A DNA stretch of 64,000 bases, taken from Propioniciclava tarda. GTDB taxonomy: Bacteria > Actinomycetota > Actinomycetes > Propionibacteriales > Propionibacteriaceae. Location: NCBI RefSeq assembly GCF_900182665.1, contig NZ_FXTL01000001.1:62001-126000 (forward strand), written 5' to 3'. This document shows, one piece after another, positions 1 through 64,000 of the stretch; the first letter of the stretch is position 1, and every line of letters starts with the position of its first letter. A program made the translations under genes and the position numbers. The notes under the pieces are model-generated. The model had not been told where the DNA came from and did no database searches. It saw only the letters and a list, made by a program, of their open reading frames with translations.

Positions 1-392
1 AAGGTCATGGGACGGACGCTCGGCGACCGTGAAGGTCGGCCTCGCCAGTGGCAAGAACCGGTCGACTCGGTGGTGCTCCGCTCCGTCGCGGGACGCCTTC
101 GACTGTAGTTCGCACTTCAGCCTAGGGATTGAGATCACTGTAGAACGATGGACGCCTCCGCGGGCTACTTCGGCCAAAGTCTTGGCTCCCTCGGTGGAAA
201 TCGGGCAACTTTCGCCTCTTCTCTCAAAAGCGTCTACCGACCGCCGGATGAGGAATACGATGAAGATCCACTCAGGGACGCGCGCGTCGATGCGCGGTGT
301 GTCCTGCGGCCGTGCGGCCGACCACAGTGCTGGCGCGAGGCCCGGACAGACCCCGTGCGACGGGTGCAGCAGCTAGCCAGGAGGGCATTTAT
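1..392. other. Upstream region of nifJ, no convincing gene
   Basis: Short open frames cross this stretch, but none has coding character or a good start. A TTGAGA...TAGAAC pair near 128-153 could be part of a promoter for nifJ but is not decisive. The last 16 bases hold the nifJ ribosome binding site AGGAGGG (379-385). Confidence 0.4.
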
Positions 393-3300
393 ATGCAGGC
401 CGATCAGAACTGGTCGACGATGGACGGGAACGAGGCCGCGGCTCGCGTGGCCCACGCGCTGAGCGAAGTCGTCGCCATCTACCCCATCACCCCGAGCTCG
501 CCGATGGCCGAGTACTGCGACGCCTGGAGCGCCGCGGGGCGCACCAACATCTGGGGAGGCATCCCCGACGTCGTGGAAATGCAGTCCGAGGGTGGCGCTG
601 CCGGAACGCTCCACGGAGCGGTGACGAAGGGCGTCCTCGGAACGACGTTCACGGCGTCCCAGGGCCTGCTACTGATGGTCCCGAACATGTTCAAGATCGC
701 CGGCGAGCTGACCCCGGCCGTCATCCACGTCGCCGCCCGCGCCATCGCGACCCACGCGCTGAGCATCTTCGGTGACCACTCCGACGTGATGCTGTGCCGC
801 GGCACCGGCTGGGCGATCCTCGGCGCGACCAGCGTCCAGGAGGCGCACGACTGCGCCCTGATCTCGCACGCCGCCACGCTGCGCGCGCGCATCCCCTTCC
901 TGCACTACTTCGACGGCTTCCGCACGAGCCACGAAGAGAACAAGATCGCGCTGCTGACGAACGACGACCTGCGCGCCCTCGTGCGCGAGGACGACGTGAT
1001 CGCCCACCGCCTGCGCGGCCTCTCGCCCGACCGTCCGACGCTGCGCGGCACCGCGCAGAACCCGGACGCGTTCTTCCAGGGCCGCGAGGCGTCCAACCTC
1101 TTCTATGACGCTGTCCCGGGCATTGTCTCCGAGGTCATGGACGAGTTCTACGAGCGCACCGGACGCCGCTACGACCTCGTCGAGTACTACGGCGCCGACG
1201 ACGCCGAGCGCGTCATCGTGATCATGGGCTCCGGCTGGGGCACGACGAAGGAAGCCATCGACGAGCTGAACGCCCGTGGCGAGAAGGTCGGCGCGCTGCA
1301 CGTCCGCCTGTACCGGCCGTTCCCGTCGGACGCCTTCCTGGCCGCCCTGCCGGCGTCCGTGAAGTCGATCGCCGTCCTCGACCGCGTGAAGGAGCCGGGC
1401 TCGGCGCAGCCGCTGCACGAGGACGTCGTCCTGTCGCTCTTCGAGCGCGGCGGCTCGATGCCCCGCGTCATCGCCGGCATCTACGGCCTCGGCTCGAAGG
1501 ACTACACCCCGGCCATGGCCGCGGCCGTCTACACCGAGCTCGCCAAGGACGCCCCCAAGAAGCGCTTCACCGTCGGCATCAACGACGACGTCACGCACCT
1601 GTCGCTGCCGTGGGATCCCAACTTCAAGCCCGATCTCGGCGTCGTCACCGCGGTGCTCTACGGCCTCGGCTCGGACGGCACCGTCGGCTCGTCCAAGAAC
1701 ACGGTCAAGATCATCGGCTCCGACCCCGGACGCTACGCACAGGGCTACTTCGTCTACGACTCCCGCAAGTCGGGCTCGTCGACCGTGTCGCACCTGCGCT
1801 TCGGCGATAAGCCGATCAACTCGGCCTACCTGATCGACGAGGCCGACTTCGTGGCCGTCCATCAGTTCGGCCTGCTGGCCCAGATGCAGACCCTCGACAT
1901 CGCCAAGAAGGGCGCGAAGGTCCTGATCAACTCGCCGTTCCCGGCGGACGAGACCTGGGCGCAGCTTCCCGTCGAGGTGCAGCAGATCATCATTGACAAG
2001 GGCCTCGAGGTCTACGTCATCGACGCCCAGGCCGTGGCCTACAAGGTCGGCATGGGCAAGCGCATCAACACGGTCATGCAGCCCTGCCTGTTCTACCTCT
2101 CGGGCATCGTCGCCCAGGAGCAGGCGATCGCGAAGATCAAGAAGTCGATCGAGGACACCTACGGTCGCAAGGGCCGCGTCATCGTCGAGCGCAACTGGGC
2201 GGCCATCGACTCGGCCATCGAGGCGCTGAGCAAGCTGGAGATCCCGGCGTCGGCGTCCGGAACCGAACACCGCATGCCGGCGGTGCCGGCGTCCGCACCG
2301 GACTTCGTCAAGAACGTGACGCAGAAGATGCTGTTCGGCCTGGGCGAGGAGATCCCGGTCTCGGGCATGCCGATCGACGGTACCTGGCCGACGGCCACGG
2401 CGCAGTACGAGAAGCGCGGCATCGCCGACATCATCCCGATCTGGGATCCGAGCCTGTGCATCGACTGCGGCAAGTGCGCCATGGTCTGCCCGCACTCGGC
2501 GATCCGGATCAAGGTCATGCCGGAGGGCGACCTGGCCGGCGCGCCCGAGTCGTTCAAGTCGAAGGACTACCGCGACCGCACGCTGTCGGGTCACAAGCTG
2601 GTCGTCCAGACCGCACCCGACGACTGCACCGGCTGCGGCGTCTGCGTCGACACCTGCCCGGCCATGAGCAAGACCCAGGTCAAGCACAAGGCCATCGACA
2701 TGGAGAACCGGCTCGAGCACCTGGACGCCGAGCGCGCCAACTGGGACTTCTTCCTCGGCATCCCCGAGGTGGACCGCTCCCTGGTCCGGCACGATCAGGT
2801 CAAGGGCACGGCTCAGTTGCAGCCCCTGTTCGAGTTCTCGGGCGCCTGCTCAGGCTGTGGCGAGACCCCGTACATCAAGACCCTGACCCAGCTCTTCGGT
2901 GACCGGATGCTCGTCGCCAACGCGACCGGCTGCTCGTCCATCTACTCGGGCAACCTGCCGACGACGCCCTACGCGGTCAACGCGGACGGACGCGGCCCGG
3001 CCTGGTCCAACTCGCTGTTCGAGGACAACGCCGAGTTCGGCCTGGGCATGCGACTCGCCTGGCAGCAGCAGAACGCCGAGGCGCTGCGGTACCTCGCCGA
3101 GCTGAAGCCCCAGCTGGACGCCGAGTTGGTCGACGCCATCTTGGACGCCGACCAGTCCGAGGAGCCGGGCATCTTCGCCCAGCGCGAGCGGGTCGTGACG
3201 TTGAAGGAGGCCCTGAAGAGTGTCGATGGCATGAAGGCCCGCGCGCTCGAATCGCTCGCCGACGAGCTGGTCAAGAAGTCGACCTGGATCATCGGCGGCG

Positions 3301-3968
3301 ACGGCTGGGCCTACGACATCGGCTACGGCGGTCTGGACCATGTGCTGGCGTCCGGGGTGAACGTGAACATCCTGGTGCTCGACACCGAGGTGTACTCCAA
3401 CACCGGTGGCCAGTCGTCCAAGGCGACCCCGCGCGGCGCGGTGGCGAAGTTCGCGACGGCCGGCAAGTCGACCGGCAAGAAGGACCTCGGCCTGATCGCC
3501 CAGACCTACGGCAACGTGTACGTCGCCCAGGTCGCCATGGGTGCCAACCAGCAGCAGTTCGTCCGGGCGGCCCTTGAGGCCGAGGCCTGGGACGGACCGT
3601 CGATCATCATCGCCTACTCGACCTGCATCTCCCACGGCATCGACATGGAGACCTCCATGACGCACCAGGGCGAAGCGGTGGCGTCCGGCTACTGGCCGCT
3701 GTTCCGCTTCCGTCCGAGCCAGGACGAGCACGCCAAGCCGCTGCAGCTCGACTCGAAGGCGCCCAACGGCAAGGTCGAGGCGTTCCTGGCCAGCGAGCCC
3801 CGGTTCGCCATGCTGCGCCGGTCCGACCCCGAGCGGGCAGAAGCGCTGTGGAAGCGTGCCCACGCCGACGTGGAAGAGCGCTGGCGCTACTACAGCCAGA
3901 TGGCCACGGTCGAGCGCGCGCTCACCGACGGCGCGTCCAACGTCCCTGCTGAGAACACGGAGAAGTGA
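393..3968 (+). CDS. nifJ: Pyruvate:ferredoxin (flavodoxin) oxidoreductase
   Basis: This 1191-residue single-chain enzyme oxidises pyruvate and CoA to acetyl-CoA and CO2, passing electrons to ferredoxin or flavodoxin. It is the full family length. Visible elements: the N-terminal pyrimidine-binding segment with YPITPSSPMAE near residue 29; two 4Fe-4S motifs, CIDCGKCAMVCP near residue 689 and CTGCGVCVDTCP near 744; a proximal cluster starting ACSGCGETPY near 824; and the C-terminal TPP/Mg motif GGDGWAYDIGYGG with DTEVYSNTGGQSSK. I chose the ATG at 393 because AGGAGGG lies 8 bases upstream; an in-frame extension to 297 has no support. The stop nearly abuts the next gene, so the two are probably one operon. 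The 7Fe ferredoxin at 12161 is a possible electron partner. Its presence argues for anaerobic or facultative life. Confidence 0.97.
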   Translation: MQADQNWSTMDGNEAAARVAHALSEVVAIYPITPSSPMAEYCDAWSAAGRTNIWGGIPDVVEMQSEGGAAGTLHGAVTKGVLGTTFTASQGLLLMVPNMFKIAGELTPAVIHVAARAIATHALSIFGDHSDVMLCRGTGWAILGATSVQEAHDCALISHAATLRARIPFLHYFDGFRTSHEENKIALLTNDDLRALVREDDVIAHRLRGLSPDRPTLRGTAQNPDAFFQGREASNLFYDAVPGIVSEVMDEFYERTGRRYDLVEYYGADDAERVIVIMGSGWGTTKEAIDELNARGEKVGALHVRLYRPFPSDAFLAALPASVKSIAVLDRVKEPGSAQPLHEDVVLSLFERGGSMPRVIAGIYGLGSKDYTPAMAAAVYTELAKDAPKKRFTVGINDDVTHLSLPWDPNFKPDLGVVTAVLYGLGSDGTVGSSKNTVKIIGSDPGRYAQGYFVYDSRKSGSSTVSHLRFGDKPINSAYLIDEADFVAVHQFGLLAQMQTLDIAKKGAKVLINSPFPADETWAQLPVEVQQIIIDKGLEVYVIDAQAVAYKVGMGKRINTVMQPCLFYLSGIVAQEQAIAKIKKSIEDTYGRKGRVIVERNWAAIDSAIEALSKLEIPASASGTEHRMPAVPASAPDFVKNVTQKMLFGLGEEIPVSGMPIDGTWPTATAQYEKRGIADIIPIWDPSLCIDCGKCAMVCPHSAIRIKVMPEGDLAGAPESFKSKDYRDRTLSGHKLVVQTAPDDCTGCGVCVDTCPAMSKTQVKHKAIDMENRLEHLDAERANWDFFLGIPEVDRSLVRHDQVKGTAQLQPLFEFSGACSGCGETPYIKTLTQLFGDRMLVANATGCSSIYSGNLPTTPYAVNADGRGPAWSNSLFEDNAEFGLGMRLAWQQQNAEALRYLAELKPQLDAELVDAILDADQSEEPGIFAQRERVVTLKEALKSVDGMKARALESLADELVKKSTWIIGGDGWAYDIGYGGLDHVLASGVNVNILVLDTEVYSNTGGQSSKATPRGAVAKFATAGKSTGKKDLGLIAQTYGNVYVAQVAMGANQQQFVRAALEAEAWDGPSIIIAYSTCISHGIDMETSMTHQGEAVASGYWPLFRFRPSQDEHAKPLQLDSKAPNGKVEAFLASEPRFAMLRRSDPERAEALWKRAHADVEERWRYYSQMATVERALTDGASNVPAENTEK

Positions 3969-3973
3969 GAGAA

Positions 3974-4987
3974 ATGGTCAACGCACCCGACCTGTCCACG
4001 ACCTACTTGGGGATCAAGTTGGACAGCCCGGTCATCGCCTCCTCGGGTCCTTTGACCCGTGAGGTCGAGTCGATGCTGCAGCTCGAGGCCGCGGGCGCTG
4101 CCGCCGTCGTCCTGCCGAGCCTCTTCCAAGAAGAGGCCGAGGCCGAGGAGATGCAGGCGTACGAGCTCAGCGAGCTCGCGGACGGCTTCGCCGAGTTCGC
4201 CTCAGCGCCGCTGCCCGAGATCGATCTCGCCAAGATCGGTCCCGGACGCCACATCAAGCTGATGAAGGACGCCAAGGACGCCCTGAAGATCCCAGTCTTC
4301 GCGAGCCTCAACGGCACCAACCTGGGCGGCTGGTCGCGCTACGCGGCCGAGTACCAGGACGCCGGCGCGGACGCCATGGAGCTCAACCTCTATTCGGTCA
4401 ACGCCTCGCCGACGGAGACGTCCGCGCAGATCGAAGAGCGCTACCTGGCCGTCATCGAGGCCGTTCGCAAGGCGATCACGATTCCGCTGGCCATCAAGGT
4501 CTCGCAGCACTTCAGCTCGTTCGGCAACTTCGCCGCCCGGGCGCGGGCTGCGGGCGCGGACGGGTTCGTCCTGTTCTCGGGCGTCTACGGGACCGACATC
4601 AACCTCGACACCCTGAAGCTCACGCCGGCCGTGCCGCTGACGGACTCGACGCGCATCCGGCTGCCCATGCGGTGGATCGGCATCCTGGACGCCCAGCTGC
4701 CCAAGGTCGGCCTGGCGGCGTCCAGTGGCGTGCACACGTGGCAGGACGTCCTGAAGCTGCTGCTCGTGGGTGCGGACGTGGCGTGCACGACGTCGGCCGT
4801 CCTGCGGTCGGGTCCGCAGGCGATCACCGCGATGCTCGACGGCCTGCGCACCTGGATGACCGAGCACGAGTACGAGTCCGTGATCCAGCTGCGGGGTTCG
4901 ATGAACCTGTCCGCGGTCGGCGATCCCGGCGCGTACGAGCGCGACGTCTACATCAAGACCGTCACGTCCACCCCGGTCATTCTCTGA
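3974..4987 (+). CDS. Dihydroorotate dehydrogenase-like flavoprotein
   Basis: A 337-residue TIM-barrel protein of the dihydroorotate dehydrogenase-like group. The N-terminus (TYLGIKLDSPVIASSGPLT) and the LNGTNLGGWSRYA, MELNLYSVNA and GADGFVLFSG segments match FMN-binding DHOD barrels. It probably does not serve pyrimidine synthesis: it follows nifJ by 5 bases and has no pyr genes nearby, so a ferredoxin- or flavin-linked redox role beside pyruvate oxidation is inferred. ATG at 3974 is preferred, with GGAG about 11 bases upstream. A GTG at 3965 overlapping the nifJ stop is possible. A strong hairpin follows at 5011. Confidence 0.85.
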   Translation: MVNAPDLSTTYLGIKLDSPVIASSGPLTREVESMLQLEAAGAAAVVLPSLFQEEAEAEEMQAYELSELADGFAEFASAPLPEIDLAKIGPGRHIKLMKDAKDALKIPVFASLNGTNLGGWSRYAAEYQDAGADAMELNLYSVNASPTETSAQIEERYLAVIEAVRKAITIPLAIKVSQHFSSFGNFAARARAAGADGFVLFSGVYGTDINLDTLKLTPAVPLTDSTRIRLPMRWIGILDAQLPKVGLAASSGVHTWQDVLKLLLVGADVACTTSAVLRSGPQAITAMLDGLRTWMTEHEYESVIQLRGSMNLSAVGDPGAYERDVYIKTVTSTPVIL

Positions 4988-5010
4988 TCGGACGCCGACG
5001 CGTCAGTCTC

Positions 5011-5037
5011 GCGGCCCCCGGGTTTCCCGGGGGCCGC
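5011..5037 (+). terminator. Strong hairpin after nifJ operon
   Basis: A perfect 12-bp stem, GCGGCCCCCGGG pairing with CCCGGGGGCCGC around a TTT loop, begins 24 bases after the DHOD-like stop. There is no U-tract, as is common in high-GC actinobacteria. Confidence 0.7.
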
Positions 5038-5173
5038 TGCGCGTGCGGGGCCGGGATGCGTCCCCGCCGTTGCCTCGGAGCCGCGGCGACCGTGGCCGAC
5101 GTGCGCCTGGGTGCAGGTCTGTTCTGTTCCGCGGCCCGCTGATCTCCGGGGGCCGCTGGGCGTGCGGGGCCGG
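5011..5173. repeat. Imperfect direct duplication including the hairpin
   Basis: The segment 5011-5054 recurs in degraded form at 5131-5173. Both contain GGGGGCCGCTG, then CGTGCGGGGCCGG, and both open with GCGGCCC. The second copy has lost most of the left hairpin arm. It looks like a local tandem duplication of the terminator. Confidence 0.55.
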
Positions 5174-5232
5174 CCCGCGCGGCGACGCAGGGGGTCCGGC
5201 CTCCGTGGCAGGTGACTCGGAGGCGAGGGGCC

Positions 5233-5631
5233 CTAGTCCCGTCGGACCAGCCGCACCTCGTCCGGATCGAGCGCCGAAGCCAGCTTCGCGTCCGTGGTGA
5301 TGACGACGCCACCGATCGCCCGGACCAACGCGACGTAGTGCGCGTCGTAGGTCGAGTGCGCCGCCCCCAGTCGGTAGATCTGCTCGGCCAGAGGGAGTGC
5401 CCCGACGAGCTGCACGTCGAGCCGCGCAAGATCGCGCAATGCCAACGTGGCGTCGGTCGGTGAGATGGTGCCGGCGCGCGTCAGCCCGCGCAGCGCGGAC
5501 ACCACCTCGCTGACCAGCAGCTCCGGGGCGTGGAGGGAGTCGGCGGCGATGACCTCAGTCGCGACGGCCGCGCCCAGCCGCGTCCCGAGGAGGAACTCGA
5601 CGCACGCCGAGGCGTCCAGGATTACGATCAC
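5233..5631 (-). CDS. VapC-type PIN-domain ribonuclease toxin
   Basis: A 132-residue PIN-domain protein. It begins MIVILDASACVEFLL, giving the first acidic residue (Asp6) and Glu13. It then has a conserved Glu in LLVSEVVSAL near residue 42 and the late acidic pair in YDAHYVALV ... ITTDAKLA near residues 94-114, which together make the four-acid metal site of VapC toxins. Such toxins cleave tRNA or rRNA. It overlaps the upstream antitoxin by 4 bases, the usual antitoxin-toxin layout. Length is normal and the acidic residues look intact. Confidence 0.88.
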   Translation of the reverse strand: MIVILDASACVEFLLGTRLGAAVATEVIAADSLHAPELLVSEVVSALRGLTRAGTISPTDATLALRDLARLDVQLVGALPLAEQIYRLGAAHSTYDAHYVALVRAIGGVVITTDAKLASALDPDEVRLVRRD

Positions 5632-5861
5632 GGACGCGCGTCCCGATCGGCCCGCACCGTCGCTGCCGCACCGACGTCATCGAGCCGATCGACGACCCGC
5701 GCGTCGATCTGGGCCCAGAGCAGGTCCACCCGGGGCCGCTTCATCGCCCGGGTCAGTTCGGCGAGCGCGAACTGGGACAGCGACTGCCCGGCCGCCGCCG
5801 CCCGAGCCTTGAGCTCGCGCGAGAGCTCGTCGGGGACATCGCGGATTTGAAGCGTGGGCAT
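5628..5861 (-). CDS. FitA/VapB-like ribbon-helix-helix antitoxin
   Basis: A 77-residue protein. The N-terminus (MPTLQIRDVPDELSRELK) is a ribbon-helix-helix DNA-binding segment, followed by an Ala-rich helix and a C-terminal tail (VDLLWAQIDARVVDRL) of the kind that wraps the PIN toxin. It should neutralise the toxin at 5233 and repress the operon. I chose ATG 5861, which begins directly with the beta strand; an upstream in-frame ATG at 5885 would place the operator palindrome inside the gene. Confidence 0.85.
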   Translation of the reverse strand: MPTLQIRDVPDELSRELKARAAAAGQSLSQFALAELTRAMKRPRVDLLWAQIDARVVDRLDDVGAAATVRADRDARP

Positions 5862-5878
5862 GCTCCGAGCATAGATGC

Positions 5879-5893
5879 CATGCATGATGCATG
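5879..5893 (-). promoter_or_regulatory. Palindromic operator of the toxin-antitoxin pair
   Basis: CATGCAT-G-ATGCATG is a perfect 7-1-7 palindrome 17 bases upstream of the antitoxin start. Ribbon-helix-helix antitoxins usually autorepress at such sites. The assignment is by position and symmetry. Confidence 0.6.
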
Positions 5894-5948
5894 CCAGGGC
5901 GAAGTTCTCGAGTTGCCCGTCGAACTTGACGTCAGACGGTGCTCTGCC

Positions 5949-6136
5949 TCAGCCCTGATCACTGCGGCCCAAGCCCATCAGGGTCCTGACGATGATCACG
6001 ATCATCACCACGACCCCGATCGCCTGGCCCAGTTCTCGGCGGGATTGACGGCGACGTGACGGGCCAGCACCACGCCGAGAGCGAGGGCGGCGACGAGTCC
6101 CAGCACCGGTAGCAGGGTGCGACTCCGATCGGTCAT
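5949..6136 (-). pseudogene. Small two-helix membrane protein split by a frameshift
   Basis: From ATG 6136 a 43-codon frame encodes one hydrophobic helix (LLPVLGLVAALALGVVLA), then NPAENWA, and stops at 6005. Shifting one frame near 6025-6035 gives LGQAIGVVVMIVIIVRTL and a stop at 5949. Together they make a plausible ~60-residue two-helix protein. Either the gene is broken or the read has an indel. The function is unknown. Confidence 0.4.
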
Positions 6137-6199
6137 GTCCGCTCCTGTGCAGGATATGAGTGCTGTCCCCAACGTGGTGCGACGTCCCCAGCCACAATC

Positions 6200-6760
6200 T
6201 CATCCCCGACGGAGCGCCGCGCAGCCCTTGCCTGAGCTGCTTCCACCGGTCGCTGCCGTGACCCCGACCCAGAGGGCGCTCAACACCCAAGCCCCCGTTC
6301 CCCCGAACGCGATCCAGAACGCATACGTTGACGTCATCCCCAGCCGCCGGTTCGCGAACCACCAGGCCAGCGCCAGGAGCAAGGGCGGGATCGACCAGAA
6401 AGGCCACCCAAGAAGGAAGCGACCTAGCCGACCGGCGTAGCTACTCGCCGCGATCCAGACCAGGCAGACCGCCCAGGTGATGAGTCCTGCGCCACCCCCA
6501 TACACGAGGACGACAAACCAGCCCATGTCACCGACGGAGGAAGCCGTCCTCCCTCGCACCCAGTCCGCGTCCGCGACCGCCAGCACGAACCCCGCCAGCA
6601 CCCAGGTCAGCGGCGGACTCACCAAGAACAGGATGCGAAGGGCGCGCTTCAAGCGCCCCGAGGTGGTCGCGGCCATCAAAGCCAGCAGTACCGTCACCCA
6701 CACGGGGGTCGCCATGGCGGCCGACACCAGCCCCGCGTGCCAACTCGACACCTCTGACAC
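6200..6760 (-). CDS. Hypothetical multi-pass membrane protein
   Basis: An ORF of 186 residues with about five hydrophobic helices: TPVWVTVLLALMAA; ILFLVSPPLTWVLAGFVLAV; MGWFVVLVYGGGAGLITWAV; FWSIPPLLLALAWWF; TYAFWIAFGGTGAWVLSALW. The protein ends in a short polar Gly/Ser tail. I do not recognise a family. The frame opens with GTG at 6760; GTG at 6751, 6 bases after a TAGGTG, would suit a leaderless start. The surrounding 0.9 kb holds few copies of the GGACGC word. Confidence 0.6.
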   Translation of the reverse strand: MSEVSSWHAGLVSAAMATPVWVTVLLALMAATTSGRLKRALRILFLVSPPLTWVLAGFVLAVADADWVRGRTASSVGDMGWFVVLVYGGGAGLITWAVCLVWIAASSYAGRLGRFLLGWPFWSIPPLLLALAWWFANRRLGMTSTYAFWIAFGGTGAWVLSALWVGVTAATGGSSSGKGCAALRRG

Positions 6761-6937
6761 CTAGCCGCCCACTCTCTTCGAGAGCGTCCGAAGACACTGT
6801 CCAGATGGGTGGTGAACCTGAGCGCCCGTCACCCTTGTCGACCGGTCCGCCTCCGTTGGCCCGTACATCCACCACCGGTGCCTGAAGCCGGCCAGCCGCC
6901 CCGCTGGTGCCATTGCATCAAAGCTCGCCGCGATCGA

Positions 6938-7615
6938 TCATCGGTCCGCAGGACGATCCACGTCCTCGCCGGTGCCGAAATGCCCGCACTCGATCAGGCG
7001 GTGCGGTGTCCGACTGAACAGCTCGCGCGCCCCCTGGTCGCCGACCGCGGACGCCGCCACGGCGTCCCACCAGTCGCGCCCGATGACCACCGGATGCCCG
7101 GGGCGTCCGCCGTAGCAGGCCCGCGCCAACACGTCGGACGCCGAGCCGGCGGCGTCCAGGACGTGTCTGTAGATCTGGCTGCGGACGTCCGGCAGGTCGA
7201 CTAGCGTGACGAGAGCGGCGGGCTCAAGGGTGCGCCTGGCCGCACTCAATCCGGTGCGCAGGGAGGCCCCCATGCCGGAGTTCCAGTCGGACGCCTCGAC
7301 GATCTCCAGCCAGGAGTCGGCGGGGGATTGCTGGCGGACTTGTTGTTGGCTGGGAACCACAACTCCGCCACTAACGCACGGATCGAGCTGGAGAGCCTCC
7401 CGGACGCGATCCGCCTCGGCACCGATCACGGCGATCACCCGCGCGCAGCCGGCCTCGTGCACCCACGAACAGACCCGCGCCAACGGCGTCCGACCTTCTT
7501 CGGCCAACGGCCCGATCAGGGCCTTGGGGCCGCCCATGCGGCGTCCGGCGCCTGCGGCCAGGACGATGCCGACGACCCCCGCGGACGACTCAGTCGTCGG
7601 CGTCGAGGCTGCCAT
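6938..7615 (-). CDS. MocA/MobA-like nucleotidyltransferase
   Basis: This 225-residue protein starts a GT-A nucleotidyltransferase fold at GVVGIVLAAGAGRRMGGPKAL, the signature of MobA/MocA enzymes that transfer CMP or GMP to molybdopterin. Later motifs are WNSGMGASLRTGL and LVDLPDV, with Asp for the metal, then GGRPGHPVVIG. The E. coli relative YgfJ sits in the selenium-linked purine cluster with ygeW and ygeY, which are neighbours here, so a role in cofactor maturation for a molybdenum hydroxylase is inferred. No such hydroxylase is in the window. ATG 7615 is preferred; it overlaps the end of the upstream gene by 26 bases, suggesting coupling. Confidence 0.78.
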   Translation of the reverse strand: MAASTPTTESSAGVVGIVLAAGAGRRMGGPKALIGPLAEEGRTPLARVCSWVHEAGCARVIAVIGAEADRVREALQLDPCVSGGVVVPSQQQVRQQSPADSWLEIVEASDWNSGMGASLRTGLSAARRTLEPAALVTLVDLPDVRSQIYRHVLDAAGSASDVLARACYGGRPGHPVVIGRDWWDAVAASAVGDQGARELFSRTPHRLIECGHFGTGEDVDRPADR

Positions 7616-8330
7616 ACGCGACGGGGTTCTGGCTGCCGTTGTCGAGCGGATCGGACTGCCCGATGAGCGGGTGGTCCGCGAGCGGGCTGCCGATGATCGC
7701 CAGCCGGTCGCCGTGAATGGTGACGCCGTCGATGGTGCCGACAAGCCGAATCACGCCGGCGTGCGCGATCAGCAGCAGCTGCGAGGCGATGACGCGGTCG
7801 GGCTGCATGCGCCAGACGCCGCGTCCCCGCTGCCAGAGTTCGTTGGCGGACGCCCCCTCGCGGTAGCCGACCCGCTCTCGCCCCAGGGCGTCGTTGACGA
7901 CCGCAGGATGATCGGCCCCCAGCCGCACGCGGACGACGTTCAGTTCCTCGCGATCGGACTCGTGGTAGGTGTCCACGAACCCGGTCTTGCCGAGCAGACG
8001 CCGCTCGTTGGTGCGCTTGCTTTGGGCAGAGGAGGTGAGAACACCGGCGATGATGGCCTGGTGTTGCCAGTCGAGGGCATCCCAACGTGCGCCAAAGCTG
8101 CGGGCCTCGTCCTCGTTGGCCCCGCCGGCGATGTCGGCGCAGATGCCGAGGAAGGCGCGGTCGACGCTGGAGAGGATGTTGCGATCGGCCAGCTCGGCGA
8201 CCCGCGCCCAATCCACGTTCTCAGCGCTGGCATCGGTGTGGACGTACCCGGCGATCTTCGACAAGACGGAGGGGGAGCTCACCAAGATCGCGGCAGCGTC
8301 CTGCTCGGAGTGCCGGGAGTGAAGCGTCAT
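7590..8330 (-). CDS. Hypothetical protein beside the MocA-like gene
   Basis: About 246 residues, not recognised. The first half is helical and mixed-charge. The second half has beta-rich stretches such as ELNVVRVRLGADHPAVV and GVIRLVGTIDGVTIHGDRLAIIG. There is no signal peptide or membrane segment. It is translationally coupled to the MocA-like gene by overlap and is divergent from ygeW. ATG 8330 was taken; an in-frame GTG at 8393 would extend it by 21 residues, and neither has a clear ribosome site. Confidence 0.6.
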   Translation of the reverse strand: MTLHSRHSEQDAAAILVSSPSVLSKIAGYVHTDASAENVDWARVAELADRNILSSVDRAFLGICADIAGGANEDEARSFGARWDALDWQHQAIIAGVLTSSAQSKRTNERRLLGKTGFVDTYHESDREELNVVRVRLGADHPAVVNDALGRERVGYREGASANELWQRGRGVWRMQPDRVIASQLLLIAHAGVIRLVGTIDGVTIHGDRLAIIGSPLADHPLIGQSDPLDNGSQNPVAYGSLDADD

Positions 8331-8502
8331 GAGCCGCAGTCTATTGGCGTTCGAAACAATCTGGGTCGTTTCTTCTCCAGCGCCCGAAGTCACTGTTAGA
8401 CTTTAGGCACAGTAGACCCTGTTACATGGGAAGTATCTACGGCAAGGCAACGGCGGACGATGGCCGTCCGCGGTTGGGAACATTCGCAGAGGAGCGAGCA
8501 AC

Positions 8503-9693
8503 ATGGATTTCCAGAGCAGCCTCGCCAAGCTCGAAGGCTTGGACTTCAAGGGCCTGTACCAGGACGACTTCTTCTTGACGTGGGACAAGAGCGAGGACGA
8601 GATCAGGGCAGTTCTGGCCGTCGCTGACGCTCTGCGCGCCCTGCGCGAGAACAACAAGAGCTGCCGCATCTTCGACTCCGGTCTCGGCATCTCCCTCTTC
8701 CGCGACAACTCCACCCGCACGCGCTTCAGCTACGCGTCCGCCTGCAACTTCCTCGGCCTCGAGGAGCAGGTGTTCGACGAGGGCAAGTCCCAGGTCGCGC
8801 ACGGCGAGACCGTCATGGAGACCGCCAACATGATCTCGTTCATGGCCGACGTCATCGGCATCCGCGACGACATGTACATCGGCAAGGGCCACACCTACAT
8901 GAAGGCCTTCTCCGAGTACGTCCAGATGGGCTACAAGGAGGGCGTCCTCGAGCAGCGTCCGACCGTCGTCTCCCTGCAGTGCGACATCGACCACCCGACG
9001 CAGTCGACGGCCGACCTGCTGCACCTCGTCCACGAGTTCGGCGGCCTCGAGAACCTCAAGGGCAAGAAGCTGGCCATGACGTGGGCCTACTCGCCCTCCT
9101 ACGGCAAGCCTTTGAGCGTGCCCCAGGGCATGATCGGCCTCATGTCCCGCTTCGGCATGGACATCGTCCTCGCGCACCCCGAGGGCTACGACACGATGCA
9201 GGAGCCGCGCGACGTCGCCGCCAAGTTCGCTGCCGAGTCCGGCGGTAGCTTCCGCGTCACCAACTCGATGGAGGACGCCTTCGACGGCGCCGACATCGTG
9301 TGCCCCAAGTCCTGGGCGCCGTTCGCGGCCATGGAGGAGCGCACCGAGCTCTACGGCAACGGCGACACCGCCGGCATCAAGGAGCTGGAGCAGCGCCTGC
9401 TCGCGCAGAACGCCCAGCACAAGGACTGGACGACCACCGAAGAGCTCATGAAGAAGACGAAGGACGGCAAGGGCCTGTACATGCACCCGCTGCCGGCCGA
9501 CATCACGGGCGTGTCCTGCAAGGAGGGTGAGGTTGCCGAGTCGGTGTTCGATCGCTACCGCGTCCCGATGTACAAGGAAGCCTCCAACAAGCCGTACGCC
9601 ATCGCCGCGATGATCTTCCTGATGAAGCAGGCCGATCCTCAAGGCAAGCTGCAGCAGCTCTGGGAGTCCGCTCCCGCGCGCTGGGCCCACTGA
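8503..9693 (+). CDS. ygeW: Knotted carbamoyltransferase YgeW
   Basis: A 396-residue member of the aspartate/ornithine carbamoyltransferase superfamily. The carbamoyl-phosphate loop [12 protein letters not shown] lies near residue 67. [15 protein letters not shown] is near 163, and [17 protein letters not shown] near 327. The length and motif spacing fit YgeW rather than OTC or ATC. In the recently described anaerobic purine degradation route, YgeW acts with YgeX, YgeY and a carbamate kinase to yield carbamoyl phosphate and ATP. Here ygeY and the kinase follow, but ygeX is not in the window. GAGGAG lies about 10 bases before ATG 8503. Confidence 0.93.
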
Positions 9694-9730
9694 TCAACCA
9701 CCAACTCGCACCTACCAAGAAGGCATATTC

Positions 9731-10969
9731 ATGACTGAGATCGACTACGCCAAGATCAACGAGGTGGCGCAGAGCTACCGCGCTGACATGACCGCGTTCC
9801 TGCGCGCGCTGATCCTCAACAAGGGCACGTCCTGTGAGGAAGAGGCGAAGAGCCGCCTCATCGTCGCCGAGATGGACAAGCTGGGCTACGACCGCACCCG
9901 CATCGACGGCCTCGGCTCCGCCATCGGCTACATCGGCAACGGCCCCAAGCTGATCTGCTTCGACGGCCACATCGACACCGTCGGCGTCGGCAACATCGAC
10001 AACTGGAAGTTCGACCCCTTCGAGGGCTTCGAGGACGACGAGCTCATCGGTGGCCGTGGCGGCTCCGACCAGCTCGGTGGCGTCGTGTCGGCCGTTTACG
10101 GCGGCAAGGTCGCCATGGACTGCGGCCTGTTGGACGACCGCTTCACCTACATGGTGGCCGGCACCGTCCAGGAAGAGGACTGCGACGGCATGTGCTGGCT
10201 CTACCTCATCGAGGAAGAGGGCGAGAAGCCGGACTTCGTCATCTCCACCGAGCCCACCGACCACGGCATCTACCGTGGCCACCGCGGCCGCATGGAGATC
10301 CGCGTCGAGGTTGACGGCGTCTCCTGCCACGGCTCCGCTCCCGAGCGCGGCGACAACGCCATCTACAAGATGGCCGAGATCCTGCTCGAGATCCGGGACC
10401 TGAACGATCGCCTGCACGTCGATCCGTTCCTCGGCAAGGGCACCGTCACCACGTCCGAGATCTTCTTCACCTCGCCCTCGCGCTGCGCCGTCGCCGACAG
10501 CTGCGCGGTCTCCCTCGACCGTCGCCTGACGGACGGCGAGACGTGGCAGGGTGCGATCGAGGAGGTCAAGAACCTGCCCGCCGCCAAGAAGTACAACGCG
10601 CGCGTGTTCTGCTACGACTACAAGAGCGTGGCGTGGACGGGCAAGGAGTACGGCCAGCAGTGCTACTTCCCGACGTGGGTCATCCCGGAGAGCAGCCCCG
10701 AGGTTCAGTCGGCCGCCGAGGTGCACCGCGGTCTGTTCGGCGAGCCCCGCATCGACAAGTGGACCTTCTCGACCAACGGTGTCGCCACCGCCGGTCGCCA
10801 CAAGATCCCGATGATCGGCTTCGGTCCCGGCAAGGAGGCTCAGGCCCACGCCCCGAACGAGCTCCAGTGGAAGGACGACCTCGTCCGCTGCGCCGCCCTC
10901 TACGCGGCCCTCGGCAAGGTCTACTGCGATCAGGTCGGCGACACCAAGACCGTGGTGACGCAGCTCTGA
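9731..10969 (+). CDS. ygeY: YgeY family selenium-metabolism-linked hydrolase (M20)
   Basis: A 412-residue M20 metallohydrolase of the YgeY group. Metal-site motifs: FDGHIDTVG near residue 77; [11 protein letters not shown] near 110; TVQEEDCDG with the catalytic Glu pair near 152; [11 protein letters not shown] near 175; HAPNE near the C-terminus. The dimerisation insert is present. It starts 38 bases after ygeW, with AAGAAGG ahead of ATG 9731, so the genes form an operon. It is expected to hydrolyse an amide or ureido intermediate of purine breakdown. No in-frame TGA is used, so it is not itself a selenoprotein. Confidence 0.92.
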
Positions 10970-10985
10970 TCCGAGCGTGACTCAA

Positions 10986-11015
10986 CCGGGGCGGGCGGGG
11001 TTCCGCCCGCCCCGG
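10986..11015 (+). terminator. Hairpin between ygeY and carbamate kinase
   Basis: A perfect 13-bp stem, CCGGGGCGGGCGG with CCGCCCGCCCCGG around GGTT, lies 17 bases after the ygeY stop and 98 bases before the kinase. It may terminate or attenuate transcription within the cluster. Confidence 0.65.
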
Positions 11016-11113
11016 CGTCCGTCTCAACACCACCGGACGCCGTCGGCGTCATCCCGTACCAACTGGACGCGTCGGCGTCCGAACTCAAGAACTCACCGAA
11101 AAGGAAGAGCAAC

Positions 11114-12046
11114 GTGGCTCGCATTCTGGTTTCCCTCGGCGGCAACGCCCTGGGCGTTGACTTCGACGAACTCGTCGAGACCGTGGGCGTCATCGCCGAG
11201 CCGATCGTCGGCTTGCTGCGTGACGGTCACGAGGTCGTCGTCTGCCATGGCAACGGCCCGCAGGTCGGCATGATCAAGACCGACATCGACCTCGGCAAGG
11301 CCGGGCTGCATGAGGGACGCGTCATGCCGCTGTCCGAGTGCGTGGCCATGAGCCAGAGCTACATCGGCTACCACCTGCAGAACGCGATCGAGAACCAACT
11401 GCACAAGCAGGGCGTCGAGGGCAAGGTCGTCGCGACGGTCGTCTCGCGCTGCCTGGTGGACGCCGACGATCCCGGCTTCGCCAACCCGACGAAGCCCATC
11501 GGCGCCTTCTTCGACAAGGCCACCGCGGACGCGATGACGGCCGAGGGCAAGACGATGATCGAGGACTCCGGGCGCGGCTACCGCGAGGTCGTCGCGTCCC
11601 CGCACCCGATCGAGATCCTCGAGAAGGACGCCGTCCGCGAGCTCGTTTCCGCTGGTCACGTCGTGATCGCCGGTGGCGGCGGGGGCATCCCGGTCGTCAC
11701 CAAGAACGGCTGGACGAAGGCCATCGACGCGGTCATCGACAAGGACCGCACGTCGATCCTGCTCGCGGCCGACACCGGCTGCGACGCCTTGGCGATCCTG
11801 ACCGGCGTCGAGAAGGTCGCGATCAACTTCAACAAGCCGAACCAGCGCGACCTGGACCAGATCACCCTCGCCGAATGCGAGCAGTACATCGGCGAGGGCC
11901 AGTTCCCGGCCGGGTCGATGCTGCCCAAGATCGAGGCCGCGATGGACTTCGTGAAGTCCGGAACCAACCGCCGCACGCTCATCACGTCGCTCGATAAGAT
12001 GGTCGAGGGACTGCAGGGCAAGACCGGCACCTGGGTCGTCGCCTGA
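11114..12046 (+). CDS. arcC: Carbamate kinase
   Basis: A 310-residue amino-acid-kinase-fold enzyme that makes ATP and carbamate from carbamoyl phosphate and ADP. Diagnostic motifs are LVSLGGNAL at residues 5-13, CHGNGPQVGMI near 43, VIAGGGGGIPVV near 184, and a C-terminal GSMLPKIEAAM. It has a GTG start at 11114 with GGAAGAG upstream. Placement after ygeW and ygeY matches yqeA of the E. coli purine cluster, so carbamoyl phosphate from YgeW is the likely substrate rather than arginine deiminase products; no arcA is present. Confidence 0.95.
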   Translation: MARILVSLGGNALGVDFDELVETVGVIAEPIVGLLRDGHEVVVCHGNGPQVGMIKTDIDLGKAGLHEGRVMPLSECVAMSQSYIGYHLQNAIENQLHKQGVEGKVVATVVSRCLVDADDPGFANPTKPIGAFFDKATADAMTAEGKTMIEDSGRGYREVVASPHPIEILEKDAVRELVSAGHVVIAGGGGGIPVVTKNGWTKAIDAVIDKDRTSILLAADTGCDALAILTGVEKVAINFNKPNQRDLDQITLAECEQYIGEGQFPAGSMLPKIEAAMDFVKSGTNRRTLITSLDKMVEGLQGKTGTWVVA

Positions 12047-12160
12047 TCAGAGGTTTTGCGCGAGGGACCGAACAGGTTTGGCAGTCTCCTTCCGTGGTGA
12101 CGGCGAGCCTGTAGAGTCCTGAGCACTGTCACAACAGCACCAATTCCGACAGGAGAAAAC

Positions 12161-12478
12161 ATGACTTACGTCATCACGCTTCCTTGCGTGGACACCAAGG
12201 ACAAGGCGTGCGTCGAAGAGTGCCCGGTCGACTGCATCTACGAAGGCGACCGCAACCTCTACATCCACCCGGAGGAGTGCGTCGACTGTGGCGCCTGCGA
12301 GCCGGCGTGCCCCGTCCAGGCGATCTTCTACGAAGACGATCTGCCCGAGAGTGACCTCGACTGGAAGGACATCAACGCGGTGTTCTTCGACGACCTCGGC
12401 TCTCCGGGCGGCGCTGCCCGGCTGGGCGCGACCGGGGTCGACGAGCCTCGCGTCGCCGCTCTTCCGCCGAAGGAGTGA
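12161..12478 (+). CDS. fdxA: 7Fe (3Fe-4S/4Fe-4S) ferredoxin
   Basis: A 105-residue ferredoxin of the actinobacterial FdxA type. The first cluster region has [19 protein letters not shown], where the normal second cysteine position is altered as in 3Fe-4S sites. The second is [20 protein letters not shown], a 4Fe-4S motif. An acidic C-terminal extension is typical. It is a likely electron acceptor for NifJ or a molybdenum hydroxylase. ACAGGAG precedes ATG 12161 and TAGAGT at 12112 may be the -10 box. A hairpin follows 30 bases after the stop. Confidence 0.95.
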
Positions 12479-12508
12479 CCTCACGCGGATCCGTCCGCTG
12501 AAGTACTG

Positions 12509-12534
12509 GGCCCGCCTCCCCCTGGGAGGCGGGC
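12509..12534 (+). terminator. Terminator hairpin after ferredoxin
   Basis: GGCCCGCCTCCCC and GGGAGGCGGGCC pair around a 1-base loop and are followed by TTCTTCG. This is a credible intrinsic terminator for fdxA. Confidence 0.75.
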
Positions 12535-12590
12535 CTTCTTCGTGTCCGGACGCCGCTGGTCCGTGTCCTGCTTTTGGGGGCCGTCGCCGG

Positions 12591-12662
12591 CCACGGAGCC
12601 GAGGTTCGTCCGCTTCGCCGATGTCCGGACGTCGGCTAACTGTACGAAGGTCGGCTCCGTGG
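12591..12662. repeat. 72-bp imperfect palindrome, copy 1
   Basis: The element opens CCACGGAGCCGAGGTTCGTC and closes with the near complement GAAGGTCGGCTCCGTGG. It is symmetric about TCC|GGA at 12626/12627. A second copy, with a 1-base deletion at the centre, lies at 56942-57011. It sits between fdxA and the M20 peptidase gene, both of which read towards it. It could be a mobile palindromic unit or a bidirectional terminator. Confidence 0.7.
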
Positions 12663-12744
12663 ATCAGAGTGCCGAGCGGTGGGGTCCGGATGCGGTTCGG
12701 TCGGACGAATAACCAAGTCGCATTCATCTCGCGGGCTCGGGCAG

Positions 12745-14085
12745 CTAGCCCACCATGAGGCGCGCATAGAGGCGCTGCGCGGCAGCGAGGTCGGCGAGGG
12801 CGACCGACTCGTTCGCCGCGTGGGCGGCGGCCAGGTCGCCCGGTCCCAGGATGATCACGTCCCGGACGCCGTGGCCGCGGCCCGCTCGCCGCAGGACGGT
12901 GCCGTCGGTGGTTCCCGCGAAGACGCCCGTGCGGGGATCGAGACCCTCGGCGTCCAGGGCCGACAGGGCATCCGAGATGAGACGGGACGTCGGCGGCGTC
13001 CGCCAGCCTTCGCGTCGGTCGACGATGTCGACGTCGGCGGCGAGGGCCAGCCGATCGAGGATGGCCGAGAGGCGGCGCCAGACGTCGTCGGGGTCGTGGT
13101 CGGGGGTGAGGCGGGCGTCGACGGTGAGGGTGCAGGAGTCCGGGACGACGCACGGCTCGGCGCCCGCCGCGATCGCCAGTGGACGCCAGAAGCTGGGGCC
13201 GCCCGTTGGACGGTGGGCGCCAGGCTCGCCCGTGGACACCGCAGTACCGGTAGCCGACTCGGGCCGAGTCCCCGAGGGTGGTCTGAGTGCTTGACCTTCC
13301 GGATTTCCGGAAGGTTCAGCACTCAGATCGTTCGGGTCTGCGGTCACCGTCCCCCGATCGGTTGGGTGGGGTGTGCCCGCCTTCTGATCGCCCCGCTCGG
13401 GAGAGCCCGTCCACCCCAGTGGGGACGCCGTGAGGTCTTCGGCGGCGAGGGCGTCGATCAGGCGGGCGGCGGTCTGGATGGGGTTTGGCGCGGAGGCGTC
13501 CGAGCCGTGGGCCGTGGTCCCTGACAAGGTGATGCGCGCCCAGGTACGCCCGCGTCCGGCGGTGCAGAGGCGCAGGCTCGTGGGCTCGCAGACGACCACG
13601 TCGGCGTCCCGGTCGAGCAGGGGGTGGCCGGCGACGGCCTTGGAGCCGAGCATGAGGTCCTCCTCGTCGGCGGTCAGGACGAGGATGACGTCCGCCGGCG
13701 GCGTCCGGCCCGAGCGCGCGAGATCGAGCGCCGCGCAGACGAACGCCGAGACCCCGCCCTTCATGTCGGCGGACCCGCGCCCGTGGAGGCGTCCATCCCG
13801 GACCTCTCCTGAGAACGGTTCGGACGCCCACCGCAGGCGCTCGGCGTCCGGGACGGGGACGACGTCGAGGTGGCCGGTGAAGATGCGCGCCCGAGCGGCC
13901 GGGTCGGCGCCCGGCAGGACGGCGATGAGCGTCTCGCGGTCGCCGTCGACCCCGACGCGGGTGACCTGCAGTCCGGCGTCCGCGAGTAGGGGAGCGAGCA
14001 GGTCGGACGCCAACCGCTCGCGTCCGGGTGGGTTCACGGTCGGCAGTTGGACGAGCTGGGCGGCGAGGCTGGCGACGTTGATCAC
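12745..14085 (-). CDS. M20 family metallopeptidase (ArgE/DapE-like)
   Basis: A 446-residue M20 deacylase/peptidase. Metal-site motifs: FTGHLDVVPV near residue 68, GRGSADMKGG near 97, LTADEEDLM near 132 (catalytic Glu pair), VCEPTSLR near 156 and AAAHAANESV near the end. The substrate is unknown. Between about residues 219 and 279 there is a low-complexity Gly/Pro/Thr insert that related enzymes lack, part of which is encoded by the 44-bp palindrome at 13283-13326, apparently inserted in frame. GTG 14085 is preferred, with GGAGGG about 12 bases upstream; the longer open frame has no coding character. Confidence 0.85.
   Translation of the reverse strand: MINVASLAAQLVQLPTVNPPGRERLASDLLAPLLADAGLQVTRVGVDGDRETLIAVLPGADPAARARIFTGHLDVVPVPDAERLRWASEPFSGEVRDGRLHGRGSADMKGGVSAFVCAALDLARSGRTPPADVILVLTADEEDLMLGSKAVAGHPLLDRDADVVVCEPTSLRLCTAGRGRTWARITLSGTTAHGSDASAPNPIQTAARLIDALAAEDLTASPLGWTGSPERGDQKAGTPHPTDRGTVTADPNDLSAEPSGNPEGQALRPPSGTRPESATGTAVSTGEPGAHRPTGGPSFWRPLAIAAGAEPCVVPDSCTLTVDARLTPDHDPDDVWRRLSAILDRLALAADVDIVDRREGWRTPPTSRLISDALSALDAEGLDPRTGVFAGTTDGTVLRRAGRGHGVRDVIILGPGDLAAAHAANESVALADLAAAQRLYARLMVG
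13283..13326. repeat. 44-bp palindromic element, copy A (inside the M20 gene)
   Basis: It starts CTGAGTGCTTGACC, has centre TTCCGGATTTCCGGAA and ends GGTTCAGCACTCAG. Length and layout match the copies at 17380 and 45302. Read on the minus strand it encodes part of the M20 insert, SAEPSGNPEGQAL, in frame. Confidence 0.75.
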
Positions 14086-14279
14086 GCGTCCATGATGGCC
14101 CTCCACCGGTTGCGGCCTGCCTCTAGGCCCAATTCGCGTTGGGTCGTCGGCGTTCACGGTCCCTGTGGCCGCTGACGCGCCGGGTACTGGACCCGGCGGC
14201 GAAGGCGTCCGGCGTCGTGATCGGCGCCCGCAGTTCGGCGCCCACGATCGACCAGGGCCGCACGAGATGAACGCGTAGG

Positions 14280-14579
14280 GTGCGCCTGATCGAGGCGCTG
14301 GGCGGACCCGAGGTGCGGGTCGTCCACCTGGTCGGCGGCGGCTCGCGGAACGAGCTGCTCTGCCAGTTGACAGCGGACGCCTGCGGGCTGCCGGTCGTTG
14401 CCGGACCCGTGGAAGCGTCCGCGCAGGGCAACGTGGTCGTGCAGGCACGGGCGATGGGCGCCGTCTCGGGTGACCTGACCGCGCTGCGGAGGCTCATCGC
14501 GAGGGGGAGCGAACTGAAACGATACAATCCGACGGGAAGCCGTACGGTGTGGGCAGCGGCCGAAGCGCGACTGGCGTGA
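14280..14579 (+). pseudogene. C-terminal remnant of rhamnulokinase (FGGY kinase)
   Basis: The roughly 99 codons here match only the C-terminal end of a RhaB-like sugar kinase: VHLVGGGSRNELLCQLTADA (the FGGY adenosine-binding motif), VEASAQGNVVVQARAMG and a closing LKRYNP segment. The N-terminal two thirds are missing. The 190 bases upstream (14090-14279) hold only scrambled sequence. It is interpreted as the tail of a deleted gene. Together with the DeoR remnant after the next gene it suggests a decayed sugar-utilisation operon. Confidence 0.7.
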
Positions 14580-14671
14580 CGGCGTCCCGTCACGAAATTG
14601 GCTCTAGCCTAAACGGACGAAATCGGGCACGATAACAACATAAAACAAAGCAAACCGACGAGGAGCCGGAC

Positions 14672-16306
14672 ATGAACCAGATTCCCGCCACCCAGCATGC
14701 GATCCAGTACGTGGGCAAGGACCAAATCGTCCACAACAAGACCAAGCCGGTCGACCCGGTTGGCCCCACGCAGATCCTGCTGAAGACGGAGGCGTGCGGC
14801 ATCTGCTTCTCCGACACCAAGCTCCTGCACCAGTTCGACGTGCACCCCCGCAAGGTCGACGTCATCGCCGGCCTGACGCCGGCCGAACTGGCCGAGATCC
14901 CGAGCTACAAGCCCAACGCCGAGCCGACCGTCCCGGGCCACGAGCCCGTGCTGCGCGTCGTGGCCGTGGGCGACAAGGTCACGCACTACAAGGTCGGCGA
15001 CCGCGTGCTGGTCCAGGCCGACTGGAAGCACATGAAGACCCCCACCTCGAACGGCTCGTTCGGCTACGCCTTCGAGGGCGCGCTGCAGGAGTACGTGGTG
15101 GTCGACGAGCGCATCGTGTGGCGCGACGGCGAGGACTTCCTGATCCGCGTCTCCGAGGGCCCGACCGCCGCGCAGGTCGGCCTGATCGAGCCGTGGGCGA
15201 CCGTCGAGAACGCGTACGCGTGGAAGGAGCGCCAGCACCGCTTGGCTGGCGGCTCGCTGCTCGTCGTCGCGGACGCCGGCGCGTCCGTGTCGTCGCTGGC
15301 CGACGGACCCGCGGCCGGGTCCGTGGTGCTGGTCGGGACGGACGCCGCGGCCGTCGGCGTCCAGGGCGTTGAGTCGTCCCTGGCCGACGTGACCGGACAC
15401 TTCGACGACATCGTCTACTTCGGCTCGGACGCCGAGACGATCGAGGCGCTCGCCAACCTGCTGGGCACCCAGGGCATCCTCAACGTGGTGCTCGGCGGCG
15501 GCACGATCGGACGCAAGGTGACGGTCGATGTGGGCCGTGTCCACTACGACTACACGCGGTACATCGGCACCGCGGGCAACGACGCGGAGGCGTCCTACGC
15601 GATGATCCCGCCGAGCACCGAGGTGCGCTCCGGCGACAAGATGCTCGTGATCGGCGCCGCCGGACCCATGGGCCTCATGCACACGATGCGCGCGGTCGTC
15701 CTCGGCCTCGACGCGCTGTCGGTCGACTGCTCGGACGTCTCCGACGACCGCCTCGCGCACCTCGCCGAGGTCGTCCAGCCCGTGGCCGACACCAAGGGCG
15801 TCGCGGTCAAGTTCGTCAACAGCGCGTCCCAGGCGCTCGAGGGCGGCTACACCTACGTGACCTGCATGGTGCCGTCCGCGGCGCTGCTGTCGGGCGGCAT
15901 CGACCTGTGCGGTTCCGACGCCACCGTGAACCTGTTCGCCGGCCTGCCCATCGGGTCATACGGCGAGGTCGACTACCAAGGCATGATCGATCGGCGCATC
16001 TTCCTGGCGGGCACGTCCGGCTCGGACATCGCCGACATGGAGACCGTGCTCCGCAAGGTCGAGCGCGGCGACTACGACAACTCGATCTCCCTGGACGCCG
16101 TGTGCGGCATGGCCGGCTTCGCCGACGCCATCCAGGCCGTCATGGACCGCACGTCCGGCGGCAAGATCATCGTCTACCCCGCGCTGCACGATCTGGGCCT
16201 GGTGCGCCTGGTCGACATGCCCGAGAAGCTGCCGTCCGTGGCGGCGCACCTCGACAATGGCGTGTGGACGTCGGAGGCCGAGAAGGCGCTGTTGGCGCTG
16301 GCCTGA
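14672..16306 (+). CDS. Zinc-binding alcohol/sugar dehydrogenase (MDR superfamily)
   Basis: A 544-residue medium-chain dehydrogenase, longer than the usual ~350. The catalytic domain has LLKTEACGICFSDTKLL near residue 36 with the zinc Cys, then PGHEPVLRVVAVGDKV near 90. The NAD(P)-binding domain has MLVIGAAGPMGLMHTMRAV near 326. Extra segments between the two account for the length. It probably oxidises a sugar alcohol or sugar phosphate; the substrate cannot be read from the sequence. The flanking kinase and DeoR remnants support a sugar pathway. GAGGAGCC lies 6 bases before ATG 14672. The AT-rich 14630-14655 stretch may carry the promoter. A hairpin follows at 16322. Confidence 0.8.
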   Translation: MNQIPATQHAIQYVGKDQIVHNKTKPVDPVGPTQILLKTEACGICFSDTKLLHQFDVHPRKVDVIAGLTPAELAEIPSYKPNAEPTVPGHEPVLRVVAVGDKVTHYKVGDRVLVQADWKHMKTPTSNGSFGYAFEGALQEYVVVDERIVWRDGEDFLIRVSEGPTAAQVGLIEPWATVENAYAWKERQHRLAGGSLLVVADAGASVSSLADGPAAGSVVLVGTDAAAVGVQGVESSLADVTGHFDDIVYFGSDAETIEALANLLGTQGILNVVLGGGTIGRKVTVDVGRVHYDYTRYIGTAGNDAEASYAMIPPSTEVRSGDKMLVIGAAGPMGLMHTMRAVVLGLDALSVDCSDVSDDRLAHLAEVVQPVADTKGVAVKFVNSASQALEGGYTYVTCMVPSAALLSGGIDLCGSDATVNLFAGLPIGSYGEVDYQGMIDRRIFLAGTSGSDIADMETVLRKVERGDYDNSISLDAVCGMAGFADAIQAVMDRTSGGKIIVYPALHDLGLVRLVDMPEKLPSVAAHLDNGVWTSEAEKALLALA

Positions 16307-16321
16307 TGGTGGACGCCGCAG

Positions 16322-16350
16322 GCGCGGCCGGGCCACTGGTCCGGCCGCGC
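16322..16350 (+). terminator. Hairpin after the dehydrogenase
   Basis: GCGCGGCCGG pairs perfectly with CCGGCCGCGC around a 9-base loop, 15 bases after the stop codon. Confidence 0.65.
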
Positions 16351-16383
16351 TCTGCCGGTTTGGGTGCGAATCGCCCTGGTGTG

Positions 16384-17012
16384 CGTCGAGCGCGCGGGCT
16401 GCTCACCCGAACCCACGGCGGGGCGGTCTCGACCTCGGTGCAAGACGTTGCTGACGCGGCAGGCGTCCCGGGCGGCCGAGAAGGACGTGATCGCCCAAGC
16501 CGCCGCCGAACTCGTCCGCGACGGCGACCGCATCATGATCGAGGCGGGCACGACGACCGCGGGAATCGTCCGGCACCTCGGACGCCGCCGCGGCGTCCAG
16601 ATCGTCACGAACTCGACGCTGGTGTTCGCCCACGCCCGCCACAACGCGGGGATCACCGTGATCATGACCGGGGGAACATTCCACCGGCCGAGCGAGTCGC
16701 TGGTCGGGCCGGTCGCTCTGCGCGCGATCAGGGATTTCAACGTTCGGCTCGCCTTCGTCGGCACCGACGGGTTCACCCCGCAGCGCGGCCTGACCACACA
16801 ATTCGCCGAGGGCGCCGAGGTGATCGCCGCCATGAGCGGACAGGCCGATGAGGCCTGGCTCGTCACGGACGCGTCCAAGTTCGGGCGGTCCGGGGTTCGT
16901 GCGCGTGCTCGATCTGGGCGACCTCGCCGGCATCATCACCGACACCACGCTTCCGGACGCCGCCGCCGAGTCCCTGCGGAGCGAGTCCCGGGCCGAGCTG
17001 CGGCTCGTCTAG
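16384..17012 (+). pseudogene. DeoR-family regulator remnant with two frameshifts
   Basis: Three frames must be joined to recover a DeoR C-terminal sensor domain. First GLLTRTHGGAV (16396-16428), the junction after the helix-turn-helix. Then, after a shift near 16440-16470, AAEKDVIAQAAAELV through IEAGTTTAGIVRHL, VTNSTLVFAHA and FVGTDGFTPQRGL. A +1 shift near 16892 leads to FVRVLDLGDLAGIITDTTL and a stop at 17010-17012. The DNA-binding N-terminus is absent, so it cannot act as a normal repressor. It probably once controlled the adjacent sugar genes. Confidence 0.78.
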
Positions 17013-17038
17013 CCGCGAGGGTGCGCTCGGCGACTCTC

Positions 17039-17116
17039 GACGGGGCTTCGACGACCTCAGCCATCGTGTAGGTCCCCGGGTCTGTTGTAGTTCTTCGACA
17101 AGCACAGCCATCGTCA
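17039..17116. repeat. Degenerate TTCGAC-AAGCTCAG repeats
   Basis: GCTTCGACGACCTCAGCCATCG and, 50 bases later, CTTCGACAAGCACAGCCATCG are degraded copies of a short repeat also seen near 18141-18190 and 34570-34740. Similar TTCGACAAGCTCAG words are common between genes in many actinobacteria, from memory. Confidence 0.5.
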
Positions 17117-17256
17117 AGGCCTCTGCCCAAGGTCAAGGTGCGGCATCTCGAAGCTCGCTGAGCCTGACGCGGCGCTTCGGGCGCTCAACCATTCGAAAGC
17201 TCCCTGAGTTTGCTCGCTGAGACTGATGACGCGGACCTCCCGACCCGCTAGGCCGA

Positions 17257-17625
17257 TTGCGAAATCAATACGAAGGTGATTCGAGAGCGGCACCCAGTCA
17301 CGCAGGGGGTTCGGCATCCGAAGGCGCCACTGGGGATGCCGCGTCCGGACTGAGTGCTCAGGGTCTCGAGGCGCTCGGACTGGGTGCTCAGGCTCCCGGA
17401 AATCCGGGAGGTTCGGCACCCAGTGGATCCAGCGAAGCGCCATCCGCGGCGTCCCCCCGCGCGCGCGGCCTCGCCGCCAGCAAGGGAATCAACCTGGACG
17501 CGCCGTCGGCGCCGGCCTGGATCGTGGACGCGATCCACGAGCGCGTGCTGCCGCTGCCGGGCCACGTGCCGACGTCCAACCAGACCGAAGGCGACCTGGC
17601 CCGGAGGTCGCGGCTGGGGGTCTGA
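17257..17625 (+). other. Open frame of doubtful status crossed by repeats
   Basis: A 122-codon frame with a low-complexity Gly/Ala/Ser first two thirds, derived from palindromic repeats, and a more protein-like end: [19 protein letters not shown] and [18 protein letters not shown]. No family is recognised. It may be the C-terminal scrap of a gene interrupted by repeat insertion. The rest of 17013-17692 shows nothing else convincing. Confidence 0.25.
17380..17423. repeat. 44-bp palindromic element, copy B
   Basis: Starts CTGGGTGCTCAGG, has centre CTCCCGGAAATCCGGGAG and ends GGTTCGGCACCCAG. The orientation is opposite to copy A. A half copy (CTGAGTGCTCAGGGTCTCGA) lies at 17350. In the plus-strand frame it reads [13 protein letters not shown], the same frame in which copy A reads SAEPSGNPEGQAL. 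Confidence 0.7.
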
Positions 17626-17692
17626 CCTGGGGGCTGGGCGGCGTGTCGACGTCGTGGGGCGTTGCCGCGGGCGGTTGGCGGACGCCTAGGTC

Positions 17693-18070
17693 TCAGCAGC
17701 AGCCGGCAGACCCGGGCTCGGGCAGGTCGAGGAAAGCCTTGACGCCGGCGAGGGCCTCTGGACGAACCGTCCAGTGCACCCAGCGTCCGCGCTGCTCGCG
17801 GGAAACCAGCCCTGCGTCGTGCAGCTTGCGCAGGTGGAACGACAACGTCGGCTGGGTGATGCCCAGGGCTTCGGGAAGGTGGCATGCACAGGCGGTGCCG
17901 CCGTCCGACTGGGCCAGGTAGCGCAGGAGCCGCACCCGGTTCGGATCGCCGAGCGCGCGGAAGACGTCGGCCAGGTCGGACGCCTCCTGCACCGGCAGCA
18001 GGTCGCAGTCCGCGCCCGGGCAGCAGACGTCGGCCGAAGTGGCCACGGGGAGGGCGCCCAAGCTCGTCAT
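17693..18070 (-). CDS. ArsR-family metal-responsive repressor
   Basis: A 125-residue winged-helix repressor. The N-terminal tail has CCPGADC. The core has LADVFRALGDPNRVRLLRYL, then the metal-box-like GGTACACHLPEALGITQPTL with paired Cys on the recognition-helix side, then LSFHLRKLHDAGLVSREQRG. It ends in GCC. Such proteins release DNA on binding As(III), Cd(II) or Zn(II). No resistance pump is next to it; the neighbour is a broken secreted gene. An ATATCGATGAT...TCTAT motif at 18091-18110, 21 bases upstream, is a possible operator. ATG 18070 begins the conserved protein. Confidence 0.85.
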   Translation of the reverse strand: MTSLGALPVATSADVCCPGADCDLLPVQEASDLADVFRALGDPNRVRLLRYLAQSDGGTACACHLPEALGITQPTLSFHLRKLHDAGLVSREQRGRWVHWTVRPEALAGVKAFLDLPEPGSAGCC

Positions 18071-18140
18071 GCCGCCTGACACTACCCGCCATATCGATGA
18101 TGGTCTATCTACAATCGCGCTGAGCCCGTCGGAGCCGCGT

Positions 18141-18190
18141 GCGAGGGCTTCGACAAGCTCAGCCAACGAGGGCTTGGACAAGCTCTGCGC
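18141..18190. repeat. Tandem TTCGACAAGCTCAG-type repeat
   Basis: GAGGGCTTCGACAAGCTCAG and, 26 bases on, GAGGGCTTGGACAAGCTCTG form a direct repeat between arsR and the broken secreted gene. Confidence 0.55.
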
Positions 18191-18191
18191 C

Positions 18192-19215
18192 ATGCCAGCC
18201 ACCCGGCGATTTCTGGTTCTCGCTGCCCTCGTTGCCTTGCTCGCACGCTCGTCCCGGCATCCGCGCGTGCGGATGACCCTGGTCCCAAGGCCGACGGCCG
18301 GACCAGGGCGAAGACCACCGTCACCGAGACCGAGACGGCCCGCGTCAGCGCGTTCGACGTCGGCAACCTCGCGATCCCCGGTGGCTTCAGCGTGCCACTG
18401 CGCGGTCAGCTCGTGGACCCACAACCTGGACGCCGTCCGCACGTCCCCGGAGATCCTGCTGCTGGTACCGGGCTTCGGGCACAGCTACGCCAACCGCACG
18501 CTGTCGGCGGCCAAGCGCGACGAGCGCACGTCTGCGACAAGGGCTGCCCGGACGCCGCCGCCCACGAGAAGCTGCTGACGGACGCCGCCGTCGACTGGCT
18601 CGGCGCCACGATCCTCGGCAAGCCCATGACGCTGCCGCTCAAGCCCCTGGACGCCCTGCCGACGTCCGCCTACGGCGTCCCGGTCCGGACCCTGGCGCTG
18701 TCCAATGCAGGGCCTGGACGCGTCCAGCTCCTCGCCGGGACGCCCGTGGAGGCGTCCGCGCTCGCCCCCTCGACCACCGCCAAGACCGAGGTCTGCCAGG
18801 TGGCCGAGCCGATGGCGCCGACCGAGGGCAAGAAGGTCTGCGACATCAACGACATCGGCGACTTCGCCGCGTACTCGATCCCGCTGCGTCGCATCACGTT
18901 CGCGCGGTTCAGTCGCTGACCTACACCCTGGCCAACGTCACCGGCCCGGCCGGGATCGCCCTACACCTGGGGCCCGGCCTCGATCAGAAGGCGGGCGTGG
19001 TCTACCTGCGCGCGCTCGACTTCGTGCCGCCCGCGTCGCCCGCGCCGGCCACACAGCCGAGCGCCGCGGCGTCCGGCACCCCCAGCGCGGACGCGACACC
19101 GCCCCCGCCGGCGGCTGCCAGCGGGGGCGGTGCGGGACTGTCGTGGTGGTGGCTCGGGGGCCTGGCCGCGATCGCCGTGATCGGCGCGGTCGTGGCCCTA
19201 CGTCGCCGCCACTAG
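18192..19215 (+). pseudogene. Secreted, membrane-anchored protein broken by several frameshifts
   Basis: The start encodes a signal peptide (MPATRRFLVLAALVALLA). Coding then jumps frames: EILLLVPGFGHSYANRTL in one; CDKGCPDAAAHEKLLTDAAV through VCDINDIGDFAAYSIPLRRI in the next; SLTYTLANVTGPAGIALHL in a third, running on to VVYLRALDFVPP. After a Pro/Ala/Ser stalk it ends with a membrane anchor (WWWLGGLAAIAVIGAVVAL) and RRRH. At least three indels are needed, so the gene is inactive, or the assembly is poor here. The original function is not recognised. Confidence 0.65.
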
Positions 19216-19219
19216 GGGA

Positions 19220-19477
19220 TCAGGCGTCGAGATCGGCCTCGATGAGGGCGGCGATCTTCTCGACGGCCTCTTCGTTGTCGGACTCCACGGTGACCGCGGC
19301 GCCCTTCTCGGCGCCGAGGGTCATGATGAGCAGCGACGAGCCGGCGTCCACCGGATCCTCGCCAGCGATCGACAACAGGATCTCGTCGTCGAACTCCTGA
19401 GCGGCCTCGGCGATGAGCGATGCCGGACGCGCGTGCAGTCCGACGGAGGATCCGACGATGACGGTCTTGCTGGCCAT
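19220..19477 (-). CDS. ptsH: PTS phosphocarrier protein HPr
   Basis: An 85-residue HPr that passes phosphate from EI to EII components. The active His15 is in SVGLHARPAS. The regulatory-serine region is DAGSSLLIMTLGAEKG (Ser47/48). Full length. GAAGGAG lies 8 bases before ATG 19477. It is downstream of fruR-fruK on the same strand but separated from fruK by a motif-pair hairpin. The fructose EII gene often found between fruK and ptsH in related genomes is absent. Confidence 0.97.
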   Translation of the reverse strand: MASKTVIVGSSVGLHARPASLIAEAAQEFDDEILLSIAGEDPVDAGSSLLIMTLGAEKGAAVTVESDNEEAVEKIAALIEADLDA

Positions 19478-19565
19478 GGGCTGTTCTCCTTCAGTGGGAT
19501 GGATGCTGCATTGTTCGACGACCAATTCCTGTCGCCAAGTCTCTCGCGCGAGTCAAGGGAACCGA

Positions 19566-19588
19566 CGGCGTCCGATCGCTGGACGCCG
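19566..19588 (-). terminator. Hairpin made of an inverted GGACGC pair after fruK
   Basis: CGGCGTCC and GGACGCCG pair around the loop GATCGCT, 9 bases after the fruK stop. It is built from two opposed copies of the window's abundant word. Confidence 0.5.
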
Positions 19589-19596
19589 ACGCCCGC

Positions 19597-20601
19597 TCAG
19601 CTCAGGGCCCGGACCCGCGCCTGCTCCGGGTGGGCGTCCTCGCGGCGGGGGAGCGTGCTGCCGGGCAGCCCCGCCGCCGCCGAGCCATAGGCGACCGCGG
19701 ACGCCAGGCAGGCGTCCGGCGCCGCCCCGCGGACCTCGGCCAGGATGAACCCGGCCACCGACGAGTCACCAGCGCCGACCGTGCTCTTCACGTCGACCTT
19801 CGGCGCCGTCGAGTACCAAGCCCCGGACGCGTTGACGAGCACCGCCCCCGCGCCGCCGAGCGTCACCATGACGTTCGCGATACCGCGGCGCTGCAGCGTG
19901 CGGGCGGCCGCGACGATGGCGTCCAGGTCGCCGGCCTTGGCGGACGCCTCGAAGGCGGCCGCGTCCCCTCCGGTCAGCTGCGCCAGCTCGTCGCTGTTGG
20001 GCTTGATGAGATCGAAGGACGCCTCCGGTAGCGCGTCCAGGACGGCGTCCAGGGCGGCGTCCGAGGTGTCGATCGCGATCTTGCAGCCGAAGGGCTTGAT
20101 CCGGCGGATCAGCGTCGCGTACCAATCGTCCGGAGCGCCGGGCGGCAGCGAGCCGGACAACACCACCCAGGCAGCCTCATCGCGGGTGTAGCCGCTGTCG
20201 GGCCATCGGGGGACGTTCGCGCACAGCTGCACGAGCTTGTCCGAGGCAGCGGCGAGGTCGTCCGCTGACAGAACCGGGCCGGGTTCGTTGATCTTGGTGG
20301 TGGTGCCGTCGGGCTCGGTGATCGTGGTGTTGGTGCGCGGCCGATGCGCCGCCTTCCCGGAGCCCACGAGCATGTTCTCGTTCATGCGCTCGTCCAGCAT
20401 GGCGCTGTAGCCCTCGTTCTCGAACGGCAGGGCCGCGACCGTCAAGATCCCGGACGCCGACGTGACGATCGCGACGTTCACGCCCTTGCCGGCCGCCTGT
20501 TCGATGACGGACGCCGCGCGCTGCACCTCGCCGCGCTCCAGGGGGCCCTCGAGGACGACCGTCCGGTCAATGCTCGGGTTCGCGGTGAAGGTGACGATCA
20601 T
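19597..20601 (-). CDS. fruK: 1-phosphofructokinase
   Basis: A 334-residue PfkB-family kinase phosphorylating fructose-1-phosphate to the 1,6-bisphosphate. It begins MIVTFTANPSIDRTVVL, with the AAGKGVNVA sugar-binding motif near residue 36. PNSDELAQLTGG is near 203. The anion-hole and catalytic signature STVGAGDSSVAGFI lies near 271, with Asp277 as base. Family and length are right. Its start overlaps the fruR stop by 4 bases. Fructose-1-phosphate would come from a PTS permease that is not in the window. Confidence 0.93.
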   Translation of the reverse strand: MIVTFTANPSIDRTVVLEGPLERGEVQRAASVIEQAAGKGVNVAIVTSASGILTVAALPFENEGYSAMLDERMNENMLVGSGKAAHRPRTNTTITEPDGTTTKINEPGPVLSADDLAAASDKLVQLCANVPRWPDSGYTRDEAAWVVLSGSLPPGAPDDWYATLIRRIKPFGCKIAIDTSDAALDAVLDALPEASFDLIKPNSDELAQLTGGDAAAFEASAKAGDLDAIVAAARTLQRRGIANVMVTLGGAGAVLVNASGAWYSTAPKVDVKSTVGAGDSSVAGFILAEVRGAAPDACLASAVAYGSAAAGLPGSTLPRREDAHPEQARVRALS

Positions 20602-21377
20602 GCGAGAACAACCTCGATTCCGTGATCGACGAGGGATTGGTGGGTTTCCGGGTCGAGCCCGCGGTCGGTGACGAGGACGTCGACGTCGCCCGGCTTGGCG
20701 AAGCTGACGAGGTAGTCCGAGCCGAACTTGGACGAGTCAGCGAGCATGAAGACCTGGCGGGCCGAGGCCACCATCGCGCGCTTCACGTCGCCCTCCGCCG
20801 GATCGGGCGTGGAGAACCCGTGGCTAGGGGTGAAGCCGTTGGTGCCCACGAACGCGACGTCGACGCGCAGGCTGCGCAGGGCGTCCACGGTCGACGACCC
20901 CACGGCGGCCTGCGTGACGCCGCGGACGCGTCCGCCGATGATCTGCACATTCGTCCGGTTGCGGGCCGAGACGGCCGCCGCGGTGTGCAGGCAGTTGGTG
21001 ACGGCGGTCGTGATGCGTCCGGGGGGCAGCAGATCGGCGACGCGTCCGACGGTGGTGCCGGCGTCCAGCAGGACCGTGAGGTCGCCGCTGTCGGGCAGCA
21101 GGGCGACGGCCGCCTCGGCGATGCGCTGCTTCTCGGACGCCTTCTCGGACTCGCGCACCGAGACGCCCAACTCGACCAGCCGGACCTTCTCGACGGGAAC
21201 GGCGCCGCCGTGGACGCGGGTCAGCAGCCCGCGGCGGGCGAGGGAATCGAGGTCGCGGCGGATCGTCTCCGAGGTGACATCGAAGCGCTCGGCCAGCTCC
21301 GCCACGGACACGCGTCCGTGTTTGCGCGCCAGGCTCGCGATCGCCTGATGTCGTTCTTCGGCGTACATGCCGCTCAT
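20598..21377 (-). CDS. fruR: DeoR-family repressor of the fructose genes
   Basis: A 259-residue DeoR regulator: N-terminal helix-turn-helix (AELAERFDVTSETIRRDLDS) followed by LARRGLLTRVHGGAV. The sugar-phosphate sensor has LDAGTTVGRVADLL, VGTNGFTPSHGFST and LADSSKFGSDYLV. Fused operon position with fruK suggests fructose-1-phosphate as inducer. ATG 21377 is favoured by GAAGGA 7 bases upstream; the second ATG at 21368 is a weaker choice. It is divergent from ptsI. Confidence 0.9.
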   Translation of the reverse strand: MSGMYAEERHQAIASLARKHGRVSVAELAERFDVTSETIRRDLDSLARRGLLTRVHGGAVPVEKVRLVELGVSVRESEKASEKQRIAEAAVALLPDSGDLTVLLDAGTTVGRVADLLPPGRITTAVTNCLHTAAAVSARNRTNVQIIGGRVRGVTQAAVGSSTVDALRSLRVDVAFVGTNGFTPSHGFSTPDPAEGDVKRAMVASARQVFMLADSSKFGSDYLVSFAKPGDVDVLVTDRGLDPETHQSLVDHGIEVVLA

Positions 21378-21442
21378 TGAGTCCTTCAGGTTGGGGCCCA
21401 GACCCGGATCCGTGGTGGAATCCCACGCCCGATCTTGTCTGA

Positions 21443-21480
21443 TTTGACACAAACGGATGTGGATATCTCTTGGTTTACAC
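21443..21480. promoter_or_regulatory. Putative FruR operators between fruR and ptsI
   Basis: TTTGACAC (21443-21450) and GTTTACAC (21473-21480) are direct half-sites exactly 30 bp apart, or three helical turns, in the divergent fruR/ptsI intergenic region. DeoR-type regulators often bind such repeats. No direct evidence. Confidence 0.4.
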
Positions 21481-21568
21481 CAGGCTATTGACCGTCCGCA
21501 ACAAGCCCTGCGAAATTGAGGCCACACTGAGACGCACAAGCGCAGAAAATCCCACAACGAAGAGGGGC

Positions 21569-23245
21569 ATGATGGCCGATCCCACGCTGACCGTGACCGG
21601 AACCGGGGTCGTCCCGGGCTTCGCCTACGCTCCCGCCGCCTGGACGCGCGCCCGCCCTGTGCCCCCCGCAGACAACCGCTCGATCGCCGAGGACGACCGT
21701 CCCGCCGAGGGTGAGCGCTTCAAGAACGCCTCGCTCGCGGTCGGCGCCCGGCTGTCCGAGCGAGCGTCGCACGCCAGCGGCGTCGCCGCCGAGGTGCTCG
21801 CCGCGACCGCCAACCTGGCCACCGACCGCGGCTGGCAGCGCGCGACGATCAAGTTGATCAACGCCGGCTCGTCCGCCGAGGCCGCGACGACGGCGTCCAC
21901 CGAGCAGTTCTGCGAGATGTTCCTCAAGGTCGGCGGGCTGATGGCCGAGCGCGTCACCGACCTGCGCGACGTCCGCGACCGCGTCATCGCCGAGATGATG
22001 GGCCTGCCCGAGCCGGGCGTCCCCACGCCGGACGCCCCCGTGATCCTGCTGGCCGACGACCTCGCGCCCGCCGACACCGCCGGGCTCGATCCCGCGCTGA
22101 TCCGCGGCATCGCGACGCGCCTCGGCGGCCCCACCAGCCACACCTCGATCATCGCCCGACAGTTGGGCATCCCCTGCGTCGTCGCCGCCGCGGCGCTGCG
22201 CGACATCCCGGACGCCACCCCGATCCTGATCGACGGCACGAGGGGCACGCTCGAGGCCGGCGTCCCCGTGGCCGAGGCCGAGGCGAAGGTCACCGCGGAC
22301 GCCGCCCGTCGCGAGGCCATCCGCACCTGGCGGGGTCCGGCGCAGACGAAGGACGGCGTCCTCGTCGACGTGCTGGCCAACGTCCAGGACGGCGCCGGCG
22401 CCGCGCGCGCCGCCGCCACCTCCGAGGCCGGCGGCGTCGGGCTCTTCCGCACCGAGCTCTGCTTCCTCTCGGCGCAGACCGAGCCGTCCGTGGCCGAGCA
22501 GGCGCGCATCTACGGCGAGGTGTTCTCGGCGTTCCCGGGCAAGAAGGTCGTCGTCCGCACGCTGGACGCCGGCTCCGACAAGCCCGTCCCGTTCGCCAAG
22601 CACGAGCACGAGGAGAACCCGGCGCTCGGCGTCCGCGGTATTCGCCTGTGGCTCACCAACGAGGGCCTCATCGAGCGCCAGCTGGACGCCATCGCGGCGG
22701 CCGGCGAGGACAACGGCGTCGAGCGCCCCTGGGTCATGGCGCCGATGATCGCCACGGTCGACGAGGCGCGGCGCTTCGCCGCCCTGTGTGCGGAGCGTGA
22801 CCTCAAGCCGGGGATCATGGTCGAGGTGCCGTCCGTGGCGCTGCTGGCCGACGAGTTCCTGGCCGAGGTCGAGTTCTTCTCGATCGGCACCAACGACCTC
22901 ACGCAGTACGCGATGGCCGCCGACCGGATGTCCTCGCCCTTGGCGACGCTGACCGATCCGTGGCAGCCGGCGGTCCTGCGGCTGATCAAGATGACGGCCG
23001 ATGCCGGACGCCGCGCGGGCAAGCCCGTCGGGGTCTGCGGCGAGGCGGCGGCGGATCCGTTCCTCGCGTGCATCCTGCTCGGCATGGGAGTCACGTCGCT
23101 GTCGATGGCGGCCAGCGCGGTCGCCGCGGTCGGCGTCCAGTTGGAGTCGGTGACGCTCGAGCAGTGCCAGGAGGCGTCCGCCGAGGTGCTGGCCATGTCG
23201 ACGGCAGCCGAGACCAAGGCCCTCGCCCAGGAGCTGCTGAGTTAG
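21569..23245 (+). CDS. ptsI: PTS enzyme I (phosphoenolpyruvate-protein phosphotransferase)
   Basis: A 558-residue EI that autophosphorylates from PEP and passes phosphate to HPr. The phospho-His motif is LGGPTSHTSIIARQLGIP near residue 188. The PEP barrel has GGVGLFRTELCF near 291, VVRTLDAGSDKPV near 328, and the C-terminal FSIGTNDLTQYAMAADR and GVCGEAAADP. AAGAGGGG precedes ATG ATG at 21569/21572 and either could be used. It is transcribed away from fruR. Confidence 0.96.
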   Translation: MMADPTLTVTGTGVVPGFAYAPAAWTRARPVPPADNRSIAEDDRPAEGERFKNASLAVGARLSERASHASGVAAEVLAATANLATDRGWQRATIKLINAGSSAEAATTASTEQFCEMFLKVGGLMAERVTDLRDVRDRVIAEMMGLPEPGVPTPDAPVILLADDLAPADTAGLDPALIRGIATRLGGPTSHTSIIARQLGIPCVVAAAALRDIPDATPILIDGTRGTLEAGVPVAEAEAKVTADAARREAIRTWRGPAQTKDGVLVDVLANVQDGAGAARAAATSEAGGVGLFRTELCFLSAQTEPSVAEQARIYGEVFSAFPGKKVVVRTLDAGSDKPVPFAKHEHEENPALGVRGIRLWLTNEGLIERQLDAIAAAGEDNGVERPWVMAPMIATVDEARRFAALCAERDLKPGIMVEVPSVALLADEFLAEVEFFSIGTNDLTQYAMAADRMSSPLATLTDPWQPAVLRLIKMTADAGRRAGKPVGVCGEAAADPFLACILLGMGVTSLSMAASAVAAVGVQLESVTLEQCQEASAEVLAMSTAAETKALAQELLS

Positions 23246-23256
23246 CCCCAGGAGCG

Positions 23257-23324
23257 CAAACGCTCACCGTCGCGGCGTTTTCTCACCTCTGAGCGTGAGC
23301 GAATCCCGCCAGGGTGAGCGTTTG
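23257..23324. repeat. Long inverted repeat after ptsI
   Basis: CAAACGCTCACC (23257-23268) and GGTGAGCGTTTG (23313-23324) are perfect complements 44 bases apart, with inner GTGAGCG/GCTCAC words. It begins 12 bases after the ptsI stop and may terminate transcription. Confidence 0.5.
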
Positions 23325-23447
23325 GCGGTGGCGGGCGTCTCGGGCGGCCGGCGTCCGGCGGGTTGGGTCCGGGGCGTCCGCGGGTCGGTTTAGGATGGTT
23401 GGGAACGCCGTAGCGCGGACCGTTTCACAGCCCCCGGAGAGTCACCC

Positions 23448-24479
23448 ATGCCACCCCGCCACCCGAGCAGAACGACGGGCATCCTCGTCGCGTCCTGCCT
23501 GATGGTCACGGTGCTGGGCGCCCTCGGAGCCCAGGGTTCGGTGAGCGGCGCGGTGGCTTCGACCAGCGCCCCGGGGCCGGGAACGAGCGGCGGCGCCGCG
23601 TCCGTCGGGCCCACCGCGGCGCGTCCCACGTCGCTGCTGTCGCCGCTTCCGGATGCCGTCGGCTCGCCCTCGACCATCACGATCCCGGCCACCAATCTCG
23701 CGGCCAGCTCGTCCGCCTCGGCCAGCCCTGACGCGCCGGCGGCGTCCGAGACGACGACCCCCGCGGTCGTGGACCCGGTGGCCCCCGCGGCACCGGCCGC
23801 ACCTGCCGCGCCGGCCGCACCGGCACCCCCAGCCCCGGCTCCCGCACAGGCGGGGGACGCGCAGGCGTGGGCGTCCGCGCCGTATTCGATCACGTCCGGG
23901 CCGAATACGACCAAGCGGGTGGTGCTGTCGTACGACGACTGCCCGAAGTCGCTGGCGTCCTTCAAGGCGACGCTGCTGAGCGCCGAACAGCAAGGGATCG
24001 CGCTGGTGCTGTTCCCGATCGGGACGTGCGTGAAGGCCGGCCAGTTCGACGTCGACTTCGCGCGGGCGCACGGTCACTACGTCTTCAACCACTCGGCGTT
24101 CCACCGCAAGTTCGGCACGCTGTCGCCGTCCCAGCTGGACGAGGAGTTGGGTCCGAAGGGCGTCCAGACCGCGTGGGGGCGGTCGCCCTACGGGCAGCTC
24201 AGCCCCGAGATCCGGGCGGCCTACGCGCGGGCGGGGATGCGGATCTGGCTGTGGTCGGTCGACACGCTCGACTGGTCACACAACCCGGCCCAAGCCGTCG
24301 TGGTGCAGCGGGCGGTGGCCGGCGCCGGACCGTCCGGCACGATCCTCATGCACATGCAGCACAACGCGTTCAACCCGGACGCGATCGCCCAGATCAAGGC
24401 TGGCCTCGCCGCCAAGGGCCTCGAGGTGTGCCGCAATCAGGGCCCGACCGAGGCCGGGTCCCGCGCGATCAACTGCTGA
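23448..24479 (+). CDS. Secreted polysaccharide deacetylase-like protein (NodB fold)
   Basis: A 343-residue exported protein. It has a signal-like helix (GILVASCLMVTVLGALGAQG), a Ser/Ala/Pro-rich linker to about residue 140, then a NodB deacetylase domain: VVLSYDDCPKS (Asp-Asp metal/catalytic pair), FNHSAFH (HxxxH), GRSPYGQL (RxPY) and WLWSVDTLDW, ending ILMHMQH. The first motif has SYDD rather than TFDD, and the HxxxH lacks the usual TxxH wording, so the substrate is uncertain. A cell-wall or glycan deacetylase is likely. ATG 23448 has GGAGAG 8 bases upstream. Confidence 0.82.
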   Translation: MPPRHPSRTTGILVASCLMVTVLGALGAQGSVSGAVASTSAPGPGTSGGAASVGPTAARPTSLLSPLPDAVGSPSTITIPATNLAASSSASASPDAPAASETTTPAVVDPVAPAAPAAPAAPAAPAPPAPAPAQAGDAQAWASAPYSITSGPNTTKRVVLSYDDCPKSLASFKATLLSAEQQGIALVLFPIGTCVKAGQFDVDFARAHGHYVFNHSAFHRKFGTLSPSQLDEELGPKGVQTAWGRSPYGQLSPEIRAAYARAGMRIWLWSVDTLDWSHNPAQAVVVQRAVAGAGPSGTILMHMQHNAFNPDAIAQIKAGLAAKGLEVCRNQGPTEAGSRAINC

Positions 24480-24486
24480 TTCAGCC

Positions 24487-25479
24487 TCAGGACGCCGCGT
24501 CGATCTCGGCGTGCAGCGCGGCCTTGCGCTCGGCCGAGGCGAACGAGCCTGCGATCGAGTTGTGCGCCAGCCGGATCGCCTGGGCGTCCGTCATGCCGGC
24601 GACGCGCATGGCGAGGAAGTTGTCGCCCACGTAACCGCCGAAGTAGGCCGGATCGTCGGAGTTGATCATGACCTTCACGCCGCGCTCGAGGAGGCCGAGC
24701 AACGGGTGGTGCTCCAGATCCGGGACGCCCTTCAGCGCCACGTTCGACAGCGGGCAGACCGTGAGGGCGATGTCGGACGCGGCGAGGCGTCCGATCAGCT
24801 CTTCGTCCTCGGCCGCACGGACGCCGTGGTCGATGCGATCGACGCCGAGGGTGTCGAGGGCCGTCCAGATGAAGGACGCCGGACCCTCCTCACCGGCGTG
24901 CGCGACACGCTTGAAGCCGTCGCGTCCGGCGCGGGTGAAGACGTCCGTGAAGAGCTCCGGCGGGAACGGGCGCTCGGCCGAGTCGAGCCCAATGCCGATG
25001 AACGAGTCGCGGTGGGCGAGCACCTGGTCGTAGATCGCGTGGGCGCTCTCGACCGGCTGGTCGCGCAGGATGCACGCGATGATGCCGCCGGTGATGCCGT
25101 GGTCGCGTTCGGCGTCCGCGACGGCCTGGGTGAGGCCGGCCAGCATCTCCTCGAACCGGACGCCGCGTCCGACGTGCGCCTGCGGGTCGCAGAAGATCTC
25201 GGCGTGCTTGACGCCCTGCGCGGCGGCGGTCGCGTAGTAGCGCGACGCCATCAGGTGGAAGTCGTCGGCCGTCAGCAGCGTCGCCATGGCCGAGTAGTAG
25301 AGGTCGAGGAACTCCTGCAGGTCGCGGAAGCTGTACGCCGCGCGCAGGGCGTCCTCGTCGGGGTACGGCAGCCGGACGCCGTTGGCGTCCGCCAACTCCA
25401 TGACGGTCTCGGGCTCCAATGTGCCCTCGATGTGCAGGTGAAGTTCGGCCTTCGGCAGCCGGAACAGGTCGATCGCCAT
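24487..25479 (-). CDS. Adenine deaminase (adenosine deaminase superfamily)
   Basis: A 330-residue metal-dependent deaminase. LPKAELHLHIEGTLEPE near residue 9 carries the HxH zinc site. FKRVAHAGEEGP near 190 has the catalytic His and Glu, DRIDHGVRAAED is near 220, and INSDDPAYFGG near 274. The LHIEGTLEPE wording and CPLSNVALKGV are typical of the adenine- rather than adenosine-deaminase branch, so hypoxanthine plus ammonia is the likely product. This would feed purine catabolism together with the ygeW cluster. AAGGAGC lies 6 bases before ATG 25479. It converges with the deacetylase 7 bases away. Confidence 0.85.
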   Translation of the reverse strand: MAIDLFRLPKAELHLHIEGTLEPETVMELADANGVRLPYPDEDALRAAYSFRDLQEFLDLYYSAMATLLTADDFHLMASRYYATAAAQGVKHAEIFCDPQAHVGRGVRFEEMLAGLTQAVADAERDHGITGGIIACILRDQPVESAHAIYDQVLAHRDSFIGIGLDSAERPFPPELFTDVFTRAGRDGFKRVAHAGEEGPASFIWTALDTLGVDRIDHGVRAAEDEELIGRLAASDIALTVCPLSNVALKGVPDLEHHPLLGLLERGVKVMINSDDPAYFGGYVGDNFLAMRVAGMTDAQAIRLAHNSIAGSFASAERKAALHAEIDAAS

Positions 25480-25902
25480 CAATGCTCCTTATGCAGTTCT
25501 CGCCAGCATAGGACCCACCGGCTCCCGAGGTGAGCGGACCGGATCGTCCCCATTCGCCAAAACCGGACGCGCCGCTGGCTCTGACGTCCCGACTCTGAAC
25601 CTGACAAAGGTGCCCGCAACGATCGAAGCCGGCCAGTTGCTCACGCTTCCCCAGCGAGTACGTGGTCGTCCGCCCCGGACGCAGCCCGCTGCTGACGTTC
25701 GAAGCCAAGGCGAAGTCGGGCATCGGCGCCGGCCCCCGTTCTGCGTCCGCGTCGAGGAGCAACTACTCCAGCTCCGTCCCTCACGGTCTCCTGTCGGCCC
25801 GGCTCCACCTCGGACGCCGTCGCGCGTCTCTCCGCATCGCCGCCGGTTCGTCGACACCTCAGTCACGAAGCCGGACGCCTTCTGTCGCGGACGCCGCCCG
25901 GC
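25480..25902. other. Non-coding or degenerate stretch
   Basis: No convincing gene. On the plus strand TKVPATIEAGQLLTLP, then after a one-base shift EYVVVRPGRSPLLTFEAKAK, read like adjoining pieces of one broken protein. Both are short and could be chance. No hairpin or repeat was noted. Confidence 0.3.
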
Positions 25903-25908
25903 TAGGTT
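25903..25908 (+). promoter_or_regulatory. -10 box for a leaderless gene
   Basis: TAGGTT ends 7 bases before the ATG at 25916 with no ribosome binding site between, the pattern expected for leaderless transcripts in actinobacteria. Confidence 0.5.
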
Positions 25909-25915
25909 TCTGTCC

Positions 25916-26320
25916 ATGACCGATCGCCGCGAGGACGCCCGTCGCCGTGAAGAGATGGCCGCCGCCGCGCGGCGGCTGGAGGCCGACGAGGCCCAGGCGA
26001 TCATCGATGCGTTTGTTGCCGAAGCCGGACGCCGCCAGTTGGCGTCCGAGCCCCTCAAGGCCACGACGTACTCGGGCCAGACCGTGAAGACTGACCGGCG
26101 CGGCTGGTACCTCAACCGTCGCCGCAGCCTCGCGATCGGCGACGACGGTGCCTACCTGCGGCTGGTCATCCCCGATGTGGGCACCTTTGCCCGCTTCACG
26201 GGCGTCAAGATCACCCCGGAGCTGCCTCCCCTGATGGTGGCCGCCAACGGTAAGGACGGCGAGGGCGGCGCGCTGACGTGGTTCATCGAGCGTGTTCTCG
26301 CCGGGCACCAGGACGGGTGA
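25916..26320 (+). CDS. Hypothetical soluble protein
   Basis: A 134-residue protein not recognised. It starts with a charged amphipathic helix (REDARRREEMAAAARRLEAD) and continues with a helical segment (QAIIDAFVAEAGRR). The second half is beta-rich: GWYLNRRRSLAIGDDGAYLR, LVIPDVGTFARFTGVKI and LPPLMVAANGKDGEGGALTW. No signal or membrane segment. Probably leaderless. It converges with the response regulator gene. Confidence 0.65.
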   Translation: MTDRREDARRREEMAAAARRLEADEAQAIIDAFVAEAGRRQLASEPLKATTYSGQTVKTDRRGWYLNRRRSLAIGDDGAYLRLVIPDVGTFARFTGVKITPELPPLMVAANGKDGEGGALTWFIERVLAGHQDG

Positions 26321-26348
26321 GCCTGCTCGGGCCTTAAACGGCACCGGA

Positions 26349-26373
26349 GGACTGCGGTCGATGCCGGCAGTCC
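26349..26373. terminator. Possible bidirectional hairpin
   Basis: GGACTGC and GCAGTCC pair across an 11-base loop, between the convergent hypothetical gene and response regulator. Confidence 0.35.
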
Positions 26374-26455
26374 CCCAGGCAAGGCCTACGGTAACGCAGG
26401 CGACCCCTGTTTGTCGCCCGTTTCGGAGCACGACTTCTGACGATTCGTGTTGCTT

Positions 26456-27112
26456 TCAGTGGGCGACGATCCCCGCGTCGAACGCGACCAGGACCAGCCC
26501 GACCCGATCGCGGCACTGCAGCTTGGACAGGAGGCGTCCGATGTGGGTCTTGACCGTGCCCTCGGCCATGTAGAGGCCCTTGGCGATCTCGGCGTTCGTG
26601 TCGCCGGCGGCGATGCGCTCCAGCACCTCGCGCTCGCGGTCGGTCAGCAGCGCCAGGCGGGCGTCCTGCTCGCCGGTGGTGGCCCGCAGCGTCGGACGCA
26701 CGTGGTCGAGTAGGCGCCTCGTCGTCGACGGCGCCATCACGGCGTCCCCGGCGGCCACGGTGCGGATCGCGTTGAGCAGGTCCCCCGGACGCGCGTCCTT
26801 CAACAAGAACCCGGACGCCCCCGCCTTGAGCGCCGCGAACGCGTACTCGTCCAGGTCGAAGGTGGTGAGCACGAGCACCCGCGTGCCGAGCCCCAAGTTG
26901 ACGATCTGCCGGGTGGCCTCGACGCCGTCCATGACCGGCATGCGGATGTCCATGAGCACCACGTCGCACGGACGCGCCTTCAGCGCCGCCACCGCGGCCG
27001 CCCCATCGGCGGCCTCGCCGACGACGACCAGGTCGTCCTCGGCCTCGATCAGCATCCGGAAGCCGCTGCGCACGAGCGCCTGATCGTCGGCCAGGAACAC
27101 GCTGATGGTCAT
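26456..27112 (-). CDS. NarL/LuxR-family response regulator
   Basis: A 218-residue two-domain regulator. The receiver domain starts ISVFLADDQALVRSGFRMLI, with the phospho-acceptor Asp in DVVLMDIRMPVMDG near residue 53 and the Lys in LLKDARPGDLL near 103. The C-terminal LuxR helix-turn-helix is LLTDREREVLERIAAG to GTVKTHIGRLLSKLQCRD. Its start overlaps the kinase stop by 4 bases, so they are a two-component pair. The target genes are unknown; the small membrane gene and secreted protein upstream are candidates. Confidence 0.93.
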   Translation of the reverse strand: MTISVFLADDQALVRSGFRMLIEAEDDLVVVGEAADGAAAVAALKARPCDVVLMDIRMPVMDGVEATRQIVNLGLGTRVLVLTTFDLDEYAFAALKAGASGFLLKDARPGDLLNAIRTVAAGDAVMAPSTTRRLLDHVRPTLRATTGEQDARLALLTDREREVLERIAAGDTNAEIAKGLYMAEGTVKTHIGRLLSKLQCRDRVGLVLVAFDAGIVAH

Positions 27113-28344
27113 GGTCTCTCCTCTTCTCGCAGGGTGGCGTTGACCGGAATTTCGGCCCGGACGCGGAAGCCGTCGGCGTCCAACCTCGGACCCGCCGTCA
27201 GGACGCCGCCCATCGCGGCGACCCGCTCGCGCATGCCGCGGAGTCCGTTGCCGCCGGGCTCGGACGCCGTCGCGCCGGGGCGTCCATCGTCGGTGATCTC
27301 GACGACCACCCGGGTGGACTCGTAGGCCAGGTCGACGCGGGCGTGGGCGTCGGGACCGGTGTGCTTGAGCACGTTGGTGAGGGCTTCCTGCACGACCCGG
27401 TACACGGTCAACTCGAGCGCCGGGGACAGGCCGGACGGCGTCCCGCTCGTCACCAGCGTGACCCGATCGGACGTCCGCTGGACGAGTTCGGCGAGCCCCG
27501 CCAGCGTCGGCGCGGGCGCCAGATCGGCGCCGTCCGTCGCCCCTCGCAGGACGCCGACGATCCGGCGCATCTCGGTGAGCGACTCGCGTCCGACCCCGGC
27601 GATCGTGTCGAGGGCCTGGGCGGCGGCGTCCGGATTCTTCCGGGCAGACGCCCGGCCGCCCTCGGCCTGGACGATCATGATCGCCAGGCTGTGGGCCACG
27701 ACGTCGTGCAGTTCGCGGGCGATCTGGGCACGCGTGGACGCCTCCGCGAGCCGCGCCTGCTGCTCGCGTTCACGCGCCGCCCGGGCGAAGCGTTCCCGCT
27801 CGCCCTCCCGCTCGCGTTCGCGCGCGTCCTCGCCTTCGGCGCCGCGGCGTCCGATGACGTACGGTGTCGCGACCGCGCCGAAGCAGAGGCACGCGAACGT
27901 GAAGAACAGCATGTCGCCGCGGGCGGGCTGGTCGAGGTAGCCGCCGCGGTCCAGGAACCAGCGGTAGGGGCCGACGAACGACCCGATGGCGCCGATGATC
28001 AGCACCGAACGCGTGATGAGTCCGGGCACCCAGCGGGCCACGGCGTACGCGACGATCGGCACGGCGACCAGGGAGAACGTCGGACGGTTCATCGTGGACA
28101 GGTGCGCGATCGAGAACACCGTCACCAGTCCCAGCGTCAGCAGCGGCGAGTGGCGGCGCAGCACCAGCGAGCCGAGCATGGCCAGGCAGACGAACAGCTC
28201 CCACGGCGTCCGCGGGTAGTAGGGGTAGCCGAGCACCAGATTGGACGCCAACTGTCCGATGATGCCGGTGGCGGCCAGTGTCACGTCGACCACCCAGTCG
28301 CGCCGCGTCGCGCCGGGTGGGTAGAGGACCTCTTTGAACTGCAT
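27109..28344 (-). CDS. Membrane sensor histidine kinase (HisKA_3)
   Basis: A 411-residue kinase. The N-terminal half has about five membrane helices with very short loops (for example LFVCLAMLGSLVL, LITRSVLIIGAIGSFVG, DMLFFTFACLCFGAVATPYV), followed by a charged coiled coil (EREREGERERFARAAREREQ). The phospho-His is in IARELHDVVAHSLAIMIVQ near residue 216. The ATPase domain has YRVVQEALTNVLKH, VEITDDGRPG and GNGLRGMRERVAAMGG. No extracytoplasmic sensor domain is visible, so it may sense membrane state. ATG 28344. Confidence 0.92.
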   Translation of the reverse strand: MQFKEVLYPPGATRRDWVVDVTLAATGIIGQLASNLVLGYPYYPRTPWELFVCLAMLGSLVLRRHSPLLTLGLVTVFSIAHLSTMNRPTFSLVAVPIVAYAVARWVPGLITRSVLIIGAIGSFVGPYRWFLDRGGYLDQPARGDMLFFTFACLCFGAVATPYVIGRRGAEGEDAREREREGERERFARAAREREQQARLAEASTRAQIARELHDVVAHSLAIMIVQAEGGRASARKNPDAAAQALDTIAGVGRESLTEMRRIVGVLRGATDGADLAPAPTLAGLAELVQRTSDRVTLVTSGTPSGLSPALELTVYRVVQEALTNVLKHTGPDAHARVDLAYESTRVVVEITDDGRPGATASEPGGNGLRGMRERVAAMGGVLTAGPRLDADGFRVRAEIPVNATLREEERP

Positions 28345-28513
28345 GGCGCGTCCAGACTAGGCGGCTGGGGCGTCCGGGGCATCGGAGCGCGGTCGCTGCG
28401 GGGGCAGGCCGCGGTCCGGTCAGCGGGTGATCTCGGCCTGGGGGTGGCGTCAATAGCACGTTGGCACACCCCGAGGGGTACGCGAACGCGCTGTTACGGC
28501 GAAGGGCGTCCGA

Positions 28514-28675
28514 TCAGCGGCCCCAGAAGCCCAGCATGAACTCGGCGATGACGGTCGCCAGCAGGAAGGCCGCCGTGATGGCGACCAGGCCGACCGGGAT
28601 GATCTTCCAGGTCGCCGAGGCGGGCAGGTTGGGGCTCGCTTCGTTGCGAGGGAACATGATTGAACGCAAGTGCAT
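28514..28675 (-). CDS. Small single-pass membrane protein
   Basis: A 53-codon frame, or 47 from the second ATG at 28657. It has a polar start (MFPRNEASPNLPASATWK), one strong helix (IIPVGLVAITAAFLLATVIA) and the end EFMLGFWGR. No ribosome site is clear for either ATG. It lies between the two-component system and the secreted protein, all on the minus strand. Unknown function. Confidence 0.5.
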   Translation of the reverse strand: MHLRSIMFPRNEASPNLPASATWKIIPVGLVAITAAFLLATVIAEFMLGFWGR

Positions 28676-28874
28676 GAAAACACGGCAAGTTTGAGCTTCA
28701 GTTGAGCTGAACCCAAGAGATTGTCACGTCCGACGAGGCTGCGGCGTGAGGGCTGTTTGAAGGAAGAACCGTGGCTCCAGCCGCCGCGCGCGTTCGAGGC
28801 GTCCGGGTGGGCACGACGGGTTGCCGCGCTCATGGACGAGCAGAGAGACCGGGTCGGGCCCGGCGGGACGCGGA

Positions 28875-29552
28875 TCACGGGCGACGGCGTCCGATCAGCC
28901 AAGCGGCGAGGCCGCTGGCGATCAGCGCTCCGCCGACCGCGATCGGGACGGCGTAGGCGCCGAAGCCGGACGCCGCCGGCGCCGGCGGGTCCGTGGTGGC
29001 GACAGGTGTGGGCGTCCCGACCGGCGTACTTGTTACCACGGGCGCGGCTGACGGCGTGAGGCCGACGGTGCTGCCAGCGACACCGAGGGCGACCGCGACC
29101 TCGTCGGCCAGCGCCGGCGTTGCTGCGGCCGTGCCTCCGCAGAGGTTCGCGGACCAGGGCGCGACGACCTTCCCCATCTCCGCGCTGGATACCGTCGCGA
29201 ACACGATCAGTTCGTCGCCGACGGCGATGCCCTCCAGGCCGCAGGACGCCCCCGAGGCTGCCGCTTGGACGTGCAGCACGGCGTCCGTCGGGCCCTTCCA
29301 GACCTTGAACGTCGACAGCACATAGACCACCGGATCGCCCGAGGACGAGCCGACCGCCGCGCGGTCGATCGCTGTCACCGTGGCGCGCGCGATCAGGTCG
29401 GCTCGCCCGACGTGATCCTTGACCGTCCCCATCGCGCAGCTACAGGCGGACGCGGGCAGCGCCGACGTCACCAGCAGCGCCAGGGCCGCGATCAGCAGAA
29501 CGAGTGCGCGTCGCGCGGGTCCGATGCGACGGTGGGGGCGGCGTCCGATCAT
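28875..29552 (-). CDS. Secreted, membrane-anchored protein with TIMP/netrin-like CSC start
   Basis: A 225-residue exported protein. The signal peptide (ALVLLIAALALLVTSALPASA) is followed at once by CSCAMGTVKDHVGRADLIAR, resembling the CxC start of TIMP/NTR-like domains. VLSTFKVWKG and SCGLEGIAVGDELIVFATV follow, with further cysteines near LCGG that could form disulphides. A Thr/Pro stalk leads to a C-terminal helix (AYAVPIAVGGALIASGLAAW) and LIGRRRP anchor. The role is unknown. ATG 29552 begins the signal peptide. Confidence 0.72.
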   Translation of the reverse strand: MIGRRPHRRIGPARRALVLLIAALALLVTSALPASACSCAMGTVKDHVGRADLIARATVTAIDRAAVGSSSGDPVVYVLSTFKVWKGPTDAVLHVQAAASGASCGLEGIAVGDELIVFATVSSAEMGKVVAPWSANLCGGTAAATPALADEVAVALGVAGSTVGLTPSAAPVVTSTPVGTPTPVATTDPPAPAASGFGAYAVPIAVGGALIASGLAAWLIGRRRP

Positions 29553-29699
29553 GCGATGAACAACGCAGTCGGACGCCGAAACGTTGCGTCCGCCTGGGTC
29601 GCCAGATCTAGGACGCGCCCCCGGCTCCTCGATGTCGGCCGCAGGCCCGTACCGGTGCGTCGGGCACCCGCTGGGGAGAAGCCTGGACACCGGGGCCGC

Positions 29700-29705
29700 T
29701 AGTCT
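29700..29705 (+). promoter_or_regulatory. -10 box for a leaderless small gene
   Basis: TAGTCT ends 6 bases before ATG 29712, with no ribosome binding site between them. Confidence 0.4.
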
Positions 29706-29711
29706 GCGGCC

Positions 29712-29834
29712 ATGCGTGCCGTGACGACCGTCCAGATCGCCCTGGTCGGGCTGCTCTTCGTGGCCGCCGAGGTGCTGCGGCGCGAGCGACGCCAGCACAC
29801 TGACGTCTGGGCGTCCGTGACCGATCATCTCTGA
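29712..29834 (+). CDS. Very small single-pass membrane protein
   Basis: A 40-residue frame: MRAVTTVQIALVGLLFVAAE forms one helix, followed by a highly charged tail, VLRRERRQHTDVWASVTDHL. The leaderless promoter spacing supports expression. Too short for certainty. Confidence 0.4.
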   Translation: MRAVTTVQIALVGLLFVAAEVLRRERRQHTDVWASVTDHL

Positions 29835-29847
29835 TCGACCCTGACGC

Positions 29848-30098
29848 TCAACGCAGCGCGTAGAACCAGCTGCCCTCGTGATCGCGTGCGACCGTCTCCT
29901 CTGACTGGACAGTCAGCCGGCCACGGTGAGTGCGTCTCCGAGGAGAGCTTGCAGCCGGACGCCCACCCCGTCATCGTGCGCCACCCGCGCCTGCGGCCGG
30001 TCGCGTTCGGCGTCCGTCGTGGTGCCCAGCCAGACCCACACGTCCGGACGCGGCAGCGACGCGACGAACTCGACCCGCGTCACACCCGGTCGGCCCAT
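29848..30098 (-). pseudogene. Short conserved-looking protein broken by a frameshift
   Basis: From 30098 the frame reads VEFVASLPRPDVWVWLGTTT and continues to a stop at 29913. A one-base shift near 29920-29935 restores LTVQSEETVARDHEGSWFYA ending at 29848. The C-terminal wording looks like true protein, so the gene is either broken or misread. No family name. It lies just downstream of nagA on the same strand. Confidence 0.45.
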
Positions 30099-30150
30099 GC
30101 GGCGATCGCGGTCGGCCGAAGGCAGACGAGGGCAGACCAGCGCGGGTCGC

Positions 30151-31263
30151 TCACGTGGGCTCGACCAGCCAATCGCCGCGGCGCAGCACCGCCCGGACGT
30201 TCCAGTCGGCGTCCAACGCGACCGCGTCGGCCCAGTGACCGGCGGCCAGCGAACCGACGTCCGACAAGCCTAGATACGCCGCCGGATTGACCGTCAGGGC
30301 CCGGACGGCCGTCGTCCAGTCGACCCCGGACGCGATCGCGTGCCGCAGGGCGGCGTCCAGGGTGAGGGTCGAGCCGGCGATGGTGTCCTGCCCGGCGATC
30401 CGGGCCACGCCGCAGCAGACCTCGACCGGCAGGTCGCCGAGTTGGTAGTCGCCGTCGGCGCAGCCCGCGGCTGCCATGGCGTCCGTGATCAGGACGGCCC
30501 GCCCGGGCTGCCCGGCCACGACGTACCGAACCAGATCCAGATCCACGTGGACGCCGTCGCAGATGAGCTCAAGCCAGACGCGGTCGTCGTCGAGCAGCGC
30601 CAGGATCGGTCCCGGCGCCCGGTGCAGCAGCGGCGGCATCGCGTTGAACAGGTGCGTCGCGCCCCGAGCTCCTCGGGCGATCGCCTCGCGGACGACCTCG
30701 TACGACGCATCCGTGTGTCCGACGGCGGCCACGATCCCGCGCCCGGCGACCAGCGCGACGGCGTCCAGGCCACCATCCAGCTCGGGCGCGATCGTGACCA
30801 TCACGACGGTGCCGTCTGCGGCGTCCAAGAGTGTGGCAATGTCGGACGCCATCGGCGCGCGCAGCGCCGCCGCGGGGTGAGCACCCTTGCGGGCGGGGGA
30901 TAGCCAGGGGCCTTCGAGGTGGATACCGATGAGTTCTCCGGCCTTTACCAGGGGGGACAGCTCACGGATTTGCCCCTGCAAAACGTCCAGCGACTGGCTC
31001 ACCAGTGACGCGACCGTGCTGGTCGTACCGTGCCTGCGGTGGAGCGCCAGCACCGCCTCGGCATCGCCCGAAAACGACGCACCGCCGCCGCCGTGGCAGT
31101 GCGCGTCCACGAATCCTGGGACGATCGTGCAGTCGTCCAGGGCGACGTCGAAGGGGGCGTCGGGCAGCACCTCGGCGATCCTTGGGCCGTCGGTGACCAA
31201 CACGCCGCCCTCGACCACCGAGGTGCCGGTGAAGACGCGCCTGGCTCGGATCGCCAGGCTCAT
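30151..31263 (-). CDS. nagA: N-acetylglucosamine-6-phosphate deacetylase
   Basis: A 370-residue amidohydrolase converting GlcNAc-6-P to glucosamine-6-P. Metal and catalytic motifs: PGFVDAHCHGGGG near residue 50, GIHLEGPWLSPARKGAH near 115, AAVGHTDASYE near 180, THLFNAMPPLLHR near 202 and LITDAMAAAG with the catalytic Asp near 260. ATG 31263 gives the normal N-terminus (MSLAIRARRVFTG) and overlaps the nagB stop by 4 bases. It processes the GlcNAc-6-P made by the nanE product. Confidence 0.94.
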   Translation of the reverse strand: MSLAIRARRVFTGTSVVEGGVLVTDGPRIAEVLPDAPFDVALDDCTIVPGFVDAHCHGGGGASFSGDAEAVLALHRRHGTTSTVASLVSQSLDVLQGQIRELSPLVKAGELIGIHLEGPWLSPARKGAHPAAALRAPMASDIATLLDAADGTVVMVTIAPELDGGLDAVALVAGRGIVAAVGHTDASYEVVREAIARGARGATHLFNAMPPLLHRAPGPILALLDDDRVWLELICDGVHVDLDLVRYVVAGQPGRAVLITDAMAAAGCADGDYQLGDLPVEVCCGVARIAGQDTIAGSTLTLDAALRHAIASGVDWTTAVRALTVNPAAYLGLSDVGSLAAGHWADAVALDADWNVRAVLRRGDWLVEPT

Positions 31264-32051
31264 CGGGCGTATGCCTGCCAGTGGGGCTTGTTGTCGAAGG
31301 TCTCGCGGTAGTAGCCCGCAAGCGTGAGTCCGGCTGCGGCGGCCTCGTCGATGACGATGGTCGCGTGCGGGTGCCATTGCAGCACCGAACCGGGGACCAT
31401 CGCCGTGATCGGTCCCTCGATCAGAGCCGCTACCGCGTCTGCCTTGGCCTCGCCCTGCGCCACGAGTACGCACGCGCGGGCGTCCATGATCGTTCCGAGT
31501 CCCTGGGTGAGGCAGTGCCGCGGCACGTCGTCGAGGGTCGGGAAGAAGCGGGCGTTGTCCTCGCGGGTGCGAGCGGTGAGGGTCTTGATGCGCGTCCGGG
31601 ACGCCAGCGAGCTGGTCGGCTCGTTGAAGCCGATGTGCCCGTTGGAACCGACGCCGAGGATCTGGACGTCCACGCCACCGGCGGTCTTGATCGCCGCCTC
31701 GTAGTCGGACGCCGCGGCCGCGATGTCGGCCGCCATCCCGTTGGGCACGTGGACGCGCGCCGGGTCGAGGCCCAGCGGACGCGTCACGGTGCGGTCGATC
31801 ACCGAGTGGTACGACTCGGGATGCTCGTACGGCAGGCCCACATACTCGTCCAGCGCGAAGGCCGACACCTCGCCCAGCGCGAGCCGTCCGGACGCCGCCA
31901 GCGCTGCGAGTTCGGCGTACAGAGCCAGCGGCGACGAGCCGGTGGCGACGCCCAAGACGGCGCGCGGACCGGCGTCCCTCAGCACTCGGGCGACCTTCGC
32001 GGCGGCCACGCGGGCGACCTCGTCGGGCGTCGCGCAGATCACGACCTCCAT
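31260..32051 (-). CDS. nagB: Glucosamine-6-phosphate deaminase
   Basis: A 263-residue isomerase-deaminase giving fructose-6-phosphate and ammonia. Motifs: GVATGSSPLALYAEL near residue 34, FALDEYVGLPYEHPESY near 65 (catalytic Asp/Glu region) and GVGSNGHIGFNEP near 132 with the ring-opening His. Full length. It is the last step of the sialic acid route encoded on the opposite strand. GGAGGAG precedes ATG 32051. Confidence 0.95.
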   Translation of the reverse strand: MEVVICATPDEVARVAAAKVARVLRDAGPRAVLGVATGSSPLALYAELAALAASGRLALGEVSAFALDEYVGLPYEHPESYHSVIDRTVTRPLGLDPARVHVPNGMAADIAAAASDYEAAIKTAGGVDVQILGVGSNGHIGFNEPTSSLASRTRIKTLTARTREDNARFFPTLDDVPRHCLTQGLGTIMDARACVLVAQGEAKADAVAALIEGPITAMVPGSVLQWHPHATIVIDEAAAAGLTLAGYYRETFDNKPHWQAYAR

Positions 32052-32087
32052 GGGTTCTCCTCCGTTCGGTCCCGGACGCGGCCGGCG

Positions 32088-32795
32088 CTAAGACGCCTGC
32101 TGCTGAGCCTGATCGGCCAGCACGCGCAGCAGCGGCGCGTAGTGGTCGGTGATAGCAGCACGGTAGCCGTCCAGGTCGCCGGCCTGCGCGGTGCGCAGCA
32201 TCGCGCCGTGGGCCGCGGCGGTTTCGGCGAGATCGCGACGGTTGACCATGCCGAGGCTCGGCGCCGTGGACTTGTGGATGTCCCAGAACGCGGCGACGAG
32301 TTCGGCGTAGAGGCGGTTGTCGAGGCGTCCGGCGAGATCGAGGTGGAACGCCCGGTCGTCGGCGAGGAAGCGTTCGTTGCGGGCCGCGGACGCCTCCATG
32401 CCGGCCACGTAGGCGTGCAGTTGGCCGCCGTCCGTGCCGGACAGGCTCTCGACGACCCGGGGGGCGAGGGCGAAGTCGAGGCCCATCCGCACCTCGACGA
32501 CCTCGCGGAGCGAGTCGAAGCTGTCGCCAGGGCTCAGGATGCCGCGGAACACCATCGCCTCGACCAGCGGACGCAGCGACATGCCGCCGACGAAGGTGCC
32601 GGTGCCGTGGCGGACTTGAAGAATGTCGAGCGCGACGAGCGTCCGGACGGCCTCGCGGACCGACGACCGCGAGACGTCCAGGGTGTCCATCAGTTCCGAC
32701 TCGGTCGGCATCGGATCGCCGGGGGTGAGGCGACGGTCCAGGATCAGCTTCTTGATCGCGGCGACCGTGGTGCGGTCGCGGTCGGAGCTCGCCAT
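32088..32795 (-). CDS. GntR/FadR-family regulator, likely of sialic acid genes
   Basis: A 235-residue regulator: N-terminal winged helix (PTESELMDTLDVSRSSVREAV, then LQVRHGTGTFV) and a C-terminal FCD all-helical ligand domain with Asp/His metal ligands (ADDRAFHLDLAGRL, ETAAAHGAML). The related NanR of E. coli belongs to this family. It sits between nagBA and the divergent transporter operon and should control both. The ATCAGAC repeats at 32867-32887 are its likely site. GAGGATGG precedes ATG 32795. Confidence 0.87.
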   Translation of the reverse strand: MASSDRDRTTVAAIKKLILDRRLTPGDPMPTESELMDTLDVSRSSVREAVRTLVALDILQVRHGTGTFVGGMSLRPLVEAMVFRGILSPGDSFDSLREVVEVRMGLDFALAPRVVESLSGTDGGQLHAYVAGMEASAARNERFLADDRAFHLDLAGRLDNRLYAELVAAFWDIHKSTAPSLGMVNRRDLAETAAAHGAMLRTAQAGDLDGYRAAITDHYAPLLRVLADQAQQQAS

Positions 32796-32852
32796 CGGCC
32801 CATCCTCCTGTTTTGGTGCTGCAGGTGTTGCCCTAAGCGTGGGGGCTGTGCC

Positions 32853-32887
32853 TATACTGGCACAACATCAGACATCAGACGTCCGAT
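32853..32887 (+). promoter_or_regulatory. Promoter and operator of the sialic acid operon
   Basis: TATACT (32853-32858) is a strong -10 box. Overlapping the likely start site are ATCAGAC (32867), ATCAGAC (32874) and the inverted GTCCGAT (32881). The last two form a near palindrome, ATCAGAC|GTCCGAT, fitting a FadR-type repressor. Confidence 0.6.
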
Positions 32888-32904
32888 CTCAGGAGGAAGT
32901 CCAC

Positions 32905-34509
32905 ATGACCGATTCACTCACCACCTCACGCCGTGGCTTCCTGAAGCTGGTCGGCGTCATGGGGGTGGCGTCCGCGTTCGCGGGCACCCTCTCCGCTTGC
33001 GGCACCAAGCCCGGCGACCGAACCACGACTGGCGGTGGAGCGGCCAATGCGGCGGGCACCATCACGGCCGCCATCTCGTACGAGCTGGGGACCAACGGGT
33101 TCGATCCCATGACGACGTCGGCCGCCCTGACGCTGGCCGCCAACTGGCACACCATGGAGGGTCTCACCGAGATCCTGCCCAGCGGCAACCGAGACGTGTA
33201 CGCCGCGCTCGGCAAGGACCTGCCCAAGAAGATCGACGACACCACCTACGAGGTCACCTTGCGCGACGGCGCCGTCTTCCACAACGGCTCGCCCGTGACC
33301 ACGGACGACGTCGTCTACAGCTTCACCCGCGTGATGGACCCGGCCAGCAAGTCGCTGTACGCGCAGTTCATCACCTTCATCTCGGCCGTGGAGAAGAAGG
33401 ACGACAAGACCGTCACCATCAAGCTGAAGTACCCCTTCTCGCTCGTCGCCGAGCGCATCTCGGTCGTCAAGATCGTCCCGAAGGCGGCCGCGACCGCGGA
33501 CGCCAAGGCCTTCGACGCCAACCCCGTCGGCACCGGCCCCTGGAAGATGACCGACAACTCGGCCACGTCCAAGCAGATCGTCTTCGAGAAGAACACGGCC
33601 TACACGGGGCCGCGTCCGGCCAAGGCCGCGAAGATGACCTGGAAGGTCATGCCCGACGACGCCACGCGCATGAACGCGTTGACGTCCAAGGCCGTCCAGG
33701 CCATGGATCTCGTACCGGACCTGTCCATCGAGACCCTCAAGGCGTCCGCTGCCGTCGAACAGGCCCAGGGCTTCGCGCTGCTGTTCGCGATGTTCAACTG
33801 CGGCTCCGCGCCGTTCAACAACGTCAAGAACCGACAGGCGTTCCTCTACGCCATCGACATGGAGAAGGTCGTCAAGACCGCCTACCTGGGCAACGCGACC
33901 CCGGCCACGTGCTTCGTCCAGGACACGCACCCGGCCTACAAGAAGGCCAAGACGGTCTACGCCTTCGATCAGGCCAAGGCCAAGGCGCTGTTCGCCGAGA
34001 CCGGGCTGACCAAAATCCGGCTGCTGTGCACCGACCACGCTTGGGTCAAGAAGGCCACGCCGATCATCAAGGAGTCGCTCGAGGCCGCCGGCCTGTCCGT
34101 CGAGTTCGCCGAGAAGAAGTCGGCCGACGTCTACAACACGATCGACGGCAAGCCCGAGGCCTACGACGCCGTCATCGCTCCCGGCGACCCGTCGGTCTTC
34201 GGTTCGGACGCCGACCTGCTGATGCGCTGGTGGTACACCAACGACGTCTGGACCGACAAGCGCATGCACTGGAAGGGCCAGCCCGCCTGCACCGAGGTCG
34301 CCACCAAGTTGGACGCCGCCGCGAAGCAGCCCGCCGACGCCCAGAAGACCACGTGGGGCGAGGTCTTCGACCTGCTGTCCGCCGAGGTCCCGCTGTACCC
34401 GCTGTTCCACCGCAAGTCCACGACGGGCTACGACAAGACCACCCTGGTCGACTTCAAGCCGATCGCGCTGACCGGCCTGTCGTTCGTCGACGTCGGTAGC
34501 ACCAAGTAG
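32905..34509 (+). CDS. ABC transporter substrate-binding lipoprotein (family 5)
   Basis: A 534-residue solute-binding protein of the peptide/opine family. The N-terminus carries a Tat-like SRRGFLKL motif and a lipobox (GTLSAC), so it is an exported lipoprotein. Binding-protein segments include DVVYSFTRVMDPASKSLYAQ and NPVGTGPWKMTDN. Context with nanA, nanK, nanE and sialidase makes sialic acid or a sialoside the likely ligand, as in SatA-type systems, although the family also binds peptides. AGGAGGA lies 8 bases before ATG 32905. A hairpin separates it from the permeases, which could raise its relative expression. Confidence 0.87.
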   Translation: MTDSLTTSRRGFLKLVGVMGVASAFAGTLSACGTKPGDRTTTGGGAANAAGTITAAISYELGTNGFDPMTTSAALTLAANWHTMEGLTEILPSGNRDVYAALGKDLPKKIDDTTYEVTLRDGAVFHNGSPVTTDDVVYSFTRVMDPASKSLYAQFITFISAVEKKDDKTVTIKLKYPFSLVAERISVVKIVPKAAATADAKAFDANPVGTGPWKMTDNSATSKQIVFEKNTAYTGPRPAKAAKMTWKVMPDDATRMNALTSKAVQAMDLVPDLSIETLKASAAVEQAQGFALLFAMFNCGSAPFNNVKNRQAFLYAIDMEKVVKTAYLGNATPATCFVQDTHPAYKKAKTVYAFDQAKAKALFAETGLTKIRLLCTDHAWVKKATPIIKESLEAAGLSVEFAEKKSADVYNTIDGKPEAYDAVIAPGDPSVFGSDADLLMRWWYTNDVWTDKRMHWKGQPACTEVATKLDAAAKQPADAQKTTWGEVFDLLSAEVPLYPLFHRKSTTGYDKTTLVDFKPIALTGLSFVDVGSTK

Positions 34510-34514
34510 GCGCA

Positions 34515-34545
34515 GCAGGGCGGACGCCGACGGCGTCCGCCCTGC
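34515..34545 (+). terminator. Perfect hairpin of inverted GGACGCC words
   Basis: GCAGGGCGGACGCC pairs perfectly over 14 bp with GGCGTCCGCCCTGC around GAC, 5 bases after the stop. It is formed by two opposed copies of the abundant word, as uptake-sequence pairs do in Neisseria and Haemophilus terminators. Confidence 0.75.
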
Positions 34546-34569
34546 ACCCGCCACGCCTGCGGCCCCCGC

Positions 34570-34740
34570 CGAACCCCCTGGGCCTGTCGAGGACTCGGTC
34601 CCTTCGACAGGCTCAGGGATCGGAACTCGACTCTGGGTTCGGACGTCGACTCTGGGATCGGCAGGTGGCTGAGCCTGTAGGCCCGACAGGCTCAGGGAAC
34701 CAGCGCCGAGTCCGGACCTTGGCTGAGCCTTCTGGTCCCC
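34570..34740. repeat. Cluster of CTTCGACAGGCTCAGGG repeats
   Basis: CCTTCGACAGGCTCAGGGAT (34601), CCCGACAGGCTCAGGGAACC (34682) and inverted GGCTGAGCCT words (34670, 34722) fill most of the 264-base gap between the binding protein and permease. It is the same family as near 18141. No gene here. Confidence 0.6.
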
Positions 34741-34773
34741 TGTTCTTGTTGAATCGTCCACCCGGAGGAACCC

Positions 34774-35739
34774 GTGACTACCTTGCTGCGTCTCATCGGA
34801 CGCCGACTCGTGGCCTTTCCGATCATGGTGCTCGGGGTGACGTTTCTCGTCTTCTTCGTGATGTCGTTCTCGCCCGCCGACCCGGCGCGGCTCGCGCTCG
34901 GTGAGTCGGCGTCCACCGAAGCCTTGCAGCAGTACCGCATCGACTACGGGCTCGATCAGCCGCTGCTCATCCGTTACGGGCTGTTCCTCGCAGGGTTGGT
35001 AAGGGGCGATCTGGGCACGAGTGCCGGCAACGTGCCTGTCACCGAGTTCGTCGCGAAGGCGTTCCCGATCACGCTGCAGTTGACGTTCGTCGGCCTGCTG
35101 ATCGCGGTGGTGTTGTCGGTCACCCTCGGCGTCATCGCCGCCCTGTTCCGGGACCGTTGGCCCGATCAGCTGATCCGGGTGCTGTCGATCGCATCGCTGG
35201 CGACGCCGTCGTTCTGGCTGGCGATCCTGTTGATCCAGTGGCTGTCGACCGTGCCGGGCGGCGCCGGTCTCTACCCGGCTGTCGTCTCCCAATGGGTGCC
35301 GTTCGCCGAGGACCCGGGCATCTACATCAACAACATCACCCTGCCGGCGCTGGCCTTGGCGATCCCGGTCTCGGGCTCGCTCACCCGAGTCGTCCGGACG
35401 TCGATGGTCGAAGAGCTCGACCGCGACTACGTGCGGACGGCGATCGGCGCGGGCATCCCGAAGCACATCGTCATCGCCCGCAACGTGCTGCGGAACGCGC
35501 TGATCACCCCGATCACCGTGCTTGGACTGCGGGTCGGCTACCTGATGGGTGGCGCGGTGATCATCGAGATCATCTTCAACATCCAGGCCATGGGCCAGCT
35601 GATCCTCGACGGCGTGACCCGCAACGACGTGTACCTCGTCCAGGGCGTGACGCTGACGGTCGCCATCGCCTTCATCATCATCAACATCATCGTGGACCTG
35701 CTGTACGTCCTCGTGAACCCGCGGATCAGGACGGTCTGA
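34774..35739 (+). CDS. ABC transporter permease (DppB type)
   Basis: A 321-residue inner-membrane permease with six helices. The first is VAFPIMVLGVTFLVFFVMSF. The EAA loop is YVRTAIGAGIPKHIVIARNVLRNAL near residue 222, the ATPase contact. It has the periplasmic loop and ALRVGYLMGGAVIIEIIF-like end typical of DppB. GTG start at 34774 with GGAGGAA upstream. The next gene begins 1 base after its stop. Predicted to import sialic acid with the neighbouring subunits. Confidence 0.9.
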   Translation: MTTLLRLIGRRLVAFPIMVLGVTFLVFFVMSFSPADPARLALGESASTEALQQYRIDYGLDQPLLIRYGLFLAGLVRGDLGTSAGNVPVTEFVAKAFPITLQLTFVGLLIAVVLSVTLGVIAALFRDRWPDQLIRVLSIASLATPSFWLAILLIQWLSTVPGGAGLYPAVVSQWVPFAEDPGIYINNITLPALALAIPVSGSLTRVVRTSMVEELDRDYVRTAIGAGIPKHIVIARNVLRNALITPITVLGLRVGYLMGGAVIIEIIFNIQAMGQLILDGVTRNDVYLVQGVTLTVAIAFIIINIIVDLLYVLVNPRIRTV

Positions 35740-35740
35740 C

Positions 35741-37702
35741 ATGCGTCGCACCCTGACAGAACGCCTCTCCGAGCCGGGACTGCGCCTCCGCGCCCTGCCG
35801 CTGTCGTCCAAGATCGCCCTCGGCGTCCTGGCGCTCGTGGTGCTGCTGGCCATCTTCGCGCCGCTCATCGCTCGGTTCGATCCGCTGGCATCCGGGACGC
35901 CGGCGCTGCCGCCGGACGGCGTCCACTGGTTCGGAACCGACATCATCGGACGCGACATCTTCGCCCGCGTCGCCTTCGGCACCCGGTCCTCGCTGGTGAT
36001 CGGCCTGTGCGCGACGTTGGTCGCGTTGGCGGCGGCCGCGGTGCTCGGCTCGATCGCCGCGACCGCCGGCAAGGCGGTCTCCGAGGTGCTGATGCGCGTC
36101 CTCGACATCGTCATGAGCTTCCCGGGTATCGCGCTGGCGGCGGTGTTCGTCGCGGTGGCCGGGTCGTCGATTCCGGTGCTGATCTTCGCGATCGCGTTCC
36201 TGTACACCCCGCAGCTGACCCGGGTCGTCCGGGCGAACGTGCTGGCCCAGTTCGGTGAGGACTACGTCTCCGCGACCCGCGTCATAGGCGCCGGGACGGC
36301 CCGCATCCTGATCAAGCACGTCGCCCGCAACTGCCTGGCGCCGATCCTGGTCTTCGCGACCGTGCTCGTCGCGGACGCGATCGTCTTCGAGGCGTCCCTG
36401 TCGTTCATCAACGCCGGCGTGAAGCCGCCCGAGCCGTCCTGGGGCAACGTGCTGGCAGACGGCAAGCAGCTGCTGCTGATCGGCGGCTGGTGGGCGACGT
36501 TCTTCCCGGGCCTGGCGATCCTGATCACGGTGCTGTCGCTGAACATCTTGTCCGAGGGCATGACGGACGCCCTCGTGTCGCCGAAACTGCGCCGCAAGGT
36601 CAAGCTGGACGACCCTGTCGAGGCGTCCGTGATCGCCGTCGCGCCCGCCTTGGCGGCCAAGCTCGACATCGCTGAGGTTCCGCTGGCGGATCGTCTGGAC
36701 GCCCTCGCTCGCGCCGAATCAGCGCGGGGCGGACGCCTCGTCTACTCCGGCGACGCCGCGCCGCTGCTCGAGGTCAAGAACCTGTCGATCCGCTTCCCGG
36801 ACGCCCACGGCGACGTCGATGTGGTTGACCACGTGTCGTTCTCGGTTCGTCCGGGCGAGACGATGGGACTGGTCGGTGAGTCGGGCTGCGGCAAGTCGAT
36901 CACGTCGATGGCGATCATGGGGCTGCTGCCGAAGACGGCGGTGCTGTCGGGGGAGATCCTGTTCGAGGGCACCGACCTGTTGAAGCTCTCGCCGAAGGAG
37001 CACAACGAGCTGCGCGGCCACGAGATCGCGATGATCTACCAGGATGCCTTGAGCTCGCTGAACCCGTCGATGTTGATCAAGGCGCAGCTGAAGCAGCTGA
37101 CCTCGCGCGGCGGTCAGCGGACGGCCGAGGACCTGCTCGAGTTGGTGGGGCTCGACCCCGTCCGGACGTTGGCGTCCTACCCGCACGAGCTGTCCGGCGG
37201 GCAGCGGCAGCGGGTGCTGATCGCCATGGCGCTGACCCGTAACCCGAAGCTGGTCATCGCTGACGAGCCGACGACGGCGCTGGACGTCACCGTGCAGGCC
37301 CAGGTCATCGACCTGCTCAACGGCCTGCGCGAGAAACTCGGCTTCGCGATGGTGTTCGTGTCGCACGACCTGGCGTTGGTCGCCCAGGTCGCCCACCGGA
37401 TCACCGTCATGTACGCCGGCCAGGTCGTCGAGACCGGCCCCACGGCCGAGATCCTGACCGATCCCCGACATGAGTACACCCGCGGGCTGCTGGGCGCGGT
37501 GCTGTCGATCGAGTCCAACAACGGACGCCTCCACCAGGTGCCCGGTGTCGTCCCGTCGCCGCGGGAGTTCGTTGCCGGTGACCGGTTCGCCCCGCGCTCG
37601 TCGAACCCGACGGTCGGGCTCGATGTGCGTCCTGAGATGGTCACCGTGCCGGGAACCGAGCACGCCTGGGCCCGTCACCTCGAACGCGTGAAGGAGGCCT
37701 GA
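35741..37702 (+). CDS. Fused ABC permease (DppC) and ATPase (DppD)
   Basis: A 653-residue fusion. Residues 1-285 are a DppC permease: IALGVLALVVLLAIFAPLI, WFGTDIIGRDIFARVAFG, then the EAA loop YVSATRVIGAGTARILIKHV. After a linker, residues 345-610 are a DppD ATPase: Walker A GESGCGKS near 379, Q-loop YQDALSSLNP, signature LSGGQRQR near 484, Walker B LVIADEPTTALD and HDLALVAQ. An oligopeptide-type C-terminal motif follows. In SatABCD sialic acid importers a permease-ATPase fusion is, from memory, also seen, supporting the substrate assignment. Confidence 0.93.
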   Translation: MRRTLTERLSEPGLRLRALPLSSKIALGVLALVVLLAIFAPLIARFDPLASGTPALPPDGVHWFGTDIIGRDIFARVAFGTRSSLVIGLCATLVALAAAAVLGSIAATAGKAVSEVLMRVLDIVMSFPGIALAAVFVAVAGSSIPVLIFAIAFLYTPQLTRVVRANVLAQFGEDYVSATRVIGAGTARILIKHVARNCLAPILVFATVLVADAIVFEASLSFINAGVKPPEPSWGNVLADGKQLLLIGGWWATFFPGLAILITVLSLNILSEGMTDALVSPKLRRKVKLDDPVEASVIAVAPALAAKLDIAEVPLADRLDALARAESARGGRLVYSGDAAPLLEVKNLSIRFPDAHGDVDVVDHVSFSVRPGETMGLVGESGCGKSITSMAIMGLLPKTAVLSGEILFEGTDLLKLSPKEHNELRGHEIAMIYQDALSSLNPSMLIKAQLKQLTSRGGQRTAEDLLELVGLDPVRTLASYPHELSGGQRQRVLIAMALTRNPKLVIADEPTTALDVTVQAQVIDLLNGLREKLGFAMVFVSHDLALVAQVAHRITVMYAGQVVETGPTAEILTDPRHEYTRGLLGAVLSIESNNGRLHQVPGVVPSPREFVAGDRFAPRSSNPTVGLDVRPEMVTVPGTEHAWARHLERVKEA

Positions 37703-37703
37703 C

Positions 37704-38528
37704 GTGAGCGTCCAGACCCAGCCCCAGGACCAGGCCGCGGCGTCGGCGTCCCCTGTGATTGAACTGCGCGAGGTGCGCGTCGTGCACAAGACGCGGACCG
37801 GGGGACTGTTCCGTCCGGGGCTCGTCAAGGCCGTCGACGGCGTCGATTTCACCATCAGCCGTGGCGAGACCGTGGGCATCGTGGGGGAGTCCGGCTGCGG
37901 CAAGACGACCCTCGCGCGGGTGCTCGTCGGGCTGCAGCGACCGACGTCCGGGGAGGTGCTGTTCCGCGGACGCCCCCTGCGCTACACCGCCCCCGAGCGG
38001 CGCGAGCTGGGGCGCGCGGTGTCGGTGGTCTTCCAGGACCCGGCGACGGCGCTGAACCCACGCATGATCGTGCGCGAGCAGCTGCTCGATCCGCTGATCG
38101 TCCACGGCATCGGGACGCCGGAGTCGCGGGACGCTCGCGTCCGGGAGTTGATCGGGCTGGTCGGCCTGCCGCCCTCGGCCCTCGAGGTGTTGCCGCGGCA
38201 GATCTCGGGCGGGCAACGGCAGCGGGTGGCGATCGCCCGGGCGCTGGCGTTGGAGCCCGACGTGATCGTCGCGGACGAGCCGACCTCGGCCCTCGACGTG
38301 TCGGTGCGCGCGCAGGTGCTGAACCTGCTCACTGACCTCAAGGAGGGCCTCGGCCTCGGCATGATCTTCATCAGCCACGACATCTCGACGGTGCGCTTCG
38401 TCGCCGACCGGATGGCCGTGATGAACGCCGGGAAGATCGTCGAGACCGGCCCCTCGGACGCCATTTTTGCCAGCCCCCAGCACGACTACACGCGGACGCT
38501 GCTCAGCGCCGTCCCCACCCTGCTCTGA
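37704..38528 (+). CDS. ABC transporter ATPase (DppF type)
   Basis: A 274-residue ATPase. Walker A GESGCGKTTLARVLVG near residue 59, Q-loop VVFQDPATALNPR, signature ISGGQRQRVAIARAL near 169, Walker B VIVADEPTSALD and H-loop ISHDISTVRFVADR. It pairs with the ATPase half of the fused subunit. GTG start 1 base after the preceding stop, with AAGGAG inside the end of that gene. It ends 31 bases before the lyase gene. Confidence 0.93.
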   Translation: MSVQTQPQDQAAASASPVIELREVRVVHKTRTGGLFRPGLVKAVDGVDFTISRGETVGIVGESGCGKTTLARVLVGLQRPTSGEVLFRGRPLRYTAPERRELGRAVSVVFQDPATALNPRMIVREQLLDPLIVHGIGTPESRDARVRELIGLVGLPPSALEVLPRQISGGQRQRVAIARALALEPDVIVADEPTSALDVSVRAQVLNLLTDLKEGLGLGMIFISHDISTVRFVADRMAVMNAGKIVETGPSDAIFASPQHDYTRTLLSAVPTLL

Positions 38529-38559
38529 CCCCATTGAATCTGCCCTGACAAGGAGCGAT

Positions 38560-39474
38560 ATGACCGAGTTCCGCGGGATCATCCCGCCGGTGCTGACCCC
38601 CTTCACCCCGTCCGGCGAGCTGGATCTGCCCAGCCTCGACCGCCTCGTCGACCACCTGGTGGACGCCGGCGTCGACGGTCTGTTCGCCCTGGGCTCTTCA
38701 GGCCAGGTGGCCTACTTGACGGACGCCCAGCGCGGGACTGTCGTCCGGCGGATCGTGGCTCGGACGGCCGGGCGTGTGCCGGTCGTCGTGGGCACCGCCG
38801 ACCTCACCGCGCCGCGCGTCATCGAGCAGGGGCGGGCGGCCGTGGCTGCGGGGGCGTCCGGGATCGTCGTGACAGCGCCCTTGTACGCGATCAACGACGC
38901 CGCAGAGATCGGACGCCACTTCCGGATGATCGCCGCCGGCGTAGGTGCGCCGGTCCTGGCCTATGACGTGCCCGTGCGCGTGCACACGAAGCTGGGCGTC
39001 GGCATGCTTCTCGAGCTGGCGCGGGACGGCGTCATCGTCAGCGTCAAGGACTCCTCCGGCGACGACGTCGCTTTCCGGCGCCTCGTCGCGGCCAACGCGG
39101 ACGCGGGGCGTCCGATGACGCTGCTCTCGGGGCACGAACTGATGCTTGACGGCATGTTCCTGCTGGGCGGCGACGGGGGCGTCCCGGGGCTGGCGAACGT
39201 CGATCCGGCCGGTTATGTGCGCTTGTGGCGGGCCGCTCAGGCCGGCGACTGGGTCGCCGCCCGCGCCGAACAGGATCGCCTCGCCCGGCTGTTCGACATC
39301 GTCTTCGTGCCGCAGGGCAGGTCCGGGGACGCCGGCGGCATCGGCGCCTTCAAGGCTGCCTTGGCCCTGCTCGGGGTGATCGACTCGGCGTCCATGCCGG
39401 CGCCGTTGGAGGGACTGTCGGCGTCCGACGTGGACGCCATCGGCGCGATCCTTCGCGAGGTGGGCCTGCTGTGA
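38560..39474 (+). CDS. nanA: N-acetylneuraminate lyase / DHDPS-family aldolase
   Basis: A 304-residue TIM-barrel lyase. FRGIIPPVLTPFTPSGELD opens the protein. LGSSGQVAYLT near residue 44 is the carboxylate-binding GSTGE-like motif. The Schiff-base Lys lies in VSVKDSSGDDVAFRRL near 157, after LAYDVPVRVHT with the catalytic Tyr. The family includes DapA; placement before nanK and nanE makes sialic acid cleavage to ManNAc and pyruvate the best call. ACAAGGAG lies 6 bases before ATG 38560. Confidence 0.83.
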   Translation: MTEFRGIIPPVLTPFTPSGELDLPSLDRLVDHLVDAGVDGLFALGSSGQVAYLTDAQRGTVVRRIVARTAGRVPVVVGTADLTAPRVIEQGRAAVAAGASGIVVTAPLYAINDAAEIGRHFRMIAAGVGAPVLAYDVPVRVHTKLGVGMLLELARDGVIVSVKDSSGDDVAFRRLVAANADAGRPMTLLSGHELMLDGMFLLGGDGGVPGLANVDPAGYVRLWRAAQAGDWVAARAEQDRLARLFDIVFVPQGRSGDAGGIGAFKAALALLGVIDSASMPAPLEGLSASDVDAIGAILREVGLL

Positions 39475-40505
39475 CGTCCCACGCGGTCGGGGTCGATGTT
39501 GGTGGCACCAAGATCGCCGCGGCTCTGGTGTCGGACGCCGGGGAAGTCGGTCCGATCGTGACCGTCCGGACGCCCGCTTCGTCCGGGCCAGCTGCGGTCT
39601 TGGACGCCATCGCCGATGCGGTTCGTCAGGTGGCGGACGGGCGTCCGATCGTCGGGGTCGGGGTCGGGACGGCCGGCGCCGTGAACGCTTCGACCGGAAC
39701 GATCGTGTCGTCCACCGATACCTTCACCGACTGGGTGGGCACGGAGGTGGCCGCCCGGCTGCGGGAGCGGCTGGGGGTCGTGCTGGTCGAGGTCCGCAAC
39801 GACGTGGATGCCCATGCCGTGGGCGAAGCGTGGCTCGGATCGGGGTCGGGGGTCGGCTCGCTCATGATGGTGGCGGTCGGCACCGGCGTCGGGGGCGCGC
39901 TGGTGCTCGACGGACGCCTGCGCACGGGCGCTCACCACCTGGCCGGCGAGATTGCTCACGTGCCTGCGGTCGGGGCAGAGGGGCTGCGGTGCACCTGCGG
40001 ACGACTCGGCCATCTCGAGGCCTTGGCTTCCGGGCCGGGCCTGGCTCGTCACTATGTGGCCTTGTCGCAGCGCGGTTCGACGACCCACGGCCCGCAGCGG
40101 GACGTCGCTGCACCGGCGACCGGGCCTGGGGCGCCCGAGACTCCGCGAGGCGTCCTCGACGTCGGCGAAGCCGTGGACGCGCGCGAGGTCGCGCGGCGAG
40201 CGTCCGTGGGCGACGAGCTGGCCCGGCAGGCGATCGCGGACGCGGCGTCCTGCCTGGGGCGCGTCGTCGCCGGGCTGGTTACCGTCATCGACCCGGACCT
40301 CGTGGTGATCGGCGGTGGGGTCGTCGGGATCGGTCCGGCGTGGTGGAAGCCATTCGAGACGTCCTGCCGCAGTGAACTGGTCGACGCGCTCGCCGGCGTC
40401 CGCCTTCGGCCCGCGGCGCTCGGCGCCGAGGCGGCGCTGATCGGGGCAGCGAAGTCCGTGCTCGACGTCGCACTTCACCCCCGTCCGCGGGCACCGGGAA
40501 CGTGA
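39471..40505 (+). CDS. nanK: N-acetylmannosamine kinase (ROK family)
   Basis: A 344-residue ROK sugar kinase. The ATP loop is VGVDVGGTKIAAALV near residue 6, followed by GVGVGTAGAVNASTGTI, EVRNDVDAHAVGEAWLG with the catalytic Asp, VAVGTGVGGALVLDG and GEIAHVPA. The zinc motif reads CTCGRLGHLE, with His where the third Cys of CxCGxxGCxE usually is. A Gly/Pro-rich insert near residues 205-230 lengthens it. The GTG start overlaps the lyase stop (GTGA). Phosphorylates ManNAc to ManNAc-6-P. Confidence 0.85.
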   Translation: MTSHAVGVDVGGTKIAAALVSDAGEVGPIVTVRTPASSGPAAVLDAIADAVRQVADGRPIVGVGVGTAGAVNASTGTIVSSTDTFTDWVGTEVAARLRERLGVVLVEVRNDVDAHAVGEAWLGSGSGVGSLMMVAVGTGVGGALVLDGRLRTGAHHLAGEIAHVPAVGAEGLRCTCGRLGHLEALASGPGLARHYVALSQRGSTTHGPQRDVAAPATGPGAPETPRGVLDVGEAVDAREVARRASVGDELARQAIADAASCLGRVVAGLVTVIDPDLVVIGGGVVGIGPAWWKPFETSCRSELVDALAGVRLRPAALGAEAALIGAAKSVLDVALHPRPRAPGT

Positions 40506-40580
40506 ACGGCGACCACCAACCAGGAGTTCCCTGTGAGCGAAGGACCGATCGGCAGGGCACACCGCAACGAGGAGGATGAC

Positions 40581-41258
40581 ATGAAGGTGCTGGAGCAGCT
40601 GCATGGTGGGCTGATCGTGTCGTGCCAGGCGTATCCGGGCGAGCCGATGCTCGATCCGCGGACGATGGCCCAGGTCGCGGCGTCCGTGGTTCGGGGCGGG
40701 GCGGTGGGCATCCGGGCCAAGGGCCTGGACGATCTGCGCGCGATCCGCGAGGCGGTCAGCGTGCCGATCATCGGCCTCGTCAAGGTCGGCTCGGACGGAG
40801 TCTTCATCACCCCGACGCTCGACGACTGCCTCGCGGTCGCTGACACGGGCGTGGAGATCGTGGCGCTGGACGGCACGCGACGGAGGCGTCCGGACGGGCT
40901 GACCCTCGCCCAGACGATCGACGGGTTGCGCCAGGCCTACCCGGACGTGCTCGTGATGGCCGACTGCGGCTCGCCCGCGGACGCGGCGGCTGCGGCGGAT
41001 GCCGGGGCCGACATCCTCGGCACCACGCTGGCCGGCTACACGGGGGAGCGCCCGAAGACCGAGGATCCGGACTGGGAGTGCGTGGAGGGGGTCGTGGCGC
41101 TGGGCAGGGGTCCGGTGTTCGCCGAGGGTCGGATCCATACCCCGGAGCAGGCCGCCGAGGCGATGCGCCGGGGTGCGACCGCCGTTGTGGTGGGCACGGC
41201 CATCACCCACCCCGCGTCCATCACGCGCTGGTTCGCGGACGCCGTCGCGCGCGACTGA
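40581..41258 (+). CDS. nanE: N-acylglucosamine-6-phosphate 2-epimerase
   Basis: A 225-residue barrel enzyme converting ManNAc-6-P to GlcNAc-6-P. It begins MKVLEQLHGGLIVSCQAYPG. Catalytic segments are IGLVKVGSDGVFITP with Lys near residue 66, EIVALDGTRRRRPDG, VMADCGSPADAAAAADAGAD and FAEGRIHTPEQAAEAM, ending VVVGTAITHPASIT. ATG 40581 has GAGGAGGA 5 bases upstream; the in-frame GTG at 40533 is less likely. It links the nan operon to nagA. Confidence 0.93.
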   Translation: MKVLEQLHGGLIVSCQAYPGEPMLDPRTMAQVAASVVRGGAVGIRAKGLDDLRAIREAVSVPIIGLVKVGSDGVFITPTLDDCLAVADTGVEIVALDGTRRRRPDGLTLAQTIDGLRQAYPDVLVMADCGSPADAAAAADAGADILGTTLAGYTGERPKTEDPDWECVEGVVALGRGPVFAEGRIHTPEQAAEAMRRGATAVVVGTAITHPASITRWFADAVARD

Positions 41259-41259
41259 G

Positions 41260-42531
41260 ATGAGCGCCGAAGGTTCCAGCGGCCTCGGGGTCGCGCTGGC
41301 CCGCTCGGGCGAGCCGCTCCCGACGATGGATGCGACTGCGAGGAGAGATCCAACCTTCGCACCGATCATCGTGCCCGGATCGCAGTTCGACTCGCCCTGC
41401 TACCGCATCCCGGCTCTGACGGTCACGGCCACGGGACGCGTCCTCGCAGCCTGGGACGTCCGCGCCGACTGGCGCGACCTGCCCGGACCGTTCGACCTTG
41501 TCATGCGTCATTCCGACGACCACGGCCGCTCCTGGACGCCGCCGCGTCCGTTGCGACTGCACGAGGCGTCCGACGGCCTGGAGCGCGGCTTCGGGGACGC
41601 GAGCCTGCTGGTGACCGCTACCGGGCGGGTGCTCTGCTTCTACGCCGGCAGCACCGGGGCGAGCTTCTTCTCGGCCGGCATTGATGGCCCGGAGCTGGAG
41701 TGCTGGCTCGGGGCGTCCGACGACGACGGCCTCACGTGGACGCACCGTCTTCTCGACCTGCGGCCCGACGGTGTCGGGGGCATGTTCGCGGCGTCCGGCA
41801 ATGGGGTCCGTCTCTCGTCCGGACGCCTCCTGCAGCCGTTCGTGCTGCGGCGCCCGGTCGGCTCGCCGGTCACCGAGCACCTTCTGGACGCCGGCCAGCA
41901 CTTCGCGGCCATCGCGCGCTCCGACGACGACGGCGCCACGTGGGCGCTAGGCGAGTGGATCGGCCCCGACTGCGACGAGAACAAGATCGTCGAGGTGCCG
42001 TCCGACGCCCAGGGTGACGGTGACGTCGCCACACTGGTCGAAGCCCGACGCCCTGACTGGACGACCCGTCCGGCCGGGCGACCTCGACGTCAAGACGTGC
42101 TCCTGCACGCGCGGGCCCAGCCCCGGCGGCGGTGGGCCAGGTCGCGCGACGGCGGGGTGTCGTTCAGTGCGCCGGTGCCACACCCCGACCTCGTCGACCC
42201 CGGCTGCAACGGCGGCCTGTGTCGCTGGGGCAACCTGCTGGTCGCCTCCAGCCTCGACGACCCCGCTGACCGTCGCCAACTTGTCCTGCGCACCTCGGCC
42301 GACTCCGGACGCACGTGGTCAGCGCCGGTCGTGCTGGACGCCGGCGGCGCGGGCTACTCGGTGGTCCAGCCGCTGGCGGACGGTTCGCTGGGCGTCTTGT
42401 ACGAGGCCGGTGACTACGACGCGATCGTGTTCAGGCGGGTGACCCGCGCCGCGTTTGACCGCGGCCTGGTGGCGCGTCCAGGGTCCGGCGCGGCAAGGCC
42501 TCCCGAAGTCGCATCCGTTCGGTCTCCGTGA
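41260..42531 (+). CDS. nanH: Cytoplasmic exo-alpha-sialidase
   Basis: A 423-residue six-bladed sialidase. CYRIPALTV near residue 47 has the first Arg and the RIP motif. Asp boxes are SDDHGRSW, SDDDGLTW, SDDDGATW, SRDGGVSF and SADSGRTW. WDVRADWRD gives the acid/base Asp region, and GYSVVQPLADGSLGVLYEAG the nucleophile Tyr region. There is no signal peptide, so cleavage would occur after import. A ~30-residue insert (SDAQGDGDVATLVEARR onward) interrupts the usual ENKIVE...RA spacing but the frame is continuous. It starts 1 base after nanE. Confidence 0.88.
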   Translation: MSAEGSSGLGVALARSGEPLPTMDATARRDPTFAPIIVPGSQFDSPCYRIPALTVTATGRVLAAWDVRADWRDLPGPFDLVMRHSDDHGRSWTPPRPLRLHEASDGLERGFGDASLLVTATGRVLCFYAGSTGASFFSAGIDGPELECWLGASDDDGLTWTHRLLDLRPDGVGGMFAASGNGVRLSSGRLLQPFVLRRPVGSPVTEHLLDAGQHFAAIARSDDDGATWALGEWIGPDCDENKIVEVPSDAQGDGDVATLVEARRPDWTTRPAGRPRRQDVLLHARAQPRRRWARSRDGGVSFSAPVPHPDLVDPGCNGGLCRWGNLLVASSLDDPADRRQLVLRTSADSGRTWSAPVVLDAGGAGYSVVQPLADGSLGVLYEAGDYDAIVFRRVTRAAFDRGLVARPGSGAARPPEVASVRSP

Positions 42532-42548
42532 GCCGTCGGCGCCCAGGA

Positions 42549-43583
42549 TCAGCCGAGCAGCCGCGCCATCCGGCGCTCGTCGGCGGCGGCGTCCGGCTCG
42601 ACGATGCCCAACTCGGTGACGACCGCGCTGATCAGGTCGTGCGGGGTGACGTCGAAGGCCGGGTTGAACGCGCGCACGCCGTCCGGCGCCACCTGGACGC
42701 CGCCGAGCGACAGCACCTCGGCGTCCGGACGCTCCTCGATGACGATGTCATCGCCGGTGGCCGTGCCGAGGTCGACGGTGGAGAACGGGGCCGCGATCAG
42801 GAAGGGGATGCCGGCGCGTTGGCAAGCGAGGGCTACGCCAACGGTGCCGATTTTGTTCGCGCTGTCGCCGTTGGCGGCAATGCGATCGGCGCCGGTGACG
42901 GCGAAGTCCACGAGCCCGCGAAGGATCGTGCTGGTCGCGGCCCCGTCCACCTGGACGACATGCGGTATGCCGTCCTCGGAGAGCTCGAAGCTGGTCAGGC
43001 GCGAGCCCTGTAACAGGGGTCTTGTTTCATCGGCGTAGACGACCTCCAGCGCGCCACGTTCGTGCAGCTCGCGCAGGATGCCGTAGGCGGTGCCCCAGCC
43101 GGTCGTGGCGAGGGCTCCGGTGTTGCAGTGGGTGAGGGCGCGCAGCCGGGTCTTGCCGGTGCGGGTGAGCAGCCAGTCGGCGCCGAGGCGCGACAGTTCG
43201 CGGTTGGCGGCGGTGTCGTCCGCGGTGAGTTTCGCGGCGGCCGCGACCACGGCGTCCACCCCGTCGGCCATCAGCGGACGCACCTGGTCGACGCCCCAGG
43301 CGAGGTTGACGGCGGTGGGGCGTGCGTCCCGGATGCGGTCGACTTCGGACGCCAGCCGCGCGGCATCCCAGCCTTCGGCGTCCGCCTGAATCATGGCGAT
43401 GGCTACGCCGAACGCGCCGCAGGCGCCGAGCGCGGGGGCGCCGCGGACGGCCAGGGTTGCGATGGCGTCGACGAGTGCGTCGACAGTGCGAACGTCCAGG
43501 AATTCGCGGTGCAAGGGAAGGCGGGTCTGGTCGATCAGCCGGAGCGTCGGTGGCTCGGCGACCCAGTCCAGCGCTCGCACCAT
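42549..43583 (-). CDS. mtnA: MtnA-like sugar-1-phosphate isomerase (methylthioribose or 5-deoxyribose type)
   Basis: A 344-residue aldose-ketose isomerase of the MtnA/eIF2B-like fold. Motifs: LAVRGAPALGACGAFGVAI near residue 43, LTHCNTGALATTGWGTAYG near 146 with the catalytic Cys, ADETRPLLQGSRLTSFEL, VTGADRIAANGDSANKIGT near 226 with the catalytic Asp, and AFDVTPHDLISAVVTE at the end. In bacteria with an adjacent class II aldolase such proteins serve 5-deoxyribose disposal (DrdI) or the methylthioribose DHAP shunt, rather than full methionine salvage; no other mtn genes are here. GAGGA precedes ATG 43583. Confidence 0.88.
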   Translation of the reverse strand: MVRALDWVAEPPTLRLIDQTRLPLHREFLDVRTVDALVDAIATLAVRGAPALGACGAFGVAIAMIQADAEGWDAARLASEVDRIRDARPTAVNLAWGVDQVRPLMADGVDAVVAAAAKLTADDTAANRELSRLGADWLLTRTGKTRLRALTHCNTGALATTGWGTAYGILRELHERGALEVVYADETRPLLQGSRLTSFELSEDGIPHVVQVDGAATSTILRGLVDFAVTGADRIAANGDSANKIGTVGVALACQRAGIPFLIAAPFSTVDLGTATGDDIVIEERPDAEVLSLGGVQVAPDGVRAFNPAFDVTPHDLISAVVTELGIVEPDAAADERRMARLLG

Positions 43584-43619
43584 CAGGATCCTCGTCGTCG
43601 GTGGGGTAATTTCTCTGAG

Positions 43620-43649
43620 AGGGTAGGTAGTTGTCTGACAAGTTGTCAA
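43620..43649 (-). promoter_or_regulatory. Promoter of the mtnA-like gene
   Basis: On the minus strand TTGACA (43649-43644) and TACCCT (43625-43620) are separated by 18 bp. The 11-bp operator TTGTCTGACAA lies within the spacer, so repressor binding would exclude RNA polymerase. Confidence 0.65.
43631..43641. promoter_or_regulatory. GntR operator 1: TTGTCTGACAA
   Basis: A perfect 5-1-5 palindrome between the divergent mtnA-like and gntR genes. It is identical to the site at 44548-44558. HutC-type GntR proteins typically bind GT-N-AC palindromes of this form. Confidence 0.75.
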
Positions 43650-43772
43650 CATGCCGGACGCCGTGCTGCATTAGCATGGACACGCGGCGACGGGGCCCAG
43701 CGAGTCCGGTCCTCGGCGTCCGGGCAAAGCCCTCGACGTCGCACGACCGCCGAGGTGATAGGGGATTCCTGG

Positions 43773-44555
43773 ATGGCCGCGCGGACCAGTCTCGTCACCC
43801 GGGTCAGCAACGAACTGCGCGGTGACCTGGCGTCCGGCATTTACCCCGTCGGCGGACGCCTCCCGAGCGAGAGCGCGCTGTGCTCACGGTTCGGCGTGTC
43901 GCGTCCGACGTTGCGGACGGCGCTGCGCGAGCTGGAGGCGCTTGGGCTGGTCCGGACCCAACACGGCGTGGGCACGTTCGTGAACGAGCCACGGACGGTC
44001 CGCGTGGGGCTGGAGCGTCTCGACTCGATGACAGAGTCGATCCGGGCCATGGGGCGCTCGCCCGAGATGGTCTACGCCAGCCGGCAGAGGCGTCAGGTGC
44101 TGCCTGACGAGGCCGAACGCATGGCCGTCCCCGCCGACAGCGAGGTGCTGGAGCTGCGCCGGACCATCCTCGCCGACGGTGAAGTGGTCGCCTACTCCTA
44201 CGATCTGCTGCCCATCGAGGTGTTTGGCCCCGACTTCGACGCGGTCGCCCTGGACGCCATCGAGGGCTCGATCTTCGCCTATTTCCGCGAGCAGCTCGGG
44301 GTGGTCGCGGACCACAGCCTCGCCGAGGTGCACGCGGTGGCGTCCGAGCACATCGGGTGGGGTGCAGAGTCAGCGGCGCACAGCCTCTTCGTGCTCCTGA
44401 ACCAGCTGCACTACGACGCGTCCGGACGGCTGCTGATGTACTCGCGGACGTACTTCATCGAGGGGCGTTACGCGTTCACGATCCACCGCAGCAGCGGCCC
44501 GGTTGCGGTTGACGCCGGGGTCGAGGCGCTGGCAGTCTCGCCACGACTTGTCTGA
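43773..44555 (+). CDS. GntR/HutC-family repressor with UTRA domain
   Basis: A 260-residue regulator. The winged helix has LASGIYPVGGRLPSESALCS, FGVSRPTLRTALRELEALGL and VRTQHGVGTFV. The UTRA effector domain follows: PDEAERMAVPADSEVLELRR, YSYDLLPIEVFG and RLLMYSRTYFIEGRYAFTIH. It probably senses a sugar phosphate of the adjacent pathway and represses the isomerase gene, itself and the aldolase at the two identical palindromes. ATG 43773 starts the helix-turn-helix region; GATAGGGG upstream is a modest ribosome site. Confidence 0.9.
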   Translation: MAARTSLVTRVSNELRGDLASGIYPVGGRLPSESALCSRFGVSRPTLRTALRELEALGLVRTQHGVGTFVNEPRTVRVGLERLDSMTESIRAMGRSPEMVYASRQRRQVLPDEAERMAVPADSEVLELRRTILADGEVVAYSYDLLPIEVFGPDFDAVALDAIEGSIFAYFREQLGVVADHSLAEVHAVASEHIGWGAESAAHSLFVLLNQLHYDASGRLLMYSRTYFIEGRYAFTIHRSSGPVAVDAGVEALAVSPRLV

Positions 44556-44558
44556 CAA
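44548..44558. promoter_or_regulatory. GntR operator 2: TTGTCTGACAA
   Basis: Identical to operator 1. It straddles the stop codon of the repressor gene and lies 15 bases before the aldolase start, where it could control a separate aldolase transcript. Confidence 0.7.
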
Positions 44559-44573
44559 CCGCGGAGGGTGACG

Positions 44574-45233
44574 ATGCTCTACGAGCAGCAGCGGCGCGAG
44601 ATCATCGACGTCTGCCGCCGGATGTCAGCCGAGGGCATGACGCCCGGGTTGTCGGGCAACATCTCCATCCGCGTCGGTGATCACGTGGTCATCACGCCGT
44701 CCGGGCTGCCGTACGACGCCCTCGTCCCCGAGCAGCTGTGCATCGTCGACCTGGACGGGTCCGTCGTCGAGGCGGACGCCCACGCCGCCGGTGGGCGTCC
44801 GGTGCGTCCGTCGACGGAGGTGCCGATGCACACCCTGATCTATCGACACTCGGACGCCGCCGCGATCGTCCACGCCCATCCGCTGCACGCGACGGCCCTC
44901 GGGACGCTCGTGGACGAGACGCCCGCCGTCCACTACATGCTGGCGTCCTTCGGGGGACCCGTCCGGGTGGCTCCGTACGCCCGGTTCGGCACCGACGAAC
45001 TGGCTGAGAACGTGCGGGTCGCGATGGCTGGACGTTCTGCCGTCCTGCTGCGCAACCACGGGCTCACCTGTTGGGCGGACACGCTGTCAAAGGCCTATGA
45101 CAAGGCCCTTCAGCTCGAGTGGGCGTGCGAGCTGGCGTTGCTGACGATGTCAGCCGGACGCCCCACGCTCCTGTCCACGGAGCAGGTCGACGAGGTCGCC
45201 CGCGAGATGAAGCGGACGGGCTACGGCGCCTGA
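44574..45233 (+). CDS. Class II aldolase/adducin-family aldolase
   Basis: A 219-residue zinc aldolase of the L-fuculose-phosphate type. Motifs: MTPGLSGNISIRVGDHVVIT near residue 23, STEVPMHTLIYRH near 82 with the catalytic Glu, AIVHAHPLHATAL near 101 with two zinc His, and LLRNHGLTCWA near 161 with the third. Beside the MtnA-like isomerase it would cleave 5-deoxyribulose-1-P or methylthioribulose-1-P to DHAP and an aldehyde. GGAGGG lies 7 bases before ATG 44574; the GTG at 44568 overlaps that site and is unlikely. Confidence 0.88.
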   Translation: MLYEQQRREIIDVCRRMSAEGMTPGLSGNISIRVGDHVVITPSGLPYDALVPEQLCIVDLDGSVVEADAHAAGGRPVRPSTEVPMHTLIYRHSDAAAIVHAHPLHATALGTLVDETPAVHYMLASFGGPVRVAPYARFGTDELAENVRVAMAGRSAVLLRNHGLTCWADTLSKAYDKALQLEWACELALLTMSAGRPTLLSTEQVDEVAREMKRTGYGA

Positions 45234-45301
45234 CGTCTGCGGCTCGGAGCGCCGATCGTTGCGGACGCCAGAGCCGCGCGGGGGCGAGCCTACGGGGCTG
45301 T

Positions 45302-45345
45302 CTGAGTGCTCGATGTTTCGGATTTCCGCCACGTTGAGCACTCAG
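45302..45345. repeat. 44-bp palindromic element, copy C
   Basis: Starts CTGAGTGCTCGATG, has centre TTTCGGATTTCCGCC and ends ACGTTGAGCACTCAG. It lies between the aldolase and DUF2461 genes, both reading towards it. It has the same length and arm sequence as copy A. Confidence 0.75.
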
Positions 45346-45413
45346 TGGCAGGGATGGAGATGGTTGGCAGGCTGAAGCGAGGGCGGTCACGCCGTAGCCA
45401 GCCCGCTCGGGGA

Positions 45414-46064
45414 TCAGCGTCTGGGCTCCCGCTCGCTTGGGCCGACGTGGATCTCGAGCCAGTCGAGCAGGGGCCGATAGGCCAGCCAGTCGGCGCGGAC
45501 CCGCTCGACGACCTCGCCGGTGCCAAGCCAGTCGGGCGTCCCGTGCTGGACGCTGGTCAGCAGATGCTTGCGACGCAGCAGGTCGATGCGCGGGTGGTCT
45601 TTGGCGAACCCGCGAGGCGCGGTCTTGAGCTCGTCGCCGCCCATCTCGAATCCGGAGCTGACCAGGTCAGCCACGATGCCCGCCAGCGACGAGCCGGCGC
45701 CGTCGGCGTCCACACTGGCGCGAAAGCGCTCGACTTGGTCGGGCGACGGTGCGTACCAGCCGCCGCCGGTCATCAGGCCGTGCGCGCTGAGCTGGACGTA
45801 GAAGCCCATGCTGGGGACGGTGTCGACGACGGCGCCCTGGTGGTCCTTGTAGGGGGTCTTGTCGGCCGAGAACCGCACGTCGCGGTAGGGGCGGAAGAGC
45901 TTGGCGTCCCCGAACTCGGGCGCGAGGGCGGCGCAGAGGGCCTCCATCGGACGCCGTACGGACACCTCCCACCGGGCCTTGTTGGCCGTCCACCAGTCCT
46001 TGTCGTTGTTGAAGGCCAGCTCGGCGAAGAAGTCGACGCCGTCCAGGTCAATCCCGCCGATCAC
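45414..46064 (-). CDS. DUF2461 family protein
   Basis: A 216-residue protein matching the DUF2461 pattern: FFAELAFNNDKDWWTANKA at the start, then LFRPYRDVRFSADKTPYKDH, GFYVQLSAHGLMTGGGWYAP and APRGFAKDHPRIDLLRRK. Function is not established. GTG 46064 is the only sensible start near the conserved region; the ribosome site is weak. It is divergent from the small zinc-ribbon gene. Confidence 0.87.
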   Translation of the reverse strand: MIGGIDLDGVDFFAELAFNNDKDWWTANKARWEVSVRRPMEALCAALAPEFGDAKLFRPYRDVRFSADKTPYKDHQGAVVDTVPSMGFYVQLSAHGLMTGGGWYAPSPDQVERFRASVDADGAGSSLAGIVADLVSSGFEMGGDELKTAPRGFAKDHPRIDLLRRKHLLTSVQHGTPDWLGTGEVVERVRADWLAYRPLLDWLEIHVGPSEREPRR

Positions 46065-46235
46065 GGACGCCAGCCTGGCACGGAGGCGTCCGGACGTCAC
46101 GCGTCCGGTGGAACGGAGGCGTCGGCGTCCGCCAATCTTGAGGATGTTGGCCATCCGGCCGGTTGGTTCGTTCGCCGAGGCTGCGGCGAGGGACAGGTGG
46201 GGCGCAGACTTCCGACTCGAAGGCGAGGAGGCCAC

Positions 46236-46415
46236 ATGATCGAGATCGGCATAGCCGTCGCTGTCGTGGTTGCGCTTCTGATCGCCATGGCGCGGCAACG
46301 CAGTTCTGCGGGGGATGTGTACGTGTGCAGCCTGTGCGGCGACACCGTGCGCGGTGAGGCGCGGGCGAACTGGCACGTGAGCGAGATCCACGGCACGAGT
46401 CCGATCGGGGTGTAG
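46236..46415 (+). CDS. Small membrane-anchored zinc-finger-like protein
   Basis: A 59-residue protein: one N-terminal helix (IEIGIAVAVVVALLIAMA), then DVYVCSLCGDTV with CxxC and a later His pair (NWHVSEIHG), spaced like a C2H2 zinc finger on the cytoplasmic side. GAGGAGG lies 6 bases before ATG 46236. Unknown role. Codon structure and ribosome site make it credible. Confidence 0.65.
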   Translation: MIEIGIAVAVVVALLIAMARQRSSAGDVYVCSLCGDTVRGEARANWHVSEIHGTSPIGV

Positions 46416-46463
46416 GTCGATCGGCCCTGGGGCTAGCACTGTCGTCTCGTCCTCGGGTCGCCC

Positions 46464-46469
46464 TAGGTT
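46464..46469 (+). promoter_or_regulatory. -10 box for a leaderless gene
   Basis: TAGGTT ends 6 bases before ATG 46476, with no ribosome binding site between them. Confidence 0.5.
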
Positions 46470-46475
46470 GGGGAC

Positions 46476-47261
46476 ATGGATCACCTGACGATCATCGACG
46501 CTGAGACCGAACGCTTCATCGAGGCCGTGGCCGCGGCGTCCGGCGAGGGCCCCGTCCCGACCTGCCCCGACTGGACAGTCGACGACCTGCTCTGGCACCT
46601 GACCGAGGTGCACGCGTTCTGGGCGCGGATTCTGTCGTCCGGGGCGCGCACTGATGCCGATTCCGAGGCCGTGGAGGCGGACAAGCCGGAGCGCCCGGTC
46701 GAGCGCGGGCAGACGGTCGAGTTGCTGCGGGCGGAGACGGCGGCTTTGGTCGCGGAGTTGAGGTCGCGTCCGGACGCCGATCCGGCGTGGTCGTGGTTCC
46801 CGCCCGATCAGACGGTCGGCTTCACGCGTCGGATGCAGGTCCACGAGGCGACGATGCACCGCATCGATGCCGAGTTGGCGGCGGGGCTGGTGTCGCGTCC
46901 GATCGAGCACGAGGTCGCGTCCGACGGCGTCTCGCACGCGGTCGAGGTGATGTTGGGCTGGTGGGGGACGAACCCCGGCTTCGAGCTGCGTCCGGTGATG
47001 GGGGTGGTCGCGCTGGTGGCGTCCGATGGTGGACGGTGGCTGCTGCAGCCCGGGCGCTGGATCGGCACTGGTCAGTCCGGCAAGACCTACGACGAGCCGG
47101 GCGTGGTCTTGGTGGCCGACGGCGAGCCGGCGGCGTCCGTCACGGCGACGGCCGACACTCTGGACCGCTGGCTCTGGGGGCGCGGACCCGAGCCCGAGGC
47201 GTCCGGGGACCAAGAGAGCCTGGACGCCCTCCGCGCGGCCGTCGCTCCGGGGATGCAGTAG
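46476..47261 (+). CDS. Maleylpyruvate isomerase-like DinB-fold protein (MDMPI)
   Basis: A 261-residue protein of the MDMPI/DinB-like group. The N-terminal four-helix bundle has VPTCPDWTVDDLLWHLTEVH near residue 27, with His42/His46 as metal ligands, and MQVHEATMHRIDAELAAG near 119 with further His. The C-terminal beta domain ends in the usual WLWGR motif. These proteins use mycothiol or metal chemistry; the substrate is not known. Probably leaderless. Confidence 0.82.
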   Translation: MDHLTIIDAETERFIEAVAAASGEGPVPTCPDWTVDDLLWHLTEVHAFWARILSSGARTDADSEAVEADKPERPVERGQTVELLRAETAALVAELRSRPDADPAWSWFPPDQTVGFTRRMQVHEATMHRIDAELAAGLVSRPIEHEVASDGVSHAVEVMLGWWGTNPGFELRPVMGVVALVASDGGRWLLQPGRWIGTGQSGKTYDEPGVVLVADGEPAASVTATADTLDRWLWGRGPEPEASGDQESLDALRAAVAPGMQ

Positions 47262-47292
47262 CGGTCAGGACTCAGCGCAGGGCAGGAGGATG

Positions 47293-49852
<2,560 letters not shown>

Positions 49853-49860
<8 letters not shown>

Positions 49861-51514
49861 CGCTGTCGTCGGCCCCGTCCTCGTCGAAGAGGGTGTCGTC
49901 GTGGGCAGCGACCTGCGACTCGATGAAGGCAATCTCGTCGCCAGTTAGTCCGTAGCGCTCGTAGAGGAGAGCATCAGTCCAGTCCTGGTCGAGCGGGACG
50001 TCGGGAACGAATGAGTAAACGTCCTTGGTGGCGTGCTGAGTGGACTTCCGCAACGACACAAGGAAACGGACAAAGCGCGTCCGCAGGTACCCGGCGTAGC
50101 GCCGAGCCTCCTCCTCGATCCCGAACCGGCCAGCGACAAGATACGTCTCGCTGCACGCGGTGCCTGGACCCGCGAGAATCGGGCGCGACAGGAACTTGGT
50201 TTCAATCGCAGCGCTCGTGCCTTGCACTGCGGTCATGAGCACCTTCCACTCATCAACCCAAGAGTCGTTGAGCGGAATGTCCGCACGATCCACCCAGCTC
50301 ACCCTCCGCGAGCCGAAGAGTTCCACCGGAGCCTTGAGGGCAGTGGGGCTTGGCTTGCCGTGAAAGTTGGTCGGCAGCCCGAAAGGCTTACGGCTCGACA
50401 CCCGTGAGTCGAGCGTTGGCTCAGCGAGCGCCCGAACCTTGTCGAGGATCGGAACCGCTTCATTCCGGCGGACCAGCACATCGTAGGCATCGAGGTAGCG
50501 CGTTGCCCTTTCACCCACCGGCTGCCCATCCCACATCGTCTGGATCGTGCAAGGTCCGTCATGCTCGCGGTCCCAGAGGAAGTATGAGACGCCGCCTCTG
50601 ATCTTCACGCCTGGGAAGGCCTCGTAGAGCTTTGGGTAGTCGACGATGTCGTGCATGCGGTGATCGGACAGCATCTTCTTGCGGTACTCATCGAGGCCCT
50701 TGCCTCCCGCAAACCAGCGAGACGGAGTGACAAAGACGGCGAAGCGTGGGTCGAGCCCCAGCGCCTTCTCCACGAACATCTGGTAGATCGGTGCAGCGGA
50801 GGTGCCGTAGCCGCCGTCGCTGAGCTGATAGGGCGGGTTGCCGATGATGACGTCGAACTGCATGGTGTCTCCGAACAGCTCCGCGATGCGAGCTTTGATG
50901 TCGTCGGTGTGGATGAAGGCGTAGGCGTGAGTCTCAAGGTCTCCGCCTCGTGCGTAGTCGTCCTCGCCCGCCCCGCAGTAGAGGCACTTGCGGTTGGTGT
51001 AGACCGTGATCTCTTCACTCGTGAGGGGATCGACGCGGAACTCGCGCTTACCGCCACCCCAGGTGTGCTCAGTGCGCTCGAACCAGATATTGCCGTGCTC
51101 GGTCGTGAATGACGTGGCGATCGAGTGCGGGCCGTTGGCGAACTTCGAGCAGTAGACGCTCCGGCGCGCCAGCAGCGCAGTGAGCTGGGTGATCCCGATG
51201 CCGAACACCTGACGGGTCAGGATGTGATCGACCCGCTCGGCGAGGTCGGGGATCGCCAAGATCAACCCGTCGGTGAGCCGACGGACGATCTCTCGGAGGA
51301 ACACACCGGACTTGGTGAACGGGTCGAGGAACGTGACATCGGGATTGGCCCAGATGTCCGCGCCGTCGTTGGCGTCAGCCCACGCGGCGGCAAGCGTGTC
51401 GAGCATCTGGTTCGCGAACTCTGGCGGAGTGAAGACCTCATCGTTCGAGAGGTTCGCGATACAGGTCAAGACATCCGGGTTGTGCCCTCGGAGGGTGAAA
51501 GGTGCAAGGGTCAC
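49853..51514 (-). CDS. Eco57I-type N6-adenine DNA methyltransferase
   Basis: A 553-residue methylase. Motif X is DEVFTPPEFANQML near residue 27. Motif I is degenerate, FLDPFTKSGVFLREI near 59, without GxG. Motif IV is intact, FDVIIGNPPYQLSDGGYG near 221. A CLYCGAG ribbon fragment precedes it. The C-terminal half, with FGLPTNFHGKPSP and VLMTAVQGTSAAIE, looks like a target-recognition domain. It may need the smaller methylase gene, which has a good motif I but no NPPY. GTG start overlaps that gene by 4 bases. Confidence 0.87.
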
Positions 51515-52155
51515 GCGGCGCCCTCGGCGATCTGATTGACGGTCATCGTCGGATAGGTCTGCGCGGGCACGAACAGATCCTCGTCGTCGAGCTCGCCGAA
51601 CAGGGTTCCCTCGTACGAGGCGCGCTGGGTGAGGTCGTCGTAACGGAAGTCGCGCCTCTGGAACTTCCCCTTGCCGAGGTAGCCCCACTCAGGAAAGGTG
51701 ATGGGCTGGCCGCTTGGCACGGTCATGGTCAAGGCATCGCCCTGCACGATGTTCACGGCTAGGACCGCGCGTGCCGCCCGTGCCCACGGGTCATCGTTGT
51801 TGATGCCCAGGAAGGCATTGAACACCTCCGCGAGATTGTCCCGGCACTCCCCCGCGTTGTCACCGAGGAGCTCGATGCCGTACGTGCACATCAGCGCGAA
51901 CAGCGCGTAATGACGCTTCTCGAAGTCGCTCTTGCCATGGCGAAGCTGGACGGTCACCAGCTTGCGGGCCAGGACCGGGACAAGGAAGTTACCCGAGCCA
52001 CAAGCGGGTTCGAGCACGCGAGAGTCGATCCGCTCAGACTCGTGTTTGACGAGATCGAGCATGGCCTCGACCATCCACCCCGGCGTAAACACCTCGCCGT
52101 GATCCGCGACGCGCTGCTTGGACTTCACCAAGCCCTTAGCTGCGCTTCGCGTCAT
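51511..52155 (-). CDS. Short N6-DNA methylase subunit (SAM-binding half)
   Basis: A 214-residue protein. Motif X is GEVFTPGWMVEAMLDLV near residue 20, and motif I is RVLEPACGSGNFLVPVLARK near 46, a canonical SAM site. LAVNIVQGDALTM near 135 is motif III-like. It ends before any NPPY motif. It is the first gene of the restriction-like operon and is far shorter than typical type I/IIG methylases. It may pair with the next protein. It lies 112 bases downstream of tRNA-Ala on the same strand. Confidence 0.82.
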   Translation of the reverse strand: MTRSAAKGLVKSKQRVADHGEVFTPGWMVEAMLDLVKHESERIDSRVLEPACGSGNFLVPVLARKLVTVQLRHGKSDFEKRHYALFALMCTYGIELLGDNAGECRDNLAEVFNAFLGINNDDPWARAARAVLAVNIVQGDALTMTVPSGQPITFPEWGYLGKGKFQRRDFRYDDLTQRASYEGTLFGELDDEDLFVPAQTYPTMTVNQIAEGAA

Positions 52156-52266
52156 CGTCTCCCCTTCCCGTGCCCGTCGTCATGATCGTAGGAGTGACCG
52201 CTGACACTCTGCGTGAGTTGTAGCTGAGCTGGCTGTCACTGTGCGGGGGTTTGAACCAGGTGAGTG

Positions 52267-52342
52267 TGGTGGAGCTAAGGGGACTCGAACCCCTAACCCC
52301 CTGCTTGCAAAGCAGGTGCGCTACCAATTGCGCCATAGCCCC
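52267..52342 (-). tRNA. tRNA-Ala (anticodon TGC)
   Basis: The minus strand begins GGGGCTATGGCGCAATTGGT and folds fully. The acceptor stem GGGGCTA pairs with TAGCTCC. The anticodon arm is CTGCTTTGCAAGCAG with TGC. The T arm contains GGTTCGAGTCC. The discriminator A and an encoded CCA (52269-52267) complete it. It abuts the foreign-looking restriction island. Confidence 0.96.
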
Positions 52343-52482
52343 GAGCGAAGAAGAGTGTAAGCCACCCCGCGTCGGTCCCACCAACCGCCGGACGTGCGGA
52401 TGACGAGCCCGGATCCCATGCTCGATGGGCGACACGCCGGCCAGAACCCGGCCTATCCGCGTCGAGCACGGTCCAGGTCCGC

Positions 52483-52941
52483 TCAGCCGCAGCCCGCTCC
52501 GGTCAGCCGCTGGGAGGCGACAGCGATCAGCAGGGCGAGTCCGATGGCGGCCGTCAGTGGCTCGGCGGGATTCGCCAACGCCGGCACGAGCAGCGTCATC
52601 GCCAGCGGGACGAGCGCACAGGGGGCCGCTCCAGACGTCACGCCGCGCCGCGGCAGATACGTGGCGACCACGAAGCCGGCGACCAGCGCCGCCACCACGG
52701 CGAACGCGCCCCAGCCGAGGCCGAAGTTCAGGCCCCGGTAGGCGAAGAAGAATCCGACGGACGCCGCCGCGAGTCCCGCCCACTGCGCGAGTCCCCAGCC
52801 TTGGAGTCCCCACAGTCGAAACGGACGCCGCACGGCGTCCACCGTCGGGATGCGCTGGAACAGCGCCGAGAGGTCGGGGTCCACCTCTCCCGCCCGGGCA
52901 GCACCCGACCGGGAATCGGCGGGCGGCGTCCGATCTGTCAC
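52483..52941 (-). CDS. Hypothetical membrane protein downstream of thioredoxin
   Basis: A 152-residue protein with a polar N-terminus of about 40 residues, then four to five helices: WAGLAAASVGFFFAYRGL, GAFAVVAALVAGFVVATYL, ALVPLAMTLLVPAL and LTAAIGLALLIAVAS. GTG 52941 overlaps the thioredoxin stop by 4 bases, so they are co-translated. It may be a redox-linked membrane protein; no family recognised. Confidence 0.7.
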   Translation of the reverse strand: MTDRTPPADSRSGAARAGEVDPDLSALFQRIPTVDAVRRPFRLWGLQGWGLAQWAGLAAASVGFFFAYRGLNFGLGWGAFAVVAALVAGFVVATYLPRRGVTSGAAPCALVPLAMTLLVPALANPAEPLTAAIGLALLIAVASQRLTGAGCG

Positions 52942-53366
52942 GACGACGACTCGGCCTCGGCCTGAACCGGCTCGGACGCCTCAGCCTCGCGGTCCGCCTC
53001 GAACTGCGCGCGGGCGGCGGCAACCTGGGCGTGGACCTCGGTCATGTCCAACTCGCGCAACTGCCCGATGACCTCGTCCAGGGCCGGGCCGGGCAGGGCG
53101 CCCGACTCGCGGAAGACCAGCACGCCCTCGCGGAAGGCCATCAGCGTCGGAATCGACATGATGGACGCCGCACCTGCCAGCTCGCGCTCGGCCTCGGTGT
53201 CGACCTTGCCGAACACCACGTCCGGATGCGTCTCGGATGCCTTCTCGAAGACCGGCGCGAACATCCGGCACGGTCCGCACCAGGCGGCCCAGAAGTCGAC
53301 GAGCACCAGATCGTTGCCGGTGATCGTCGCCTCGAAGTTGGCTGCGGTCAGCTCGAGGGTGGCCAT
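52938..53366 (-). CDS. trxA: Thioredoxin
   Basis: A 142-residue thioredoxin with the active site VLVDFWAAWCGPCRMFAP near residue 28 and the cis-Pro in MSIPTLMAFREG near 71. A C-terminal extension of about 35 residues, rich in Glu and Ala, goes beyond the usual ~108. GGAGAG precedes ATG 53366. The CsoR/CstR-like palindrome at 53405-53420 lies 38 bases upstream. Possibly a reductant for persulfide or copper stress. Confidence 0.93.
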   Translation of the reverse strand: MATLELTAANFEATITGNDLVLVDFWAAWCGPCRMFAPVFEKASETHPDVVFGKVDTEAERELAGAASIMSIPTLMAFREGVLVFRESGALPGPALDEVIGQLRELDMTEVHAQVAAARAQFEADREAEASEPVQAEAESSS

Positions 53367-53404
53367 GGGCTCTCCGTTCGACAGGTCTGCTTGATAGAAC
53401 AAGG

Positions 53405-53420
53405 ATACCCTAGGGGGTAT
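53405..53420 (-). promoter_or_regulatory. CsoR/CstR-like operator before thioredoxin
   Basis: ATACCC-TAGG-GGGTAT is a perfect 6-4-6 inverted repeat. It closely resembles operators of the CsoR family (Cu(I) or persulfide sensors), which bind ATACCC...GGGTAT. TATCCT just downstream on the minus strand may be the -10 box. No CsoR gene is in the window. Confidence 0.65.
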
Positions 53421-53607
53421 TTGAGTCCGATGCGAATCTAGCGATGACCGCCCGGCCTCCTACCCCGCCACGACCCTCGTCGGATGGTGGCACGGCGTCC
53501 GGCGCCTAGAATCAGGTGCCGAAGCAACGCTGGCGGCACCCCGCCAGCATCGCCCAAGCAGGGACTAGGCGCGGCATCAGCGCGCCGGAACTCGACCGAG
53601 GACACCT

Positions 53608-55806
53608 ATGGCCAGCCCCAAGCCCGCCGGCGGAAAACGCGGCGCGACAGGCGCGAACACCCCCAACGGCACCAAGAAGAAGAACCCGGACGCCCCGCCT
53701 GAGGGCCGCATCCTCCGGGTTCTCAAGTGGGCGCTCGTCGGCGTCCTAGCTCTCGCCGTCCTGGCCGCTGGCGCGCTCGGCATTCTCTGGGTGTCAACGC
53801 CGATCCCGAACCCCAACAAGGACTTCGTCACCGCCAACACCCACCTGTACTTCGCGGACGGCAAGACCTCGCTGGGCATGCTCAGCGTCCAGAACCGCGA
53901 GATGATCGACTACGCGACGATCCCGCAGACCATGAAAGACGCCATGGTGGCGGCCGAGAATCCGACGTTCTGGACCGATCCCGGCATCTCGCCGACCGGC
54001 ATCCTGCGCGCCGTGTCATCCCTCGGCAAGGCAGGCGGCGGTTCGACCCTGACGCAGCAGTACGTCAAGGTCCTCTACCTCACCCAGGACAAGACCCTGC
54101 TGCGCAAGCTCCGCGAGATGGTCATCGCGCTCAAGGTCGGCCAGGACGTCCCGAAGGAAGAGATCCTCGCCGGCTACCTCAACACCGTCTACTTCGGACG
54201 CGGCACCTACGGCGTCGAGGCGGCGTCCAAGGCCTTCTTCGGCATCCCGGCCGCGCAACTCGACCTGCAGCAGTCGATCGTGCTCGCAGCCCTGGTCAAC
54301 GCGCCCGGGCTGCTCGATCCGGCGAACGGCAAGAAGCAGGCCGCCGACCTGTTGGAGCGCTACCAGTACACGATCAACTCCCTGGTCAAGATGGGCAAGC
54401 TCACCGAGGCGCAGAAGGCGCAGATCTACACGGCGCTGCCCGCCTTCCCGCCGATCAAGCGCGATCCCCGCTTCGGCGGCACCAACGGCTACCTGATGCA
54501 GTTGGTGATGAAGGAGCTGAAGAGCCTGGGCTTCGACGACGCGACCATCAACGGCGGCGGCCTCGAGGTCACCACGACCTTCGACGCCGCCAAGCAGGAC
54601 GCCGCCGTCTCGGCCGCCCAGACCAAGGTCAAGGAGGCCGCTGGCAAGAAGGACGCCTCGCAGCTCCACGCGTCCGTCGTCAGCATCGACAACGCGACGG
54701 GCGGCGTCCTGGCGATGTACGCCGGCAACGACGACTACGTCTCGTCGCCCTTCAACTGGGCCATCACCCCGCGCGCGACCGGCTCGACGTTCAAGACCTG
54801 GACGCTCGTGGCGGCGCTCCGACAAGGTGTTTCGCTGGACAAGCAGCTCAAGGGCTACACGTTCACCGCGGCGGACGGTAAGCCGATCTCGGGGGAGACG
54901 TCGGGGATGGTGTCGCTGCAGGACGCCACGACGAACTCCATCAACGCGGCCTACGTCGACCTCACGACGCAGCTCAAGAACGGGGCGTCCGAGTCGATCA
55001 AGGCCGCCCAGGACGCCGGCATCCCCGGGCAGTCGGGGCAGGCGGGCTGGGATCAGAACATCCGCATCGCCATGGGCACCGCCGAGGTGGCGCCGGTGGA
55101 CAACGCGTCCGGCTACTCGACGCTGGCCAACGACGGCGTCCACGTCGCCTGGCACGTCGTCTCCCAGGTCAAGGACCGCGACGGGGTGGTCGTCTACACC
55201 GCCAATCCGCAGCGGACGCTGGCCATCGACCAGACCGTCGCCACCGCGGCGACCGATTGCCTCACCGAGGTGGCCAAGACCGGTACCGGACGCGTCGTCG
55301 GCTCGCTGAACTGGCCCGTGGCCGGCAAGACCGGCACCCGGTACGACTCGGAGAACAAGAAGACCGTGTCGAGCTGGTTCGTGGGCTACACCAAACAAAT
55401 CACCACGGCGGTCAACTTCGTCGCCGGCGACAGCGGCAATGAGAACCTCGAGGTCTACAGCCCCGGCTTCTACGGCGGCGGCTACCCGGCGCAGACCTGG
55501 CTGCTCTACATGCAGTCGGCGATGAAGGGGCTGCCGGTGCAACAGTTCACGGCGTCCAACTACGCCCCGACGGAGACTCCTGCGGTCGTGCCGGCGGCGA
55601 CGACCACGGCGTCGGCGACGCCGACGGCGTCCGTGACGCCGGTGGAGACCACGGCTGCACCCACGCCGTCCAGCACGACGACCACGCAGGCGCCCCCGCC
55701 CGTCACGCCGTCGACGACCCAGACGACACGGACGACGCAGGTGCAGACCCCAACGCCGCACCCGACCACCGCGGCGCCAGCACCGACGCCGACGGCGACC
55801 CCATAG
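53608..55806 (+). CDS. Class A penicillin-binding protein (PBP1-like)
   Basis: A 732-residue bifunctional peptidoglycan synthase. A cytoplasmic basic tail and membrane helix (ALVGVLALAVLAAGALGIL) span residues ~36-58. The GT51 glycosyltransferase has AAENPTFWTDPG near 112 and GGSTLTQQYVK near 145. The transpeptidase has SxxK in ATGSTFKTWTL near 392, SxN in TTNSINAAYVD near 446 and KTGT near 573. A Thr/Pro/Ala tail of ~75 residues follows. TAGAAT at 53506 may be its -10 box. The mannosyltransferase gene follows 10 bases on. Confidence 0.93.
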   Translation: MASPKPAGGKRGATGANTPNGTKKKNPDAPPEGRILRVLKWALVGVLALAVLAAGALGILWVSTPIPNPNKDFVTANTHLYFADGKTSLGMLSVQNREMIDYATIPQTMKDAMVAAENPTFWTDPGISPTGILRAVSSLGKAGGGSTLTQQYVKVLYLTQDKTLLRKLREMVIALKVGQDVPKEEILAGYLNTVYFGRGTYGVEAASKAFFGIPAAQLDLQQSIVLAALVNAPGLLDPANGKKQAADLLERYQYTINSLVKMGKLTEAQKAQIYTALPAFPPIKRDPRFGGTNGYLMQLVMKELKSLGFDDATINGGGLEVTTTFDAAKQDAAVSAAQTKVKEAAGKKDASQLHASVVSIDNATGGVLAMYAGNDDYVSSPFNWAITPRATGSTFKTWTLVAALRQGVSLDKQLKGYTFTAADGKPISGETSGMVSLQDATTNSINAAYVDLTTQLKNGASESIKAAQDAGIPGQSGQAGWDQNIRIAMGTAEVAPVDNASGYSTLANDGVHVAWHVVSQVKDRDGVVVYTANPQRTLAIDQTVATAATDCLTEVAKTGTGRVVGSLNWPVAGKTGTRYDSENKKTVSSWFVGYTKQITTAVNFVAGDSGNENLEVYSPGFYGGGYPAQTWLLYMQSAMKGLPVQQFTASNYAPTETPAVVPAATTTASATPTASVTPVETTAAPTPSSTTTTQAPPPVTPSTTQTTRTTQVQTPTPHPTTAAPAPTPTATP

Positions 55807-55816
55807 GCTGCTTCGC

Positions 55817-56920
55817 ATGAGTGCGCGGGCGTCGAGCGTCCGGGTGGACACCGATGCCCGCCTGGTCGTGCAGGTGTGGCTGGGCACGCGGCTGCTGCTG
55901 CTGATCACCGCCGTCCTCGTGGCGCTGCGCACCGGACGCCGACTGCCCAACCTGCTCGGCAACTGGGACGTGGCGCACTTCGTCGCGATCGCCAAGAACG
56001 GCTACGCGGTGCAGACCGACATGGCCTTCTTCCCCGGTCTGCCGCTCGTACTGAGCCTCGCCTACCGCGTCGGTGCCGACCCGGTCATCTGGGGGACGGT
56101 TCTCGCGCTGGTTACGTCTGCGCTCGCCACCTGGGCCCTGTACCGGATCGGTGGACGCTGGGCCGCCATCGCCTGGCTGCTGGCACCGACGTCGGTGTTC
56201 ACCCTGGTCCCCTATTCGGAGGCGCCGTTCTGCGCAGCCGCCTTCTGGGCCTGGGAACGGGCCACGCGCAAGCACTGGGGGGCCGCGGCGGTGTTGGCGG
56301 GGCTGGCGTGCACCCTGCGGGTGTCGGGGCTCTTCCTGGTCGGCGCGCTGGCGGTGTTGGCCGTGAGCCAGGCGTGGACCGCGCGCAGGGCGTCCGGACT
56401 CGTTCGAAGCCTCCCGTGGCTGCTGCTGCCGCTGGGCGTGCTGGCCTCGTACGCCGTCTACCTCTACGGCCGGACGGGCAGTTGGACGGCGTGGTTCTCG
56501 GCGCAGGCCGCGGGCTGGAAGCGCGAGTTCACCTGGCCCTGGGACTGCGTCCGCAACTCGTGGCGCTCGCTGCAGCCGGGCATGTACGCCGACCACCCCG
56601 AGTGGGTGTGGATCTTCCGCGCCGAGTTTCTGTCGATGATCGTCGGGGTGCTCGTGGTCATCGTGCTGCTGCTGAGGTGGCGGGTGCCGGAGGCGTCCTG
56701 GGTGGGCGTCCAGGTGCTGGCGTTCTCGATCTCGTACTGGTTCCAGTCGGTGTGCCGCGCGGTGCTGCTGTGGTTCCCGCTGTGGACCCTGATCGGCGAG
56801 TTCGTCGAACCCCGGACGCGCGGCGCGTGGCGCTGGTTCTGGGCGGTCGTGATCGTGGTCGCTTTGACGGTGCAGGTTGGCTGGAGCGTCCTGTTCTACC
56901 TCGGGATGTGGGCGAGCTAG
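55817..56920 (+). CDS. PIG-V-like GT-C mannosyltransferase
   Basis: A 367-residue membrane glycosyltransferase with about nine helices. The first luminal loop has GNWDVAHFVAIAKNGY with the Asp of GT-C enzymes. FFPGLPLVLSLAYRVGAD and APTSVFTLVPYSEAPFCAAA are typical of the PIG-V family. LACTLRVSGLFLVGAL follows. In actinobacteria relatives add mannose to lipoglycans or proteins using polyprenyl-phosphate-mannose. A serine-rich substrate protein is not evident beyond the neighbouring secreted proteins. Confidence 0.82.
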   Translation: MSARASSVRVDTDARLVVQVWLGTRLLLLITAVLVALRTGRRLPNLLGNWDVAHFVAIAKNGYAVQTDMAFFPGLPLVLSLAYRVGADPVIWGTVLALVTSALATWALYRIGGRWAAIAWLLAPTSVFTLVPYSEAPFCAAAFWAWERATRKHWGAAAVLAGLACTLRVSGLFLVGALAVLAVSQAWTARRASGLVRSLPWLLLPLGVLASYAVYLYGRTGSWTAWFSAQAAGWKREFTWPWDCVRNSWRSLQPGMYADHPEWVWIFRAEFLSMIVGVLVVIVLLLRWRVPEASWVGVQVLAFSISYWFQSVCRAVLLWFPLWTLIGEFVEPRTRGAWRWFWAVVIVVALTVQVGWSVLFYLGMWAS

Positions 56921-56941
56921 CCGGTCAGTTCGCGCCCGCAG

Positions 56942-57011
56942 CACGGAGCCGAAGCTCGTCCGTTTGGCCGACTCCGGACGTCGGCAAGCTGGACGAACCT
57001 CGGCCCCGTCT
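56942..57011. repeat. 72-bp imperfect palindrome, copy 2
   Basis: Opens CACGGAGCCGAAGCTCGTCC, centre CCGACTCCGGACGTCGG, closes GACGAACCTCGGCCCCGT. It matches the element at 12591-12662 with a one-base deletion. It lies between convergent genes. A further half copy (GGGAGCCGAGCTTCGCTGAG) follows at 57014. Confidence 0.65.
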
Positions 57012-57035
57012 CTGGGAGCCGAGCTTCGCTGAGGG

Positions 57036-59861
57036 TCAGCTCGTCCGGCGCAGGCCCAGCGCGCCCGTCCAGCCGCCTGCATGGGTGAGCGTGACCGTGG
57101 TCGGCTCCGTGCCGAGCCAGTGGACCACCGCCAGCAGCGAACCGGACGCGAGCGTCGGCGTCCCTGAGCAGTCGACGTTGTCGTAGACGGACGCCGAGTA
57201 CTCCACCCACGCCAGCAGCTGGCCGAGGGTCTCCGGTCGCGCCGATCCGCCCGCGATGACGCCGCCGAGCGGACGGCACGCGGCGGCGTCCGACGACACC
57301 AGGAGACCGCTGCCGAACCGCACGTCCAGGCTGGTGAAGCGCGCCCAGCGCCCGCCGCCGGGGGCGGTGAGGGCGAGCGTCCAGTCGTAGGCGTAGTCAG
57401 CCGGTACCGGCGGCGAGGCCGTCACTCCCTCGGACCGCCAGTTCACCACGCGTCGCACGGGCGTGGACGCCGCCGAGGCCGTCGTGTAGACCGTCGCCTT
57501 CCCCGTGGCCGGGTCGGTCAGGGTCACGCTGAACCGGTAGCCCGTCCCGGCGCAGAGCCCGGGCAAGACCACCTGTCCGGACGCCCCAGCCACGGGGTCG
57601 GCGACCCAGGTGCTCCGGCACGTCGTCGCCGCCAGGTCGGACGCGATCGCCTGCGCCTCGAACTGGACGCGAACAGTCCGGTCGGCCGCCCACGTCAGCC
57701 GCAGGGCGTGCTGCGGATCGGCGGCGTCACGGTCGACCCGGACGGCCATGAGGTCGAGGCTCGGGAACTCGCTGACGACCCGCGGCCGGATCGACGGGAT
57801 CACGCTGACGGGTGGCTCGGGGTCGATCACCCACTGGTCCGGACGCCCGCCCACGATCTGCCCGCCCGACAGCAACGGTGCCGAAGCCAGCGGTGCACGA
57901 CGGACGCTCAGGTCGATCCAGCTCCCGTCCGACAAGGTCAGACGTGACACCCGATCGCCGCCGCAGGTGCCGTCGCAGCCCCTGTTGTTCAGCGGCAGGC
58001 GGATGCGTCCCTGGGTGCTGGCGTCGATCGCGCCGGCGTACAACTCGGCGTCCGCCGGAGCGAAGACGAACCGCGCGCTGTCGATCTGACAGAGCAGGCC
58101 CTCGTCGCCCAACGGACGTAGGACTGGGGCTGCCCCGGTCGAGTCGAAGCCGCAGGACTGGGTGAGGGCGCGGTCGCCGATCCACTGCCAGGTCCACGCG
58201 TCCGGGGTGACGCCGCCGCGGCTCGATCCGACGACGCGCACCTGCGTCGCCGACCGGCTCGGCGGCACCACGAGATGACGTTCGATCGCGGTCACCGTGG
58301 GATTGTCGTAGGACTGCGACGGCAGGGTGTACCAGTAGACGCACACCGTGACCCCCTCGCCGGGCGCCAGTCGCGGCATCGTCAGATTCACAACGCCTTC
58401 GCGCAGGGCCGGCTTGGCGGGATCGGGGGTGTAGTAGCGGGTGCGCTGGCCCTGCCTCGTCACCGGCAGGATCGTGCTCACCGTCGTCGGGTCGGCCGCT
58501 CGGCAGTCGGTGCCGACCGGGTACCCGGCGGCGGCCACCAGTTGGTTCTCCGTGAGGGCCGTCCGGGACACCACCCAGCCGTCCGCGGACGGCGCGGCAG
58601 CCAGGTCGGCCTCGGCGAGCCCCCGCGAGAACAGCGGCACGCGCACCTCGAGGTTGAGCGGGTCGACGCCGACCAACTCCACGCGCCGGCGCAGCTCCTC
58701 GCCGGTCAGCGGCTGGCCCCCGAACTGGGCCGATCCCGACCACTGAGGGTCGTAGGAGTACTCGAACCGAAGGGGGCCGAGGTTGCGCCTCGGCACCTCC
58801 CAGCCCAGCAGCCGGGTCAGTTGCGCGCACAGCGGGTCGGTCGACGAGTCGTGACAGCCCGACTCCAGCGACAGCTCCATCCTCGAACGGCAGTCCCACC
58901 AGAAGCCCGTCCAGGTGGCCAGGCAGCCGGCGCGGTTGGCGTCCATCGGTGTGGGAGGCACCTTCAGGCAGAGCGGCACGGTCGGCGTCCTGGCGCCCGC
59001 GGCGAACGCGCGGGCCCACTCCGCGACCAATTCGGCCGAGGTCGTCGTGGTGCCGGCGACCAGGGAGCCCGGCGTCGGCGTCCCGGGAGCGTAGGACTGC
59101 GGGTGGAACAACTGCAGCCGCGTCGTGCCCGTGACCGGCATGTTCACGACGACGGCGAAGACCGAGTCGCGGTTCCAGTCGATGGGGGCCGTCGGGAACT
59201 GCCGCGCGCACTCGCCGGCGTAGACGTCGGTCCGGCGGATCTCGCCCGCCCACAGCAGCCGAAGTTCGGGCGGTGCCGTGTCGCCGAGGATCGTCCCCTC
59301 GATGCCCTGCGGGCAGCCGGACGCCCTCGGGTCGCGCAGGCAGGGGTCGGTGAAGGCGTCCGGATGCGGCCTGGTCTGGGACAGGTCGAACGGCCCGGAC
59401 GCCCCCGGCGCGGCCGCCGTTCCCGTCGAGGTGAGGGACGGGGTCGATCCGGGGGCGGGGACGCTGGCAGCAGCGGGGGAGGCGGGTGGACGAACAGTGG
59501 TCCCGGAGGCGGGTGCCGTTGCGGGGGCGAGACCGTCGGACGCCTGGACCGGCTGACCGGTAGTGGCGTCCACCGGATCGAAGCTCGCGCGCGGCGCTCC
59601 GGCGGAGGGGGGCGTTCCGGCGATCTTGGCGGCCGGATCGGCGGTCAGGTCGGGGCGTCCATCGGGGTTCGGCACGACCGGACCGGCGGCCGTGCCGACG
59701 CCGGGGCGTCCGATGGACGCGTAGCCGGACGCCGTCGCGGCGGGAGAATCCTGGGGGGCCGGACGGACCGCAGACGCGAGTTGGCGACCTGCAAGCCCGG
59801 ACGCGCCCAGGGTCGCGAGCAACGCGACGGCGGTCATGATCAGTCGGGGCGTCTTGGTCAT
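57036..59861 (-). CDS. Large secreted protein of unknown function
   Basis: A 941-residue exported protein: signal peptide (LIMTAVALLATLGASGLAGR), a Pro/Ala/Thr-rich low-complexity region to about residue 165, then a Cys-containing body (DPCLRDPRASGCPQGIEG, CLKVPPTPMDANRAGCLATW, LPLNNRGCDGTCGGDRVSRL). Near residue 765, LRLTWAADRTVRVQFEAQA and GLCAGTGYRFSVTLTDPATG resemble a fibronectin-III-like fold. Many cysteines suggest disulphides. No anchor is seen. It overlaps the preceding gene by 4 bases, so the two are co-expressed. I do not recognise a family. Confidence 0.75.
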   Translation of the reverse strand: MTKTPRLIMTAVALLATLGASGLAGRQLASAVRPAPQDSPAATASGYASIGRPGVGTAAGPVVPNPDGRPDLTADPAAKIAGTPPSAGAPRASFDPVDATTGQPVQASDGLAPATAPASGTTVRPPASPAAASVPAPGSTPSLTSTGTAAAPGASGPFDLSQTRPHPDAFTDPCLRDPRASGCPQGIEGTILGDTAPPELRLLWAGEIRRTDVYAGECARQFPTAPIDWNRDSVFAVVVNMPVTGTTRLQLFHPQSYAPGTPTPGSLVAGTTTTSAELVAEWARAFAAGARTPTVPLCLKVPPTPMDANRAGCLATWTGFWWDCRSRMELSLESGCHDSSTDPLCAQLTRLLGWEVPRRNLGPLRFEYSYDPQWSGSAQFGGQPLTGEELRRRVELVGVDPLNLEVRVPLFSRGLAEADLAAAPSADGWVVSRTALTENQLVAAAGYPVGTDCRAADPTTVSTILPVTRQGQRTRYYTPDPAKPALREGVVNLTMPRLAPGEGVTVCVYWYTLPSQSYDNPTVTAIERHLVVPPSRSATQVRVVGSSRGGVTPDAWTWQWIGDRALTQSCGFDSTGAAPVLRPLGDEGLLCQIDSARFVFAPADAELYAGAIDASTQGRIRLPLNNRGCDGTCGGDRVSRLTLSDGSWIDLSVRRAPLASAPLLSGGQIVGGRPDQWVIDPEPPVSVIPSIRPRVVSEFPSLDLMAVRVDRDAADPQHALRLTWAADRTVRVQFEAQAIASDLAATTCRSTWVADPVAGASGQVVLPGLCAGTGYRFSVTLTDPATGKATVYTTASAASTPVRRVVNWRSEGVTASPPVPADYAYDWTLALTAPGGGRWARFTSLDVRFGSGLLVSSDAAACRPLGGVIAGGSARPETLGQLLAWVEYSASVYDNVDCSGTPTLASGSLLAVVHWLGTEPTTVTLTHAGGWTGALGLRRTS

Positions 59862-60955
59862 CCGATGCACTCCTCGCTGATCTGGCGGAAGGCGACGGTG
59901 GTGGACGCCGTCCTCGCGGCGCCGGCCCGGTCGGTGATCGTCGCGGTGACGGTCAGGGTGGCGGTGCCGCTGTGGGTGGAGTAGAGGGGGCCGACGGTCC
60001 AGGTCGAGCCGGTCTTGGTCGCCGTACCGGACTTGCCCGCGCCGCTCCAAGTGACCGCCGTGGAGGTCACCCGGCCCGCATCGCTCGGGGTCACCGTGAT
60101 GGCGACCGTTTGCGGGTAGGACGCGCACGACACCGCGCCTTCGGAGTAGAACAGCGTCCGGCTCGCCGAGACGGTCAGCGTCAAGGGCGGCTGGGCGCTG
60201 GTGGTGCTGCTGGCCGGCTGAGTCGTGGGCGGCCGGGTGCTCGTGGACGCCGACGTTGTGGTGGGCCTCTTCGACGTTGTGGACGCCGTGGACGCCGACG
60301 TGCTCGGCGCGGGGGCAGGCGCGGGCGCCGGGCTGGGCGAGGGAGCCGGGGAGGCAGTCGGGGACGCCGCGGCGGTGGGCGTCGCGATCGTCGGACTCAT
60401 GCCCGAGGCGTCCACGATGGGGGTGGACACGGCCAGGCCGGACGCCGACGCACAGGCGATCTCGGGCAGCGATCCGGTGCCGGAGGTGACGACCTGGGCG
60501 GCGTCCAACCAGACCTGGCCCTGCCCGCGCGGATCCCGGATGGCGACGAACGGTCCGGAGCGGCCGACCACGAGCACCTTGTCGCCGCGCCTCAACGCGC
60601 CAAGCACGGACCCGGTCACGGCGGCGTCCGAGCAGGACCGGTACGACGCCTGGTCGGCCGCAACAGAGGCGCCGCCTGCTGGGGCACTGAGGAAGCCGGC
60701 GGCGAGGCCCGCAGCGATGACGACGCCCGCGGTTAGCAGCGGGACGGGGCGGCGTCCGGACGCGGTCGCAGCGGTCGCAGCGGGTGCGCCCAGCGTCGGC
60801 GGCGCGCCACGGACCCCGACGGCAGCCTCCAGCCGGGCGAGGTCGGCCGCTGTCAGGTCGTAGCCGCGCAGGGCGTCCGTGGGGGTGGAGCGCACGAGGT
60901 CGGCGAACGCGGGATCGTTCGCGAGGCGGGCGAGGGCGTCGTTGATGCCGGGCAC
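59858..60955 (-). CDS. Membrane-anchored extracytoplasmic protein with Os1348/NHLP-like N-terminus
   Basis: A 365-residue protein. Residues 1-46 (NDALARLANDPAFADLVRST through YDLTAADLARLEAAV) resemble the short LigA-like Os1348/NHLP domain known from RiPP leader regions. A helix (PLLTAGVVIAAGLAAGFLSA) anchors it. Outside lie an SH3-like segment (GDKVLVVGRSGPFVAIRDPR), a Ser/Thr/Pro stalk at about 205-255, and an Ig-like beta domain with Cys (AVSCASYPQTVAITVTPSDA). GTG start at 60955. Two TACTCAAC repeats lie upstream. Confidence 0.72.
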   Translation of the reverse strand: MPGINDALARLANDPAFADLVRSTPTDALRGYDLTAADLARLEAAVGVRGAPPTLGAPAATAATASGRRPVPLLTAGVVIAAGLAAGFLSAPAGGASVAADQASYRSCSDAAVTGSVLGALRRGDKVLVVGRSGPFVAIRDPRGQGQVWLDAAQVVTSGTGSLPEIACASASGLAVSTPIVDASGMSPTIATPTAAASPTASPAPSPSPAPAPAPAPSTSASTASTTSKRPTTTSASTSTRPPTTQPASSTTSAQPPLTLTVSASRTLFYSEGAVSCASYPQTVAITVTPSDAGRVTSTAVTWSGAGKSGTATKTGSTWTVGPLYSTHSGTATLTVTATITDRAGAARTASTTVAFRQISEECIG

Positions 60956-61001
60956 TCGTCCACGGTGCCGGGGGTGGGTGGCGAGCGGCGAGAGTGGCCG
61001 C

Positions 61002-61031
61002 TACTCAACCGCCGGAGCGCGTGTACTCAAC
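61002..61031. promoter_or_regulatory. Direct repeats TACTCAAC upstream of the secreted-protein operon
   Basis: TACTCAAC occurs at 61002 and 61024, a 22-bp period close to two helical turns, about 50 bp before the operon start (minus strand GTTGAGTA). It could bind an activator such as the LuxR-type protein encoded just upstream. Confidence 0.35.
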
Positions 61032-61151
61032 GCGCCAGCCCCCTCGATAGCGCCCCTGCGGGCCCGCGGTCCCCTTGTCGTGACGCGACACGCCGGACGA
61101 AGAGGCGATGGAGGCCATTGAGGATGGGATTCGGGTTGACCCGCTGATCGC

Positions 61152-63752
61152 TCAGCGGCCGAGTACCCCCGCTAGCTGGTCACGCCCGGTGACGCCGAGC
61201 TTGATGAACACCCGGTACAAGTGGTTCTCGACGGTGCGCTCGCTCACGACCAGCCGGTCGGCGATCGCCCGGTTGCTGAGTCCGCCCGCGGCCAGCGCGG
61301 CGATCTCGCGCTCACGCGGCGACAGTGGGCCGGTCCGGGGGCGAGCCCGGCCGAGCAGCGGGGTCTCGGCCGCGGGCACCTCGGCCTGCAGGGTCGCCGT
61401 GAGTTTGTCGGACGCCGTCGCCGCGCGTCCGTCCCCGGCGGCCCGGTGGGCGGCCGCTGCGGCCTCCGCGGCGTACAGCAAGGTGCCGCAGGAGCGGAAG
61501 CGCTCGGCGGCGTCCGAGAGCAGTGCCGGATCTCCTGATCGAAGCCCGGCGACCAAGGCGGCGCGGGCGCCGCTGAGGCGTCCGTTCGGGGCCGGGGGAT
61601 CGGCGTCCGGGGGCAGCAGATCGAGCAGACCGAGGCGTCCAGCCTCGTGCCAGGCCTCGAACCAGCCAGTCCACTGGGACGTGGCCCGGGCGTCCGACAG
61701 GGCTCCGGCAAGGGCGGACGCCGCCGCGGCACGGTCGCCGGCCAGGGCGTCCACCCAGGCCTGAGCGAAGGGGAGGTAGCGGTTGCCGATGTAGCCGGGC
61801 ATGCGTGGGTAGCCGCTGACGCGGACGAGCGCGGCCCGGGCGCCCTCGAGGTCGCCGCGCTGGGCGAGGGTCCGGACGAGTAGCGAGCCGCACCACAGGC
61901 TCGACCCCCAGATCCCCAGGTCGACCCAGGCGCGCTCGCCCTCGGCGAGAGTCCGGGCGGCCCAGTCGAGGTCGCCGGACGCCTCTGCGGCCAGCCCGAC
62001 CAGCATCGTCGCCCACGCGTTGGCCTGCGCGGACGACTCCAGGGGCGCCAGCTCGAACCGCTGCCGCGCCGCATCGCCGGCCTGCGCGACCTCGCCCGCG
62101 ACCAACTGGGCCATGAGCAGGAGGGCCTGGGGCATCGCGGGATCGCCGACCAGCGCGATGTCGGCCTGCCCAGGGTCGTCGAGATATGCCCGTGCCGTCG
62201 CGATGGCCTCGTCCGCGCGGTCGGTGAAGATCAGGGCCGTCGCGGCCGCGACGCATGCCGAATAGCGGACGCCTGGATGCTCATGGCGCAACAGCGGGCG
62301 CGCCTCCGCGAGGGCGGACGCCAACTGGCCGCCCAGCACCGCGTGAACGGCCTGGCTGGCGGTCACCAGCGCCTGGCTCTCACCGCCCAGCCTGGACGCC
62401 TCCGCCAACGCCTCGGCGCCGGCCGCGAGGTCCCCGGTTCCCCAGACCTCCTCGGCGAGCTTGAGCAGGACGGCCGTCCGTGCCCACGGGTCGGTCAGCT
62501 GCGCCTTCACCCTGGTCAGCAGGGCAGCGGCGTGGGCGTGGCGTCCGGTGATGGACGCGCAGTGGGCGGCGAAGATGGCCGCCTCGGCGTGATCGGGGTC
62601 CTGGGCGGCGTGATCGGCCAGTTCGACCGCCAGTTCGGTGTCGCCGGACGCGATCGCGCGGCGGGCGGCCGCGACCGCGGCGTCCGGGGTGAGCTTGGCG
62701 CCACTCCGCACGCTCCACGCGGCGAAGCGCAGGTGATCGTCCTGGGAGCGTGTCGCAGCCGGGATCGCCCGCTCAAGGGCGTCCGCGAGCTCGCGGAAGA
62801 TCCGCATCCGGGAGAGCGGTCCGAGCCGCGCCCGGGTCATGTCGCGGTAGAGCGGATGCCCCACGTCGATGGTGAGGCCGGGGGCGTCCGGTCGGGCGAT
62901 GATGAGGCCGGCGCGCTCGAGGTCCTCGAGGTCGGCGGCTGGGATCAGGGCGTCCAGGACCGGGTGCGGGAGCCGCCCGCCCACGGCAAGGTACTCCAGC
63001 GCCCGGTGCTGGTCGCGGCCGAGCGGGGCCAGTCGTGCCAGGACGAGTTCCTCCAACTGCAACGTTCCGACGGGGTCGCCGCGGAAGGCGTAGCCGGACC
63101 CGGTGGGCGCGAGAGTCCCCGCGGCCAGCGAGCCCTCGACCAGTTCGCGGGCGTACATCGGGTTGCCCTGGGCCGAGGACGCCAGTCGGGCGCGTGCGGG
63201 GGCAGTCAGCGGCGCTCCCAGCGCACGCTCCGTCATCGACACGACCTCTGCCTCGGTCAACGGCGGCACCGTGACCTCGACCGTGCTGAGGCTTCTGCGC
63301 AGACGGTCGACCGCACTGGAGGTCGACACCCCGGAGCGGAGCGTGCCCACCAGCCGGGTCTCGCCGTCGGCCAACAGTTGGTGCAGCACGGTGGCGGAGG
63401 CGTCGTCCAGACCGTTGATGTCGTCGACCACGAGGAGCGGCGGGGTCGCGGACGTGGCCGAGGAGGCCGGACGACCCAGACCGAGGCTCGCGCGGGCTGC
63501 CAGCACCGCGGCGCCGCCCAAGGCGTCCCCGACCAGGGACGCCACCGGCGCCAGCGGGACGGCCGACGCAGACGGGCTGCCGACGATCCGGTGGCGAGGG
63601 CCGGGGTAGTCGAGCGCGACGGCGTCCGCGAGGGTCGTCTTCCCCATACCGGCCGGGCCGGTCAGGACGACGTTGCTGCCACCCGCCAGCAGGTCCGCCA
63701 CGGCGTGGATCAGCGCGTCGCGTCTCATCAGCGGCCACGCGCGCACTGTCAT
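61152..63752 (-). CDS. Large ATP-binding LuxR-family regulator (LAL-like)
   Basis: An 866-residue regulator. The N-terminal NTPase has Walker A VVLTGPAGMGKTTLADAV near residue 29 and Walker B LLVVDDINGLDDAS near 110. The long middle is helical, TPR-like (repeated ALAEA/AAAALL segments, residues ~330-740). The C-terminal LuxR helix-turn-helix is LSPREREIAALAAGGLSNRA to VSERTVENHLYRVFIKLGVT. Such proteins activate genes in response to nucleotide and effector binding. The secreted two-gene unit just downstream is a plausible target. ATG 63752 is preferred; ATG 63728 is possible. Confidence 0.87.
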   Translation of the reverse strand: MTVRAWPLMRRDALIHAVADLLAGGSNVVLTGPAGMGKTTLADAVALDYPGPRHRIVGSPSASAVPLAPVASLVGDALGGAAVLAARASLGLGRPASSATSATPPLLVVDDINGLDDASATVLHQLLADGETRLVGTLRSGVSTSSAVDRLRRSLSTVEVTVPPLTEAEVVSMTERALGAPLTAPARARLASSAQGNPMYARELVEGSLAAGTLAPTGSGYAFRGDPVGTLQLEELVLARLAPLGRDQHRALEYLAVGGRLPHPVLDALIPAADLEDLERAGLIIARPDAPGLTIDVGHPLYRDMTRARLGPLSRMRIFRELADALERAIPAATRSQDDHLRFAAWSVRSGAKLTPDAAVAAARRAIASGDTELAVELADHAAQDPDHAEAAIFAAHCASITGRHAHAAALLTRVKAQLTDPWARTAVLLKLAEEVWGTGDLAAGAEALAEASRLGGESQALVTASQAVHAVLGGQLASALAEARPLLRHEHPGVRYSACVAAATALIFTDRADEAIATARAYLDDPGQADIALVGDPAMPQALLLMAQLVAGEVAQAGDAARQRFELAPLESSAQANAWATMLVGLAAEASGDLDWAARTLAEGERAWVDLGIWGSSLWCGSLLVRTLAQRGDLEGARAALVRVSGYPRMPGYIGNRYLPFAQAWVDALAGDRAAAASALAGALSDARATSQWTGWFEAWHEAGRLGLLDLLPPDADPPAPNGRLSGARAALVAGLRSGDPALLSDAAERFRSCGTLLYAAEAAAAAHRAAGDGRAATASDKLTATLQAEVPAAETPLLGRARPRTGPLSPREREIAALAAGGLSNRAIADRLVVSERTVENHLYRVFIKLGVTGRDQLAGVLGR

Positions 63753-63801
63753 GGCGACGAAATATAGGGCCCCATCGATGGGGGCGGGAAGGTGGGTCCG
63801 C

Positions 63802-64000
63802 CTACACCGGGGCGAGCATCGATTTGAGGACGCCGCCGAGCAGCACCGCACGGTCCGGGCTGCCCTCGGGGCGTCCGTTCAGCAGTCCCGCGATCGCGCC
63901 CTGCTCGTAGACGCCCTGCAACACCGCCAGCGCCTGGGGCCCGGGCACCGTCAGCCGGTAGCCGAACTCGGACGCCGTCTGCTTGAGCACCGCGACGAAC
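63802..64000 (-). CDS. C-terminal end of a possible TetR-family regulator (partial)
   Basis: The last ~65 codons of a gene that runs off the window edge. TASEFGYRLTVPGPQALAVL and GVYEQGAIAGLLNG, ending VLLGGVLKSMLAPV, look like the helical effector domain of TetR regulators. The DNA-binding part is outside the window, so the call is tentative. Confidence 0.5.
   Translation of the reverse strand, partial: FVAVLKQTASEFGYRLTVPGPQALAVLQGVYEQGAIAGLLNGRPEGSPDRAVLLGGVLKSMLAPV

Follow-up and report, generated by a model that had tools for sequence, protein, structure and literature searches.

The window analysed here is a 64,000 nt stretch of the Propioniciclava tarda genome and contains, on its plus strand, an operon for an ABC importer. 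The gene for the solute-binding protein (SBP_bac_5, 32905..34509) stands first and is followed, in order and on the same strand, by a hairpin (34515..34545), a permease gene (BPD_transp_1, 34774..35739), a gene for a permease fused to an ATPase (BPD_transp_1 + ABC_tran + oligo_HPY, 35741..37702) and an ATPase gene (ABC_tran, 37704..38528). The start of the first permease gene was set at the GTG at 34774, behind a GGAGG identified by eye. The gap from the stop of the binding-protein (SBP) gene to this start is 264 nt long; in G003, the closest relative (84% protein identity), it measures about 81 nt. The region 34580-34700 within the gap contains a repeat with CTTCGACAGGCTCAG, an exact copy of which lies at 34602-34616; copies of this repeat number 56 in this genome, 32 in G007, 15 in G009, 7 in G001 and 0 in G003.

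The hairpin begins 5 nt 3' of the stop of the SBP gene and is an exact palindrome, GCAGGGCGGACGCC-GAC-GGCGTCCGCCCTGC, with a perfect stem of 14 bp and a loop of three nucleotides, GAC. The 5' arm contains a forward copy of the heptamer GGACGCC (34522..34528, plus strand), and the 3' arm contains a second copy on the minus strand (34532..34538), which reads GGCGTCC on the plus strand. Folding of 34507-34572 as RNA gave -45.5 kcal/mol and a z of -4.61, and 0 of 200 dinucleotide shuffles were equally stable. The perfect 14-bp stem with GGACGCC opposite GGCGTCC that the earlier note had described directly after the binding-protein gene is confirmed. No U-tract, a feature of canonical intrinsic terminators, is present 3' of the 34515-34545 stem, where ACCCGCCACG comes next. 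The feature is annotated as a probable internal terminator or 3'-end protector.

A total of 80 loci with relatives of the binding protein was fetched, of which 79 were usable, and the 70 nt after each SBP stop were folded. The locus set overlaps the genome set: L069 matches G003, L070 matches G011 and L101 matches G006 exactly in the stretch behind the SBP stop. In this stretch G011 does not differ from Propioniciclava flava either, and the name of the genus was inferred from that match. A z of -2 or below was found after the SBP stop in 60 of the 79 actinobacterial loci (median -3.48), with 19 falling short of that value, and after the stop of the first permease gene in 0 of 76 (median +0.53). 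In the paired comparison the SBP stop had the lower z 68 times out of 76 (Wilcoxon p 1.7e-12); permease stops often abut the next gene, and this control therefore differs from the SBP stops in more than function. Plain energies of -20 kcal/mol or below were frequent at both sites (69/79 SBP stops, 52/76 permease stops), so that only the comparison with shuffles separates the two.

Within the genus, a strong hairpin follows the SBP stop in all nine members, counting the own genome, with 34 nt or more of sequence there; one of the nine (L157) was judged by eye, on 34 nt. With mononucleotide shuffles, eight members had a z of -3.3 to -6.8 after the SBP stop, and seven had one of -0.8 to +1.6 after that of the permease. 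The stem sequences vary between lineages, and the pair of opposed GGACGCC words is present in the SBP hairpin of two of the nine genus members and in 3 of all 79 loci. Among the loci with more than one word per kb, 3 of 11 have the pair in this hairpin, two of them Micropruina MAGs. The arms in G003 share GGGCGGAC and GTCCGCCC with the window, and their remaining parts have changed yet still pair, without the word; the alignment of G003 with the window matches the core of the 5' arm only, and the arms were compared from the sequences themselves. Such changes in arms that still pair are the signature of selection for pairing and position, and it is these two properties of the hairpin, not its sequence, that selection appears to keep.

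The window has 335 copies of GGACGCC, where 41.6 would be expected, and the whole 2.97-Mb genome has 13,828, or about one every 215 bp; the reversed control occurs 1,180 times in the genome. Copies per kb number 5.0 in genes, 4.9 immediately past stops, 4.1 ahead of starts and 3.5 in the remaining intergenic DNA. In 978 sampled genes 4,547 copies were counted, 3.4 times the 1,342 (sd 32) obtained after synonymous-codon shuffling, and the excess over this shuffle was present in all six frame/strand combinations. GGACGCC is therefore a word at the level of DNA, and codon usage was ruled out as its cause by the same shuffle. The 12 other members of the genus that were searched contain 4,888 to 10,973 copies, and counts in the remaining 20 genomes of the family range from below the control to about five-fold over it. 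Between species of the genus the density differs by a factor of almost three. Outside the genus, one genus of the family (G028) has the word at about five-fold over the control.

Retention of the word was compared in stretches of the own genome aligned to G003 (76.6% identity) and to G001, with 7-mers of the same composition as controls. From the own genome to G003, 33.5% of the copies were kept exactly, versus 21.1% for the controls, 1 of 57 of which was as high; in the reverse direction 41.1% were kept, versus 20.7%. From the own genome to G001, 18.0% were kept, versus 17.5%, with 26 of 48 controls as high, and in the reverse direction 35.6%, versus 17.6%. These alignments show that copies of the word turn over fast, and they are not decisive between drive and selection. 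The genome encodes a protein of the Competence family (PF03772); PF03772 also matches in 10 of 14 control genomes. Among the papers listed by a full-text literature search for GGACGCC, no title was about a genome word, and among those listed by searches on uptake sequences and Actinobacteria no such word appeared in titles and the starts of abstracts; as the set searched includes few subscription papers, this is weak evidence of absence.

The earlier note had seen in the hairpin the logic of Neisseria and Haemophilus, in which inverted pairs of uptake sequences serve as a terminator design. According to this reading, opposed uptake-like words would have been co-opted as the terminator stems of the genome, of which the word pair in the stem at 34515 would be one example. 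Gene ends were sampled from 53 stretches (1.06 Mb, 935 closed stops; an earlier pass used 33 stretches), with gene models from a simple in-house caller, and the intergenic control DNA may include missed genes. The 60 nt after stops contained 11 pairs of the form GGACGCC..GGCGTCC (3-20 nt apart), 2 in reverse order and 3 direct. The density of the first form was 0.352 per kb after stops (11 in 31.2 kb), 0.154 per kb in genes and 0.079 per kb in other intergenic DNA, and a rough expectation from the local word density was 3.4 pairs. The enrichment after stops for which the earlier note had proposed a test is thus present and speaks for co-option; it is mild, is confined to one orientation and would be produced by a hairpin-rich zone in a word-rich genome, which makes it insufficient for a terminator design.

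Hairpins after stops were also compared with those in other intergenic DNA. Hairpins of -24 kcal/mol or below (a cut-off of the analyst's choice; -16, -20 and -28 were also computed) were found at 119 of 509 eligible stops, each with 60 nt folded, and in 87 of 1,292 other intergenic stretches. The word was present in both arms of 7/119 hairpins after stops versus 5/87 elsewhere, and in any arm or loop of 24/119 versus 22/87. The first of these shares was 11/235 versus 10/367 at -16, 9/168 versus 8/206 at -20 and, lower after stops, 6/85 versus 3/32 at -28; counted per folded stretch, word-pair hairpins numbered 7/509 after stops and 5/1,292 elsewhere. Perfect stems of at least 11 bp after stops contained the word in 3 of 29 cases (1.2 expected), and those of at least 9 bp in 6 of 43 (1.4 expected), compared with 28 of 120 inside genes (2.1 expected). 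Against 7-mers of the same composition after stops, the word made up 3/32 in stems of at least 11 bp, 6/47 in stems of at least 9 bp and 148/2,409 in the whole zone. The perfect stems after stops thus have a slight excess of the word at 9 bp, on small numbers. The strong hairpins of two word-rich relatives contained no word pair (0/35 in G003, 0/37 in G001), and pairs of the one orientation after stops numbered 1 in G003 and 0 in G001. Terminators may still favour the word weakly.

The order and position of close pairs were determined as well. Within 10 nt, 121 pairs were in the order +-, 58 in -+, 39 in ++ and 27 in --. Of the 121, 102 were intragenic (0.11 per kb); head-to-head gaps contained 8 (0.19 per kb), tandem gaps 7 (0.10 per kb) and tail-to-tail gaps 4 (0.14 per kb). 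The pairs are spread roughly in proportion to length and are not concentrated at gene ends. Inside genes, where no terminator is wanted, close +- copies are favoured and close direct copies are scarce (gap 0-10: 102 +-, 54 -+, 37 ++ and 20 --). Genome-wide, at 3-20 nt, 476 GGACGCC..GGCGTCC pairs and 240 + 237 direct pairs were counted, compared with estimates from word counts of about 289 opposed and 579 direct. The bias in the order of close pairs may tell how the word is recognised or spread. The chances are judged about even that in GGACGCC the genus has a genome-wide signal, hitherto undescribed, that is maintained at the level of DNA by drive or selection, whether uptake-like or tied to recombination or methylation; close opposed copies would then be favoured within genes for some cause that is not termination.

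In the available portions of PMC1852404, terminators with at least one copy of the uptake sequence make up 54-57% in Neisseria and 16-29% in Pasteurellaceae, and the close inverted pairs of N. meningitidis are listed as 3 intragenic and 94 tail-to-tail. The share of any word in the strong hairpins after stops falls inside the range of the Pasteurellaceae and, like the predominance of the +- order, would agree with co-option, but the other hairpins of this genome reach an equal share. Since they carry the word as often, the shared logic proposed by the earlier note is not borne out. With both-arm shares also alike, with no pairs in the hairpins of the two relatives, with most +- pairs inside genes and with an SBP hairpin that lacks the word in 7 of 9 members of the genus, co-option of opposed words as terminator stems is regarded as improbable.

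A second pair of opposed words (19566..19588, minus strand) is located 8 nt past the stop of a minus-strand gene for a PfkB-family sugar kinase (fruK-like, 19597..20601). GGCGTCC (19567-19573) precedes GGACGCC (19581-19587), an order opposite to that of the hairpin at 34515, and the stem has 8 bp. The pair that the earlier note reported after fruK is therefore present, but not as a distinguished structure: its fold did not exceed shuffles in stability (z -0.40, with 54 of 200 shuffles at least as stable), and none of 10 relatives with sequence after the fruK-like gene has a counterpart (z -1.2 to +1.2). As such a structure is missing from these relatives, the simplest account of the pair is that two common words met there, most likely by chance. 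The hairpin at 34515 could in principle be read in the same way, as two abundant words that fell opposed after a gene and formed a hairpin without a role, a reading with which the fruK pair and the abundance of opposed pairs at 3-20 nt throughout the genome agree. Its stem, however, measures 14 bp and not 7, and relatives have a hairpin with other stems at the same place, so that chance is a very improbable origin for it.

By its position, the hairpin separates the SBP gene from the permease and ATPase genes of the operon. It is proposed to be a partial internal terminator of the U-tract-less (I-shaped) type, which would limit transcription into the permease genes and thereby yield binding protein in excess of the membrane parts; it may in addition shield the binding-protein mRNA at its 3' end. 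The presence of GGACGCC and GGCGTCC in the stem is most likely happenstance, because the word is so frequent in this genome. Termination by the hairpin in this organism, its partial extent and the benefit in stoichiometry are each probable, and the explanation that joins them, a partial internal terminator giving an excess of binding protein, selected for pairing and place with the word as an incidental constituent, is considered likely.

An alternative has the hairpin leave the polymerase unaffected; it would then mark and protect the 3' end left on the binding-protein mRNA by processing or by Rho-dependent termination. The malE-malF REP hairpin of E. coli acts by mRNA protection; it has in common with the present hairpin its place between genes for a binding protein and a permease, and is distinguished by its membership in the REP sequence family. 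The lack of a U-tract at 34515-34545 is in line with such a role, as Rho-dependent termination and subsequent trimming of the 3' end up to the hairpin would give the same picture. Stems without U-tracts are usual in this genome: among 168 strong hairpins after stops (-20 or below), 80 lack any T in the 8 nt that follow, with some of the tails clipped by the 60-nt window. The authors of PMC8269248, in the portions available, allow Rho-terminated ends for the U-lacking class. Against this, the stem-loops of Clostridium that were tested, some of them low in U, did terminate transcription (PMC9045158, available text), and protection without termination is a possible but less probable role.

Partial termination, the preferred reading, has its closest precedent in Ruminiclostridium cellulolyticum, where, according to the available text of PMC9045158, stem-loops after SBP genes end transcription early and set the excess of binding protein, and each of the 16 stem-loops predicted at that place was capable of terminating transcription; for E. 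coli its authors report at least 15 candidate SBP stem-loops. No mention of Actinobacteria was found in that text. Together with the contrast between SBP and permease stops across the actinobacterial loci, this precedent makes the excess of binding protein over permeases, which the earlier note had suggested and which is predicted here, the best-supported part of that note.

Compared with the inverted-pair terminators of Neisseria and Pasteurellaceae (PMC1852404, available portions), the likeness consists of two opposed copies of a genome word that form a stem, here at one place; in this genome the word is not enriched in terminator-like hairpins over other hairpins, its close pairs are not concentrated at gene ends, and the 34515-34545 site has no A/T tails. 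GGACGCC is denser than the uptake sequences of the Neisseriaceae and Pasteurellaceae, which have 927 to 3,603 copies per genome among those compared in the sources available. The preference for +- pairs resembles a stronger bias of the same kind published for uptake sequences (PMC1852404, same portions), of which it is a weaker form, present inside genes. A genome may thus teem with a 7-bp word without using it as a terminator design, which removes a tempting analogy.

Streptomyces clavuligerus has structured 3' ends that lack U, described as the HS-U-lack class (PMC8269248, available portions); these I-shaped terminators and the present hairpin have in common a strong GC stem without a U-tract, and differ in that the ends were mapped experimentally in S. 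clavuligerus and are predicted here. The hairpin shares with the SBP terminators of R. cellulolyticum (PMC9045158, available text) a stem-loop right after the SBP gene and before the translocator genes, as well as a long GC-rich stem and a low U content after it. As in that system, it stands directly 3' of an SBP gene at the 5' end of the operon, at the end of that gene and not between the translocator genes. It is distinct in being actinobacterial, predicted from sequence, devoid of a U-rich tract and built in part from a genome word. The hairpin after the SBP gene of this type of ABC importer operon is conserved in place and not in sequence across Actinobacteria, which would extend a rule of stoichiometry that was demonstrated in Clostridia and has been suggested for E. 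coli.
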